From the IMG/VR virus record IMGVR_UViG_3300036900_000112, positions 1-41,813 of that record: 41,813 nt of DNA; one strand, 5' to 3'. Positions 1 through 41,813 of this stretch are shown piece after piece. Positions within the stretch are counted from its first letter, which is position 1; each line of letters starts with the position of its first letter. A program made the position numbers and the translations under genes. Source of the stretch: a virus. The notes below the pieces were generated by a model. It saw only the letters and a program-made list of their open reading frames with translations. It was not told where the DNA came from and did not search any database.

Positions 1-309
1 CTCGATCCCCGACCGCGCTGCCAGAAAGCGCGCCACGCCGCGGGCCTCGGAGCTGATGAGCGCCCCCTGCTGGACGCTGCCCCGGATCACCGCCACGAAG
101 CCGTGCTCGAGCGCCACGACGTCCGGCATCTGCTCCAGGAGCAACGCTTCCAGATCGGCGCCGATCTCGGCGAGTCGGGTGCCGATCGGTTTCGACGCTG
201 GCGCCGAGATCGTCCCGGCCTCGATGCATTCGACGGCAGCCCCGTCCGTCGAGATCAGGCCATAGCCCAAGCGCACGCTTCCGGGGTCGAGGCCGAGAAC
301 GAGACTCAT
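1..309 (-). CDS. ruvC: RuvC-like Holliday junction resolvase, 3' end cut by the window
   Basis: This is the first 103 codons of a RuvC-family nuclease, which would resolve four-way DNA junctions before packaging or during recombination. The N-terminus reads LVLGLDPGSVRLGYGL, with the first catalytic aspartate at D8. The second acidic site is in VVALEHGF (E68), where RuvC has its conserved Glu. A 'GALISSEARGVA' helix follows, as in RuvC. About 60 C-terminal residues, including the last Asp cluster, lie beyond the window, so completeness cannot be judged. The start ATG overlaps the preceding stop (ATGA), so it is translationally coupled to the 58-residue gene upstream. It is the last gene seen in the leftward operon. 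Confidence 0.88.
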   Translation of the reverse strand, partial: MSLVLGLDPGSVRLGYGLISTDGAAVECIEAGTISAPASKPIGTRLAEIGADLEALLLEQMPDVVALEHGFVAVIRGSVQQGALISSEARGVARFLAARSGIE

Positions 310-482
310 CGCTCGAGCACCCGCCCCAGGACTTCGATCGCCACCCGCAACCGCCCCCTGCATTTCTCGCGCTCCTCGGGGTCGGGCTCGGTCGGCAACA
401 GGACGCCGTCCGGCTCTCTCCAGTCGAACAGGGATTGCGCCAGGTCGTCGCGCCAGGCGATGACCTCGATCTCGGACATCAT
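306..482 (-). CDS. Small hypothetical protein (58 aa)
   Basis: This is a short acidic/charged protein beginning MMSEIEVIAW, with a patterned helical C-terminus (REKCRGRLRVAIEVLGRVLER without the last residue). I do not recognise the family. Two consecutive ATGs (482 and 479) are possible starts. The frame stays open further upstream, but that extension would run through the membrane-protein gene and is low-complexity Arg-rich, so the ATG pair is preferred. It sits 8 bases after the membrane-protein stop and overlaps the ruvC start by 4 bases, which supports it as a real operon member. Confidence 0.6.
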   Translation of the reverse strand: MMSEIEVIAWRDDLAQSLFDWREPDGVLLPTEPDPEEREKCRGRLRVAIEVLGRVLER

Positions 483-490
483 GCGCGCTG

Positions 491-901
491 CTACTTCGCG
501 ACCGACGGGGGCGCGTCGAGCTTGGCGAGCGCCGGCGCCGGCGTGGGAGCGGCTGCCGGGTGGGTGGCCGCAAAGCCCATCAGCACGCCCGCGAGGCCGA
601 TCCAGTGCAGCAGTGGGTTGACCCAGAGATGAGCGGCGGCGAAGGCGACGAGCCATTGGCCGTGCGCACCCAGGCCGGCGGCGATGAGCAGCGAGACGGC
701 TCCCAGCGCGCGGGCCAGGGCAGGCGTCAGCTGGAAGAAGGTCACTCCGAGCTGGGCGCCGAACGTCGTCGCCGCGCCGGCGAGCGCCAGCAGGAACGAG
801 ATCCCGGCCGCCGAGATGGTGACCACGCCGGCCATGGCCGCGCCGGAGATCAGGAACACCAGGGCCCCCGCGATCGAGAGAAAGCCTTTGAAGTACTTCA
901 T
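491..901 (-). CDS. Multi-pass membrane protein, holin candidate (136 aa)
   Basis: This is a small inner-membrane protein with about four hydrophobic segments: residues ~7-29, ~31-52, ~58-80 and ~85-112. A Pro/Ala-rich hydrophilic tail follows. An AAAGGA Shine-Dalgarno site lies about 9 bases before the ATG. Size, topology and position near the end of the late operon, beside other membrane and lipoprotein genes, fit a phage holin, but no family motif proves it. Other possibilities are an anti-holin or a superinfection-exclusion membrane protein. What is seen is the hydrophobicity pattern; the holin role is inference. Confidence 0.6.
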   Translation of the reverse strand: MKYFKGFLSIAGALVFLISGAAMAGVVTISAAGISFLLALAGAATTFGAQLGVTFFQLTPALARALGAVSLLIAAGLGAHGQWLVAFAAAHLWVNPLLHWIGLAGVLMGFAATHPAAAPTPAPALAKLDAPPSVAK

Positions 902-923
902 GGTCGGTCCTTTTCGTTGTCGG

Positions 924-1241
924 TCAGCCCAGCTCGGCCAGGCGTCTGAGCACGCGTCCGGTACCGGCCGCGATCGTGGTGAGGTTCTGCTCGAAGTGGT
1001 CCGCGAGCTCGATCAGGGCAGCGCGCGCTTGAGGATCGAATCCGCGCGATCGAACCAGTCGTTCAACCTGCTCGCACAGGTCCCCAGTTCGTCCGAGGGT
1101 GCGACGGAGCTGGGCGATTCGATTGGCGGCGCCTTCGGGGCCACCGATGGAAACGATCGGGGTGTCCTTCCGCGTGCGGGCGCGCTCATCTGCAGGGCCA
1201 TTCGTCTTTGGCTCATCGCTATCTCCGGGTGGGGTTCTCAT
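924..1241 (-). CDS. Hypothetical protein, helical (105 aa)
   Basis: I do not recognise this protein. The first ~35 residues are polar and probably disordered (Pro, Asp, Arg, Lys). The rest is predicted helical, with heptad-like spacing around RIAQLRRTLGR and LIELADHFEQNL. There is no signal peptide or membrane segment. The ATG lies 9 bases after the stop of the neighbouring membrane protein and just ahead of the holin candidate, so it is likely part of the same cassette. A cytosolic regulator of the lysis genes is possible but unproven. Confidence 0.55.
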   Translation of the reverse strand: MRTPPGDSDEPKTNGPADERARTRKDTPIVSIGGPEGAANRIAQLRRTLGRTGDLCEQVERLVRSRGFDPQARAALIELADHFEQNLTTIAAGTGRVLRRLAELG

Positions 1242-1250
1242 GGGCGAAGC

Positions 1251-1592
1251 TCAGGTATTCGATCCGTCTTTCGACCGCTCGGCAGCGGGCTGGGGCTCGG
1301 GCACGAAGTCCGGCGCCGTCGTCGGGGTGCCCGTCGGCGCGGGCAGCTGAGCGTCCGGAATCCGCCGCGCCTCGATGTAGGCGTGCAGCTTGGCCACTCC
1401 GGTTGCCGCGCCGCTGAGGATGCTTCCGACGATCGCCCATCGCTTCGCTGTTCGCTCCCACCGCCGAAGCGTCTCCTCCCAGCGAGAGAGGCGCCGCTTC
1501 CACCGATCGCGCCGGTCTCGACGCCGCAACTCGACCAGCTCGGCCTGCTCGGCTGCCTTCACGCGGCTGAGGTCGTTCGGCTTGTTGCGCAC
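1251..1592 (-). CDS. Single-span membrane protein with basic helical domain (113 aa)
   Basis: Residues ~7-52 form a very basic, Arg/Trp/Glu-rich helix with coiled-coil character (RDRRDRWKRRLSRWEETLRR). One hydrophobic span follows (WAIVGSILSGAATGVAKL, ~52-70), then a Pro/Ala/Thr-rich tail. The start is GTG, with no strong Shine-Dalgarno site. The helix-then-membrane layout is like XhlA-type phage membrane proteins or an inner-membrane spanin read the other way round, but neither is proven. It lies between an OmpH-like lipoprotein and a holin candidate, so a role at the cell envelope during lysis is plausible. Confidence 0.5.
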   Translation of the reverse strand: MRNKPNDLSRVKAAEQAELVELRRRDRRDRWKRRLSRWEETLRRWERTAKRWAIVGSILSGAATGVAKLHAYIEARRIPDAQLPAPTGTPTTAPDFVPEPQPAAERSKDGSNT

Positions 1593-1652
1593 GGGTCACG
1601 TCAACCATTCTCCGTCAACGGGAGGAGGAGCCCAATTTCGGGGCGCGCGTGG

Positions 1653-2210
1653 TCACTTCTTCGGCGCGTCCTTCGCGGCGAGTTGCTTTCTGAGCGCCGA
1701 AATTTCTTCGTCCTTCGCGCGCATCGCCGCGACCGCCTCGGGCGTCCCCGCGTTCATGATGGCGACGACCTCCGACGTCACATCCTCGCCGCCGGCCGCG
1801 GGCACCTCGGGCAGGATCAGAATGTGCCGCTTCTCGCGCAGCTTCTTGGCCGCGTCGGCCATCGCCAGCTTGATCCTGTCCTGTGCCGCGACGACGTCTC
1901 GGTTCGCGTCATGCGTCAGTTTCGCCAGCGCATCGGCGGCAGCCTCCACCTTCGCGGCGCGGTCCTTGGCGGTCGACTTCTTCGCGGCGGCGACGTCCTT
2001 CTGCGCGGCCGCCAGGCGCTGGTCCCAGGTGGCGCTGAGCAGCTTGCTGGCGGCCTTCCCGGCATCCGAGTCACGGTCGACGCGCACGGTGTCGACGTAG
2101 GCGACCTCCGGGCAGGCGGCGGGAATGAGCGCGGCGTCGGCTGCACTCGGCACCTGGCGGCAGGATGACAGAGCGGCGAGCGCGGCGAGAAGGGTGATGG
2201 TCAATTTCAT
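1653..2210 (-). CDS. OmpH/Skp-like coiled-coil lipoprotein (185 aa)
   Basis: The N-terminus MKLTITLLAALAALSSC is a lipoprotein signal with Cys17 as the lipidation site. After it comes YVDTVRVDRDSDAGKAA, which matches the start of OmpH/Skp periplasmic chaperones ('yVD..r...e.eaGKaa'). Then there is a long Ala/Lys/Glu coiled coil (~55-125). The DVTSEVVAIMN segment matches the conserved C-terminal strand-helix of that family ('DiTdeVi..lN'). The C-terminal tail is again coiled coil. An AAAGGA ribosome site precedes the ATG. OmpH/Skp proteins hold unfolded outer-membrane proteins, and a phage copy anchored to the outer membrane is unusual. A spanin-like role in lysis is an alternative, since spanins also combine a lipid anchor with a coiled coil. 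Confidence 0.65.
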   Translation of the reverse strand: MKLTITLLAALAALSSCRQVPSAADAALIPAACPEVAYVDTVRVDRDSDAGKAASKLLSATWDQRLAAAQKDVAAAKKSTAKDRAAKVEAAADALAKLTHDANRDVVAAQDRIKLAMADAAKKLREKRHILILPEVPAAGGEDVTSEVVAIMNAGTPEAVAAMRAKDEEISALRKQLAAKDAPKK

Positions 2211-2222
2211 TGATGGGTCCTT

Positions 2223-5200
2223 TCAGTAGTCCTGTACGGTGAGGTTGATGGTTGCGTCGATGGCGCTGGCAGTTCCGCTTCCAGTGGCTACCGCCTCGAC
2301 TCCGAACACATCGGTGGAGGCACCGCCAGAGACGCCGACACCTCCCTGATCGCACATGAACGGCGGCGCGCCGCTCGATGATGAGAAATTGCATGCGGTT
2401 GGACTGATTGCGGTACCGTTTCGAGTGACCACCAGCTTTAGATTGTAGGTCCCGCTCATCGTCAGAGAGGTAACCTGGACCTGCATCCGCACGGTCTGCG
2501 GAACCAATCCGCCGGTCGGGAACTCAACCGCAGAGCTGGAGAATCCCCCGCCGCATCCACTCCCGCTCTCGAAAGTGCTCCCAAACAGCCAGCCCCCACA
2601 GATGGCCGTGGTGTTCAGCGTCTGGAGCGAATAAGGAATCGTGGTCGCGTGCTGGGCGTTCGTGGCGGTCACCGACGACACGCGGCCCTGCGCATCGGTG
2701 GTAATCGCGCTGATGTACTGAGGGACTCCGCCATACGTGCCGGGGGTGCCGACGTTTGGGAGGTTCAAATTGACGAACTCAGGCGGCCCGCTTATGTGCG
2801 AGACCACGATCGAACCGGTCGTCGACTCGAACTTAGTGTCGAGGTAATCGCGCGTCGGGTCGGTCGCCGAGACGAGTACCTTGCCTGCGCCGATCTGACT
2901 GATCACGAGGTTCTCGGGCGGGATTCCCGAGTTGGCCACCGAGATCGTGGACGAATCGCCCGAGATCGTCCCGGACGAGATCTGACCGCCGCCACCGACG
3001 TCGATGCGCAGGACCTGCCCCGCCGTCCAGACGCCGATCGTTGGGTGGTCCGCCCCCGCGCCCGATCCAGCGTCGTGCAGCGCGAACACGGAGAGCGCAG
3101 CCGAGCCAGGCCCCGAGGCGGTACCATCGCCAGTCAACGCGGTGATGTATGCCCCGGGGCCCTGCACGCTGCCGCCGCCGGAGGATCCGGACGCCTGGAC
3201 CGTGCACGCCGACCAAAGCCCCGTCGTCGTCGTGTTGCAGAGCGGGCCGCTCGCGAGGCCGCCGGTGTACTGACCGTACGGCTTCCAGGAAGCGTTGCGG
3301 AAGTAGAGACGATCGTCGGTCGAGTCGACGACGATCGGAATCTGCCCACTTGGGATAGTGGCCGGGGTTCCGGTCGGAACGCCCGCCGTGCTCGGCAGCG
3401 TCATGTATCCAGTCGTGAAAGAAGGCGAGAGAGCGGTCGTAGCAAAATTCACAGAGCCGCCGACCCCGTTGACGAACACTGCCGTCCCTGACGAGCTGAT
3501 CCCGGTGGTCGAGGATCCGCCGAGGCTGAGCGTTGCCGTCCCAGCGTTAGCGAGAATGATCAACTGAGAGTTGAGAATGTCGAGTTGCCTCACGCCGCCA
3601 ACGATGGCTGAGATGCGAGCCCCGCTCAGGATCGTCGAGAATCCGTCGGTCGTGAATCCGGCGAAGGACAACCCTGGCGTAGTCAGGCCACCAACGGGAG
3701 CGACGAGGATCGAGTTAGCCTCGTCGTAATAGGACGTTCCCGCGTTGCCGAGATTGATCCGTCCGTCGTGGCTCGTATTCGAGGTCAGCGTAAGCGCGTT
3801 CCCGCTCACCGTCCCGCCGATGGCCGTTTGCCCGCCCGCGACGCCGGTCGAGAGGTTGACGGTCAGGTTGCCGGCGGCGCGCGTGAGACCGGTGGAGACG
3901 ACCGTCGCGGCGGCGTCCGATGCACCCGAGGTGATGCCCCAGAGGCCCGTGCCCGTCGGGGGAATGATCTGGGAGATCGTGAGGCCGGAGATCGTTGATG
4001 TGTTCGACCCCGCGAGAATGTCGAGGCCGCCCCCTGAAATGTGGCCGCGCTGCTCGGCGCCCCCGACGTTGAGCGTGATCGTCGAGTTGTCGAACTTCGA
4101 ACCGATCGTGACGGCGCCGGTCGACGCCGAGACGGTGACGGGATCGGTCGCGGCCAGGCTCGTCACTCCGCTGCCGCCACCCCCCGAGCAGTCGAGGACG
4201 GCACTCGTGAACGAGCAGTGCGCGCCGAGCGTGATCTCACTCGGCGCCGCAGCGCTTGCACCTGGGTTCCCCAGCAGCGTCGCCGCGGTCTCGTTCTGGA
4301 TCTTTGGGTAGGTCACCGCGCTCGACGCGAGCTGAGTCGTCCCGATTCCGGCGTTCGCGACCTGGACGACGCCGCCGACTCCCTGGTCGAGCGTCACGCC
4401 GTCCAGGTTGACCTCCACGTTCGGGTTGCCGCTGACTCCGGTCCCGTTGGTCACGTTGATGCTGACGCCCGTCGAGGTCAGCGTACGAGCGACCGTCGTC
4501 CCGCTGGCCGTCCGGACGACGATGCCGTTTCCGCCAGGGTCGCCCAGGAACGTCGGGGCGCCCGAGATGTCGGTCCACGGGATCGTCGAAGCGGTCGTGA
4601 CGTGGGCGCTGGCGTCGGTGATCATGATCTGACTGGCCGAGATCGAACCGATCGCGTGCGCCGCGCCTCCGCTGTCGTTGATCGCGTTCACCGAGATCGA
4701 TCCGAGGGGGCCGGAGATTGATCCTCCGGTCGTCGCGTTCAGCGGCCCGAGTTGCACGCGCAGCAATCTGCCGGTGACCGTCGTCAGCTCGGGCGGGACC
4801 TGGCCCTGGAGATTCTCGGTGAACGCGCCGAGGTCTGCGATGGCGACGCCTACCTGCACGGCGTTCGTCGCCGGCTTCACCGTCGTAACCACGCCGCGGG
4901 GATACTGCGGAGACAGCCAGACGGGAGAGGGAATGGTCGGTGAAGCATCCTGCGTGATGATCGGGACGATGCCCTCGGATACGATGAGAGGAGAGCCGTA
5001 GCGGTCGTAATTCGTGCCGCTCGGGTCGGGAAGCGAATCGATGTTGACGCCGACGACGTTGGCCGAATTTGCCGCGCTCGAACCATCCGCGAGCACGAGC
5101 AGCCCCGGCGTGCTTGATGCGCGGGCGACCCTGAACCGCCCGAGGTCATTGGTGACCGGAGGTCCGGTTGGGATCGTTAAATCTGGGTCCCACAGACCTG

Positions 5201-7193
5201 ACCATGCCTTGACAGACGCGAGCCCATTGCTGGCGTAGGAGTAGAATCTATTGCCGTCCCCCGTTGTCACCGCCCCCATATACTTGAGCGTATCGAGTTG
5301 CAGCGTGTACTGCACCCGCGTCGTTCCGTCGAGCGGAGATACCGAGGACAGATGGATGTCGGAATTTGGATTGAGTCGCGAAGCGTCAGCGAGGCCAGTT
5401 TGATGCGGACCAAGGACGATGTTGTTGTCGTGCGGAGGCTGGACCGCATTTACCGGGGAGCCGGGCTGCAGATCAATGATTCCGGGCGCTGCCCAAGAAG
5501 ACGGAGAACCTCCGTGCGGTGGGGTATCTGTAATGCCGTCGATGTAGATCGTATTTCCGTGGCCGATGAAGTTGACCGGGAAAAAAAGGCCCGGCGTACC
5601 AGATTCCTCCCAGTTGATCGACCCGACCCGAATATTCGACCAGAAGCTATAAATACCCGCGACGTTTGTTCCGACCGTAATGAGACGCGACTGCGTGTGC
5701 GTGGTGGCTCCAGGTACGTCGCCAATGTTGACCGACGCAGCCGCTTCGCCGCCTATCCCGAACCCGTTGGTTACCGCGCCCGGACCGTTGACTCCGTCGA
5801 GAAGAATTTGCGATCCGGTGTACTGGCTGACGATCGGAGCGGCTCCCCGGTTGACCTGCAGGAGACCGACGTAGGTGTTATTGATTGTCAGAGGTCCGTA
5901 CACGTCACCGAAGGTGAGGCCACCCCAAAACCTGGAGCTGGACCCGACCGAGAAGGTATGCGCGAAGTTCCCTCCTCCGGATGACGCGACAACGCGAGAC
6001 AAGACGACGTCACTGACGGAATTAACGTTCAGAGCGGTCGCGCTAACACCGAAGAATTCGTACAGCGAATTCAGGCCGGCGCCGCCAGGGAACGAGGCGC
6101 CGACGGACGCCGATCCAATCGTGAAACACGGCGCCTCGATGTAGCCGAAATCGCCGGCCACAGGGGTGGCGACCGGGGGCGAGGAGAGTGTGACCGTGTT
6201 CGTCGTCGTCCCCATGAGTGTCGTCGTCGTTCCCCGTAGTGCCGCCGTCGTCGTGGCGGGGTCCCATCTCCACTGGTATCCGAGTAGCGACGTCGATCCG
6301 GATGTCTCAGACGGGAAGCTGGGCGCTCCGCCGCCGTGAATGGTGACCGTGATCGTCGGCCCCCACGTCGGCGTCGAGTATGATGAGACATCGTAGCCGG
6401 CGGCGTTGGTGCCCGTCGGAATTGTCGACATTCCGAATGACGGCGTCGAGCCGGTGCGGAACCAATCTCCCTCGACAATGACGGACGATCCGTTGACGAG
6501 GCTATTGAGCGTCGAGAAGTTTTCGATCGTGGTTCCGTCGGCCTTGACGTATGCGGCGCACGAGGCGCGGGGCAGGAAGCGCAGGAAAATTGACCCTCCC
6601 CCGAGGTCGGTCGGAACCTTCGGGGCCACGCCGCCATCGAGGGTCTTGCATGGCGTCGAGGACGTCAGACAGTCGTTCGAATCCGAACCGCCGTCGTAGT
6701 CGATGAAGAACGTGCGCGCAATGCCCTTGGTCGCATAGGGAGCCGTGATCGACGTCTGCGGGATGAGGCCCCAGCCGATCGACGTCCCAGCCTGATTGAC
6801 GATCGGGACCTCGCCGGCAGTACCGGGGCCGAAGAATCCCGGGGCCGAGCTGCCGCTCGTCGCGTTTCCGAACAGGCTGAGCGGCCCGACCGTGCCGAAC
6901 AGCGCACCGGTGGCGCTCGTGCACGTCCAGGCGCTCCCCGTCCACTGCGGGAGAAAGTTGGCCCCCGGGCAGTTGGTGTCGGAGAGCAGCCCGGAGGTCG
7001 AGGCGGGGAAGCTGCCCGCGGCGTGGCCGCCGTAGAGGAGGGGCTCAGTGGGCGCAGCCGGAGCCGGCAGGCCCTTAGCGCGATGGCCCGCGAAGTTCAC
7101 GTCGTTCGGCTCGACGGTGTCCAGCGCCACGGCCGCTCCGGGAACGGCGCACACGATCGCCAAGGCGGCGGCCAGCCGAAATCGCGTCTTCAT
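2223..7193 (-). CDS. Giant tail-fibre/tailspike-like protein with Sec signal peptide (1656 aa)
   Basis: Residues 1-24 (MKTRFRLAAALAIVCAVPGA...) form a clear Sec signal peptide with an AVA-L cleavage site. The segment GGSDSNDCLTSSTPCKTL (~170-187) matches the N-terminal signature of right-handed beta-helix (pectate-lyase/DUF1565-like) proteins, suggesting a parallel beta-helix up to about residue 620. From ~860 on the protein has fibre-like modules rich in Gly, Ser, Thr and Val. Examples are NGIVVRTASGTTVARTL and GVTSLAATDPVTV, which resemble motifs of phage tail fibres. The likely job is host-surface binding or polysaccharide degradation. The signal peptide is odd because virion fibres are normally assembled in the cytosol; the product may be exported or surface-displayed. 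No chaperone domain was recognised at the C-terminus. The start is fixed by the signal peptide, and its ribosome site is weak. Confidence 0.75.
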   Translation of the reverse strand: MKTRFRLAAALAIVCAVPGAAVALDTVEPNDVNFAGHRAKGLPAPAAPTEPLLYGGHAAGSFPASTSGLLSDTNCPGANFLPQWTGSAWTCTSATGALFGTVGPLSLFGNATSGSSAPGFFGPGTAGEVPIVNQAGTSIGWGLIPQTSITAPYATKGIARTFFIDYDGGSDSNDCLTSSTPCKTLDGGVAPKVPTDLGGGSIFLRFLPRASCAAYVKADGTTIENFSTLNSLVNGSSVIVEGDWFRTGSTPSFGMSTIPTGTNAAGYDVSSYSTPTWGPTITVTIHGGGAPSFPSETSGSTSLLGYQWRWDPATTTAALRGTTTTLMGTTTNTVTLSSPPVATPVAGDFGYIEAPCFTIGSASVGASFPGGAGLNSLYEFFGVSATALNVNSVSDVVLSRVVASSGGGNFAHTFSVGSSSRFWGGLTFGDVYGPLTINNTYVGLLQVNRGAAPIVSQYTGSQILLDGVNGPGAVTNGFGIGGEAAASVNIGDVPGATTHTQSRLITVGTNVAGIYSFWSNIRVGSINWEESGTPGLFFPVNFIGHGNTIYIDGITDTPPHGGSPSSWAAPGIIDLQPGSPVNAVQPPHDNNIVLGPHQTGLADASRLNPNSDIHLSSVSPLDGTTRVQYTLQLDTLKYMGAVTTGDGNRFYSYASNGLASVKAWSGLWDPDLTIPTGPPVTNDLGRFRVARASSTPGLLVLADGSSAANSANVVGVNIDSLPDPSGTNYDRYGSPLIVSEGIVPIITQDASPTIPSPVWLSPQYPRGVVTTVKPATNAVQVGVAIADLGAFTENLQGQVPPELTTVTGRLLRVQLGPLNATTGGSISGPLGSISVNAINDSGGAAHAIGSISASQIMITDASAHVTTASTIPWTDISGAPTFLGDPGGNGIVVRTASGTTVARTLTSTGVSINVTNGTGVSGNPNVEVNLDGVTLDQGVGGVVQVANAGIGTTQLASSAVTYPKIQNETAATLLGNPGASAAAPSEITLGAHCSFTSAVLDCSGGGGSGVTSLAATDPVTVSASTGAVTIGSKFDNSTITLNVGGAEQRGHISGGGLDILAGSNTSTISGLTISQIIPPTGTGLWGITSGASDAAATVVSTGLTRAAGNLTVNLSTGVAGGQTAIGGTVSGNALTLTSNTSHDGRINLGNAGTSYYDEANSILVAPVGGLTTPGLSFAGFTTDGFSTILSGARISAIVGGVRQLDILNSQLIILANAGTATLSLGGSSTTGISSSGTAVFVNGVGGSVNFATTALSPSFTTGYMTLPSTAGVPTGTPATIPSGQIPIVVDSTDDRLYFRNASWKPYGQYTGGLASGPLCNTTTTGLWSACTVQASGSSGGGSVQGPGAYITALTGDGTASGPGSAALSVFALHDAGSGAGADHPTIGVWTAGQVLRIDVGGGGQISSGTISGDSSTISVANSGIPPENLVISQIGAGKVLVSATDPTRDYLDTKFESTTGSIVVSHISGPPEFVNLNLPNVGTPGTYGGVPQYISAITTDAQGRVSSVTATNAQHATTIPYSLQTLNTTAICGGWLFGSTFESGSGCGGGFSSSAVEFPTGGLVPQTVRMQVQVTSLTMSGTYNLKLVVTRNGTAISPTACNFSSSSGAPPFMCDQGGVGVSGGASTDVFGVEAVATGSGTASAIDATINLTVQDY

Positions 7194-7415
7194 TCACGCG
7201 CGATCTTCTGTCAGGGGGTGTCACGCGTCCCAATTCCGGAGGATTCGCGGGCTTTTATACCTGAACGGGCGCGCCGTATTGCGCGACCTCGGCCAATAGG
7301 CCCATCCTTGAGGCGCTGGCCCGGCCCTTCGGCTTGATCACCGAGGGGTGGGCGGAGGGCGCTCCCCGACGCCCGGGGTCAGCACCAACCCGGGGAGCGA
7401 GGTCAGGAGCGGACC
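7194..7415. promoter_or_regulatory. Divergent intergenic region
   Basis: This is the only sizeable gap between divergent genes in the left half, so it should hold promoters for the minus-strand fibre gene and the plus-strand pair that begins at 7416. On the minus strand a TATAAA hexamer (7254-7259) could be a -10 box, but no convincing -35 box sits at 16-18 bases. A short palindrome GGCCAATAGGCC lies at about 7289-7300. An AGGAG ribosome site for the plus-strand gene lies at about 7404. Promoter calls here are guesses. Confidence 0.3.
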
Positions 7416-7955
7416 ATGGGAAATCTGAAACCGTGCGGCGGGTGCGGGAAGATGCTGGATGCGTCAGCGCCGACGTGCCCCGGCTGCGGGCGGCCGAGCC
7501 CGACGGGCATGTCCTTTAGGAAGAAGGTCGGCATCGCGGCCTTCTCGCTGATCGCTCTCCTCTATGTGATCGGGAGATCGGGCGAAGGGAGCACCTCGTC
7601 TGCGTCGAGCTCGTCGTCATCCGAGTCGTCGGCTCCCGCGGCGCCCGTGGCAATTGAGATCGCGGCGCCGGCCCTGTTCCGCGCCTACGAAGCGAACGAG
7701 GTAAGCGCTGACGACGCTTACAAGGGGAAGCACCTGGCGGTCGCCGGCCGCGTCGCATCCATCGACGTGGACTTCCTCGGGCACGTCATCGTTCGACTCT
7801 CAAGCGGCAACACGTTCCAGACGGTCGACGCCACGATGCAGCCGAGCCAAAAGCCTGCGACGGCGGGACTGCACAAGGGCGCGCCGATCACAGTTCTTTG
7901 CGTCGGGAACGGGAAGGTCATCAGCCCGCAACTCGAGGACTGCGTGATCCAATGA
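7416..7955 (+). CDS. Zinc-ribbon membrane protein with OB-fold (tRNA_anti-like) domain (179 aa)
   Basis: An N-terminal zinc ribbon has two Cys pairs (CGGCGKM at 7-13 and CPGCGRP at 21-27). One membrane span follows (~35-52, VGIAAFSLIALLYVIG), then a Ser-rich linker. A C-terminal domain follows: the stretch LFRAYEANEVSADDAYKGK and then LAVAGRVASI match the tRNA_anti-like OB-fold family. The OB domain is probably outside the cytoplasm, with the ribbon inside. This architecture is common in bacterial chromosomes but odd for a phage late region. It is on the opposite strand to its neighbours and overlaps the next gene by 4 bases (ATGA), so the two form an operon. The role is unknown; a lysogenic-conversion or exclusion function is inference. 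Confidence 0.75.
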   Translation: MGNLKPCGGCGKMLDASAPTCPGCGRPSPTGMSFRKKVGIAAFSLIALLYVIGRSGEGSTSSASSSSSSESSAPAAPVAIEIAAPALFRAYEANEVSADDAYKGKHLAVAGRVASIDVDFLGHVIVRLSSGNTFQTVDATMQPSQKPATAGLHKGAPITVLCVGNGKVISPQLEDCVIQ

Positions 7956-8800
7956 GGCCGACGCTATCCCTGGCGATTGCCCTGGTCATGCTCGTCGGCT
8001 GTGGCGATGTCACCGCCCGAGTGGACGACGGTGGCAGCGGCGGAACGCCCGGCGCGGGCGGCGCGGCTGGCAAGATCGGCGCGGCGAACGGCGGCGCGGG
8101 TGGAACCTCATCGAGCACGGGAGGCCTGGCGACCGGTGGCGCTACGGAGACCGGAGGAGCTGGCTCGGGCGGAGTTCCGGGCACGGGGGGATCGCCGTGC
8201 CCATCCGGACCGATCTGCTCCGATGGGCAGTGCTCGGGTCCCGCGAACAATTCTGACTGCGGCATGTGCAATCGGATCTGTCCATCCAGATCTACATGCA
8301 TCGACGGGGCATGCGTCGCGTGCGGCGGCGCGCCGTTATGTTCGGACGGCGCCTGCAGCTCGAACACGGATGCCGCCCACTGCGGCACCAGCTGCACGGC
8401 CTGCGGCAGCGGCTCGTCCTGCAGCGGAGGGACCTGCACCTGTACGGTCAGCGGCCAGCAGCTCTGCAGCGGAAGTTGCATCGACACGACCTCGAACACC
8501 GGCAACTGTGGCAGCTGCGGTCACGCCTGCACCAGCGGCCAGACCTGCACCAATGGGACCTGCGCGACGATCAGCGCAAGCGGAACCGGTGGCAGCGGAA
8601 ATGGGGGATCGACCGGAGCAGGCGGATCCGGATTCATCCCGGCATGCGACGCATCCGTCAATTTCACGGGAGGTTGCCCGTCTAACGACTCCATGGGCAG
8701 GGCATGCTACGTCTGTCAGTGGCTGGGAAGCACGCCGTATCCATGCACAATCGCTTCCGGTTCGGCCGTCTGCGCGACCTCCTGCTCGAACTGCCTCTAG
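7952..8800 (+). CDS. Cys-rich myxobacterial-type lipoprotein (282 aa)
   Basis: A lipoprotein signal (MRPTLSLAIALVMLVGC) has its lipidation Cys at residue 17. It is followed by a long Gly/Ala/Thr low-complexity linker (GGSGGTPGAGG-type). After that come repeated Cys modules such as CSDGACSSNTDAAHCG and GNCGSCGHACTSGQTC. A second Gly linker and a final Cys-rich segment close the protein. This mix of Gly-rich linker and 'CG..C.SGQ.C..G.C' repeats is typical of myxobacterial surface lipoproteins and is the best clue to the host. The start is set by the signal peptide and by the ATGA overlap with the upstream gene; an in-frame upstream start would destroy the signal. Its stop shares a CTAG with the convergent fibre gene. 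It could be a moron changing the host surface. Confidence 0.8.
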   Translation: MRPTLSLAIALVMLVGCGDVTARVDDGGSGGTPGAGGAAGKIGAANGGAGGTSSSTGGLATGGATETGGAGSGGVPGTGGSPCPSGPICSDGQCSGPANNSDCGMCNRICPSRSTCIDGACVACGGAPLCSDGACSSNTDAAHCGTSCTACGSGSSCSGGTCTCTVSGQQLCSGSCIDTTSNTGNCGSCGHACTSGQTCTNGTCATISASGTGGSGNGGSTGAGGSGFIPACDASVNFTGGCPSNDSMGRACYVCQWLGSTPYPCTIASGSAVCATSCSNCL

Positions 8801-10008
8801 AGCAACTGGTCGCCGAGGTCCAATCTCGTCTGCATGCGCAGGCGGCCGACCTTGAAGATCATCGTCTCGCCCTGGCTGGCGGTAGCCCGAGAGAACGGAG
8901 ACAGCACCTTGCCCATCATGTCGATCGGGTGATTCGCAACAAGAGCGCCGTTGATGAAGTGCAAAACCCTCGGGGTCAGATCGTTTGTGACGGTATCGCC
9001 GACGATGACGACCCGCCACCGAAGTGGGCTGTCGGCGACGATCGCCGGCCCCGGGGTCGAGCTGCTCGTGCTCCCATTCTTGGTGACCACGTTCCAGTTC
9101 GTCGCTCCGGCTCCGGCGGTGATCCATACCCCGTAGTTGCACGGGACATCGGCTGCGGTATTCGCAAGCGCCACCAATGTCCCGTCGCCGAATCCAACCG
9201 CGTAACCGCTATTGCTCTCCTTGGTTCCGGATCCGCCGTTGCTCGCCAGCGACAGACGAGTCTCCATGATGGTGACGGTTTCGTCGACCTTGACAAATGG
9301 CTTCCGACTTTCAACGATGGAGAGGTCAGCACTCGGGCTCTGACCGAAACAATAGAGTTCGAGGATTGACCCACGCGGATTCGTGAAATCGGCCTGCCAA
9401 GCCCCTGGCGCTCGAACGAATGCACTGGGAAGCGGGCTGCTGGCCGTCGAAATTACCTTGAAACTCCACGGTCCGAAGAAATTTCCCGATCCGGTGTTGA
9501 TGGCCGCCGAGTCGGCTCCCATCCAGTTCTCGAACCATTCGTCGTATCCGCCCACCGGCAGGCCGTCGGGTGAGATGCCGAATACCCGCTGACCGTTTTC
9601 ATTTTTCCAGGCCCAGATCTCCGACGCATACTGGGCGATGGCAGCAATCGGACTCGCCACCCACAGTTGCCAATTTCTCAGATCGCTTTGAGGTTGCGTC
9701 CCAGTGGTGGCCGTCCCGGTGAGCTTGTAGATCTTTCCGTCCGTGGCCTGGACGAAGGCTCCGGTCGAATAGCTGTCTTCGGATGCGTCCCAGTCCGCTA
9801 TACCGCGCGTGAGCAGATAGCGAACTCCCATCGTCAGAAACCAGAAAAGCCAGTTGAAGAACCCGAGGGGTGGCTTGACCGGGACGCCGGCCGGCGCCGG
9901 AAACCCCGAGTCCAGGTAGGTCGGCACGGCCCATAGATCGCTCGGCGTTCCAGCAACGGTGTTGCCGAAGGGATTGACTACCGGCGGCCTGCTCAGTGGT
10001 GCTGGCAT
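8797..10008 (-). CDS. Tail fibre protein (403 aa)
   Basis: The N-terminal ~100 residues look like the virion-attachment part of myovirus fibres. They show PPLGFFNWLFWFLTMGVRYL followed by G-W-D-A-x-x-x-Y and 'G..VQATDGKIYKL'. The C-terminal half (~150-400) is beta-rich with lectin-like features (LRWRVVIVGDTV, LHFINGALVA), suggesting a receptor-binding domain. An AGGAG site sits 9 bases before the ATG. It follows the DUF2612 baseplate gene by 12 bases, which is where fibres lie in related tail operons. The stop overlaps the plus-strand lipoprotein stop within a CTAG palindrome. Confidence 0.75.
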   Translation of the reverse strand: MPAPLSRPPVVNPFGNTVAGTPSDLWAVPTYLDSGFPAPAGVPVKPPLGFFNWLFWFLTMGVRYLLTRGIADWDASEDSYSTGAFVQATDGKIYKLTGTATTGTQPQSDLRNWQLWVASPIAAIAQYASEIWAWKNENGQRVFGISPDGLPVGGYDEWFENWMGADSAAINTGSGNFFGPWSFKVISTASSPLPSAFVRAPGAWQADFTNPRGSILELYCFGQSPSADLSIVESRKPFVKVDETVTIMETRLSLASNGGSGTKESNSGYAVGFGDGTLVALANTAADVPCNYGVWITAGAGATNWNVVTKNGSTSSSTPGPAIVADSPLRWRVVIVGDTVTNDLTPRVLHFINGALVANHPIDMMGKVLSPFSRATASQGETMIFKVGRLRMQTRLDLGDQLL

Positions 10009-10020
10009 GGTGATGTTCTC

Positions 10021-10722
10021 CTAAAACAACATGGCGAGCTGGCCGCCAACAGACGGATCGCTCTCAAGTCCGAACCCCTTTGCGCCGGTCGCGGCGTCCT
10101 CGTTGAACGCGAACCAGTCGGCAGCGTCATACCATTCACGCCCGACGGAGACTCCCTCGGCAATCGGAGCCACGCCACCATCCCCGATCAGCGCGACGGC
10201 CGCCGAATCCGGAACGGCGCCGGTCCCGAACTCCATCCCGATCGCCATCCCGCCGAGATCGTAGTAGCGAAACGGCGGCGGAGAGGCGCCATAGATCGCG
10301 GCCAGCGCCCCCGTCACGGCCGCCACAAATTGCGGACTGCTCGCGATCGAATGATTCCGCGCGATCCGCAGCCCGATCGCGGCCACATATTGACCATTCG
10401 TGAGCACAGTCCCGTCGCTGAGCACGCGCGATTGCCCAACGAGATCGCCGGTCACGTCCAGGTTCACGTCCACCGTCGAGCTCGGGTTCGTGGTCGTCAC
10501 GGCGTCGAGCGCCGCGATCTGGACGAGGCAGTTTTCGATCCGCTGCGCGAGTGCGGAGAGGCCGGCGATCAGGCCCTGGAGGTTGGGCGAGTTCCGATAC
10601 TGGCGCAGCACACGGCCGGCCGACTGCGCGGCGTGGTCGAGAGCCGTTTCTCCGGGGTCCGGAAACGGCTGCGTGGCGTTGTCCGGGACGACCGCACCGG
10701 AGTCCGCGTCGATGACGCTCAT
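10021..10722 (-). CDS. DUF2612 baseplate/tail protein (233 aa)
   Basis: RVLRQYRNSPNLQGLIAGL, then RIENCLVQI and VNLDVTGDLVGQSRVL, match the DUF2612 phage family. Its hallmark is 'LD..G.lvGq.R' near residue 95, and it regularly follows baseplate J. It probably joins the baseplate periphery to fibres. The C-terminal half contains GGMAIGMEFG and a Gly-rich end. The start is chosen at the ATGA overlap with the baseplate J stop; the frame is open further upstream but only as antisense of J. It is followed by the fibre gene. Confidence 0.8.
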   Translation of the reverse strand: MSVIDADSGAVVPDNATQPFPDPGETALDHAAQSAGRVLRQYRNSPNLQGLIAGLSALAQRIENCLVQIAALDAVTTTNPSSTVDVNLDVTGDLVGQSRVLSDGTVLTNGQYVAAIGLRIARNHSIASSPQFVAAVTGALAAIYGASPPPFRYYDLGGMAIGMEFGTGAVPDSAAVALIGDGGVAPIAEGVSVGREWYDAADWFAFNEDAATGAKGFGLESDPSVGGQLAMLF

Positions 10723-11933
10723 GGTCCGGTCACCAAGATCCGGCTCACGTCGAAGACGGCCAAGTTCTTGTAGGGGATGACGAGATCCTGTTGCAGCACC
10801 GGGCTCGGCGCGTCGCCAAGGAAGATGTTCGTGACGCTCGGCAGTCCCTGTCTCCCGGTCAGCGCCAGCGCGTTGATCGGCGTCGCGATGTCGAGCCAGG
10901 CGATGTTCTGCCCGATGCGCGCCGGCAGCAGCCCGTCGACCGCGTAGTAGGCCACGATCGCGGCCGCGAACTGGCTCTGAATGTAGGCCAGGTTCTGCGG
11001 ATTTCGGTCGAGCTTGATCGTGATATAGACGTCGGTGTCGGCCGCCGTGTCCCACTGCATGAGTTGCGGGTTTCCCTGCGTGTCGGTCACCGTCAGCGAG
11101 TGGGAGCCGACCTTGGTGACACCCATGCTGGCGTTGACCCAGATCGCGTTGGCGATGTCCGCGTCGGTGCCGCCGACCACAATTGCGTTCATCGAGTGAG
11201 ACGGCAGGCCCTTCGCGTCCGTGGCACCGGTGTTGTTTGTATATACAACCGCGTCGGAGACGCCCGGGAGCGCGGCCAGGGCGGCTTGCAGCGCATCGGC
11301 GAGGGACTGCGACGGAAGCGCCACCGAGGCCGCCCGTCGCGCTCGCAGGGCCGGGTCAGCTTCGACCTGCTGTCCGGGCGCTGCGTCGGCCGTGTTCGTG
11401 ACGCCCGTCCATCCCGAGATGACCGTCAGGATCTTGGTCAACTCGCCGGTTGCCGCCGTGACGGGACCGGCAACCGTGCATTGGACCTGCCCCGTGACGG
11501 TGCCGCCGCCTCCGATCGTGAGATCGTTCGCGGGCGAGGTTCCGGTCGTCTTGAACGCGGGTTTGTTCGGGTCCGTGGCACTGCCGACCAGCGATGTCCC
11601 GGCCGGGATGACCGTCCCCGGGGTTCCGCTGAGCGTGACGGGAGCGGTCGAGAACTGCGCCGCGTTGCGGGCGATTCCGTTGAGCTGGACAAGCCGCGAC
11701 AGTCCAGCGCCGCGCGCCCCCGACGCCGAGCGCGCCAGATAGACGGTCTGCGCTAGCTGCTCAACATCGACGAAGTCACCGGTGAGTCCGCCGATAATTT
11801 GCCCGTCCGGCGAGGTAGCCGAGAGGTCGACCGCGCTGCCGTATGCCGCCCGCCACAGCGACTCCAGGCTCGACTTCCAGTTATCGAGCCCGAACGCGTT
11901 GAACCCGGTGTCGTCGATGAACGGCGCCGTCAT
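10719..11933 (-). CDS. Baseplate J-like protein (404 aa)
   Basis: This is the baseplate wedge protein that links the central hub to the outer baseplate. Family signatures are SPDGQIIGGLTGDFVDVEQL near residue 45, the 'L..lv.lngi.R..A' helix, 'vtLsGtpGtvIPAGtslv' (~105-120) and the 'E.DpaLRaRr' segment (~200). A long alpha/beta C-terminal part follows. The length is usual for baseplate J. It overlaps its neighbours by 4 bases on both sides, so it lies within one tightly coupled tail operon. Confidence 0.9.
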   Translation of the reverse strand: MTAPFIDDTGFNAFGLDNWKSSLESLWRAAYGSAVDLSATSPDGQIIGGLTGDFVDVEQLAQTVYLARSASGARGAGLSRLVQLNGIARNAAQFSTAPVTLSGTPGTVIPAGTSLVGSATDPNKPAFKTTGTSPANDLTIGGGGTVTGQVQCTVAGPVTAATGELTKILTVISGWTGVTNTADAAPGQQVEADPALRARRAASVALPSQSLADALQAALAALPGVSDAVVYTNNTGATDAKGLPSHSMNAIVVGGTDADIANAIWVNASMGVTKVGSHSLTVTDTQGNPQLMQWDTAADTDVYITIKLDRNPQNLAYIQSQFAAAIVAYYAVDGLLPARIGQNIAWLDIATPINALALTGRQGLPSVTNIFLGDAPSPVLQQDLVIPYKNLAVFDVSRILVTGP

Positions 11934-12349
11934 GGACCGGGGTCCTCAAGCGCAAACGGGAACACATTTCCGTCCTCATCAACCCAATTGGTAGAGAACG
12001 AAAGCGTCCGCGTCTGATGGTCGAAGTCCATCGTGAACGAGTCTATGGACTCCACGCCGTCGATTCCCAAAATCGCAGCTTTTATGACCGCCTCGGCATA
12101 GCCGAGATCTGGCGCCCCGGGTTGGCCCATAATCATTGGAACCCCGGTGAAGCTGGGATCGTTCGGATCCTCGGGTCCAAGCCAGGGGACTCCGATCGTC
12201 TCGTCGAGCCACCATTCCCCCAGGATGGCCAGCAGCGTCGTCCGGAGGCGCTGCGCCGTCGCCTCGCTGCCAGTGGCGTAGGCTGAGAGGCCGCCGCCTT
12301 GAATGTCGTGGTTCGCGTTCAGACGGCGGACCGGCGCGGCGATGGGCAT
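11930..12349 (-). CDS. gp25/Mu gp46-like baseplate wedge protein (139 aa)
   Basis: This small protein has the pattern L..ILGEWWLDETIGVPWLG (~42-60), followed by ALGY-type helix AEAVIKAAILGIDGV and a terminal beta pair. That is the arrangement of gp25-like or Mu gp46/DUF2634 baseplate proteins, which form the inner wedge next to the sheath initiator. It lies immediately before baseplate J, with start/stop overlaps at both ends. Which subfamily it belongs to cannot be settled by eye. Confidence 0.75.
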   Translation of the reverse strand: MPIAAPVRRLNANHDIQGGGLSAYATGSEATAQRLRTTLLAILGEWWLDETIGVPWLGPEDPNDPSFTGVPMIMGQPGAPDLGYAEAVIKAAILGIDGVESIDSFTMDFDHQTRTLSFSTNWVDEDGNVFPFALEDPGP

Positions 12350-13194
12350 TAGCCGAGGGCTCCATTCACGGTGTCGATCTGGATGCTCGTCGCGGGCGCC
12401 GAGGACTGGATCGTGACCTTGACCAGGGTCATTCCGCCGGGATTGGCGACCGGGGTGCCCGAGATGAACGGCAGCGAGAGCCCCGAGACTGCCGCCGAAC
12501 CGACGAGCGTGCCGGACGGAACACCCGCGTCCCCGAGCGCCCCGGGCGTGCCGCCGACGTAGACGCGGATGGTCCCCGAGCCTTCTGCGATGAAAGCAGC
12601 GATGGCCTTGAGCGTCGCATTCGGATTGAGGCCAGCGTTGACCGGGAACTGATAGGCGAGCACCTCGCTCCCGCTAGAATCGTCGCGCTGCTGGTCGCTC
12701 CCGATCCCGCCTCCGCCGCCGACGAGAGTCAGGTTTGTGATCGTCTGGCTGATGGTCGTCGTGACGACCTGTGCGCTCGATCCAGTCCCACCGGTCGACG
12801 TCGGCGAGCTCGTCGAGGTTGACGCCGCGGCCGGCGAGCCGCCAGTCGGCGCGAGACCGGCAACCCCCGCCCCGGCGAGGATCGCCATTTCCTCGGGGCT
12901 GAAATGGACGACGACCACGCGATCCCCGAAGTCGTCGGGGCCGGCATCGCTGTTCGTGCTTGAGAGGTCAGCCACGACCATGCCGCCGATGCCGAGAGCA
13001 TAGGGAGACAGGACGTCTTGGCCGCTCAGCAGCGGCACGCCGGCGAGCAGCAGGACCTGGTCGGAGTTCCGCGTCAGGTCGAAGTCCCAGGCCTGGCCGC
13101 GCTCGTTCCAGCGCGCGTCGAACACATAGATGTCGTCGCCGAGCTGCGTCCGGAACGTCTGCGAGTAGTCCGAGGTGAACGGGACGATGACCAT
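12349..13194 (-). CDS. Baseplate plug (DUF6983-like) protein with C-terminal extension (281 aa)
   Basis: The first ~105 residues match the phage baseplate plug family: FRTQLGDDIYVFDARWNER, then WDFDLTRNSDQVLLLAGVPLLSG without its first residue. This family is normally about 100-120 residues and closes the hub. Here it is followed by a Ser/Thr/Gly linker (~118-145) and a ~130-residue beta-rich domain ending 'ATSIQIDTVNGALG'. The extension is not part of the usual family and may be a small adhesin or spike. The start is ATG and the stop overlaps the next ATG (TAATG). Confidence 0.75.
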   Translation of the reverse strand: MVIVPFTSDYSQTFRTQLGDDIYVFDARWNERGQAWDFDLTRNSDQVLLLAGVPLLSGQDVLSPYALGIGGMVVADLSSTNSDAGPDDFGDRVVVVHFSPEEMAILAGAGVAGLAPTGGSPAAASTSTSSPTSTGGTGSSAQVVTTTISQTITNLTLVGGGGGIGSDQQRDDSSGSEVLAYQFPVNAGLNPNATLKAIAAFIAEGSGTIRVYVGGTPGALGDAGVPSGTLVGSAAVSGLSLPFISGTPVANPGGMTLVKVTIQSSAPATSIQIDTVNGALG

Positions 13195-13892
13195 CAGGAC
13201 ACTTTCACGTTTTTCGCCGACGGGTCAGGGAGTGAGCTCAGCTCCGCCGACGGCGCCGCCTCTCCGGTCACCGGGCCGCCGGTCGCGCTCGTGCCGGCAA
13301 CGACATGGGTGTGGCCAGAGATGATCCCCAGGATCTCATTGATGACGTCAGCGCGGACCGCCGCGACCGCATCCGCAAGGTCGCCGGCCGTGACCATGCC
13401 GTCCTCGACCCGTAGCCGCGTCTTACCGTCGAGCGTGCGCAACTCCGCGGCGTCCGTGGCCACGTCCTTGATGACGTTCGGCTTCGACGAAAAGCCCACA
13501 AATGCGAAGGCGTCCGAGAGATCGTGCAGCCGGTATTCACTCGGGAGTTGAATACCGCCGTTCTCAAACCAGAAGTCGATCGCGCGCTCGCTAAAGCAGA
13601 GCAGGCACTCGTCGCCGGCCGTCACCGGGAACGTAAAGACGAAGTTTCCGCCGCGAGGGCAGTATACTGGGACGTCGAGGCACTGCGGCAGGTCCACGCC
13701 GCCCTCCTCGATCCAGACGCGCTGAATCGCCGGCTGCACGGTCGCGGTCTGCGTCGCGGGGTCGTAGGACCGGATGATCCCCGGCATTTGCGTGTGGATG
13801 TTCTTCTGGATCTCTCGGGCGGCCGCCGTGGCAGCGTCGGTTTCGGTCGCCGACAGCTCGAGGTCGCGTTGGATGTCGCCCGCGTCGCTCAT
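13194..13892 (-). CDS. Gp138-like central spike protein (232 aa)
   Basis: The segment QMPGIIRSYDPATQTATVQP (~36-55) is the signature of the Gp138 N-terminal OB domain found in the tail-tip spike of myoviruses. It is followed by 'VYCPRGGNFVFTFPV..GDECLLCFSER', the usual second strand set. The C-terminal ~60 residues have 'SGHTHVVAGTSATGGPV', a His-containing spike-tip pattern seen in phage spikes that bind metal. The ATGA overlap with the hub gene fixes the start. It is predicted to puncture the outer membrane. Confidence 0.85.
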   Translation of the reverse strand: MSDAGDIQRDLELSATETDAATAAAREIQKNIHTQMPGIIRSYDPATQTATVQPAIQRVWIEEGGVDLPQCLDVPVYCPRGGNFVFTFPVTAGDECLLCFSERAIDFWFENGGIQLPSEYRLHDLSDAFAFVGFSSKPNVIKDVATDAAELRTLDGKTRLRVEDGMVTAGDLADAVAAVRADVINEILGIISGHTHVVAGTSATGGPVTGEAAPSAELSSLPDPSAKNVKVS

Positions 13893-14827
13893 GCCGCTGC
13901 CCTCCCCGCGGGAACGCCGCCCAGCGCGACACAGATCACCTCCGATGCCCACTTGTCGGCACGCGTGTCGCCCTCGTGCTCGACGCGCAGAACCTTGTAC
14001 AGGCCATCAGGATCGAGGCCGGACAGTTTGTGTGACTGCTTCGCCTTGGCCCCCGTGTGCGGCTTCGCGCCTGGCAACTTCAACCGCTGCTTGCGGACCC
14101 GGTCGCGGAAGTCATTGTTGTCGAGCTGGATCTTTCCGTTCGGCACGATCAGGGGGTTCAGGAGGCAGTTCACCTTGATCCCCTTGTCGGTCCTCTCGGG
14201 CACGCTCAGCATGCCAGTCTCCGCCGTGATGACCACGGCCTCATTCGGCAGCACCGAGGCGACCGGGATGATGTGCAAGACGCCGTCCTGGAACGACCAG
14301 TGCGCGTCGTGGTCGAGCGCAATCCGGTCGAGGGCATCGCGGGTCATTCCGGACAGTACGCGACCGCGCAGGTGCTTGCGGTCCTTGATCGCGATCGTGC
14401 CCTTCTTCACCGTCGAGAAGGACGACACGAGGTGATCGATGAGCTGGTTCGTGGTCGAGCCGGCAGCCAGGGAGATGTTGACCGTCGCGTTCTGAAAGTC
14501 CGCGTCGTTGCCACCGCAGTCGAGCTGCAAGATGCGCTCGGCCTGCTCCGGGTAGCCCTCGACGTAACGAATGTTCCCGCGGAAGAGGCCCCGCGTTGCG
14601 CCGTCATAACCAGCGTCGAGTAATACCTCGTCGAACTCGCCCTTGACCAGTGCCTCGGTGTCGGGCGAGAGGTTGTAGATCTTGATCGTCGCCGTGTTCG
14701 GCGTCCTCCCGATCGTCTTCGTGACCTTGAAGTAGATGCGCAGATCTTCGATGTCGATCCCGGTGCCGTCCGTCCCGGTCACGACCCGGGCGCGGCGGAG
14801 GAACTGGCGTGTCGACGGTTGAGTCAT
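13889..14827 (-). CDS. Baseplate hub protein (gpD/gp27-like, 312 aa)
   Basis: This forms the hub between tail tube and spike. Matching motifs are FKVTKTIGRTPNTATIKIYN (~33-52), typical of 'phage protein D' N-termini, then 'LDAGYDGATRGLFRG' and 'LQLDCGGND'. The central part carries LIDHLVSSFSTV and a catalytically inert beta barrel. An internal lysozyme domain was not seen. It is adjacent to the Dit-like protein and the spike, with 4-base overlaps, exactly as in related tail operons. Confidence 0.85.
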   Translation of the reverse strand: MTQPSTRQFLRRARVVTGTDGTGIDIEDLRIYFKVTKTIGRTPNTATIKIYNLSPDTEALVKGEFDEVLLDAGYDGATRGLFRGNIRYVEGYPEQAERILQLDCGGNDADFQNATVNISLAAGSTTNQLIDHLVSSFSTVKKGTIAIKDRKHLRGRVLSGMTRDALDRIALDHDAHWSFQDGVLHIIPVASVLPNEAVVITAETGMLSVPERTDKGIKVNCLLNPLIVPNGKIQLDNNDFRDRVRKQRLKLPGAKPHTGAKAKQSHKLSGLDPDGLYKVLRVEHEGDTRADKWASEVICVALGGVPAGRAAA

Positions 14828-15420
14828 GGCGTAGGCAGCAGTCCGACACTCTGCAGGAACCCGCTCTTCTTCCCGAGGCTCAGGGCGATACTATCGACCG
14901 CGCCGGCGTCGGCCGGTTTCGTGCTCTGATTCCCGTTGTCGACCTTCTTGGCGCCCTGCCGCGCTGGCTTGCCCTGCTTTCGGGGCGGGAACGTTATCGT
15001 CCGCGTGCTCGTGATCTTGACCCGCGTGAACTCGGCCCGGAACAGAAGGGCGGTATCGGTGGCGGCGTCCTGATCGCCGCTGAAGCTCGTCATCATCATG
15101 CTGTCGTAGAGCAGCAGGCCCGTCTGGATGGAGAACGGCTCCAGCGCCTCCTGTAGGCCGCGGATGAGGCTGAACGCGGTCACGCTGCGGCTCTTGCTGC
15201 TCGCGAATGGATCCGCGGTGCGCGGCTTCAGCGCGATGTCGCTGACCGCAGCCTCGATCGATAGCCGATCGGGCATCAGGAAGGCGTGGTCGCTGATGAC
15301 GTAACCGGTGTCGACCGGCTCCTGCGGCACAGTGAGCTCGCGGGCATGCTGCTCGCGGATTACGGCGTCGAACGCGAAGCTCGGTTTCCCGTTCTGGAAG
15401 ATCCATAGGCGAGCGGGCAT
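14824..15420 (-). CDS. Dit-like baseplate/distal tail protein (198 aa)
   Basis: The N-terminus has FDAVIREQHARELTVPQEPV-type sequence followed by TGYVISDHAFLMPDRLSI. This is the hallmark of the Dit-like phage tail N-terminal domain ('fDa...h...ltshPVE.G..IsDH....P..l.i'). It would form a ring at the tail tip between tape-measure end and hub. The rest is beta-rich, then a Lys-rich linker and a short C-terminal segment. Its stop overlaps the hub start, and its start abuts the tape-measure stop. Confidence 0.8.
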   Translation of the reverse strand: MPARLWIFQNGKPSFAFDAVIREQHARELTVPQEPVDTGYVISDHAFLMPDRLSIEAAVSDIALKPRTADPFASSKSRSVTAFSLIRGLQEALEPFSIQTGLLLYDSMMMTSFSGDQDAATDTALLFRAEFTRVKITSTRTITFPPRKQGKPARQGAKKVDNGNQSTKPADAGAVDSIALSLGKKSGFLQSVGLLPTP

Positions 15421-17144
15421 CAGAACTTGACCCCGCTATTTGCGGTTCTGACGATCTCGCGAGCAGCCTCTTTGCCGGCGGCGCGAGGTTCCGTGCTCTG
15501 AATGTTGATGTCGATCTTCTGATTGTTGTTTACCTGGCTGCTCGTCGCTCCGGCGAAGGCGCCAGGCGCCGCGGAGTCGGCTGGGGACCATGCATGCCAG
15601 GTCGGCGTCGGCGCGGTCACGACCGGCCGCCGAATGGTCGATGGGATCTTTCGGAGGAAGTTCGGCTCGTCGTCGTCGGCGGAAGCGTTACGATCGTAGT
15701 TTGATTTGAAGTTCTGAAGAGAATCCGGCTCCTCGGCGACGAAGCCGAGAGCGTGCGCGAGTCCGATCAGCTTCGTGAATTGAACGATCAATTCCGCCGC
15801 CTTCTGGCCGATCCAGAACATCCCGGCCCCTAGCGCCGCCTCCGGAGCGAACGCGGCGCCGAGCAGGATCAGTGCCGTCAGCAGCAGGTTAGAATTGCTG
15901 ACGACTACCGACAGAACCTGTCCGATGACCCCAAGTGCGTCGGACAACTGTTGCACCGCCGCCATCGCGCCCATGAATGCGTCGGGAAATTTCTTCGCCA
16001 GCAGCCCCGTAACGGAGTTTCCCCCGGTCGCGAACCGATAGAGATCCTCAGCGATCAGCCCAATCGCCAGGAACAGGCCGCCCGTCAGCAGCGACTTGAG
16101 GTTGGTCATCACCTTGAGCAAGCTCGCGAACGATCCAATCGTCTTCTCGACCGCTAGCCCCGTCAGCGCCGCGCCCAGCAACGACAGCGCCGCCTTGAAC
16201 GTGAGCGCCCCGGCCTTCGAATGCGCGAACCACAGCAGGAGATGTCCGCCCATCGCCATGAACTGCGTCAGGTACTTCACACCCGTCGAGATGGCGTCCA
16301 CGATGCCCTGGCCAAACGGCGTTAGCTTCCCGTTCGCGTCGTAGAGGGCGCTGTTGATCGCGTCGAGCCCCTGCTTCATTCCCTTGAAAAGCGGCGCCGT
16401 GGCGACGCGGGTCATCTGCTTGAGGGCCGAGACTGCGGCGCCCCACATGGCGTCGAAGCTGTTGGCGGCCGCATCAATCTGCGGCTTCATCCTCGTGAAT
16501 AGAGCCTGGAGCAACTGCACGCGCTGCGGCTGCGTCATGGCGTTGAACTTCTGGGCCGTGAGCCCCGCCTGGCCATCGAGCAGCTTCAGCGACGGGAGTA
16601 ACGACATGAAGACGTTGTTTCGGAGCATGGCGCGACCTTCGAATAGCTCGCGCGTCTCCCTGGCAATCGTTCCAATGTCTATATCGGGATTCTTGGACTT
16701 CACGACCGCCGTGAAGTTGTCCAGGAAGTCCACGATCCCGTTGCGTCCCCCGGGGACCGCATCCTTCAGGAACGGCAACCCGGCCTTGAAGACCTTGATG
16801 TAGTCCTCGGCCTCCCCCGGCCACTTCGCTGCGTCGATGGTGATCTTGTTGACGATGTCCGAAGCGTCTTGCAGCCCAGCGGTGAAATCGCTGCTGAGAC
16901 CCATCTCTGAAAGGAAACCAGCGATAGAGTTCCTGTTGTTCTCGAACGTCGCCCCTATGTCGGCGACCTCCTTGATCGCGAACCCGGCCACGAACGCCTT
17001 GACCGCCGTCCCGACGCTGAGCAGTGACGACTTCGCCTCGTCGACCTCCTGCTTGATCTGGCGGAACCCGGTCGAGTCCGGTTTTATCCCGAGCGCGACC
17101 CAGAGTTGGTCGATGACACCGCCGGCGCCCACGCTGACGCTCAT
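15420..17144 (-). CDS. Tail tape measure protein (574 aa)
   Basis: This sets tail length and is ejected with the DNA. Evidence is the position directly after the frameshifted chaperone, the size, and the long helical N-terminus (FRQIKQEVDEAKSSLL at ~27-42). Alternating amphipathic and hydrophobic helices follow, including membrane-like stretches (~325-365 and ~415-450). The C-terminus ends with a polar segment 'NNNQKIDINIQST'. At 574 residues it is short for a myovirus, implying a short contractile tail. ATG overlaps the upstream stop as ATGA. Confidence 0.9.
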   Translation of the reverse strand: MSVSVGAGGVIDQLWVALGIKPDSTGFRQIKQEVDEAKSSLLSVGTAVKAFVAGFAIKEVADIGATFENNRNSIAGFLSEMGLSSDFTAGLQDASDIVNKITIDAAKWPGEAEDYIKVFKAGLPFLKDAVPGGRNGIVDFLDNFTAVVKSKNPDIDIGTIARETRELFEGRAMLRNNVFMSLLPSLKLLDGQAGLTAQKFNAMTQPQRVQLLQALFTRMKPQIDAAANSFDAMWGAAVSALKQMTRVATAPLFKGMKQGLDAINSALYDANGKLTPFGQGIVDAISTGVKYLTQFMAMGGHLLLWFAHSKAGALTFKAALSLLGAALTGLAVEKTIGSFASLLKVMTNLKSLLTGGLFLAIGLIAEDLYRFATGGNSVTGLLAKKFPDAFMGAMAAVQQLSDALGVIGQVLSVVVSNSNLLLTALILLGAAFAPEAALGAGMFWIGQKAAELIVQFTKLIGLAHALGFVAEEPDSLQNFKSNYDRNASADDDEPNFLRKIPSTIRRPVVTAPTPTWHAWSPADSAAPGAFAGATSSQVNNNQKIDINIQSTEPRAAGKEAAREIVRTANSGVKF

Positions 17145-17850
17145 CGCTTAGGCGCTTCCTTTGCGTCTCGCTCGGCCTTCGCTCGCACGCGTCGCGCGGT
17201 CTCGTCCTCGATGTCCAGTACCTCGTGGAAGTCCCGCAGGTCCGCCAGCGAGTAGATGGTGTCGAGTTCGTGCCGCGTGCAAAGAGGAGGGGCGCATCGC
17301 GTTGGCCTCCACAGGTACCAGTTGATGTTGTCTGACGGGACGGGCTCTATTCCGGCTTGGCCGTGCTGAGGAGTGAATCGGTAACCTCGGCCAAGCCGGA
17401 GAAAAAATCCCCGAAGTTCACCCGCAGGGCCTCCCCGAGGACGGCGTACATCGACTTGAGGCGGCCGGTGAAGTTCACGTCGACATCCACCGGCTTGCCG
17501 CCGATCCGCACGTATTCGAACATCGTCTTGACGAGCCGCCCGCGCCCCATCATCGGCGCGCCGTCCGGCTTCGCCCAGTCGGCCTCCGGCAGCGCGGAGA
17601 CAGCCGTCAGGAGGGCCACGGTCGCCATCAACGACTCTTTCTCTGGGCCTGGCATCGCCTTGACGCCGCCCAGGGCGAGTGCGGCCACTTCCTTTCCGCC
17701 CACCGCTGCCACGGCCGAGAGCGAGTTCCCGGCGTTGGCCACGGCCGGCTCGATGGCCGACCAGACCTCCATGCCCCTGGAGGCCGGCATCGTGTGGAAG
17801 GCGTATGAGATCCCTCCGATCTCCTTCTGGCTGATCCCGTGCGTCCCCAT
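17141..17850 (-). CDS. Tail assembly chaperone fusion made by -1 frameshift (236 aa)
   Basis: This is the gpGT-like extended product. Ribosomes read codons 1-150, slip back one base on T TTT TTC (plus-strand 17401-17407), and continue for 86 more codons to a TGA that overlaps the tape-measure ATG. The extension has no start codon of its own with a ribosome site, yet it is clearly protein-like. It has DNINWYLWRP, then HELDTIYSLADLRDFHEVLD, which resembles the C-terminal 'T' part of other phages (an acidic helical segment after a 'W.L..P' turn). It recruits tail tube protein in known systems. The frameshift is inferred from sequence and synteny and has not been measured. Confidence 0.75.
17347..17850 (-). 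CDS. Tail assembly chaperone, zero-frame product (167 aa)
   Basis: This is the gpG-like chaperone that binds the tape measure during tail assembly. It begins MGTHGISQKE, is mostly helical, and has an Ala/Leu-rich centre. Near the C-terminus comes LRVNFGDFFSGLAEV, where the GAT TTT TTC codons create a -1 slippery site at F149-F150. The zero-frame stop is only 17 codons later. It sits between the tail tube gene and the tape measure, the standard place for this chaperone pair. A fraction of ribosomes should shift to make the longer form listed separately. Confidence 0.8.
   Translation of the reverse strand: MGTHGISQKEIGGISYAFHTMPASRGMEVWSAIEPAVANAGNSLSAVAAVGGKEVAALALGGVKAMPGPEKESLMATVALLTAVSALPEADWAKPDGAPMMGRGRLVKTMFEYVRIGGKPVDVDVNFTGRLKSMYAVLGEALRVNFGDFFSGLAEVTDSLLSTAKPE
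17351..17407 (-). promoter_or_regulatory. -1 ribosomal frameshift signal: slippery heptamer plus 13-bp stem
   Basis: The minus strand carries TTTTTTC (17407-17401), in the ideal X XXY YYZ phase. Directly downstream is a perfect inverted repeat, TCCGGCTTGGCCG (17400-17388) and CGGCCAAGCCGGA (17363-17351), with a 24-base loop. The zero-frame TAG follows at 17349-17347. The stem starts with no spacer, so its first few pairs would be melted when the ribosome is on the heptamer, leaving an effective spacer of several bases. Confidence 0.8.
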
Positions 17851-17853
17851 GGC

Positions 17854-18345
17854 CTACTGCCCCGCCGCCGCCGCCGCGATGAACGCCGCGAAGACAGGGT
17901 CGCCGAGCAACACGGACGTGTCGCTGGCGACGATCGTCCACTCCTGCACCTTGGCGTCCTTGCCGCGGGCGATGTCGGGTACCTGCTTGACGTATCCCTG
18001 GAGCCCCTTGATGACGTCCAGCCGATTGGTGTCGGTGAACATGATCGAGATCGGAACGAATACGTCCGCCTCCTCCGATTCCAGCAGCGCCAGCCCGGCA
18101 TTCAGGTACTTGTTCGTCGGGCTCGTCTGAAAGATTTTCAGCGTGAACTCGCCGCTGCGGTCCGAGCTCCGGAAGATCACCATGTCGCCGCCGCATCCGA
18201 CCTTGTCCGTCGCGCTCGGCTGGCGCCGCTTGAACATGAAGCAGTCATCGTCGTCAGACCACTCCGTGACCTCGTGGGGCGGAAGGGTCGGCGCGAACTC
18301 CACCATGACCACGATGCTGCCGAAATCTGCTGCTTTGAGTCCCAT
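17854..18345 (-). CDS. Tail tube protein, DUF3277-like (163 aa)
   Basis: The protein reads ADFGSIVVMVEFAPT, then a charged stretch 'DDDDCFMFKRRQ', then the core FRSSDRSGEFTLKIFQTSPT. The core matches the DUF3277 tail tube pattern ('s.d.SGe.tl.l.qtSPsN..L'). The 'PDIARGKDAKVQEWTIVAS' segment near the end also matches. It would polymerise inside the sheath. An AGGAG site lies 9 bases before ATG 18345, which decides the start; the upstream frame is sheath antisense/out-of-frame. It follows the sheath gene directly, as expected. Confidence 0.85.
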   Translation of the reverse strand: MGLKAADFGSIVVMVEFAPTLPPHEVTEWSDDDDCFMFKRRQPSATDKVGCGGDMVIFRSSDRSGEFTLKIFQTSPTNKYLNAGLALLESEEADVFVPISIMFTDTNRLDVIKGLQGYVKQVPDIARGKDAKVQEWTIVASDTSVLLGDPVFAAFIAAAAAGQ

Positions 18346-18355
18346 GTCGAGGCTC

Positions 18356-19843
18356 CTATTGCTGGAAGGCGAAGACCACGGATCCCTTTTGGACCGCGCC
18401 GGCGCCGGTGGCGATGATGGTGATCGCGGGCGCCTTGCGCGCCGCCCGATCCGAGTCGCTGAGGGTCGAGACCGGAGCGATGAAGATGTAATAACCGTCC
18501 TTGAGACGGTCGCCGCTCTTGATCTCCCCGACGTCGTCCCCATTCCAGGTGCCCGGCGCGAGGATGCCGGCGGCGACTGCCTGGGCCATCACCTTGGCGA
18601 GCGCGGTCCCCACTCGCGCCAGCCCCTTGTCGGTCTGCGCGACCTTCGTCGGCAGACTCGTGATAGCGACGAAGTAGGAGTTCTGAAGCTGCGCCTGCAT
18701 CCAGTCCAGGTTGAAGACCTGGTCGATGAACGTCCCGTCCTCGCACTTCCCCTGCGCGAACATCGCGAACCCGTTGGTCGCGCCCGGCGCCGCGAACGGC
18801 GTGTAGTAGTTCAGATCCTTCGCCTCCAGCGCAAGACGCTCGGTCTCGGTGATGCTGTCGACCGGAATGCCTGGGAGCTGCTTGCCGAACAGCGTGATCG
18901 CCGAGTTAGGCTGCGTGAGATCAACCAGGAGCTCGCGGGAGAGCGCCGAGACGCCGGCATAGGCGCTCCCCGACCACGTCCCGAAGCTGTTCTCGTACTC
19001 GTTCGACTGCGCGAAGCTGCCGAGGTCCGTCGTCGTGGCCGACAGCTTGGCCGCCGGATCGGTCACCGTGAACGAGAACAGATACGTCCCAGCTTCCGCC
19101 CACGCCATGGCGTCCTTCTGGTCCTGTGTCGTGCCGCCAGCGAGCGCGAGGCCGAAGAAGTTGGGATCGAAGACCGCCGAGGCGTTGAGGGCGGCGGTCA
19201 TGGTCTCGATCGCGATCCCGGCGTACGCCTGGGCTCCGGTCCCGGACGCCAGCCCCAGGAGCACGGAGACGTCCGTCGGCGTTCCCGAATGCGTCGGCGC
19301 CGCGGCGTAGCCGATGCTCGAGGACGTCCCCGTGGTCGGGCTCGTGATGACGAAGCAGCCGAGGGCGGCATTCCAGGTGCAGGTCGTCGAGGCGACCAGG
19401 GCGGCAAGCGCCGTCTGAATCGTGGTCGCGATCTGGGGCATGGTCGTGTCGGCCGAGAAGTTCAGGCCGCTGATCTGCTCGTTCACCCCGTCGATCGCGA
19501 TGTCGAAGCCACCGGCCGTGACGGCCTGGAACGCCGACAGCAGCGTCGCGGAGACGTTGGCGCCACGCAGTTGACCCGACTGCGCCGCCAGGAACTGGCG
19601 GCCGATCTTGAGCAGCGCGGCGCCCTTCTGTCCGAACCAGGCGGAGGCAGCTTTGTACTCCTCGGTCGTCGGCGCAAAGTCCACGCCCACTCCCGTCAGG
19701 TTCACGTAGGCCCGCGTCCGCTCGCTGAGCGGCAGGACCGCGCTCTTTCCGAGGATCAGGCCGGTGCTGAAACTGCGCCCGGCGGCGGCAGGCGCGCTCG
19801 TCTGCACGGCAACGGTGATGACGTCGTTTTGGCTCAGACTCAT
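18356..19843 (-). CDS. Contractile tail sheath, DUF3383-like (495 aa)
   Basis: This is the sheath subunit that contracts to drive the tube into the host, and it shows the phage is a myovirus. Family features are the N-terminal 'NDVITVAVQTSAPAAAGRSF' region and 'TGLILGKS..LPLSERTRAYVNL'. Then come 'PTTEEYKAASAWFGQ' and 'ALLKIGRQFL'. The C-terminal part has 'LEAKDLNYYTPFAAPGATN', another DUF3383 landmark. The size is normal. The ATG overlaps the upstream stop by 4 bases. Confidence 0.9.
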   Translation of the reverse strand: MSLSQNDVITVAVQTSAPAAAGRSFSTGLILGKSAVLPLSERTRAYVNLTGVGVDFAPTTEEYKAASAWFGQKGAALLKIGRQFLAAQSGQLRGANVSATLLSAFQAVTAGGFDIAIDGVNEQISGLNFSADTTMPQIATTIQTALAALVASTTCTWNAALGCFVITSPTTGTSSSIGYAAAPTHSGTPTDVSVLLGLASGTGAQAYAGIAIETMTAALNASAVFDPNFFGLALAGGTTQDQKDAMAWAEAGTYLFSFTVTDPAAKLSATTTDLGSFAQSNEYENSFGTWSGSAYAGVSALSRELLVDLTQPNSAITLFGKQLPGIPVDSITETERLALEAKDLNYYTPFAAPGATNGFAMFAQGKCEDGTFIDQVFNLDWMQAQLQNSYFVAITSLPTKVAQTDKGLARVGTALAKVMAQAVAAGILAPGTWNGDDVGEIKSGDRLKDGYYIFIAPVSTLSDSDRAARKAPAITIIATGAGAVQKGSVVFAFQQ

Positions 19844-20412
19844 GACTGGACCTCGATGGTGATGGTTTTCGAATCGACGGTGAGGCCGACGCTGCCGCTT
19901 CCGACCGTCGGGATTTGCGAGGACTCACGGTTGACGACGTTGAAGGTCAGGTCGACCTGGCCCCGGCTCTTCCAGATTCCGTTTTCGAGCGCGGTCAGAT
20001 CTCGGGCGTCACTGGCATCGATGAATGCCAGTCCGAGGCTCCGGATCAGATCGAAGGTCGCTCCCATCGTCATGCGCTGGCCGACCCGAGCGGCGTCATC
20101 GACCGCTCGCAGCGTCCAAACGGCGATCCCGGCCGCATCGGCGTTTCCGCCGCGGTAGAAGTTCACGCTGGCCACGACCTGTTTGAGTTGGTCGACGTTC
20201 TCGGTGACCGGGCTCGCATTGGTGTCGTCGACATTCTCGGTCGTGATGGCCGGCCACCCCAGATCCGTCATCCGGATGATCTCGACGGTCGCGAGGTGCT
20301 GGACCTGCGTGCCCGCGCCCGCGAGTTGGTTCGCGGGCCGCACGGAATCCGTCGCCATCGCCATCGCCACGCGGACGATCTCGCGGATCGACTGCGCGAT
20401 GTCCGCGATCAT
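19840..20412 (-). CDS. Neck/tail terminator protein (190 aa)
   Basis: Located just before the sheath, it has 'PAITTENVDD', 'QLKQVVASVNFYRGGNADAAG' without its last residues, and 'DLTALENGIWKSRGQVDLTFNV' (here cut to key parts). This matches the gp12-like neck terminator (LIC_12616-type) family, which caps the tail tube before head joining. The start at 20412 is set by the ATGA overlap with the upstream connector gene; the longer upstream frame is antisense/shadow. Confidence is moderate because the family is divergent. Confidence 0.7.
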   Translation of the reverse strand: MIADIAQSIREIVRVAMAMATDSVRPANQLAGAGTQVQHLATVEIIRMTDLGWPAITTENVDDTNASPVTENVDQLKQVVASVNFYRGGNADAAGIAVWTLRAVDDAARVGQRMTMGATFDLIRSLGLAFIDASDARDLTALENGIWKSRGQVDLTFNVVNRESSQIPTVGSGSVGLTVDSKTITIEVQS

Positions 20413-20771
20413 GGCGTGAACCTCTCCGCAAATACGCGCCTGTACCCGTTCTTGACCCTGTCCTCGCGTTTGACGACCCGGTAGGACTTGCCGTTGACGA
20501 TCAGGATGTCGGAGCCAGCGCCGGTCTGGTCGCCGACCTGGATCTCGTCGCCGCTCCAGACCGAGATCACGTCCGTGAGGTTGGTCCCCTCGGGGAGCGC
20601 CTTCAGGTCGGCCTCGGTCGCCGGCTGGACCGTCGCCACCAGCGGGACCGCATCGGCATAGGCTGCGGTCGCGATGCCTTCGTTCGCGAACGTCGGCGCC
20701 AGGGCGCGGAGAATTGAGATCGTCTGCGCGAAGTCGGGGTCCCCGTTGAGCTCGCTGATGTCGATGGGCAT
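20409..20771 (-). CDS. Head-tail connector/head closure candidate (120 aa)
   Basis: This small protein has a helical N-terminus (MPIDISELNGDPDFAQTISI) and a beta C-terminus containing WSGDEIQVGDQTGAG and SYRVVKREDRVKNGYRR. The 'Y.V....D...NGy.r' ending resembles head-closure or stopper proteins, which sit between DUF4054 connectors and tail terminators. No specific family is recognised. It is coupled to its neighbours by 1- and 4-base overlaps. Confidence 0.6.
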   Translation of the reverse strand: MPIDISELNGDPDFAQTISILRALAPTFANEGIATAAYADAVPLVATVQPATEADLKALPEGTNLTDVISVWSGDEIQVGDQTGAGSDILIVNGKSYRVVKREDRVKNGYRRVFAERFTP

Positions 20772-21241
20772 CAGGTAGCCTCGACGACGTGGGTGACGGA
20801 CTGGCGAAGCGAGGCCGTGTCGATGGTCGGCTGGCTTGACTTCTTCTTCGCGATCGTGGCAGGCGCGTTGGGCGCGAAGTGGTCGCCGGCCATGTACTGC
20901 TTGACCGATCCGGCCGCGACGGCCCCCATGGTCTCGAGCACGGCCTCCGTCGACCGCGTTCCTTCCACGACAGCGCGGAGTCCATGCTCAGCGACTTGGC
21001 GCACTGCAGGCAGTGAGTCGTTGACGCCGCCGCGCAGGAACGGCCGCTCGGGCTGGTTGATTGATGGCCGCCCGAACTCAACCGCGGACGCGACTAGCGC
21101 CATCGACGTCCCGTCTGCTTCGACCGGCCCGCTCGGCACGCCCACCTTGACCACCTTATTCCGGGCGGCGTCCATGCGGCGCTGCAACTCGGCCAGGCCG
21201 CGGAGTTGGGTATCGCCTTCGATGCGGACGGAGACGCTCAT
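20771..21241 (-). CDS. Tail completion/neck protein, Mu gpG-type virion morphogenesis (156 aa)
   Basis: KVGVPSGPVEADGTSMALVA, then AVEFGRPSINQPERPFLRGG, match phage tail completion proteins ('vGv..g....dG..va.vA...EFG.....iPeRpFLR'). The C-terminal segment has 'FAPNAPATIAKKKSSQPTIDT', the usual 'f.pl.p.Ti..K.....pLidtG.l' motif. It links the head connector to the tail. The start at 21241 uses a TGATG overlap; the frame extends seven codons further up, to 21262. Confidence 0.8.
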   Translation of the reverse strand: MSVSVRIEGDTQLRGLAELQRRMDAARNKVVKVGVPSGPVEADGTSMALVASAVEFGRPSINQPERPFLRGGVNDSLPAVRQVAEHGLRAVVEGTRSTEAVLETMGAVAAGSVKQYMAGDHFAPNAPATIAKKKSSQPTIDTASLRQSVTHVVEAT

Positions 21242-21633
21242 CAGAACGGCCCCTGGCCGCAAAACACTGGTCCCAGCGTGGCCACGGCACCCATGCCGTA
21301 CAGACTGAGCAGTGCGTCGAGCCGAGCCCCGTAGGTCGTCTGCCCTGCCACTGCCTTGGCCCCCTGCGAGATGGACGTCTTGATGCTCTCTGAGCCGACC
21401 CTCTTCTCGGTGCTCGAAGAGCTCGACGCGAGGACACCGCCGGCACCGAACTTGATGGCGATGTCCTGCGCGGCGAGTTGGTCGGCGACCCAGAGCCCCG
21501 TTGCGAGATCGAGTTGAGTCCCCAGCTTGTCCGGGTCGTACTCCGGCGCCGCCGCGAGAAGCACGGCGATGCGCGCATCGTATGTCGGCGACGGAAATTG
21601 GGGAAACAAGGTCTGGAAGCCGGGGACGTCCAT
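21241..21633 (-). CDS. DUF4054 head-tail connector (130 aa)
   Basis: FQTLFPQFPSPTYDARIAVL at the N-terminus and the later helices fit the DUF4054 head-tail connector family ('F...FPef.....dp.i...l..a'). The family binds the portal after packaging. A Ser-rich loop (LASSSSSTEKRVG) and an 'YGARLDALLSLYGMG' helix follow. It lies immediately upstream of the neck protein, with a 1-base overlap. Confidence 0.8.
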   Translation of the reverse strand: MDVPGFQTLFPQFPSPTYDARIAVLLAAAPEYDPDKLGTQLDLATGLWVADQLAAQDIAIKFGAGGVLASSSSSTEKRVGSESIKTSISQGAKAVAGQTTYGARLDALLSLYGMGAVATLGPVFCGQGPF

Positions 21634-21642
21634 TGCTGCTCG

Positions 21643-21918
21643 CTACTTACTGCCCTTCGGGTCGGCCGGCTTTGCCTCGGCCGCGGCCTTGGCAACCACC
21701 TCGGACACGGTCTGATCGACCAGGGAGCCGTCATCGAACCAGCCCTTGACGATCGGGTCCTTGACCGCCTCGGCCAGCTTCTTGTCGTCGATCTCGGTGA
21801 CGGCGTTGGCCGCGAAGACGACGTGCTCGCGCTCGATGATCGTCTTTCCGTCGGGCGCCAGCCCGTTCCCGATGTACGTGCCGAGGCCGCCCCCGGTCGT
21901 GTTCTTGATCTTCCGCAT
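21643..21918 (-). CDS. Small head-region hypothetical protein (91 aa)
   Basis: The protein begins MRKIKNTTGGGLGTYIGNGL and continues with IIEREHVVFAANAVTEID, then an Ala/Lys-rich tail. An excellent AAGGAGG ribosome site precedes the ATG. It lies between the major capsid protein and the DUF4054 connector. A minor head or decoration role is likely by position only. A 78-base gap separates it from the capsid gene; nothing else was seen in that gap. Confidence 0.65.
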   Translation of the reverse strand: MRKIKNTTGGGLGTYIGNGLAPDGKTIIEREHVVFAANAVTEIDDKKLAEAVKDPIVKGWFDDGSLVDQTVSEVVAKAAAEAKPADPKGSK

Positions 21919-21996
21919 GCTCGATCCTCCTTGCGTTCACGATGCGCCGCCGCGCGACGCGCCCCAAATTCGGACGCATCGCGGGCAGCGGTCGGC

Positions 21997-23037
21997 CTAG
22001 ACGCCGTCCATATACTCCGCGGTGTAGATCTTCGCGAAGTCGAGCCCGCCGAGACGGTACTCGCTGTAGACGATGACCATGAGGCCATCCATCTGGGGGG
22101 CCATGAAGCGCTGAGGCATTGGGAGGTGGAACTTGACGTTCAGCGGATTCGGCGTGTAGGCCAGGCAGCGCTTGGTGGCCGAGCCGCCCAGCGTCTCGAG
22201 CGCCGAGGGACCCGGGATGATGGTCAGCGGCTTGCCCGTCATGTTGGTGTAGAGATTGTTGGTGGTCAGCCACTTCATGACGGTCTCGTTGACACCGGTC
22301 GACCGCAGCTGCATCAGGCGCGAGACCCGCGAAGGCGGAATGACCAGCACGGACGGCGGGTACTTCTGCTTCGATTTCACGAATACATTGCCCAGGACCG
22401 TATTGATGTCCGCAGCGATGGTGTCAGCCGTGGCCGCCGACCAGTCCGCGCCGCTGGCGCGCGTATTCGCGTCGACAGTGGAGTAGTTCAGGAGTCCCTT
22501 GAAGTTCGACTCCACCTCCCCGATCAGAGCGACGTCGTTGATGTGATCCTCGGCGCCCTCGACCGCTGCCTGCTGATCGGCCGCCGGCAGCGGCGTCAGG
22601 TAGCGCACCGACTGCCGGATCTGCTGCAGCGAGTATGCGTACCCGATCGCGTTGTGCGAGACCGAGACGCCCGCCTGAGAGGTGGCGACGTTCGCCATCG
22701 GGACGTTGTTCGCCGATGGATGAACGCGGCGACCTTTCCCGGTGCGGTCGGTCGTCCGGTGGAGGACAGTCTCCGCCCATTCGCCGGCCTCGGACGTGAC
22801 GCATCCGCCGGGCAGGAGGACGCGGTAGAACCGCTCCTCGTACTCCTGCGGGCGCGCCTCGGTCTCGAGGTAGGCGAGCTGCCCCACAAGGTGGGTCATC
22901 GGCTCCATGTCGCGGGCGCTGACGCCGAAACGACTGGCATTGTCGCGCGCGAACTGCGTTAGCTCCTCTCCCCGCTCGTCAGGGAAGTTGTCGATGATGA
23001 CGGGCGATCCCGAAGTGTCGATGGTTTGGATTCTCAT
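21997..23037 (-). CDS. Major capsid protein, DUF2184-like (346 aa)
   Basis: This is the HK97-fold shell subunit. DUF2184 features include the N-terminal arm ('SARDMEPMTHLVGQLAYLET'), 'ERFYRVLLPGG', 'IGYAYSLQQIRQS' and the P-domain/spine pattern. The central 'GLLNYSTVDANT' precedes a nucleotide-rich loop and 'PPSVLVIPPSRVSRLM'. The end has 'FHLPMPQRFMAPQMDGL', the usual C-terminal DUF2184 pattern. AAGGA lies 6 bases before the ATG. The size is typical, and the position after the decoration gene is standard. Confidence 0.88.
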   Translation of the reverse strand: MRIQTIDTSGSPVIIDNFPDERGEELTQFARDNASRFGVSARDMEPMTHLVGQLAYLETEARPQEYEERFYRVLLPGGCVTSEAGEWAETVLHRTTDRTGKGRRVHPSANNVPMANVATSQAGVSVSHNAIGYAYSLQQIRQSVRYLTPLPAADQQAAVEGAEDHINDVALIGEVESNFKGLLNYSTVDANTRASGADWSAATADTIAADINTVLGNVFVKSKQKYPPSVLVIPPSRVSRLMQLRSTGVNETVMKWLTTNNLYTNMTGKPLTIIPGPSALETLGGSATKRCLAYTPNPLNVKFHLPMPQRFMAPQMDGLMVIVYSEYRLGGLDFAKIYTAEYMDGV

Positions 23038-23074
23038 AGTCCTTTTCCTTCGTTGGTGTTGGGATTGCCCGGAA

Positions 23075-23614
23075 CTAGTTGATCTTGCCGCGGGTGATGG
23101 CGTGACCCTCGATCTCGGCCAGCGTGCCGGCCGTGATGGCGCCGCTGCCGCACCACTTCCAGCCGGTCATGGCGACCCGGCCCACCCCGGCAACGCCGCC
23201 CAGCGAACTGCCGAACGCCGTGGTCTGCGCGCCGGCGCCGGCCGTGATGACGATGACCTCATCACCGCCGCGGACGTTCTCGGCGGCGAAGACCGCGACA
23301 CGGCCCTCGACCTTCACCGGGACGGGCTCGTACTGATTCAGCTTCACGGTGTCGGTCGTGAAATCCGCGTCCTTCATCGGGATGCGGAGGATCACACCGA
23401 GGATGTCGTCGGTATCGGCCGCCATCGGTTTGCAGGTCTCGACGCCGCCGGGCGTGGTCGTGCTCGCCGTGCCGCGAACGGCCGGAATGCCGGCGTCCAG
23501 CGCGGTCGCAGACTCGTTCATGTAGGTGTTGGTCGGCCGATCGGGCGTCATGTCCTGGCCGGCATAGGCAAATGCCGGCTTGACGTTGACGGTTGCGTTT
23601 GATGGGTTCGCCAT
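23075..23614 (-). CDS. Capsid decoration/structural cement-like protein (179 aa)
   Basis: A beta-rich, Gly/Thr-rich protein with VEGRVAVFAAENVRGGDEVI and AVRGTASTTTPGG. Its pattern resembles small head-decoration or 'structural cement' proteins located between scaffold and capsid genes. An AGGAG site is present. It has no catalytic motif. The assignment leans on position and fold-like composition. Confidence 0.65.
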   Translation of the reverse strand: MANPSNATVNVKPAFAYAGQDMTPDRPTNTYMNESATALDAGIPAVRGTASTTTPGGVETCKPMAADTDDILGVILRIPMKDADFTTDTVKLNQYEPVPVKVEGRVAVFAAENVRGGDEVIVITAGAGAQTTAFGSSLGGVAGVGRVAMTGWKWCGSGAITAGTLAEIEGHAITRGKIN

Positions 23615-23650
23615 GGCTCGGTTCTCCTGTTCCTGTGGTGGTTGCCGGGA

Positions 23651-24307
23651 CTAGGCGGACGCCGAGCCGCCGTTGGTGCGCGTCTGACGCGCGTTGTAGT
23701 CGATCACGCGAGCACCCGAGGTGTTGCCGCCACCGGTCTTTCCGGGAGCGAACGCCCGCGCCGCCGCGTCGTTGGCGCTGGAGCTGGAGCCGAAGACGAA
23801 GCCCGCGCCGCCAGCGGCCCGCACCGCCACGGCGGCATCGAACGCCAGCTTTGCGATCTCGGGCTTCGCCTCGGACGGCTTCACGCCGCCGAGAACCGCC
23901 ATCACGCCGGGGTACTTCGCGGCGTCCTTGGCGACGTGCTCGAGAGCGGCGATATGGATCGCGGGAGCGCCGAGTCCCTTCGAGTCGAACGAATCGCCGA
24001 GGATGGTCTTGGCGTCGGAGATCGCCTTGGTCAGCTCTTGCACCATGGCGGCCTTCTGCTCGTCGGTGACGACCTTTGCCTGCAACTCGGCGAGCTTCGC
24101 GGCGTGCTCGGTCGCGGCCGCGGTCGCGGCGTCGGACGCTGCCTTCAGCGCCGCCTTGGCCGCCGTCGACTCGCCAATGGCGGCATCGCGGGCCGCCTCA
24201 GCCGCCGTGACGCTGTCGCGAGCCCGCTTGAGGGCGACTTCGACCATCGCCCCCTGGTTGTCGTCCTCGAAGTTGACGTTCGTTCCGTCGATGGTGACCG
24301 TTCGCAT
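23651..24307 (-). CDS. Possible nested scaffold from internal start (218 aa)
   Basis: Inside the DUF2213 gene, codon 212 is an ATG. It begins MRTVTIDGTNVNF and is preceded by AGGAG nine bases upstream. Starting there gives exactly the coiled-coil scaffold half without the protease domain. In Mu and lambda the scaffold is likewise an in-frame internal product of the protease gene. Whether it is used here is inference, but the ribosome site is better than the one for the full-length GTG. Confidence 0.5.
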   Translation of the reverse strand: MRTVTIDGTNVNFEDDNQGAMVEVALKRARDSVTAAEAARDAAIGESTAAKAALKAASDAATAAATEHAAKLAELQAKVVTDEQKAAMVQELTKAISDAKTILGDSFDSKGLGAPAIHIAALEHVAKDAAKYPGVMAVLGGVKPSEAKPEIAKLAFDAAVAVRAAGGAGFVFGSSSSANDAAARAFAPGKTGGGNTSGARVIDYNARQTRTNGGSASA

Positions 24308-24940
24308 GATTCGCTTCTCCTGGTTGGGTTTCTTGTCGGCAACCCGAAGCCCGGGCCCACCGCGCGCTTGCCAAACAATCGCGACGTGGTTGCCCACGAT
24401 GTCGCGCATGACGCCGTCGTACGCCTGACCGTCCGGGGTGGTCCCCGGGGTCATGTCGAGATCGAACGAGTAGCCGCAAGAGAGCTGGCTCTTGTCGTAC
24501 GTCACGACCATTTCGATCGTGCTGGCGTCCTTGAAATAGAGATTCGCGCCGAGATTGATGCCGTCTCCCGCCGGGGCTACGTCGTGGACGTCTCCGCTCG
24601 TCACGGAGCGGTAGTTGGACGCCGTCACACCATCGCTGGTCGATGGGTGATCGTTGGTGAGCGTCTGGCGCTCGAACGTGCTGTAGGACTCCGGCTTGAA
24701 GACTTCCTCGGGCGGCCGATAGAGCCGGATCGTGCGGTTGGTTCCCTCGATCCCGAGCTCACGAGCGCCGTACTCCTGGATGCCGGTCCGCGAGATGTTC
24801 GCGGGGGTAATCATGAAGCCCTCATCGGTCATGCGGCGCTTCGAGGCGTCGGCGATCTCGAACGGAAGCAGGTCGAACGCCTGCCAGCGCGTGGGCTTGC
24901 CAGCCTTGAAGTCGATCGCCTTTACGCGCTCGCGCTTCAC
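23651..24940 (-). CDS. DUF2213 prohead protease/scaffold fusion (429 aa, GTG start)
   Basis: The N-terminal domain (~1-205) is DUF2213: GFMITPANISRTGIQEYG, IRLYRPPEEVFKPES, LTNDHPS, SCGYSFDLD and GNHVAIVWQARGG all match. This family is thought to be a capsid maturation protease. The C-terminal half (~225-330) is Ala/Lys/Glu coiled coil, as in scaffolds, then a Gly/Ser tail. The start is GTG at 24940, overlapping the minor-head stop as GTGA. The frame is open upstream but as antisense of that gene. An internal start at codon 212 is listed separately. It resembles the Mu I/Z arrangement. Confidence 0.85.
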   Translation of the reverse strand: MKRERVKAIDFKAGKPTRWQAFDLLPFEIADASKRRMTDEGFMITPANISRTGIQEYGARELGIEGTNRTIRLYRPPEEVFKPESYSTFERQTLTNDHPSTSDGVTASNYRSVTSGDVHDVAPAGDGINLGANLYFKDASTIEMVVTYDKSQLSCGYSFDLDMTPGTTPDGQAYDGVMRDIVGNHVAIVWQARGGPGLRVADKKPNQEKRIMRTVTIDGTNVNFEDDNQGAMVEVALKRARDSVTAAEAARDAAIGESTAAKAALKAASDAATAAATEHAAKLAELQAKVVTDEQKAAMVQELTKAISDAKTILGDSFDSKGLGAPAIHIAALEHVAKDAAKYPGVMAVLGGVKPSEAKPEIAKLAFDAAVAVRAAGGAGFVFGSSSSANDAAARAFAPGKTGGGNTSGARVIDYNARQTRTNGGSASA

Positions 24941-26904
24941 GCGACCTCCCGCTGCTCGGCGGCGGCGGACGGCGCAAGCTCGCTGAAGTTCACGCGCGGG
25001 ATCGCGGCGCAGCGGCAGTTGTGTGCTACGATTCCGTTCGTGACATACCAACCGGCAGACGTCTCCAGGTTGAAGACATGACCCGCCCAATTGAATCGTC
25101 GCGCCTTGAGCACGCGGCTCGCCTGATGGCGGAAGGGAAGACCCTCGGCATGGCCGCCAAGATCGTCGGCGTCAGCGAGAACACGCTGTCCCATCGCCTG
25201 CGCGCCATGGGCGTGAAGACCGATCTCCGCGCTGGCCGCCCGAGCCATAACCGCGCGGAACTCGACGTCCCCGAGATCGTCGCCGCCTACCTGGGAGGAG
25301 AGAGCGAACTGTCCATTTCTCGTCGGCTCGGCGCCGACAGAAACGCCATTCGACAACGTCTGAGGGAATCCGGTGTTCAGCGCCGAACTGCCAGCGAGGC
25401 AAACAAGCTGCGAATGGGTCGCCTGTCGCCAGAAGAGCGACAGGCCTTGACCGAAGCGGCTCACGACGCTGCGCGCGGCGTTCGCCACACGGAGGAACGC
25501 CAGCGCAAGGCAGCCCTTGCCGAGGCTCGCATCCGGGGATTCGGAGAGCCCGAATTGGTCGCTGCGCTCCGCGCTCGCGGTCACCACGTCCACGAACAGC
25601 GGGCGTGCGGGAAATACAACATCGACCTGTCCGTCGGATCCGTCGCCGTGGAAATCCTGAACGGCAAGGCCCAGCGGATGAATCACGCAACCTTCCGACG
25701 CCGCCTGGAATATATCGGCGATCAGGGGTACTCGATTCTGCTCGTATACTTCCGACGCCTGGAATGGTTTCTCGGAAACCTCGATCACGTGGTCGCGCTC
25801 GTCGAGCTGGCCAAGCGGGAGCCAGCCTCGCGTCGTAAGCACCGGGTGATTCGGTGTTCCGCGGAGCGTTTTTCCAGAGTCCGTGACGATCTCGGTCAGT
25901 TCGCCGTGATACCAACGCCGATACGCTTTCTTCACGTCGTGAGCGAACTGGATCTCTGAGTCGCCCGGGAAGCACAGGATCGCCTCCCCGGGATGGACGT
26001 GCTCGCCATCGACGAGCGGCGGAGAATCCCAGCGCTGGCGCGTCCCCTCCATCGCTCGGTGCGACGGTCGCTCGCGCCTGTCCAGGACGCCGCTCCAGTC
26101 GTACTCCTCGATCCCGACGCTGGCCTGACGGACCTCGTTGAAGGCCGCGTTCATTTTCGATGTCTGATCGCGGGCGATGATCCGCGCTCGGCGCTCGGTG
26201 ATCTGGCCGATGTGCTTGACCTCGCTCGCCAGCGACTCCCAGCGCTGGCCGGTAGACCACGACTTCTCGACGGCGTCCTTGACCCTGTCGAGGTACTCGG
26301 ACGGGATCGACTTGATCAGCTCTACGTTGGCTGTCGCGGCCTCGCGCATGGCCGCGCCGATCTCCTCGGTCGGCGCCAGGTAGCTGCTGATGTCGACGCC
26401 GACGGAGCGAACAAGGTTAGCGGCGAGCTTCTCGTCGACATCGGCCAGCACGCGGCGTGCGGCGAGCCGTGCCATGGTCTCGGCCTGATGCTCGATGCCT
26501 CCGAAGCGGCGCGCGGCCTGCTCGATCAGCGTCGAGAGACCCGGCGCGGGCAGCGGTCCGCCGGGCGGCGGCGGCGGCGGAGCGTCGCGGCCCTGAATCG
26601 AGTCGCCGGTGGCCAGCGACCAGTGCGCCCGCATACCGGCCGCGACGTCGTCTCCGGCGCGCCGGCACTGAGCGACTACCTGATTCAGCGCGAACCGGTA
26701 GCGCAACTCCGTCGCTTTGGAGGGCAGCACAGGCCGGATGCGGCGAGCACGCGCCGCCTTGGCCCGAATCGACTTCGGGTAGAGCGATAGCAGCGTGTAA
26801 AGCAGCCCGCGGGCCATTTCCGTGGGACCACTCTGTGCCAATTTGGCAAGAATTGCAAATTCGGCACGTTTCGGTTCGCCCGGAATTGTCATTCTGTCAC
26901 GCAT
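24937..26904 (-). CDS. Mu F-like/SPP1 gp7-like minor head protein interrupted by an intein (655 aa precursor)
   Basis: The extein is a minor capsid protein of the Mu-F family. It contains ITERRARIIARDQTSKMNAA, then YDWSGVLDRRERPSHRAMEG, then DGEHVHPGEAIL|CRCAAIPRV, the conserved end of the family. The intein (residues 311-629) sits exactly between L310 and the family's conserved Cys, which supplies the +1 residue (C630). The mature protein would be 336 residues. The N-terminal ~130 residues are basic, with a Pro-rich linker. The start at 26904 lies only 20 bases from the divergent portal start. A second ATG lies four codons further down at 26892. Splicing must occur for a functional head protein, because the insertion breaks the CRC motif. 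Confidence 0.9.
   Translation of the reverse strand: MRDRMTIPGEPKRAEFAILAKLAQSGPTEMARGLLYTLLSLYPKSIRAKAARARRIRPVLPSKATELRYRFALNQVVAQCRRAGDDVAAGMRAHWSLATGDSIQGRDAPPPPPPGGPLPAPGLSTLIEQAARRFGGIEHQAETMARLAARRVLADVDEKLAANLVRSVGVDISSYLAPTEEIGAAMREAATANVELIKSIPSEYLDRVKDAVEKSWSTGQRWESLASEVKHIGQITERRARIIARDQTSKMNAAFNEVRQASVGIEEYDWSGVLDRRERPSHRAMEGTRQRWDSPPLVDGEHVHPGEAILCFPGDSEIQFAHDVKKAYRRWYHGELTEIVTDSGKTLRGTPNHPVLTTRGWLPLGQLDERDHVIEVSEKPFQASEVYEQNRVPLIADIFQAASEGCVIHPLGLAVQDFHGDGSDGQVDVVFPARPLFVDVVTASAERSDQFGLSESPDASLGKGCLALAFLRVANAARSVVSRFGQGLSLFWRQATHSQLVCLAGSSALNTGFPQTLSNGVSVGAEPTRNGQFALSSQVGGDDLGDVEFRAVMARAASAEIGLHAHGAQAMGQRVLADADDLGGHAEGLPFRHQASRVLKARRFNWAGHVFNLETSAGWYVTNGIVAHNCRCAAIPRVNFSELAPSAAAEQREVA
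25018..25974 (-). other. Intein (319 aa) in the minor head protein
   Basis: Block A starts with catalytic Cys1 in CFPGDSEIQ. Block B is LRGTPNHPVLT, with the T-x-x-H (residues 350 and 353 of the precursor). The region WLPLGQLDERDHV closes the N-terminal Hint part. Block F is GHVFNLETSAGWYV. Block G is GIVAHN followed by C+1. All splice residues (C1, T/H of block B, penultimate His, terminal Asn, +1 Cys) are present, so it should be active. Between blocks B and F lie ~220 residues with no LAGLIDADG or HNH motif. That spacer is the exact antisense of an endonuclease gene on the other strand. Confidence 0.92.
25078..25959 (+). CDS. Homing endonuclease, Vsr/EDxHD-type, antisense to the intein (293 aa)
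   Basis: Two helix-turn-helix segments (~16-45, GMAAKIVGVSENTLSHRLRAMG; ~63-100, ELSISRRLGADRNAIRQRL; last residues omitted) are DNA-binding repeats. The C-terminal core has GFGEPELVAALRARGHHVHE (~154-173), GKYNIDLSVGSVAVEILNG (~178-195) and MNHATFRRRLEYIGDQGY (~201-218). These correspond to the alpha-beta-beta layout of Vsr-like EDxHD endonucleases of split inteins. Candidate catalytic residues are E157/E159, D183, E192 and H203. A tail KHRVIRCSAERF follows, like the 'yrVI' ending of that family. The start ATG 25078 lies antisense to the His of block F; a GTG at 25021 is an alternative. Every codon is the reverse complement of an intein codon. It would cut intein-free minor-head genes. Confidence 0.82.
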   Translation: MTRPIESSRLEHAARLMAEGKTLGMAAKIVGVSENTLSHRLRAMGVKTDLRAGRPSHNRAELDVPEIVAAYLGGESELSISRRLGADRNAIRQRLRESGVQRRTASEANKLRMGRLSPEERQALTEAAHDAARGVRHTEERQRKAALAEARIRGFGEPELVAALRARGHHVHEQRACGKYNIDLSVGSVAVEILNGKAQRMNHATFRRRLEYIGDQGYSILLVYFRRLEWFLGNLDHVVALVELAKREPASRRKHRVIRCSAERFSRVRDDLGQFAVIPTPIRFLHVVSELDL

Positions 26905-26924
26905 CGGCCTAGGCTGGTGCCACG

Positions 26925-28379
26925 ATGACGAAGGCTCGGAACGTCAAGAATGCAGCCGCCGCCCTGGCCCCTCCGGCGTCGGCCGCGGACCGCCTACCCA
27001 CCACGGCCCGGCGCGGAGAACAGCTCACCATGGCCGACGCACTCCGAAACGAGCAGTCGGGGCTGGGGACCTGGCGCGACAAGCGCTCCTTCTCCAACTA
27101 CGGCTTCGTCGGGCCGCTGGGGGATCAGCAACTTCGGGCGATGTTCCGCAAATCATGGCTGGCGAACGCCATCGTCACGATCCCGGTCGAGGACATGATC
27201 CGGGAAGGGATCACGGTGAAGTGGGACGGCATCACGAAGGATGACGCCGCCATCATCAAGCGCGCCGAGCGCAAGTTCCGGCTGAAGTCCGTTCAACATG
27301 AGGGGCTGACGTGGGGTCGTCTCTTCGGGGGCGCCGCGGTGATTCCGATCATCGACGGGCACGCCTTCGATCAGCCGCTCGACATGGCCTCCATCCGCAA
27401 GGGGTCGCTTCGCGGTTTCATGGTCTGGGATCGCACCTGGGTGATCCCGCAGGGCGGCGCTCCCGATCGGGATTTCAACAGCCCGAACTACGGCAAGCCG
27501 CTTTTCTACAGGGTCCGCCATTCCTCGGTCGAGGTTCACTGGTCGCGCGTGTTCCGCTTCGAGGGCCGCCTCATCGACTACGACGATTTCCTCGCCAACA
27601 ACTTCTGGCACGACTCCGAGCTTCGCCATGTCGTGACCTCGATGACGGACTACGACGGCAGCAAGGAGAACGTCGCCTCGATGCTCTGGGAGGCGAAGCT
27701 CGACGTCATCAAGACCTCGCTCGCGAAGATGATCGCCATGAAGGACGGCGGCGCCAGCGTCGAGAAACGCTACCGCGATGCCGCCCTCGGGAAGTCGAAT
27801 CACCGGCTGCTATTGATCAACAACGACGAGGAATACGACTCGAAGGTGCTCCAGTTCGGCGGCCTCGACAACGTGCTCGGCTTCTTCGCGATCGATGCCT
27901 GCGGCGCGGCTCGCATCCCGATGGTGAAGCTGTTTGGGCAGTCGGCCCCGGGCATGAACAGCACCGGCGACAATGACGTCCGCCTCTACTACGACCGCGT
28001 CTCGGGAGAGGACGAGCGCGTACGGTTGCCTCCGCTCACGCTGATGTACGAGATCATGATCCGCAGCGAGCTCGGCCGGCTGCCGGAGGGATTCGAGATC
28101 TGCCCGAACCCAATGTGGCAGCTCAGCGCGAAGGATCTCGCCGCGATCCAGTTCCAGCGCGCTCAGGCCGATGCGCTCTACGAGAAGATCGGTCTCCCGA
28201 TCGCCGCCATCTTCAAGCGCCTGAGGGACGAGGGCACCTACGATTTGTCCGACGACGACATCAAGATGGCCGAGGAGCTGGACGCGGCGATCCCGGAAGA
28301 GCAGGACGAACCGGACCCGCTGCCGCCTCCGAATTCGAATCAGCCGCCACCGAACCCGGACGACGAGCCGGCCGTTTAG
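26925..28379 (+). CDS. Portal protein, DUF1073-like (484 aa), on the opposite strand
   Basis: This is the dodecameric DNA channel of the head. DUF1073 signatures are 'WLANAIVTIPVEDMIREGIT', 'GRLFGGAAVIPIIDG', 'FMVWDRTWVIPQ', 'VHWSRVFRFEG', 'LLLINNDEEYDSKVLQFGGL' and 'IDACGAARIPMVKLFGQSAPG' (cut short here). The C-terminus is acidic and Pro/Asn-rich. Unlike every other head gene here it is on the plus strand. It starts 20 bases from the divergent minor-head start and ends convergent with TerL in a shared TTAG (4-base overlap). Its promoter must lie inside the minor-head gene or further upstream. The ribosome site is weak. Confidence 0.9.
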   Translation: MTKARNVKNAAAALAPPASAADRLPTTARRGEQLTMADALRNEQSGLGTWRDKRSFSNYGFVGPLGDQQLRAMFRKSWLANAIVTIPVEDMIREGITVKWDGITKDDAAIIKRAERKFRLKSVQHEGLTWGRLFGGAAVIPIIDGHAFDQPLDMASIRKGSLRGFMVWDRTWVIPQGGAPDRDFNSPNYGKPLFYRVRHSSVEVHWSRVFRFEGRLIDYDDFLANNFWHDSELRHVVTSMTDYDGSKENVASMLWEAKLDVIKTSLAKMIAMKDGGASVEKRYRDAALGKSNHRLLLINNDEEYDSKVLQFGGLDNVLGFFAIDACGAARIPMVKLFGQSAPGMNSTGDNDVRLYYDRVSGEDERVRLPPLTLMYEIMIRSELGRLPEGFEICPNPMWQLSAKDLAAIQFQRAQADALYEKIGLPIAAIFKRLRDEGTYDLSDDDIKMAEELDAAIPEEQDEPDPLPPPNSNQPPPNPDDEPAV

Positions 28380-29881
28380 TCGCCTCGATAGGCGTCGGCC
28401 ATTGAGAGTGGCTTCTCCATTTGCTTGAACGCGCCGGCGCTGGCGTCAACGGCGTCGTCCTTCACCTGCTTCGACGGGAATCCCTCCATCTGCGCGAAGT
28501 ATTGTGAATTCCACTTCCCGCGGACCACGTCCACATTTCCGTGCTGCCACTGGCGGGCGAATGGATTGGCACGGGTTGGCTTCGGCCCGGTCTCGCGCTC
28601 AAAGACAACATCGAAGCCGGCCAGGAACTTCGCGTAGTCGGCCGTCTGGTCCTTGCCGGCCTGGCCAGGATCTTCCGGTAGGCGGATCTTCGTCTGCTCA
28701 CCGTCTGACACCGCCGTGGCGCCGATGAGCTCGGCGACGGGATCGGATCGGAGCTGCACGAACTCCGCGTGCGCCACGACGAATCTACCGTTTTCTCGGC
28801 GGCCCATCTTCACGCCGCATGTCCAGTCCGGGTTCTTATTCTTGTCGCTCGGCTCCGTCGCGGCGAGGTCCCAGCTTCGCACCCACTCGACGACATCGTC
28901 CGGCTCCGCGTCGAGCATCGTGACTTCCTGACGCTTGAAAAAGTCGCCCGAGCTTGCCTTGGCCTTCCAGTTGCCGTCGAGCAAGATCGCGCGCTCGACG
29001 CGCGTCATCGCCATCAGGTTCCCGCGATAGGCGGGGTTCGATCGCTCGAGGATCTTGTTCTCCTTGAGCTTGCCGGGAATGAAGGTGATCGACTTGATCA
29101 GCGCTGCGGCTGCTGCCTCATAGGACAGTTCCGCTTCGCGCATCGCCTCCTCAACGCCGGCACGGACGTCCGGATTGGCGAGCACCTCTTCTGCGGTGTC
29201 GCACCAGACCATCTCGTCGCCGAGGCGCGTGAAATAGCGCAGCTTCCCGGAGCGCTCCGGGATCGAGAACCCATAGCGCGGGTTCTGGGATCCGTCGTCG
29301 AGGTATTCGTCCTGATCGATCCACCAGGAAATGAGCTCGGCCACCCACGAATCGCATTCGGGGTTCGTCGTCGCGATGATGTAGGGACGGACGCCGCAGG
29401 TTGATCGGTTGCGGCTGAGCATGTACCAGAACTGAGCCGCCGTGAACGAGGTCAGCTCATCGAAGATGAATAGCGGGACCTGGGCACCCTTCCAGTCGAG
29501 CACGGTGGAGTCGTGCTCAAGATGCGACATCTTGACCTTGGCGCCACGGGGCCAGATCCATTCGTGCGTGTTCTTGACCGGATTCGCGCCCAGCAGCGGG
29601 AAGACCTTGAACGACTCGTCCCAGAGCGAGCCGGGATTGGTGATGTCGGGGATCGAGCGACGGAAGAAGACGGCCGAGAAGCCGGGGACGTCCTTGTGAC
29701 GGGCTGCCGCCAGCATCTCGGCGAAGCTCTTGCCGCAGCCTGCGGCGCCGCCGCCGATCGTGATGTCGGCAGGCGAGGATAGGAACTTGGTTTGAAAGCC
29801 GGGCTGCGGGCCGAGGGTGATCGAGGCCGGGACGCCCGGAGGTGATCCGCCGCGCTGGGCGCTGGGCGCGATCTGCTTCAT
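28376..29881 (-). CDS. terL: Terminase large subunit (501 aa)
   Basis: This is the packaging motor ATPase and nuclease. Walker A is GGGAAGCGKS (~43-52). Walker B is VPLFIFDELT, with D141/E142. The Gly/Thr-rich coupling motif IIATTNPEC (~168-176) follows. The nuclease domain has RSWDLAAT (D338), the first acidic site, and KDDAVDASAGAF near the C-terminus, the last. The length is usual. ATG overlaps the small-subunit stop. The stop overlaps the convergent portal stop. Confidence 0.93.
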   Translation of the reverse strand: MKQIAPSAQRGGSPPGVPASITLGPQPGFQTKFLSSPADITIGGGAAGCGKSFAEMLAAARHKDVPGFSAVFFRRSIPDITNPGSLWDESFKVFPLLGANPVKNTHEWIWPRGAKVKMSHLEHDSTVLDWKGAQVPLFIFDELTSFTAAQFWYMLSRNRSTCGVRPYIIATTNPECDSWVAELISWWIDQDEYLDDGSQNPRYGFSIPERSGKLRYFTRLGDEMVWCDTAEEVLANPDVRAGVEEAMREAELSYEAAAAALIKSITFIPGKLKENKILERSNPAYRGNLMAMTRVERAILLDGNWKAKASSGDFFKRQEVTMLDAEPDDVVEWVRSWDLAATEPSDKNKNPDWTCGVKMGRRENGRFVVAHAEFVQLRSDPVAELIGATAVSDGEQTKIRLPEDPGQAGKDQTADYAKFLAGFDVVFERETGPKPTRANPFARQWQHGNVDVVRGKWNSQYFAQMEGFPSKQVKDDAVDASAGAFKQMEKPLSMADAYRGD

Positions 29882-30327
29882 TCGTCAGCCGGCGGGTCGT
29901 CCGGCTTGCCGTCCACGGGCTCCGGATCCTCATGCGCCACGTCGCGGCCGTTCTCCGGGATGAGGAACGTGACTGGCGGACCATTTCCGAGGTCGCCGCT
30001 CACCTCGATGTGCTGGCGCGCACGCCCCTGCAGCTGCTCGATCCCTAGCTTCAGGGAGGCGTCGCTCCCGATGATCATGTTTCGGAAGAGAGCCCGGATC
30101 GCGATGAGGTGTCGGTTGTCACCGGGCTCGACACGCGGCGCTCCCTTCGGCAGCTTCTCGCCCGGGATCTCTTCGAAGAAGTCGCGGAACGCCTTGAGCC
30201 ACTCCGAGCCGTTCTTGCCCAGCGGGTTGCGGGGCGGGTCGCCGGGCCGCACGGGTGGCCGCAGGTTCTTCCGGCGCGGGTCGTCGAGGGCCATCTTTGG
30301 CCCCTGTTTTTTGCGCCTACCGGCCAT
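29878..30327 (-). CDS. Terminase small subunit candidate, DUF5681-like (149 aa)
   Basis: The N-terminus KKQGPKMALDDPRRKNLRPP then RPGDPPRNPLGKNG resembles the DUF5681 'F.pG.sGNP.Gr' motif found in proteins next to TerL. The centre has a helical DFFEEIPGEKLPKG and NRHLIAIRALFRNMIIG. The rest is acidic. It immediately precedes TerL with a 4-base overlap, the place of the DNA-recognising small subunit. Family recognition is moderate. Confidence 0.65.
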   Translation of the reverse strand: MAGRRKKQGPKMALDDPRRKNLRPPVRPGDPPRNPLGKNGSEWLKAFRDFFEEIPGEKLPKGAPRVEPGDNRHLIAIRALFRNMIIGSDASLKLGIEQLQGRARQHIEVSGDLGNGPPVTFLIPENGRDVAHEDPEPVDGKPDDPPADE

Positions 30328-30359
30328 CGTAACTGCCTCGAATCCGGGTCACGACGCGG

Positions 30360-30452
30360 CTACTCGTCATAGACCACCCGGGCGTCGAGCCCGAAGCCCT
30401 GGAACTCCCGGTGGCACTGCGGGCACGTCTCGCGCATCCAGCGGGCTACCAT
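30360..30452 (-). CDS. Micro-protein with CPQCH motif (30 aa)
   Basis: A very short gene, MVARWMRETCPQCHREF and 13 more residues, ends TAG at 30360-30362. A GGGGA site precedes the ATG, which lies 2 bases after the stop of the upstream 72-residue gene. The Cys-x-x-Cys-His suggests half of a metal site. Tight spacing supports translation, but so short a frame could be chance. Confidence 0.4.
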   Translation of the reverse strand: MVARWMRETCPQCHREFQGFGLDARVVYDE

Positions 30453-30454
30453 CG

Positions 30455-30673
30455 CTATCCCCGCACGAAGATCCGCCGACCGGTAGGCGATGCTGGCCCG
30501 GGCTTCGGCGCCGGGTTCTCGGCCGGCGCCTCCCCGATCTCGCGAAGTTCCCCGTTTACCTGGTCGAGCATTCGGGCGGCCGTGAACATGCCGACTACGT
30601 CATCGAGGTCGGCCTTGTCCTTCACGCGCTCCGCGAGGAGCGAGGCGAGCTCCTTGCGCTGGCCTGGGGTCAT
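30455..30673 (-). CDS. Small helical hypothetical protein (72 aa)
   Basis: The protein begins MTPGQRKELASLLAERVKDK and continues with DLDDVVGMFTAARMLDQVN, then a Pro-rich tail. It is helical and acidic, with no known motif. The frame is open to 30751 but that region is Arg-rich and overlaps the lipoprotein gene, so ATG 30673 is preferred. It lies between the lipoprotein and micro-protein genes in the same leftward operon. Confidence 0.5.
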   Translation of the reverse strand: MTPGQRKELASLLAERVKDKADLDDVVGMFTAARMLDQVNGELREIGEAPAENPAPKPGPASPTGRRIFVRG

Positions 30674-30692
30674 GGGGTGGCGATGTCCGGGC

Positions 30693-30989
30693 TCATCTCG
30701 CCCCCGGGTCACAGCCACGGAGGTCACCACACGCCTTCGCCGAAGCCACACAGGGAGCGTAGCCGGAGTCGTTCCTGGCGATTCGGTTGCAGGCCGGCAG
30801 GCATGGCGAGCCGCTCCCCGGACAGATGGCCTCGGCGTGCTTGCAGGCGTCGTCGCAACTCACGGCGGGGGCGGCGTCTGCGGCGTCCGGGGTCACCGGA
30901 GCGGGACCGGGCTTCGGGCATGCCGCGAAAATGGCGAGCGCGACGGCACCGAGGAGACCGACGATGATGCGCCGGGGAAAGCCGCGCAT
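30693..30989 (-). CDS. Small Cys-rich lipoprotein (98 aa)
   Basis: The signal MRGFPRRIIVGLLGAVALAI ends with F-A-A-C, giving a lipidation Cys at residue 23. After a Pro/Ala linker the mature part has eight Cys residues (CDDACKHAEAIC, CLPACNRIA, CGDLRGC), probably disulfide-bonded. It starts 1 base after the papain-like gene. It is one of three lipoproteins in this cassette. The function is unknown; surface or periplasmic exclusion is possible. Confidence 0.7.
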   Translation of the reverse strand: MRGFPRRIIVGLLGAVALAIFAACPKPGPAPVTPDAADAAPAVSCDDACKHAEAICPGSGSPCLPACNRIARNDSGYAPCVASAKACGDLRGCDPGAR

Positions 30990-30990
30990 T

Positions 30991-31794
30991 TCACGCCACC
31001 GCCGCGAGGTCAGCCTGGAGCGCCGCCGCGCTGTCGCCGAGGGGGGAGAGGCCTCCCGGACCCGCGCACCAAAGCGTCGAGCAGAGAGGCGCATAGGCTT
31101 CGTCCGCGTAGGCGGACAACCAGTCGACCGACATCTTCTGCCGCGCCCCCCATGTGATGCAGTCGAACGAAGTCGAGTCGTAGGCGCTCAGCGAGATCGC
31201 GTGGCCGCCCCAGCTGCCCGCCTCGGCATTCGCGCCGCCGCCGATGTCGACCGTCCATACGGCCTGGTTCTGCGCGGTCAGAGGCAGCGCGACGCCGATA
31301 TATAGCACGCCGTACCGCTCGATCGCCTTGCGGACGTGGTCGAGATTTCGCGGGTCGACCGGGATCCAGCCATCGAGCTTCGCGAAGCCGGCGATCCCGG
31401 CCTGCCACGCCGACAGGACCTCGGTCTCGATGCCGCCGTTGTCGGTGCTAGGGTCGCCATCGACGTAGCCGTCCACGGTCTCATACGCCTTGAGCACGAC
31501 GTCGTCAGAGACGGTGACCATCGGTCCATTGTTGGCCGTCCAAATCTGCGTGTCGTGAGCGGGACCATCGGCGATGGTGCAGCAGCCAAGGCGATCGTCG
31601 AGGGACATGCCGAAGTCTCCGCCGCACTGAGCGGCGGCCGCCGCGATCCAGTCCCGCGATGCCGCCGGCGCCGGGAGCAAAGCGAGCAGCGACGCGGCCT
31701 TGAGTCGGCGCGGGCCGCCGACATGCGGCGAGACGTGGCGGCGACCGAGGACGACGTCTCGGCCGAGGTGGGAACTCCGAATGACGGCGTTCAT
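30991..31794 (-). CDS. Papain-like cysteine peptidase candidate (267 aa)
   Basis: Two conserved blocks suggest a C1-like fold. DRLGCCTIADGPAHDTQIWT has the candidate nucleophile C72. GSWGGHAISLSAYDSTSFDC then ITWG has the candidate base H198. The middle VRKAIERYGVLYIGVALP resembles the 'i+.ai..yG.vyigi.lP' of phage and bacterial peptidase-like proteins of this type. No signal peptide is obvious; the N-terminus is basic. The start at 31794 uses an ATGA overlap. It could cut peptidoglycan cross-links, act as the endolysin, or be a secreted effector; none is shown. Confidence 0.6.
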   Translation of the reverse strand: MNAVIRSSHLGRDVVLGRRHVSPHVGGPRRLKAASLLALLPAPAASRDWIAAAAAQCGGDFGMSLDDRLGCCTIADGPAHDTQIWTANNGPMVTVSDDVVLKAYETVDGYVDGDPSTDNGGIETEVLSAWQAGIAGFAKLDGWIPVDPRNLDHVRKAIERYGVLYIGVALPLTAQNQAVWTVDIGGGANAEAGSWGGHAISLSAYDSTSFDCITWGARQKMSVDWLSAYADEAYAPLCSTLWCAGPGGLSPLGDSAAALQADLAAVA

Positions 31795-32615
31795 CGCGTG
31801 GCCACCAGCCCAATCCCAGGCGCCTCGCGCAGAGCAACCCAATGCCCAGCCCGACCCTTGCCACGCCAGCACAGGCAGCCCTTCACCGTCGCCAGGCTGG
31901 TCAGATGCTCGCCGCAGGTTCGGTCGCAGCGTTCGAGCGCGGCGCCTGGGTTGGGGCCGGGGTAGGCGTAGATCGTCAGCGTCTTCGCCCCAGACGGCAG
32001 CGCATCCGGTCGCATGCAGTCCCAGTCCCCGGGCGCGGTCTCGCGCAACACCGTCCCATTCAAGCAGCCGATCGCGGGCACCATATCCGTCGCCGGCATC
32101 CCGAGTGCATCGGTCGCCGCCGTCGGTCCCGTCGGCGGCGTGGAGTCGCCCGGCGAGCGCAGCGCCTCAGACGTGCGGCACACGCACCCGCCCGAGCTCA
32201 ACGACCATCCGTCTTCGCCACAGTGTCTCGCGCATGCGACGGCGTCGGTCGACAACCGAGCCACGACCACCGTCGGCACACCGGAGCACGACACCGATCC
32301 CCGGAATGCATCCGCGTGCTTCGCCTTCATCGCGTTGACGTGCGGCAGGGTCTCCGGGTTCGAGGTCCCGAGGTAGTTCCAGATGCAGGTCAGATCGGCG
32401 TAGCCGTCCTTGAGCAGGGGCACGACGTTCTCGGCGAGATCGATCCAGTTCTCTGCCGTCGTATCGTCGTAGACCCGGGTGACGAGCGCGATCGGGATCG
32501 TCTCGCCGGAGCACGTCACGACGGCGGGAATGACGGGGTGTTTGGAAAACCACGAGCAACTCGGCATCGCCGACAGTGCGGCGAGAAGGGCCAGGAACTT
32601 GAGCGAGCGTTTCAT
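31791..32615 (-). CDS. Cys-rich lipoprotein (274 aa)
   Basis: The N-terminus MKRSLKFLALLAALSAMPSC is a lipoprotein signal with lipidation Cys20. The mature protein has repeated Cys-pair segments (CARHCGEDGW, GGCVCRT, CDRTCGEHL, GCLCW) typical of disulfide-rich surface proteins. The ORF extends upstream of 32615 only through a charged, non-signal stretch, so the signal decides the start. It overlaps both neighbours by 4 bases. No enzyme motif is seen. Confidence 0.7.
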   Translation of the reverse strand: MKRSLKFLALLAALSAMPSCSWFSKHPVIPAVVTCSGETIPIALVTRVYDDTTAENWIDLAENVVPLLKDGYADLTCIWNYLGTSNPETLPHVNAMKAKHADAFRGSVSCSGVPTVVVARLSTDAVACARHCGEDGWSLSSGGCVCRTSEALRSPGDSTPPTGPTAATDALGMPATDMVPAIGCLNGTVLRETAPGDWDCMRPDALPSGAKTLTIYAYPGPNPGAALERCDRTCGEHLTSLATVKGCLCWRGKGRAGHWVALREAPGIGLVATR

Positions 32616-32830
32616 TTGTCGATTCCTCCGTCGGTGTGTCGCTTCGTCATCGTACTCGGGTTGTCGCCGTTGTCGTCGGGCCACGGCGCGCATGCAGGAT
32701 TCGGCGAGGTCGGGCAGTTGCAAGACATCGGATCGGGGCAGGGCTTGTTGATCAGGGAGCACCCCCCGAGATGGACGATCGCCAAGCCGAGGAGAGCAAT
32801 CGCAGCGAGGAGACCGCAGAGCGACTTCAT
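32612..32830 (-). CDS. Tiny lipoprotein (72 aa)
   Basis: MKSLCGLLAAIALLGLAIVH, then L-G-G-C, gives a strong lipobox with Cys24. The mature part is Pro/Cys/Asn-rich (CPDPMSCNCPTSPNPAC). This size and composition recall Rz1-type outer-membrane spanins, which are small Pro-rich lipoproteins. A partner inner-membrane spanin is not obvious beside it. A 49-base gap to the sigma-like gene holds no other feature I can see. Confidence 0.65.
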   Translation of the reverse strand: MKSLCGLLAAIALLGLAIVHLGGCSLINKPCPDPMSCNCPTSPNPACAPWPDDNGDNPSTMTKRHTDGGIDK

Positions 32831-32879
32831 CGACGCTGATTCTCCGCCGCAGCCGCGGGCGGTCCCAATTCCGTCGTGG

Positions 32880-33611
32880 TCATCGCTCCGAAAGCTCCGG
32901 CATGAGACGCAGCAACGACGCCTTCAGCTTCGCGAGCGCCTCTGTCTCAATTTGCCGAATTCTCTCCGGGCTGAGGTTGAGGATCTCGCCCACTTCGTTG
33001 CAGGTCATCACGGGGCGCCCGATCTCTTTCGGGTCGCCCTTCTTCGATTCGCCGCGATTGGCGACGCGAAGCGTGCAGGTCTCCTTCATGTCCCGAAGCT
33101 CGCGACCGGGAAAGTTCAGTTTCGTGACGTCGTCCTTGACCTCAATCCCGGCGTGCAGCCGGCACCCGACGTGCCAGCACGGCCCCGTCGGGCAGCCGGA
33201 CGTCGTCGGAGAGACGCCAATCCGCTCTCCGGTCGCGCGGGCGAAAGCGAGGTCGAGCTTCATCTCCGCCCGCTCCAGCTTCGTCAGTGCGCCCGACCCC
33301 AGGGATTCCGGCCGATCTCCCTCCCGCATGGCGCGAGGAACCGATACGACGTGCCGGCGGGACCTGATTTGCTGGTCGCGATCCGGGAACTCGGCTCGGT
33401 ACTCGGCCCAGTCGCGCGCACGTTCGGCTGCCTTGGCCTCTTCGTCGACCGGAGAGGCGCGCCTCGGGTCCGGGGTCAGATCGGGCTGCCGATCGGGGCC
33501 CACCGAGTGCGACCGCTGACGTCTCCCGCCGGTATTCCCGTGCGTTCGACGCGGCCGATCCGCCATCTCCGGATCGGTATCCGCACTGAACGCCGTGAGC
33601 TGCCGTCCCAC
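32880..33611 (-). CDS. Sigma-70 region-4-like regulator with Cys block (243 aa)
   Basis: The C-terminus NEVGEILNLSPERIRQIETE then ALAKLKASL is a sigma region 4.2 helix-turn-helix, which binds the -35 box or an activator site. Before it comes PCWHVGCRLHAGIEVKDDVT then KLNFPGRELRDMKETCTLRV. This matches a family of RpoD-like proteins with 'PCpwvsCryHL...KLNFP..E..eTCaLdvA' common in myxobacteria. There is no region 2, so it is not a complete sigma factor. The N-terminal ~100 residues are Arg-rich and poorly conserved. The start is GTG at 33611 directly after the upstream TAG; an ATG at 33566 is an alternative. It probably switches on late genes. Confidence 0.75.
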   Translation of the reverse strand: MGRQLTAFSADTDPEMADRPRRTHGNTGGRRQRSHSVGPDRQPDLTPDPRRASPVDEEAKAAERARDWAEYRAEFPDRDQQIRSRRHVVSVPRAMREGDRPESLGSGALTKLERAEMKLDLAFARATGERIGVSPTTSGCPTGPCWHVGCRLHAGIEVKDDVTKLNFPGRELRDMKETCTLRVANRGESKKGDPKEIGRPVMTCNEVGEILNLSPERIRQIETEALAKLKASLLRLMPELSER

Positions 33612-34130
33612 CTACGCCGCCCCCCTTGCCCGCGCCTCGCGAACGACGCGGTCAATGATGGACCTCTCGACCCTCCAATATCTTCCCGGCTGCCGATAGA
33701 CCTTCGCCGTCCGAAGCAACTTGGTCAGGTGATACGGGGTCAGCCGGTGACGGGTTGCCGCTGCGCTGACGCTCTCGGTGGTCCCGTTGCGTGACGGGAA
33801 GTCGTCTTCAAGCGGCGTTGCGGGGAGGGTGCGGCCGTCGCCAGGGCGAGCCGCGATGTAGTCCTCGAGCGACGTGCAAACGTGGGCCCCGCGCAATCCG
33901 CAGCGTCCGCAGCCGGGACCGGCCATCTCGCGTTCGACGCGGGAAAGGCGGGGAGAGCTCGAACTGTATTCGGCGTCGACATCGGCAAGCTCGAAGCCAG
34001 CGAGACGCGCTCGGTATCGCGCGAACTTGACCTGCTTGACGCTGAGCCCGAGTGCCTCTGCCTGCTCCCGCATCGTCGGCATCGACGGGGCGATTGCGGC
34101 GAGGCGGGCGTAGAGGGCGTGGCCGGTCAC
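33612..34130 (-). CDS. Helix-turn-helix and zinc-ribbon-like protein (172 aa)
   Basis: The N-terminal half has TMREQAEALGLSVKQVKFAR, a probable helix-turn-helix. A Cys cluster CGRCGLRGAHVC follows at the centre. The C-terminal half has AAATRHRLTPYHLTKLLRTA then GRYWRVERSIIDRV, an excisionase-like winged helix. It may be a DNA-binding regulator. GTG 34130 overlaps the upstream stop (GTGA) and is preferred. ATG 34151 in frame is an alternative. Confidence 0.6.
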   Translation of the reverse strand: MTGHALYARLAAIAPSMPTMREQAEALGLSVKQVKFARYRARLAGFELADVDAEYSSSSPRLSRVEREMAGPGCGRCGLRGAHVCTSLEDYIAARPGDGRTLPATPLEDDFPSRNGTTESVSAAATRHRLTPYHLTKLLRTAKVYRQPGRYWRVERSIIDRVVREARARGAA

Positions 34131-34666
34131 GCTCTCAACTCCGTTTCCCACGGCAGCATGAGCGGGTGCTTCGGGTGACCGAGGTTTGTGAAACCGAAGA
34201 ACATCATCGGCACCTGACCCACGCGAATGCTGGCGAGCCTAGATCGCACAAGCGCGAGGCGATGGGCCAGCGCCGTGCTTGGCGGGTTACCCCAACATGG
34301 CACGACCAACTTCACCCGCTGGTCTAGCAGTGCCTCTCCGATCCAGCGATCGTTATCGGGACCAACGATGTCGATCCCAGCCTCCATGCTATCGACGAGG
34401 TCGCGCGGGTTCACAGCGCGGAGCGCGAACGGGTTTACCGCGATGTATCCACCGAACCCCCACCGCGACGCGAAGCCGCGCCACTTCCGGCTCGTCTGAT
34501 CCGGCTTCGTCGGCAGGAAGGTTGACGGGTTGAGGCCAGCGAACAGGACTAGAGGTTTCGAGTCGTCCCAGACCCATCCGAGTTGATAGCGGTACAGGCT
34601 GTCAGCGGAGAGCGGCTCGGGGATCGTCCAGCGTCGTTCGGACGTCAATGCGAACGCCGCGGTCAC
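34127..34666 (-). CDS. DUF1643 family protein (179 aa, GTG start)
   Basis: YRYQLGWVWDDSKPLVLFAG then LNPSTFLPTKPDQTSRKWRG match DUF1643 ('R+.L.r.w....l.fI.LNPStA....DpT.rR...fa'). Then come GFGGYIAVNPFALRAVNPRD and VKLVVPCWGN, the other two landmarks. The molecular function of the family is unknown; it is common in phages and near replication or defence genes. The start is GTG at 34666 overlapping the upstream TGA. The long frame upstream is not protein-like. Confidence 0.85.
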   Translation of the reverse strand: MTAAFALTSERRWTIPEPLSADSLYRYQLGWVWDDSKPLVLFAGLNPSTFLPTKPDQTSRKWRGFASRWGFGGYIAVNPFALRAVNPRDLVDSMEAGIDIVGPDNDRWIGEALLDQRVKLVVPCWGNPPSTALAHRLALVRSRLASIRVGQVPMMFFGFTNLGHPKHPLMLPWETELRA

Positions 34667-34956
34667 GCTACCCTCCGAATTGCGGCACGGTTCGCCCGAT
34701 GCCTGGCCTGCTGGCGCTGCTTGACGTCGAGGATGATCTCTCGGGCCTTGATTACGGCCTCCTGGTCTAACTCGCCGCGGGAGATCCTGCGGACCAGCGC
34801 GATCATCCGCTTGGCTCCGAGCGTGGTCAGGTCTCGGATCGTGTCCTGGCCGGTGAGGACAGACCTGATGATGACGTGACCACGAGACTCGGCGAGATCG
34901 ATCGCGTCGGTGGTTGTGTTGCCGGCGACGATGAGGAAGTAGCGAGGGGCGGTCAC
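34663..34956 (-). CDS. Hypothetical protein (97 aa)
   Basis: The protein begins VTAPRYFLIVAGNTTTDAID and continues with a mostly helical sequence including LTTLGAKRMIALVRRIS and a basic tail (KQRQQARHRANRAAIRR). No domain is recognised. GTGA overlaps at both ends place it firmly in the operon between the adenine methylase and DUF1643 genes. A nucleic-acid-binding role is suggested only by the basic tail. Confidence 0.6.
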   Translation of the reverse strand: MTAPRYFLIVAGNTTTDAIDLAESRGHVIIRSVLTGQDTIRDLTTLGAKRMIALVRRISRGELDQEAVIKAREIILDVKQRQQARHRANRAAIRRVA

Positions 34957-35942
34957 GCGGCGCCTCCGAATAGCGATTCCTGCTCTGGCTTGGCCGCGAC
35001 CTTCGCGCACGGCGGGCTGAACCAGATTGCTTCGAGGTCGGCGGTCTCACCGCCGTTGTACGTGAGGCGTCCGCGGTCCCAGTCGAGCACCTCCCAGTCG
35101 GGCATGTCGTAGTCTCCGCGGTGGCCGCACAGAGCGATGCGAATGCCGGCGTTCTCCCGGCACCAGGCGGCGACGTCTTGCGCTACGGTCGTCGCGCCAT
35201 ACAACTCCTCGAATCCCTCGTACGGCGGATCGAGAAATACAGCCGTATCATCGGCGCCGTAGTGGTTGTTGAGGCAGCGCTTCCAGTCGCCATGAACGAC
35301 GCGCACTCGCTCCAGTCGCGCGGCGAGCTTATTTAGCCACGCCCATGCGGCGGCCCCGCCCGAGGTCAGAAACATGGGATCGCCCGCGTTTCCGACGTGC
35401 GGAATCTGGCCCGTCGCCTGGACGCCGCGCCCCGCGTTTCCGACGTGCGGAATCTGGCCCGTCGCCTGGACGCCCATTCCCGCGGATGTGACGGCGGAAT
35501 CTGGCCCGTCGCCTGGACGCCGCGCCCCGCGTTTCCGACGTGCGGAATCTTGCCGATCCCAGTCGCACCACCCGGACCCAATCCAGCAGCACTGCCCCCA
35601 CAGCCACCACCCCGCGACCTTGGCGTCACCGCCCCAGTCTGGATCCTGCATCGCCTCGCCGATCCGCGTGCGCTGTTCCATCAGCCAGCGATGCCGAGCG
35701 CCGAGGTCGATGTGCGAGACGGGATAGTCCGCCCAGTGCGCCACCTCTCCGGGTTGATGAACGACAGCGCGCCAGAAGTTTGCGATGAATCCGTTTGCGT
35801 CATTGACCACCTCCAGCGAGGCAGGCGCGGGGGCGGCAAGGAGAACGGCCGCAGAGCCGCAGAACGGCTCGATGTACTGCTTGGGCGTACCGAGCCTCCT
35901 CCAGACCTCACTCGCAATCGTGCTTTTACCTCCGAAATACAT
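34953..35942 (-). CDS. D12-class adenine-N6 DNA methyltransferase (329 aa)
   Basis: This is a Dam-like enzyme that methylates adenine, probably to shield phage DNA from restriction. It begins MYFGGKSTIA (the family's S-adenosylmethionine-binding start). YIEPFCGSAAVLL (~23-35) and FLDPPYEGFEELYG (DPPY 238-241) are the catalytic motifs. Between them (~130-190) is an insert made from the 48-bp repeats. The frame is open to an ATG at 36023, but that overlaps the HNH remnant and adds 27 non-family residues. ATG 35942 places the family motif at the N-terminus, as usual. A 16-codon leader and hairpin lie just upstream. No target-recognition prediction can be made. Confidence 0.85.
   Translation of the reverse strand: MYFGGKSTIASEVWRRLGTPKQYIEPFCGSAAVLLAAPAPASLEVVNDANGFIANFWRAVVHQPGEVAHWADYPVSHIDLGARHRWLMEQRTRIGEAMQDPDWGGDAKVAGWWLWGQCCWIGSGWCDWDRQDSARRKRGARRPGDGPDSAVTSAGMGVQATGQIPHVGNAGRGVQATGQIPHVGNAGDPMFLTSGGAAAWAWLNKLAARLERVRVVHGDWKRCLNNHYGADDTAVFLDPPYEGFEELYGATTVAQDVAAWCRENAGIRIALCGHRGDYDMPDWEVLDWDRGRLTYNGGETADLEAIWFSPPCAKVAAKPEQESLFGGAA
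35383..35550 (-). repeat. 48-bp tandem repeat inside the adenine methylase, about 3.5 copies
   Basis: Copies start at 35383, 35431, 35479 (a divergent 47-base copy) and 35526 (partial). The core GGAATCTGGCCCGTCGCCTG recurs at 35401, 35449 and 35496. The minus-strand frame gives GVQATGQIPHVGNAGR twice. The 47-base copy shifts the phase, so the promoter-proximal copies are read in another frame as Arg-rich sequence. Confidence 0.9.
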
Positions 35943-35944
35943 AT

Positions 35945-35995
35945 CTACGGGAACGGCGCGCGCAGCACCGTTCCCGTTCCTCCTTTCGAGTTCAT
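35945..35995 (-). CDS. Possible 16-codon leader ORF before the adenine methylase
   Basis: Minus strand: an ATG (35995) overlapping the HNH-remnant TGA begins MNSKGGTGTV and ends TAG at 35947-35945, two bases before the methylase ATG. It contains AAAGGAGG and the hairpin listed separately. Such close stop-to-start spacing suggests translational coupling. It may also be just a by-product of the remnant. Confidence 0.35.
   Translation of the reverse strand: MNSKGGTGTVLRAPFP
35949..35975 (-). promoter_or_regulatory. Hairpin between a strong ribosome site and the methylase start
   Basis: GGGAACGG (35975-35968) pairs perfectly with CCGTTCCC (35956-35949) around an 11-base loop. AAAGGAGG lies just before the stem. 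If the hairpin folds, AGGAGG is brought to about 9 bases from ATG 35942; unfolded, it is about 36 bases away. This could set methylase translation. Confidence 0.5.
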
Positions 35996-36553
35996 TGCGC
36001 TCCACCGGTAATCCGCTGGGCATGAGCCGTTCCGATCCCGAATCGTTCCGCGATGTCTTTAAGAAACGCTCCTGCCTGCCTCATTCGGCATGCCTCGCGC
36101 TTTTGATCCTCGGTCAGCTTGGGTCGACCGCGCCAGTTGACGGTGTTGACGGTGAGACTCCACGGCTTCGTACGTCCGTGGGCGTACGAGTGCTGAATAT
36201 TTGCGCCCCTGTTACCGGGATCAGATTCGTCGATTGTTCGTCTTGTTGAGATCATCGTGGTTTAGTTCAAGACCATCCGGGATCGGACCGACCTTGCACT
36301 CATAGACCAGATTGTGCGCCATGACGATCGCTACGCGTCCGCCAGGAATCGCCAGCGACACCCGGAGGTACCCTTTGCCGCCAACATTCTCCGCGCGGCG
36401 CGGCGCGATCGTCTTCCAGAGTCCCCGGACATTAACGGCCGTGCGCCATATCTGGCCGTCGTCGTCAATGGTCAGGACGCCACCAACAACGTGCGCCTTG
36501 GCATATGCCATCGCGTCGCCGAAATACGGGAATGGCGCGAGGAGCGTGGTCAC
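35992..36553 (-). pseudogene. HNH homing-type endonuclease with two frameshifts
   Basis: Frame A (36553 to 36221) reads GYLRVSLAIP, AHNLVYECKVG, PDGLELNHDDLNKTNNRR and then stops. That is the HNH_3 core with the ELNH motif. The next conserved part, TNLIPVTGA, is in a second frame. The next, NIQHSYAHGR, plus a C-terminal helix-turn-helix (LTEDQKREACRMRQAG), is in a third frame ending at 35992. Two single-base deletions within ~30 bases would explain it. It lies between two methylase genes, typical of mobile HNH genes. It is probably dead, unless the indels are sequencing errors. Confidence 0.8.
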
Positions 36554-36590
36554 AGCAACCTCCCCTGGCGGTCGTCGTGGTAGGCGGGCG

Positions 36591-37319
36591 TCATGCGCAA
36601 AGCTCCAACTGCTCGCGGGCGGCAGTCAGCCGCTTGAGCGCGATGGCGTGGTATTTTGGGTCTCGCTCCCAGCCAATGAAACGGCGTCCGAGCCGGATCG
36701 CGGCTACGCCGGTCGTGCCGCTACCTGCGAATGGGTCGAGGATTAGATCGCCGGGGTCGGTGAAGAGTTTAATCAGAAGCTCCATCAGCGCGTCTGGCTT
36801 CTGTGTGGGATGTCCGCTGCGATCCGGATCGTTCTTGTTAATCAAGAAGACTCCGTGTCGCCCGCCACCGTTCCATCGCTTCGCGCCGAGTGCGTGGCAA
36901 GCAACGATCGACTCGTACCCCATCCCTGGGCGGTCGCCCGTGTACTGCGGCATCCCATCTGGCTTTACCCAGACCATCGTCCGAACGTAATCAGCCTCGG
37001 GCGAATGATGCTCGGCCCATTTCATCGCCGCCTCAACTTGGCAGAAAATTAGCGACCATCGGCGCGCCGCCCGGAATATATGGCGCGCCGCCAGTGCACG
37101 ATCGGAATCTGAAATTGGCGGGAACGGGAGCGGCTCTATCGACATGCGATCGCCGGTCACCGAGCCGCTCCCGTTCCCGCGCTTCACCCTGCGTTGCTTC
37201 GTGTGAGCCGAGTCCTCGTACGGCGGGTCAGTAATCACGTGGTCCACGCCCTTGTCCGCCAATGACGCCATCCCGGTCACCGGATCCAAGCAATCCCCAA
37301 GTCGCAGCTCGAACGTCAC
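36591..37319 (-). CDS. N4/N6 DNA methyltransferase, DPPY type (242 aa, GTG start)
   Basis: The protein reads ELRLGDCLDPVTGMASL, HVITDPPYEDSA (catalytic DPPY at 31-34), later SGHPTQKPDALMELLIK and DLILDPFAGSGTTGVAAIRL (SAM-binding, 195-204). The catalytic motif comes before the SAM motif, so it is a beta-class methyltransferase. No separate recognition domain is visible. It contains a perfect 19-bp inverted repeat (37118-37180). GTG at 37319 overlaps the upstream TGA; the longer upstream frame lacks family sequence. It probably modifies phage DNA together with the D12 enzyme. Confidence 0.88.
   Translation of the reverse strand: MTFELRLGDCLDPVTGMASLADKGVDHVITDPPYEDSAHTKQRRVKRGNGSGSVTGDRMSIEPLPFPPISDSDRALAARHIFRAARRWSLIFCQVEAAMKWAEHHSPEADYVRTMVWVKPDGMPQYTGDRPGMGYESIVACHALGAKRWNGGGRHGVFLINKNDPDRSGHPTQKPDALMELLIKLFTDPGDLILDPFAGSGTTGVAAIRLGRRFIGWERDPKYHAIALKRLTAAREQLELCA
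37118..37180. repeat. Perfect 19-bp inverted repeat within the methyltransferase gene
   Basis: Arms at 37118-37136 and 37162-37180 are exact reverse complements with a 25-base spacer. The core GGGAACGG is shared with the hairpin before the adenine methylase. It encodes RGNGSGS and EPLPFP in a loop after the DPPY motif, so no coding constraint seems to demand the symmetry. Confidence 0.85.
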
Positions 37320-37429
37320 TCCGACCACCCCTTCTCCATCTCCACCTGGCACCGGTAGCAGCAGGCCCTCCACCAGGGAACGAGGCAGCCGCAGAGGCCA
37401 CAGGAGGTCATGCGGATGACGGGGGTCAT
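37316..37429 (-). CDS. Micro zinc ribbon (37 aa)
   Basis: A 37-residue protein with CGLCGCLVPWWRACCYRCQ: two C-x-x-C pairs separated by 10 residues, a minimal zinc ribbon. ATG 37429 overlaps the upstream stop by 4 bases and the stop overlaps the methylase GTG. The frame is open far upstream but only as a shadow. Small zinc ribbons of phages often modulate other proteins; the target is unknown. Confidence 0.65.
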   Translation of the reverse strand: MTPVIRMTSCGLCGCLVPWWRACCYRCQVEMEKGWSE

Positions 37430-37839
37430 CGGGGCCTCCGAAGTTCGATCGTGAATCCCGGCTCCGGCGTCGTTCGCTTCTTGCGTCCGCGCTCGATTGC
37501 CTCGCGCATCAGCCGATACGTCTCGGGGCAGCGGTCGCCGAACGCCGCGATCTCGACTTCCATCGTGATGCAGAGCAGGTCCCAGATCGCAACCAGCTCC
37601 GCCCATTCGGGACCGACCTCGGCCATCTTTTCGAGGTCGTGGCGGAACTGCGGTACGGCGGCGAGCAGGAGTCGGCAGCGGCGCAGATCGTCGGGGTCGT
37701 ATGGATGGGACAACAGCTGCGACCCGCACGGGAGACCGGTCAGCTTTTCGAAGATGGCGTTCGAGCTGGACCCGCGCTCCCGCTTGCGCAGCCACTCGAC
37801 GGCGGCGACCGGGAGCGTGAACGTCACGGTTTCGCTCAT
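37426..37839 (-). CDS. Conserved phage hypothetical protein (137 aa)
   Basis: Residues ~43-90 (SHPYDPDDLRRCRLLLAAVP, then FRHDLEKMAEVGPEWAELVA) match a recurring phage/prophage protein of unknown role that I recall by its 'PydPdDl.RC..LL...P.wr..l..Ma..sp.W..Lv..W..L' pattern. The C-terminus adds CPETYRLMREAIERG. No catalytic motif is seen. It is coupled by ATGA at both ends and lies in the early region. Confidence 0.75.
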   Translation of the reverse strand: MSETVTFTLPVAAVEWLRKRERGSSSNAIFEKLTGLPCGSQLLSHPYDPDDLRRCRLLLAAVPQFRHDLEKMAEVGPEWAELVAIWDLLCITMEVEIAAFGDRCPETYRLMREAIERGRKKRTTPEPGFTIELRRPR

Positions 37840-37967
37840 GCCCGCACCGTCGCCGGGAAGTGGTCAGCGCAACACAGGCCGTCCGCGGACAGCTTCGCCG
37901 GAGCCGCACAGATGTGCGTCCCGCCGCAGCGAATCCGCTTCAGGACGTGACGGCAGACGCGCCTCAC
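37836..37967 (-). CDS. Small Cys/His-rich protein (43 aa, GTG start)
   Basis: A 43-residue protein with VCRHVLKRIRCGGTHIC and LSADGLCCADHF: six Cys and several His suggest a zinc knuckle. GTG 37967 overlaps the upstream stop and the end overlaps the next ATG. Similar small early zinc proteins are common in phages. No function is assigned. Confidence 0.6.
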   Translation of the reverse strand: MRRVCRHVLKRIRCGGTHICAAPAKLSADGLCCADHFPATVRA

Positions 37968-38092
37968 CGCAGCCACCCCACACACGCCGCCGCCAGGGCA
38001 GCGAGAGTAAGAGCAAGGATGGCGGCGAACGAGACCGGGCGTGCGTCGGGGCCCGCGGCGGTCAGGATGGATGCGAGGTGCCAGGGTTTCAT
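37964..38092 (-). CDS. Small membrane protein (42 aa)
   Basis: MKPWHLASILTAAGPDARPV then a hydrophobic span FAAILALTLAALAAACVGWL gives one transmembrane helix at the C-terminus. ATG 38092 overlaps the DUF4326 stop. It could be an early membrane-associated accessory protein. Nothing more can be said. Confidence 0.55.
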   Translation of the reverse strand: MKPWHLASILTAAGPDARPVSFAAILALTLAALAAACVGWLR

Positions 38093-38385
38093 CGGTTCGC
38101 AATCTCCAACAGCACGTCTGCGTGACAGGGTTCTCCGGCGCGGCACCAGCACGCGAGATCCTTCCCGCGCAGCTCTCGCTTGATCTCGTCGGCCTGCTCC
38201 TGGACGGAGACCAGGTATCGGTAGCGCTCAACCGCGCGGGCCGGCGTCATCGGTGTCACGCCGTCCACGTCGATGAATCCTGCTCGGTATGGATTCCCCC
38301 ACTTCGACGGGCGCGAGACGACGACGGCCGATCTCGGCTTGCGGTATCCCTTCGTCCGCGCGAGCTGGATGCGCTTCGGCTTCAC
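38089..38385 (-). CDS. DUF4326 protein (98 aa, GTG start)
   Basis: KRIQLARTKGYRKPRSAVVV, then SRPSKWGNPY, then IKRELRGKDLACWCRAGEPC and HADVLLEIAN are the full DUF4326 signature. The family is widespread in phages; its WGNP and CWC..G.PCHaDvLLe motifs suggest a metal or nucleotide site, but the reaction is unknown. GTG 38385 overlaps the upstream stop. Confidence 0.9.
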   Translation of the reverse strand: MKPKRIQLARTKGYRKPRSAVVVSRPSKWGNPYRAGFIDVDGVTPMTPARAVERYRYLVSVQEQADEIKRELRGKDLACWCRAGEPCHADVLLEIANR

Positions 38386-38972
38386 GGTTGCGCTCCTTCC
38401 TCTTCGCGTTCGAACTGCGCCGATGTCCCAATCTCGTCGTCGTCCTCGCCTGGCTCCCGCGGCAGGCGGCGGTCCCGCTCGGCGATCGACTTGCTGTTGG
38501 CCAAGGCCGAGATCAGGCCGTCGATTCCATTGGGGTTCTTGAGCACCATCGCCTTCCCCGATCGGGCCCACGCCAGGTATTCGTGCCAGTGCTGCACCTC
38601 GGCCTGCGCGCGAGCGCAGTCGCTCCGAACGACAAGACAGGCCGCGATCCACTCGGCGCGGATGTCCTTCGGGAGACCGGCCCACTGGTCGGGGTCGAAC
38701 AGGCCGTCGAGGCGCGCTCGCTCAAGGCGGTCCTTCGTGGCCGCAGCGTCGGTATCGGCCTCCTGGATGTTCACCAGGATCGCCGCGACGAGATCGGCGC
38801 CGGACTGGATCGGGACCGTCGAGCCACCGACCGCGCGAGCACCGATCGTGCGCCCCGCCGAGCTTCCGGCCCGCGCGTCTGCATCCTCCTCGAACCACCC
38901 CGGGGCGGTCCGGTCGAAAAACTGGCTCTGCTGGTATGCGGCGATCAGGCTTCTGGCGTCGGCGATGTTCAT
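38382..38972 (-). CDS. Hypothetical protein downstream of the replication gene (196 aa)
   Basis: The protein begins MNIADARSLIAAYQQSQFFD and continues with a Gly/Ala-rich segment, then helices (LERARLDGLFDPDQWAGLPK and VQHWHEYLAWARSG) and an acidic tail. No family is recognised. Coupling to the DUF1376 gene by a 4-base overlap suggests a partner in replication, perhaps a loader-like factor. That is inference. Confidence 0.6.
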   Translation of the reverse strand: MNIADARSLIAAYQQSQFFDRTAPGWFEEDADARAGSSAGRTIGARAVGGSTVPIQSGADLVAAILVNIQEADTDAAATKDRLERARLDGLFDPDQWAGLPKDIRAEWIAACLVVRSDCARAQAEVQHWHEYLAWARSGKAMVLKNPNGIDGLISALANSKSIAERDRRLPREPGEDDDEIGTSAQFEREEEGAQP

Positions 38973-40000
38973 GTTTCTGCCTTTGCTGCGATGGCTTCTC
39001 GTTGGGACTTCGCGGCCTGGCGAGCGGAGTACTCGGCGCGCGGGTTGACGGGGCGAGGGCGTTTCGGTTGGTCGAGTAGGATTGCGGCCGCGCGGTCGAT
39101 CGCATCGGCTTCGCGGCGCTGCTCGGACGCCACGGCGAATGGCACTGCCTTGCGCGTCGGCGGGGCGTCGTCAGGGGCGGACGGCGGGTCTTCCCAGCGG
39201 CGCTCAGCGAGCATCGTATCGAGCATTGGGCGCGTCCGGTTCGGGCCGTTATACGGCGGGCGCGCCAGCATCCCCGCGTCGAACGCCGCGAGGATCTCCC
39301 GTGAGAGTGCGACCTCGCCGCCTGGGTGAGCGGCGGCCAGCTCCGCGAAGACCTGCGCCGCGGGGTTTTTCCCGTCCTTCCGGGGGTATCGGTCGAAGAC
39401 GTCCAGGAACGCGGGGGTCGCCGCCGCGAGGTAAACCATTGGGCGAGCGTGAGGAACTCCGAGGCTGGCACTCGCATTGCTACGCGTCTGATCCGGATCT
39501 GATCTCCGAGGGATCGGATCCAGATCAGATCCAGAAAAAGAAACCGCGCGATCGTTGCGATTCGGTTGCAACTGAATCTCAACCGCGCTTGAACTCACGT
39601 TCGACTCCAGGTGAACGGCGGTTGAACTGGAGTTGAACGGTGGTTGAACTGGCGTTGACCTTCGGATGGCACGGGCGTCGGCGCTGGCCCGCCCACCCCT
39701 TCGTGCCGCCTCTACCGCGGCGCGCGCCCGGTCCGCCTCCATCTTGGCACGCCGCTGGATCAGGTCGTCGCCATCGATCTCGAAGTACCGTCCGATCATC
39801 CCCCAGACCGCAGGCCACCTTCTGGGGGTTACCCGCGCGATCCTGGCGAGTTGCACAGGCTCGCTCGACAAGCGCCCGCCCTGCTTGAACGCGTGCATAA
39901 TGAGATGCAGGTAGGCTCCGCTCTCCTCGGCCGATAGGTGCACCGTGTCGGCGAGGTAGTCCCCGACGTAGAGGCGCATGTACTGGTCGTGGTCGGCCAT
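38969..40000 (-). CDS. DUF1376 (YdaU-like) replication protein (343 aa)
   Basis: The N-terminal ~100 residues, YMRLYVGDYLADTVHLSAEE and SGAYLHLIMHAFKQGG, match DUF1376, found in phage replication initiators and often fused to an origin-binding part. The centre (~110-185) is Ser/Asn-rich. The C-terminal third has FDRYPRKDGKNPAAQVF, a helix typical of phage O-like proteins, and a basic tail. It starts directly after the TAG of the DnaA-like gene. Confidence 0.85.
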   Translation of the reverse strand: MADHDQYMRLYVGDYLADTVHLSAEESGAYLHLIMHAFKQGGRLSSEPVQLARIARVTPRRWPAVWGMIGRYFEIDGDDLIQRRAKMEADRARAAVEAARRGGRASADARAIRRSTPVQPPFNSSSTAVHLESNVSSSAVEIQLQPNRNDRAVSFSGSDLDPIPRRSDPDQTRSNASASLGVPHARPMVYLAAATPAFLDVFDRYPRKDGKNPAAQVFAELAAAHPGGEVALSREILAAFDAGMLARPPYNGPNRTRPMLDTMLAERRWEDPPSAPDDAPPTRKAVPFAVASEQRREADAIDRAAAILLDQPKRPRPVNPRAEYSARQAAKSQREAIAAKAET

Positions 40001-40510
40001 CTACGCCGCGTCCCTCCGCGCTTCCCGCGCTGCCGCTCGTTCCGCCTCCGCCCGTTCCCCCATCACCTGCCGCACCACCCCCATCAGCTCCCACCGCAGC
40101 ATCGGCGCCGCTGCGAACCTTGCCTCTACCTTTCGACACGATGTCATGGCTGTCGTGTGGTTCCTCCGTTCTGTTGCGAGCGCGACCTCGGGGAATGACA
40201 TCCAGGTTTGTTTAAGGCACCAGGCGGCTTCAGCGAGCGGGCCGCCGTCTTTTGAGTGAGCGTGGTTGACCACTGCCTCAATGGTCAGTCCGTGCCGTTG
40301 CGCGACGAGCGCCAGCACGGCGTCGGCGCGCTCGCGAAGCTGCGCGGGTAGCCTGCGAGCTTTCGGTGCGGTCCGTCCGTGGTGCTGGAAGACGGCCGCG
40401 TAAACCGCATGCGCGACGTCGAGATGACTGCCGGCCTTCGCAAACGCAACATCGGCGATGGCATTGAGTTGCGGGATGGCCAGGCGTCTGGGCTTGCGTC
40501 CGGGCTTCAC
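40001..40510 (-). CDS. Orphan DnaA domain-IV-like DNA-binding protein (169 aa)
   Basis: Residues ~66-132 read VLALVAQRHGLTIEAVV, then LAEAAWCLKQT and LATERRNHTTAMTSCRKVEA. This is the DnaA C-terminal helix-turn-helix with the 'R.hTT......k.e' signature (H118 T119 T120), which binds DnaA boxes. There is no AAA+ domain. It would either recruit the host machinery to a phage origin or modulate host DnaA. GTG 40510 overlaps the upstream stop; the long frame upstream is antisense-like. Confidence 0.75.
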   Translation of the reverse strand: MKPGRKPRRLAIPQLNAIADVAFAKAGSHLDVAHAVYAAVFQHHGRTAPKARRLPAQLRERADAVLALVAQRHGLTIEAVVNHAHSKDGGPLAEAAWCLKQTWMSFPEVALATERRNHTTAMTSCRKVEARFAAAPMLRWELMGVVRQVMGERAEAERAAAREARRDAA

Positions 40511-41061
40511 GCGGACCTCCGTTCCGCGAACTGCGCCGCCGATAATTCGTGCCAGTGGCGTTTCCCGGCCTCGCCAAGCGCCTCCCATGCCTTGGTCGCC
40601 TGGGACACTAGCTCGTCTTTCAACGCTCGTTGGCCGTCAACTCCGAGCGCTACGTACCACTTCCCGTGACCACCGACGCCTCCGTCGATTCCGTTCAGCC
40701 GGTGGTGCTTGGCGCAGCCCGGCCCGGTCTCGTCGTCGGAGCAGCGCCGCCATCCGGCCCGCTTACCGAGGTGCATGCACTCGATCTTGCCGAGGGCGCC
40801 TTCGCCGCATGGCCCAGGCGAGACGTCACCGAGGCCGACGCCAGCGACGATGAAGAATGCATCGGGGACGCCGCACGGCAGGGAGCGGACGAAAAGCATG
40901 CGGCCGTAGTTCCTGGCGCGGCGCGCGTGGGACGTCTTCGACTTGCCGCGCTTCATTGGCGATCGGCGCATCGGCTCGCCACGGGAGATGGGCTTCGAGG
41001 CGCGAAGGGGCGTGCGCGTTTGCAGGCGCGTGAACGAGCGCAGCGGCGTCGAGCGCTTCAT
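40507..41061 (-). CDS. HNH-like zinc protein, DUF968/RAP-type candidate (184 aa)
   Basis: The very basic N-terminus RSTPLRSFTRLQTRTPLRAS is typical of phage HNH/recombination nucleases ('R.tPLrr.tpLr'). Then ECMHLGKRAGWRRCSDDETG and GCAKHHRLNGIDGGV form a Cys/His metal site like DUF968/NinG-group proteins. The end is helical. It would cut branched DNA or nick DNA in early replication. Subfamily and activity are uncertain. Confidence 0.6.
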   Translation of the reverse strand: MKRSTPLRSFTRLQTRTPLRASKPISRGEPMRRSPMKRGKSKTSHARRARNYGRMLFVRSLPCGVPDAFFIVAGVGLGDVSPGPCGEGALGKIECMHLGKRAGWRRCSDDETGPGCAKHHRLNGIDGGVGGHGKWYVALGVDGQRALKDELVSQATKAWEALGEAGKRHWHELSAAQFAERRSA

Positions 41062-41546
41062 CGTCCGTCCTTCGCATTAGCGCCGTGTTTGCGTCCAAGG
41101 CGACGAAGCCAGCGTTTCTTTGGCTCAGGATGGTCGGCTTTTCGGCGCGTCCGTGACGGGCGGTCCCACTCGCCGCCATCGGTCATCCCCATGTACTCGA
41201 ATCCCGCGGCGATCAGCGACGTACCCGGCTCCGATGGAAGCGTGTATGTCCATGCCTGCAAAAAACCAAGCGCCTCTGCAGCTCGGCAGAGGGCTCCATA
41301 AAGACGCGAGCAAGCGTTCTCTTTGACGTCTACGGCGGGGCGGACCGCGACGCGGCTGATTACGATTTTCCGCCTGTCGACCCATACCCGCGATGGAGTT
41401 CCGGTCGTCGCCACGCCAACCAGATCACCGTCGATGGCGAGGCCAGCCGCGAAGCGGTTACCTGTCAGCCCACGCGGAAGGTGACGGTGCCACTGCGCGA
41501 CGAGCCTCACTGTCTGCTTCCACGTTATCGGGACGATTTCCGTCAC
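41058..41546 (-). CDS. XF1762-like (acetyltransferase-fold) protein (162 aa, GTG start)
   Basis: TWKQTVRLVAQWHRHLPRGL, FAAGLAIDGDLVGVATTGTP, then NACSRLYGALCRAAEALGFL and AWTYTLPSEPGTSLIAAGFE match the XF1762 family of phage proteins. The fold resembles GNAT acetyltransferases ('TYtl.sE.G.SLraaGw'). The substrate is unknown. GTG 41546 overlaps the upstream stop. The C-terminus is basic (KKRWLRRLGRKHG). Confidence 0.8.
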   Translation of the reverse strand: MTEIVPITWKQTVRLVAQWHRHLPRGLTGNRFAAGLAIDGDLVGVATTGTPSRVWVDRRKIVISRVAVRPAVDVKENACSRLYGALCRAAEALGFLQAWTYTLPSEPGTSLIAAGFEYMGMTDGGEWDRPSRTRRKADHPEPKKRWLRRLGRKHGANAKDGR

Positions 41547-41813
41547 CTCACCCGCTCCAATCTCCTCGGCTTCGCTGTCTCGGTGGTCTGTGAGGCAGAG
41601 AGGCCGGTGTCGACGAGGAACACGATGCGTGCGGATACCGTGTCCCGCCCGACCAGCATCAATCCGTGACTGGTCTTCGGCGCCACGCGGAAGCAAATGT
41701 CTTCGAGCCAGCCGCCATTGATCGGCGCTCCCTGGATGCTCGGGCCGAGCAACTGTCCCCGGTGGCGGCCGCCGCACGGACGGCAATTCACCACCACCAA
41801 GTCCCCCGCCTTC
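41543..41813 (-). CDS. Hypothetical protein, start beyond or at the window edge
   Basis: Reading leftward from the edge gives KAGDLVVVNCRPCGGRHRG and then ~70 more residues to a stop at 41543. A TTG (41800) or GTG (41797/41794) could be the start, with GGGGGAC before it. The frame also stays open to the edge, so a start just outside is likely. C-x-x-C-G-G suggests a metal site. No family is recognised. Confidence 0.5.
   Translation of the reverse strand, partial: KAGDLVVVNCRPCGGRHRGQLLGPSIQGAPINGGWLEDICFRVAPKTSHGLMLVGRDTVSARIVFLVDTGLSASQTTETAKPRRLERVR

Follow-up and report, generated by a model that had tools for sequence, protein, structure and literature searches.

In large inteins, a LAGLIDADG or HNH domain in the same reading frame interrupts the Hint fold as a mobility enzyme; such inteins are inserted precisely in conserved motifs of host genes and are present or absent among close relatives. 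The EDxHD enzymes combine a Vsr-like catalytic fold with helix-turn-helix DNA-binding regions; members other than I-Bth0305I are reportedly encoded by free-standing genes between gene halves, in association with split inteins. In eukaryotic rDNA, the endonuclease gene of a group I intron can lie on the complementary strand, antisense to the gene that the intron interrupts. I-Bth0305I is itself a group I intron endonuclease (PMC3943268). The ShiLan domain is a homing insertion that is open in the host frame and hides an HNH endonuclease in the third frame of the same strand; it has no splicing domain and no detectable ribosome-binding site (PMC11855218). F-CphI is a free-standing endonuclease in collaborative homing and has an Endo VII motif (PMC6083498).

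The window analysed here is a stretch of 41,813 nucleotides from a virus (IMG/VR record IMGVR_UViG_3300036900_000112). We are confident that its minor head gene contains a mobile intein with a homing endonuclease gene on the opposite DNA strand. Computation established that both frames are open and under selection, that the antisense product has a predicted nuclease fold and the intein predicted Hint-type ends, that active site and start signals are conserved, and that empty sites in close relatives and several host sites exist; antisense transcription, splicing, cleavage and homing are inferred. A first-pass annotation had read the locus as an intein with an antisense nuclease. That observation is confirmed and its interpretation largely supported, with homing activity an inference.

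Compared with large in-frame inteins, the enzyme is encoded on the opposite strand as a protein in its own right, with separate start signals and a Vsr/DUF559-like fold. Unlike the EDxHD enzymes, it is nested antisense in a contiguous intein, and the histidine of the motif is not conserved. The ShiLan arrangement, a same-strand, out-of-frame HNH endonuclease without a splicing domain, does not apply; the element here is an intein, and its enzyme is on the opposite strand, Vsr-like and provided with a Shine-Dalgarno sequence. One copy, in an Acinetobacter phage, stands free by an intein-less MuF gene as F-CphI-type enzymes stand beside their targets, but F-CphI differs in its Endo VII motif and does not lie within a splicing element. 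Group I introns are excised at the RNA level and can do without an open frame on the other strand, whereas here both strands must code for protein. In a literature search, which did not cover Taylor 2011 or Dassa 2009, no paper turned up that describes an endonuclease encoded antisense to an intein, a layout for which the first-pass annotation had named no described family; the nearest precedent is ShiLan (PMC11855218). The mobile intein is a known class. The antisense-nuclease architecture appears to be undescribed in the literature found, and the double layout is conserved in more than 100 other phage elements.

The intein of the head gene

The interrupted gene (24937-26904, minus strand; 655 amino acids) encodes a Mu-F-like minor head protein that matches PF04233 (9e-17, residues 207-311) and phrog_15127 (2e-86). 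The N-extein is encoded at 25975-26904 and the C-extein at 24937-25017, both on the minus strand, and the intein between them at 25018-25974 has the 319 residues and the full set of splice residues that had been claimed for it. The translation gives C1, T40-P-N-H43, G298-H299-V300 and H318-N319; the extein sequence CRC follows N319 and provides the +1 Cys. Residue 1, the block B TxxH and the C-terminal HN plus Cys thus satisfy the motif criteria for an intein. In profile searches, the intein matches phrog_15127 (5e-41) and the Pfam family Intein_splicing (PF14890; 3e-7), the latter under the curated cut-off of the family.

The Hint-N half with blocks A and B (sense residues 1-66; 25777-25974, minus strand; pLDDT 77-92) and the Hint-C half with blocks F and G (sense residues 285-319; 25018-25122, minus strand; pLDDT about 80-93) both show a sense-type substitution pattern. 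AlphaFold2 predicts both ends with confidence as all-beta (pLDDT 77-93), in a model that was not compared with known folds. The spacer that separates them (sense residues 67-284; 25123-25776, minus strand) has an antisense-type pattern, and its residues 131-277 are predicted to be disordered (pLDDT 23-35). No nuclease profile was matched by the sense translation of the intein. An in-frame endonuclease domain like that of large inteins was not found in the spacer, and the claim that the nuclease is antisense rather than in frame stands. The spacer carries DFHGDGSDGQVDVV, the reverse complement of the active-site strand of the nuclease; in motif form, sense DFHGDGSDGxVDVV is the reverse complement of YNID..GSVAVE.

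It could be that the nuclease homes but the intein no longer splices, the sense frame being a tolerated 319-residue insertion in the head protein as in ShiLan. There are no splicing assay data to set against this, and the Pfam Intein_splicing score is below the curated cut-off. Yet all splicing residues are present, the Hint-N and Hint-C halves are under sense-type purifying selection, and 117 of the 124 distinct inteins that make up our total set begin with Cys, most ending in HN or SN before Cys. We consider loss of splicing highly improbable and retain the reading as a splicing intein.

The portal/MuF region has 26925-28379 on the plus strand against 24937-26904 and 28376-29881 on the minus strand. 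The portal is inverted relative to MuF, as it also is in L010 and L037, and in the window and L010 it is inverted relative to the terminase too; portal and MuF have the same orientation in most other loci. The start codons of MuF and portal are divergent and about 20 bp apart.

The antisense reading frame

The plus strand of the intein DNA encodes, as had been noted, a protein of 293 residues (25078-25959; 293 codons and a stop, with no internal stop), which is supported by the open frame, homologs, fold and substitution pattern. An in-frame GTG at 25021 would extend it to 312 residues; the conserved start is the ATG at 25078. The codons of the two strands are in register, with sense position 1 facing antisense position 3. 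Each sense codon is thus the reverse complement of an antisense codon, and a wobble position in either gene coincides with the first codon position of its partner.

No stop occurs among about 19,500 antisense codons from 83 loci, where about 300 would be expected at the rate of the exteins. This count is partly a result of construction, since the hits were drawn from stop-to-stop ORFs; these are mostly 220-440 amino acids long and span the interior of the intein. Across all 124 inteins, the 32,724 inner codons have 19 antisense stops, which, bar one near the start of the ORF, mark its natural C-terminal end (sense residues <=25). Several inteins have only 36-44% GC and their antisense frame is still open, so GC bias is not the cause. 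An antisense ORF arising by chance was rejected on the stop counts, on a sample collected with the Hint-N half only, on the codon-position test and on the choice of start and Shine-Dalgarno codons (all below). A search for a sigma-70-like promoter near the antisense gene found none; as 0.3 would be expected by chance, this result is uninformative.

Start signals of the antisense gene

The start codon (ATG, 25078-25080) is the reverse complement of the block-F His299 codon (CAT), which bears out the statement that the plus-strand protein begins at block F. It is preceded, across an 8-nt spacer, by AGG at 25067-25069, the start signals together occupying 25067-25080 of the plus strand. The block-F His of GHV(Y/F)NL is encoded by CAT (giving ATG) in 86 inteins and by CAC (giving GTG) in 20, compared with a CAT:CAC ratio of 257:475 in the exteins of the same phages (p=2e-19). 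The adjacent Leu is CTC in 79/107, compared with 949/3165 (30%) in exteins (p=6e-20). Together with neighbouring codons (Leu/Asn), this CTC spells GGAGG or GAGG on the complement, 8 nt before the start; the Shine-Dalgarno sequence of the window is weaker, with AGG only. Translation of the other strand would readily account for the codon choice in block F.

Fold and active site of the antisense protein

The AlphaFold2 model of the antisense protein (pLDDT 82.7), for which the alignment consisted of rows from viral contigs only, has two helix-turn-helix modules and an alpha/beta nuclease core; both of the helix-turn-helix segments recognised in the first-pass annotation are present. The first (residues 7-43; 25096-25206, plus strand) is made up of helices 7-18, 23-30 and 34-43 and resembles the DNA-binding domain of GcrA (Z 6.8). 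The second (residues 64-97; 25267-25368, plus strand) is resolvase-like, with an HTH_7 match in 12 of 32 members of the antisense family. The nuclease core comprises residues 151-272 (25528-25893, plus strand) and is assigned as Vsr/DUF559-like from profiles, fold and conservation. Its nearest folds are Vsr (Z 10.3, rmsd 2.7 A, 113 residues), 3hrl (Z 9.2) and I-Bth0305I (Z 9.0, 94 residues).

Profiles for database scanning were built from sets of closer sequences, a more heterogeneous alignment having proved unsuitable. A profile of 32 members of the family matches PDB 3hrl (DUF559-like; 6e-7) and 3r3p (the catalytic domain of I-Bth0305I; 3e-5). Individual members match the Pfam families MTES_1575 (best 1.9e-10) and DUF559 (2e-4), and the protein of the window itself gives only a weak nuclease-profile match (MTES_1575, E=0.002). 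Absence of any match to a nuclease would have refuted the first reading; the family matches nuclease profiles and folds. By profile, fold and acidic active site, it falls within the Vsr/DUF559/MTES_1575-like group, and by profile and fold it is related to the catalytic domain of I-Bth0305I.

The active site is formed by E157 (codon 25546-25548), D183 (25624-25626) and E192 (25651-25653), with R209 (25702-25704), all on the plus strand. E157 is conserved in 123/124 inteins, D183 and E192 in 124/124 and R209 in 117. Of the EDxHD residues, E and D are invariant, as is the additional E192, and the His is not conserved; D183 aligns with Ala in 3r3p. The proposed Vsr/EDxHD-like core therefore holds as far as the Vsr-like fold and the kinship to I-Bth0305I by profile and fold are concerned, but not for the EDxHD histidine. 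The enzyme is best called Vsr/DUF559-like (E157-D183-E192, R209).

Selection on the two strands

Substitutions were counted by codon position in 28 independent pairs of 60-93% identity. Within the spacer, the antisense wobble (sense position 1) has 2158 substitutions and sense position 3 has 1499 (p=1e-27), and the identity of the antisense protein (0.65) exceeds that of the sense protein (0.50). The pattern is reversed in Hint-N, with 425 substitutions at sense position 1 and 603 at sense position 3, and Hint-C (217 and 339) and the extein control (209 and 426) follow the same order. Divergence at antisense four-fold sites is 0.42 in spacer residues 130-270 compared with 0.53 at sense four-fold sites of the exteins, which indicates that the sense spacer is only weakly constrained there. 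Over the active site (sense residues 81-129; 25588-25734, minus strand), the antisense four-fold divergence is 0.28; given these slow sites, residues 81-129 may be constrained on both strands. The same residues have intermediate pLDDT in the sense model.

These counts bear directly on the proposal that it is the sense spacer that truly codes for protein, with the antisense ORF as a by-product whose in-register frame is held open through codon bias. In-register antisense ORFs are indeed common in GC-rich phages, and the constraint on residues 81-129 (0.28 against 0.42) would fit a spacer that codes. However, substitutions peak at the antisense and not the sense wobble, which already contradicts the proposal for the spacer. 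The frame is also open in the inteins of 36-44% GC, the antisense product matches nuclease profiles and a nuclease fold, the sense spacer is predicted to be disordered, the start and Shine-Dalgarno codons are chosen, and a free-standing copy exists with stops on its other strand. We give this proposal practically no credence and take the antisense gene as the one under the stronger selection in the spacer.

Relatives and sampling

Searching with the plus-strand protein (tblastn) found homologs in 122 phage records, where the gene on the other strand usually bears a head-protein annotation; they include Aggregatibacter/Haemophilus Aaphi23 (34.5%, 5e-43) and phages of Klebsiella, Edwardsiella, Gordonia, Vibrio, Pseudomonas, Salmonella and others. 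Scans of viral contigs gave many further loci, and a scan of genome contigs gave one, on a Lachnoclostridium contig. Besides the window, both frames were open in all of the loci first examined except that of Acinetobacter phage P1068 (L028). To avoid the bias that searches based on the antisense protein or on motifs might introduce, loci were also collected with residues 1-66 of the splicing domain (Hint-N) as the only query. All 57 distinct inteins collected in this way have an open, homologous antisense nuclease frame where the contig allows (two of the 57 loci run off the contig end), and there is no mini-intein among them. Neither these 57 nor the total of 124 include an intein with a broken antisense frame and a retained sense spacer, the finding that would have counted against the first reading. 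No degenerate copy of the element was seen either, which speaks against homing.

Four inteins (L007, L076, L082 and L091) seem to start with Ala instead of Cys, which is class-2-like, and retain the antisense nuclease. Escherichia phage Snoke (L189, MK931441), which can be handled in laboratory E. coli, has an annotated intein-containing capsid morphogenesis protein, with the antisense gene unannotated.

In phage P1068, the homolog is free-standing, convergent with an intein-less MuF gene, and has 12 stops in the opposite frame. The antisense gene therefore exists alone as well, and it is the intein that keeps the sense frame open elsewhere. Compared with about 1,800 scored shuffles, the tail of this copy over the region antisense to Hint-N ranked 1, 7 and 19 with different cuts; the evidence that the free-standing copy descends from a nested one is only suggestive.

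Mobility and host sites

When the sequences on either side of the intein in Salmonella phage SaI_NFG_5577 are joined, they align without gaps over 500/500 nt to phage vB_CECAV_044 (90.6% identity), a clean empty site in a close Salmonella phage. Most of the joined query is also present, with lower identity, in more than 400 records, and Klebsiella Jedunavirus relatives show the same continuity across the junction. Precise empty sites, which mark the element as optional, are thus established in close relatives of family members but not of the phage of the window itself. The usual insertion site is the C-terminal CxC of MuF (95/124); further MuF sites are RTE/T and STLDxRT/C (slashes mark insertion points).

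The element also occurs in other genes. In virus Rctr197k (L029, KX853510; 748-1632), it lies in a dCMP-deaminase-like gene (PF00383, 6e-11), and in L179 and L187 in genes with UDG and DNA-polymerase-A domains (PF03167, 5e-15 and 4e-15). The Rctr197k insertion interrupts the zinc motif of the deoxycytidylate-deaminase-like gene (PCVA/C...HN/CAK), and the head-morphogenesis annotation of this gene is probably due to the intein alone. L179 and L187 have a UDG-superfamily gene in one frame with DNA polymerase A domains. Distances of the nuclease core correlate more strongly with those of the Hint of the same element (r 0.69) than with those of the extein (0.51).

The antisense protein could be real and selected and yet have a role other than homing. 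It might regulate by binding DNA in spite of its nuclease fold, for instance, or be directed against competitor phages without moving the intein. There are no activity data, the nuclease fold is common to repair and restriction enzymes, and the nearly universal intactness is unusual for homing endonucleases. Such a role would nevertheless have to account for a gene located inside an intein that is polymorphic for presence and absence with clean empty sites, for the occurrence of the element at several MuF sites and in other genes, for the co-variation of the antisense protein with Hint and for an intact E/D/E active site. We regard it as unlikely and favour a homing endonuclease.

Discussion

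If the locus is a mobile intein with an antisense homing endonuclease, the minus strand would be read with the head gene to give a precursor, from which Hint-N and Hint-C would excise the 319-residue intein and rejoin the head protein; the roughly 200-residue spacer between the two halves would be mostly unstructured. The plus strand would give the separate enzyme of 293 residues, whose two helix-turn-helix modules may bind the intein-less MuF site for cutting by the Vsr-like nuclease. Repair from an intein-bearing copy would then insert the whole 957 bp.

Both translation signals of the enzyme, its ribosome-binding site and start codon, lie in the complement of the block-F codons, and the two genes therefore cannot be separated without damage. 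We think it probable that the whole of this widespread clade of phage inteins is obligately bidirectional, with splicing protein and endonuclease in register and the block-F codons serving as ribosome-binding site and start. The homing cycle usually yields degenerate copies, and homing endonucleases often decay. If the bidirectional reading is true, a frameshift that kills the endonuclease also kills the head protein, which may explain the lack of mini-inteins and broken copies in the clade.

The locus is a clear example of a DNA segment that holds a protein gene on each strand, with selection signatures on both and a measurable hand-over between the strands, and the element is accessible in phages that grow in the laboratory. 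Part of the annotated 'spacer' of phage inteins, including the DFHGDG motif, is predicted to be the imprint of the antisense gene, and standard annotation overlooks this enzyme family in more than 100 sequenced phage records. Mobile inteins usually lose their endonuclease, and the arrangement suggests, in a form open to testing, how one might avoid this.
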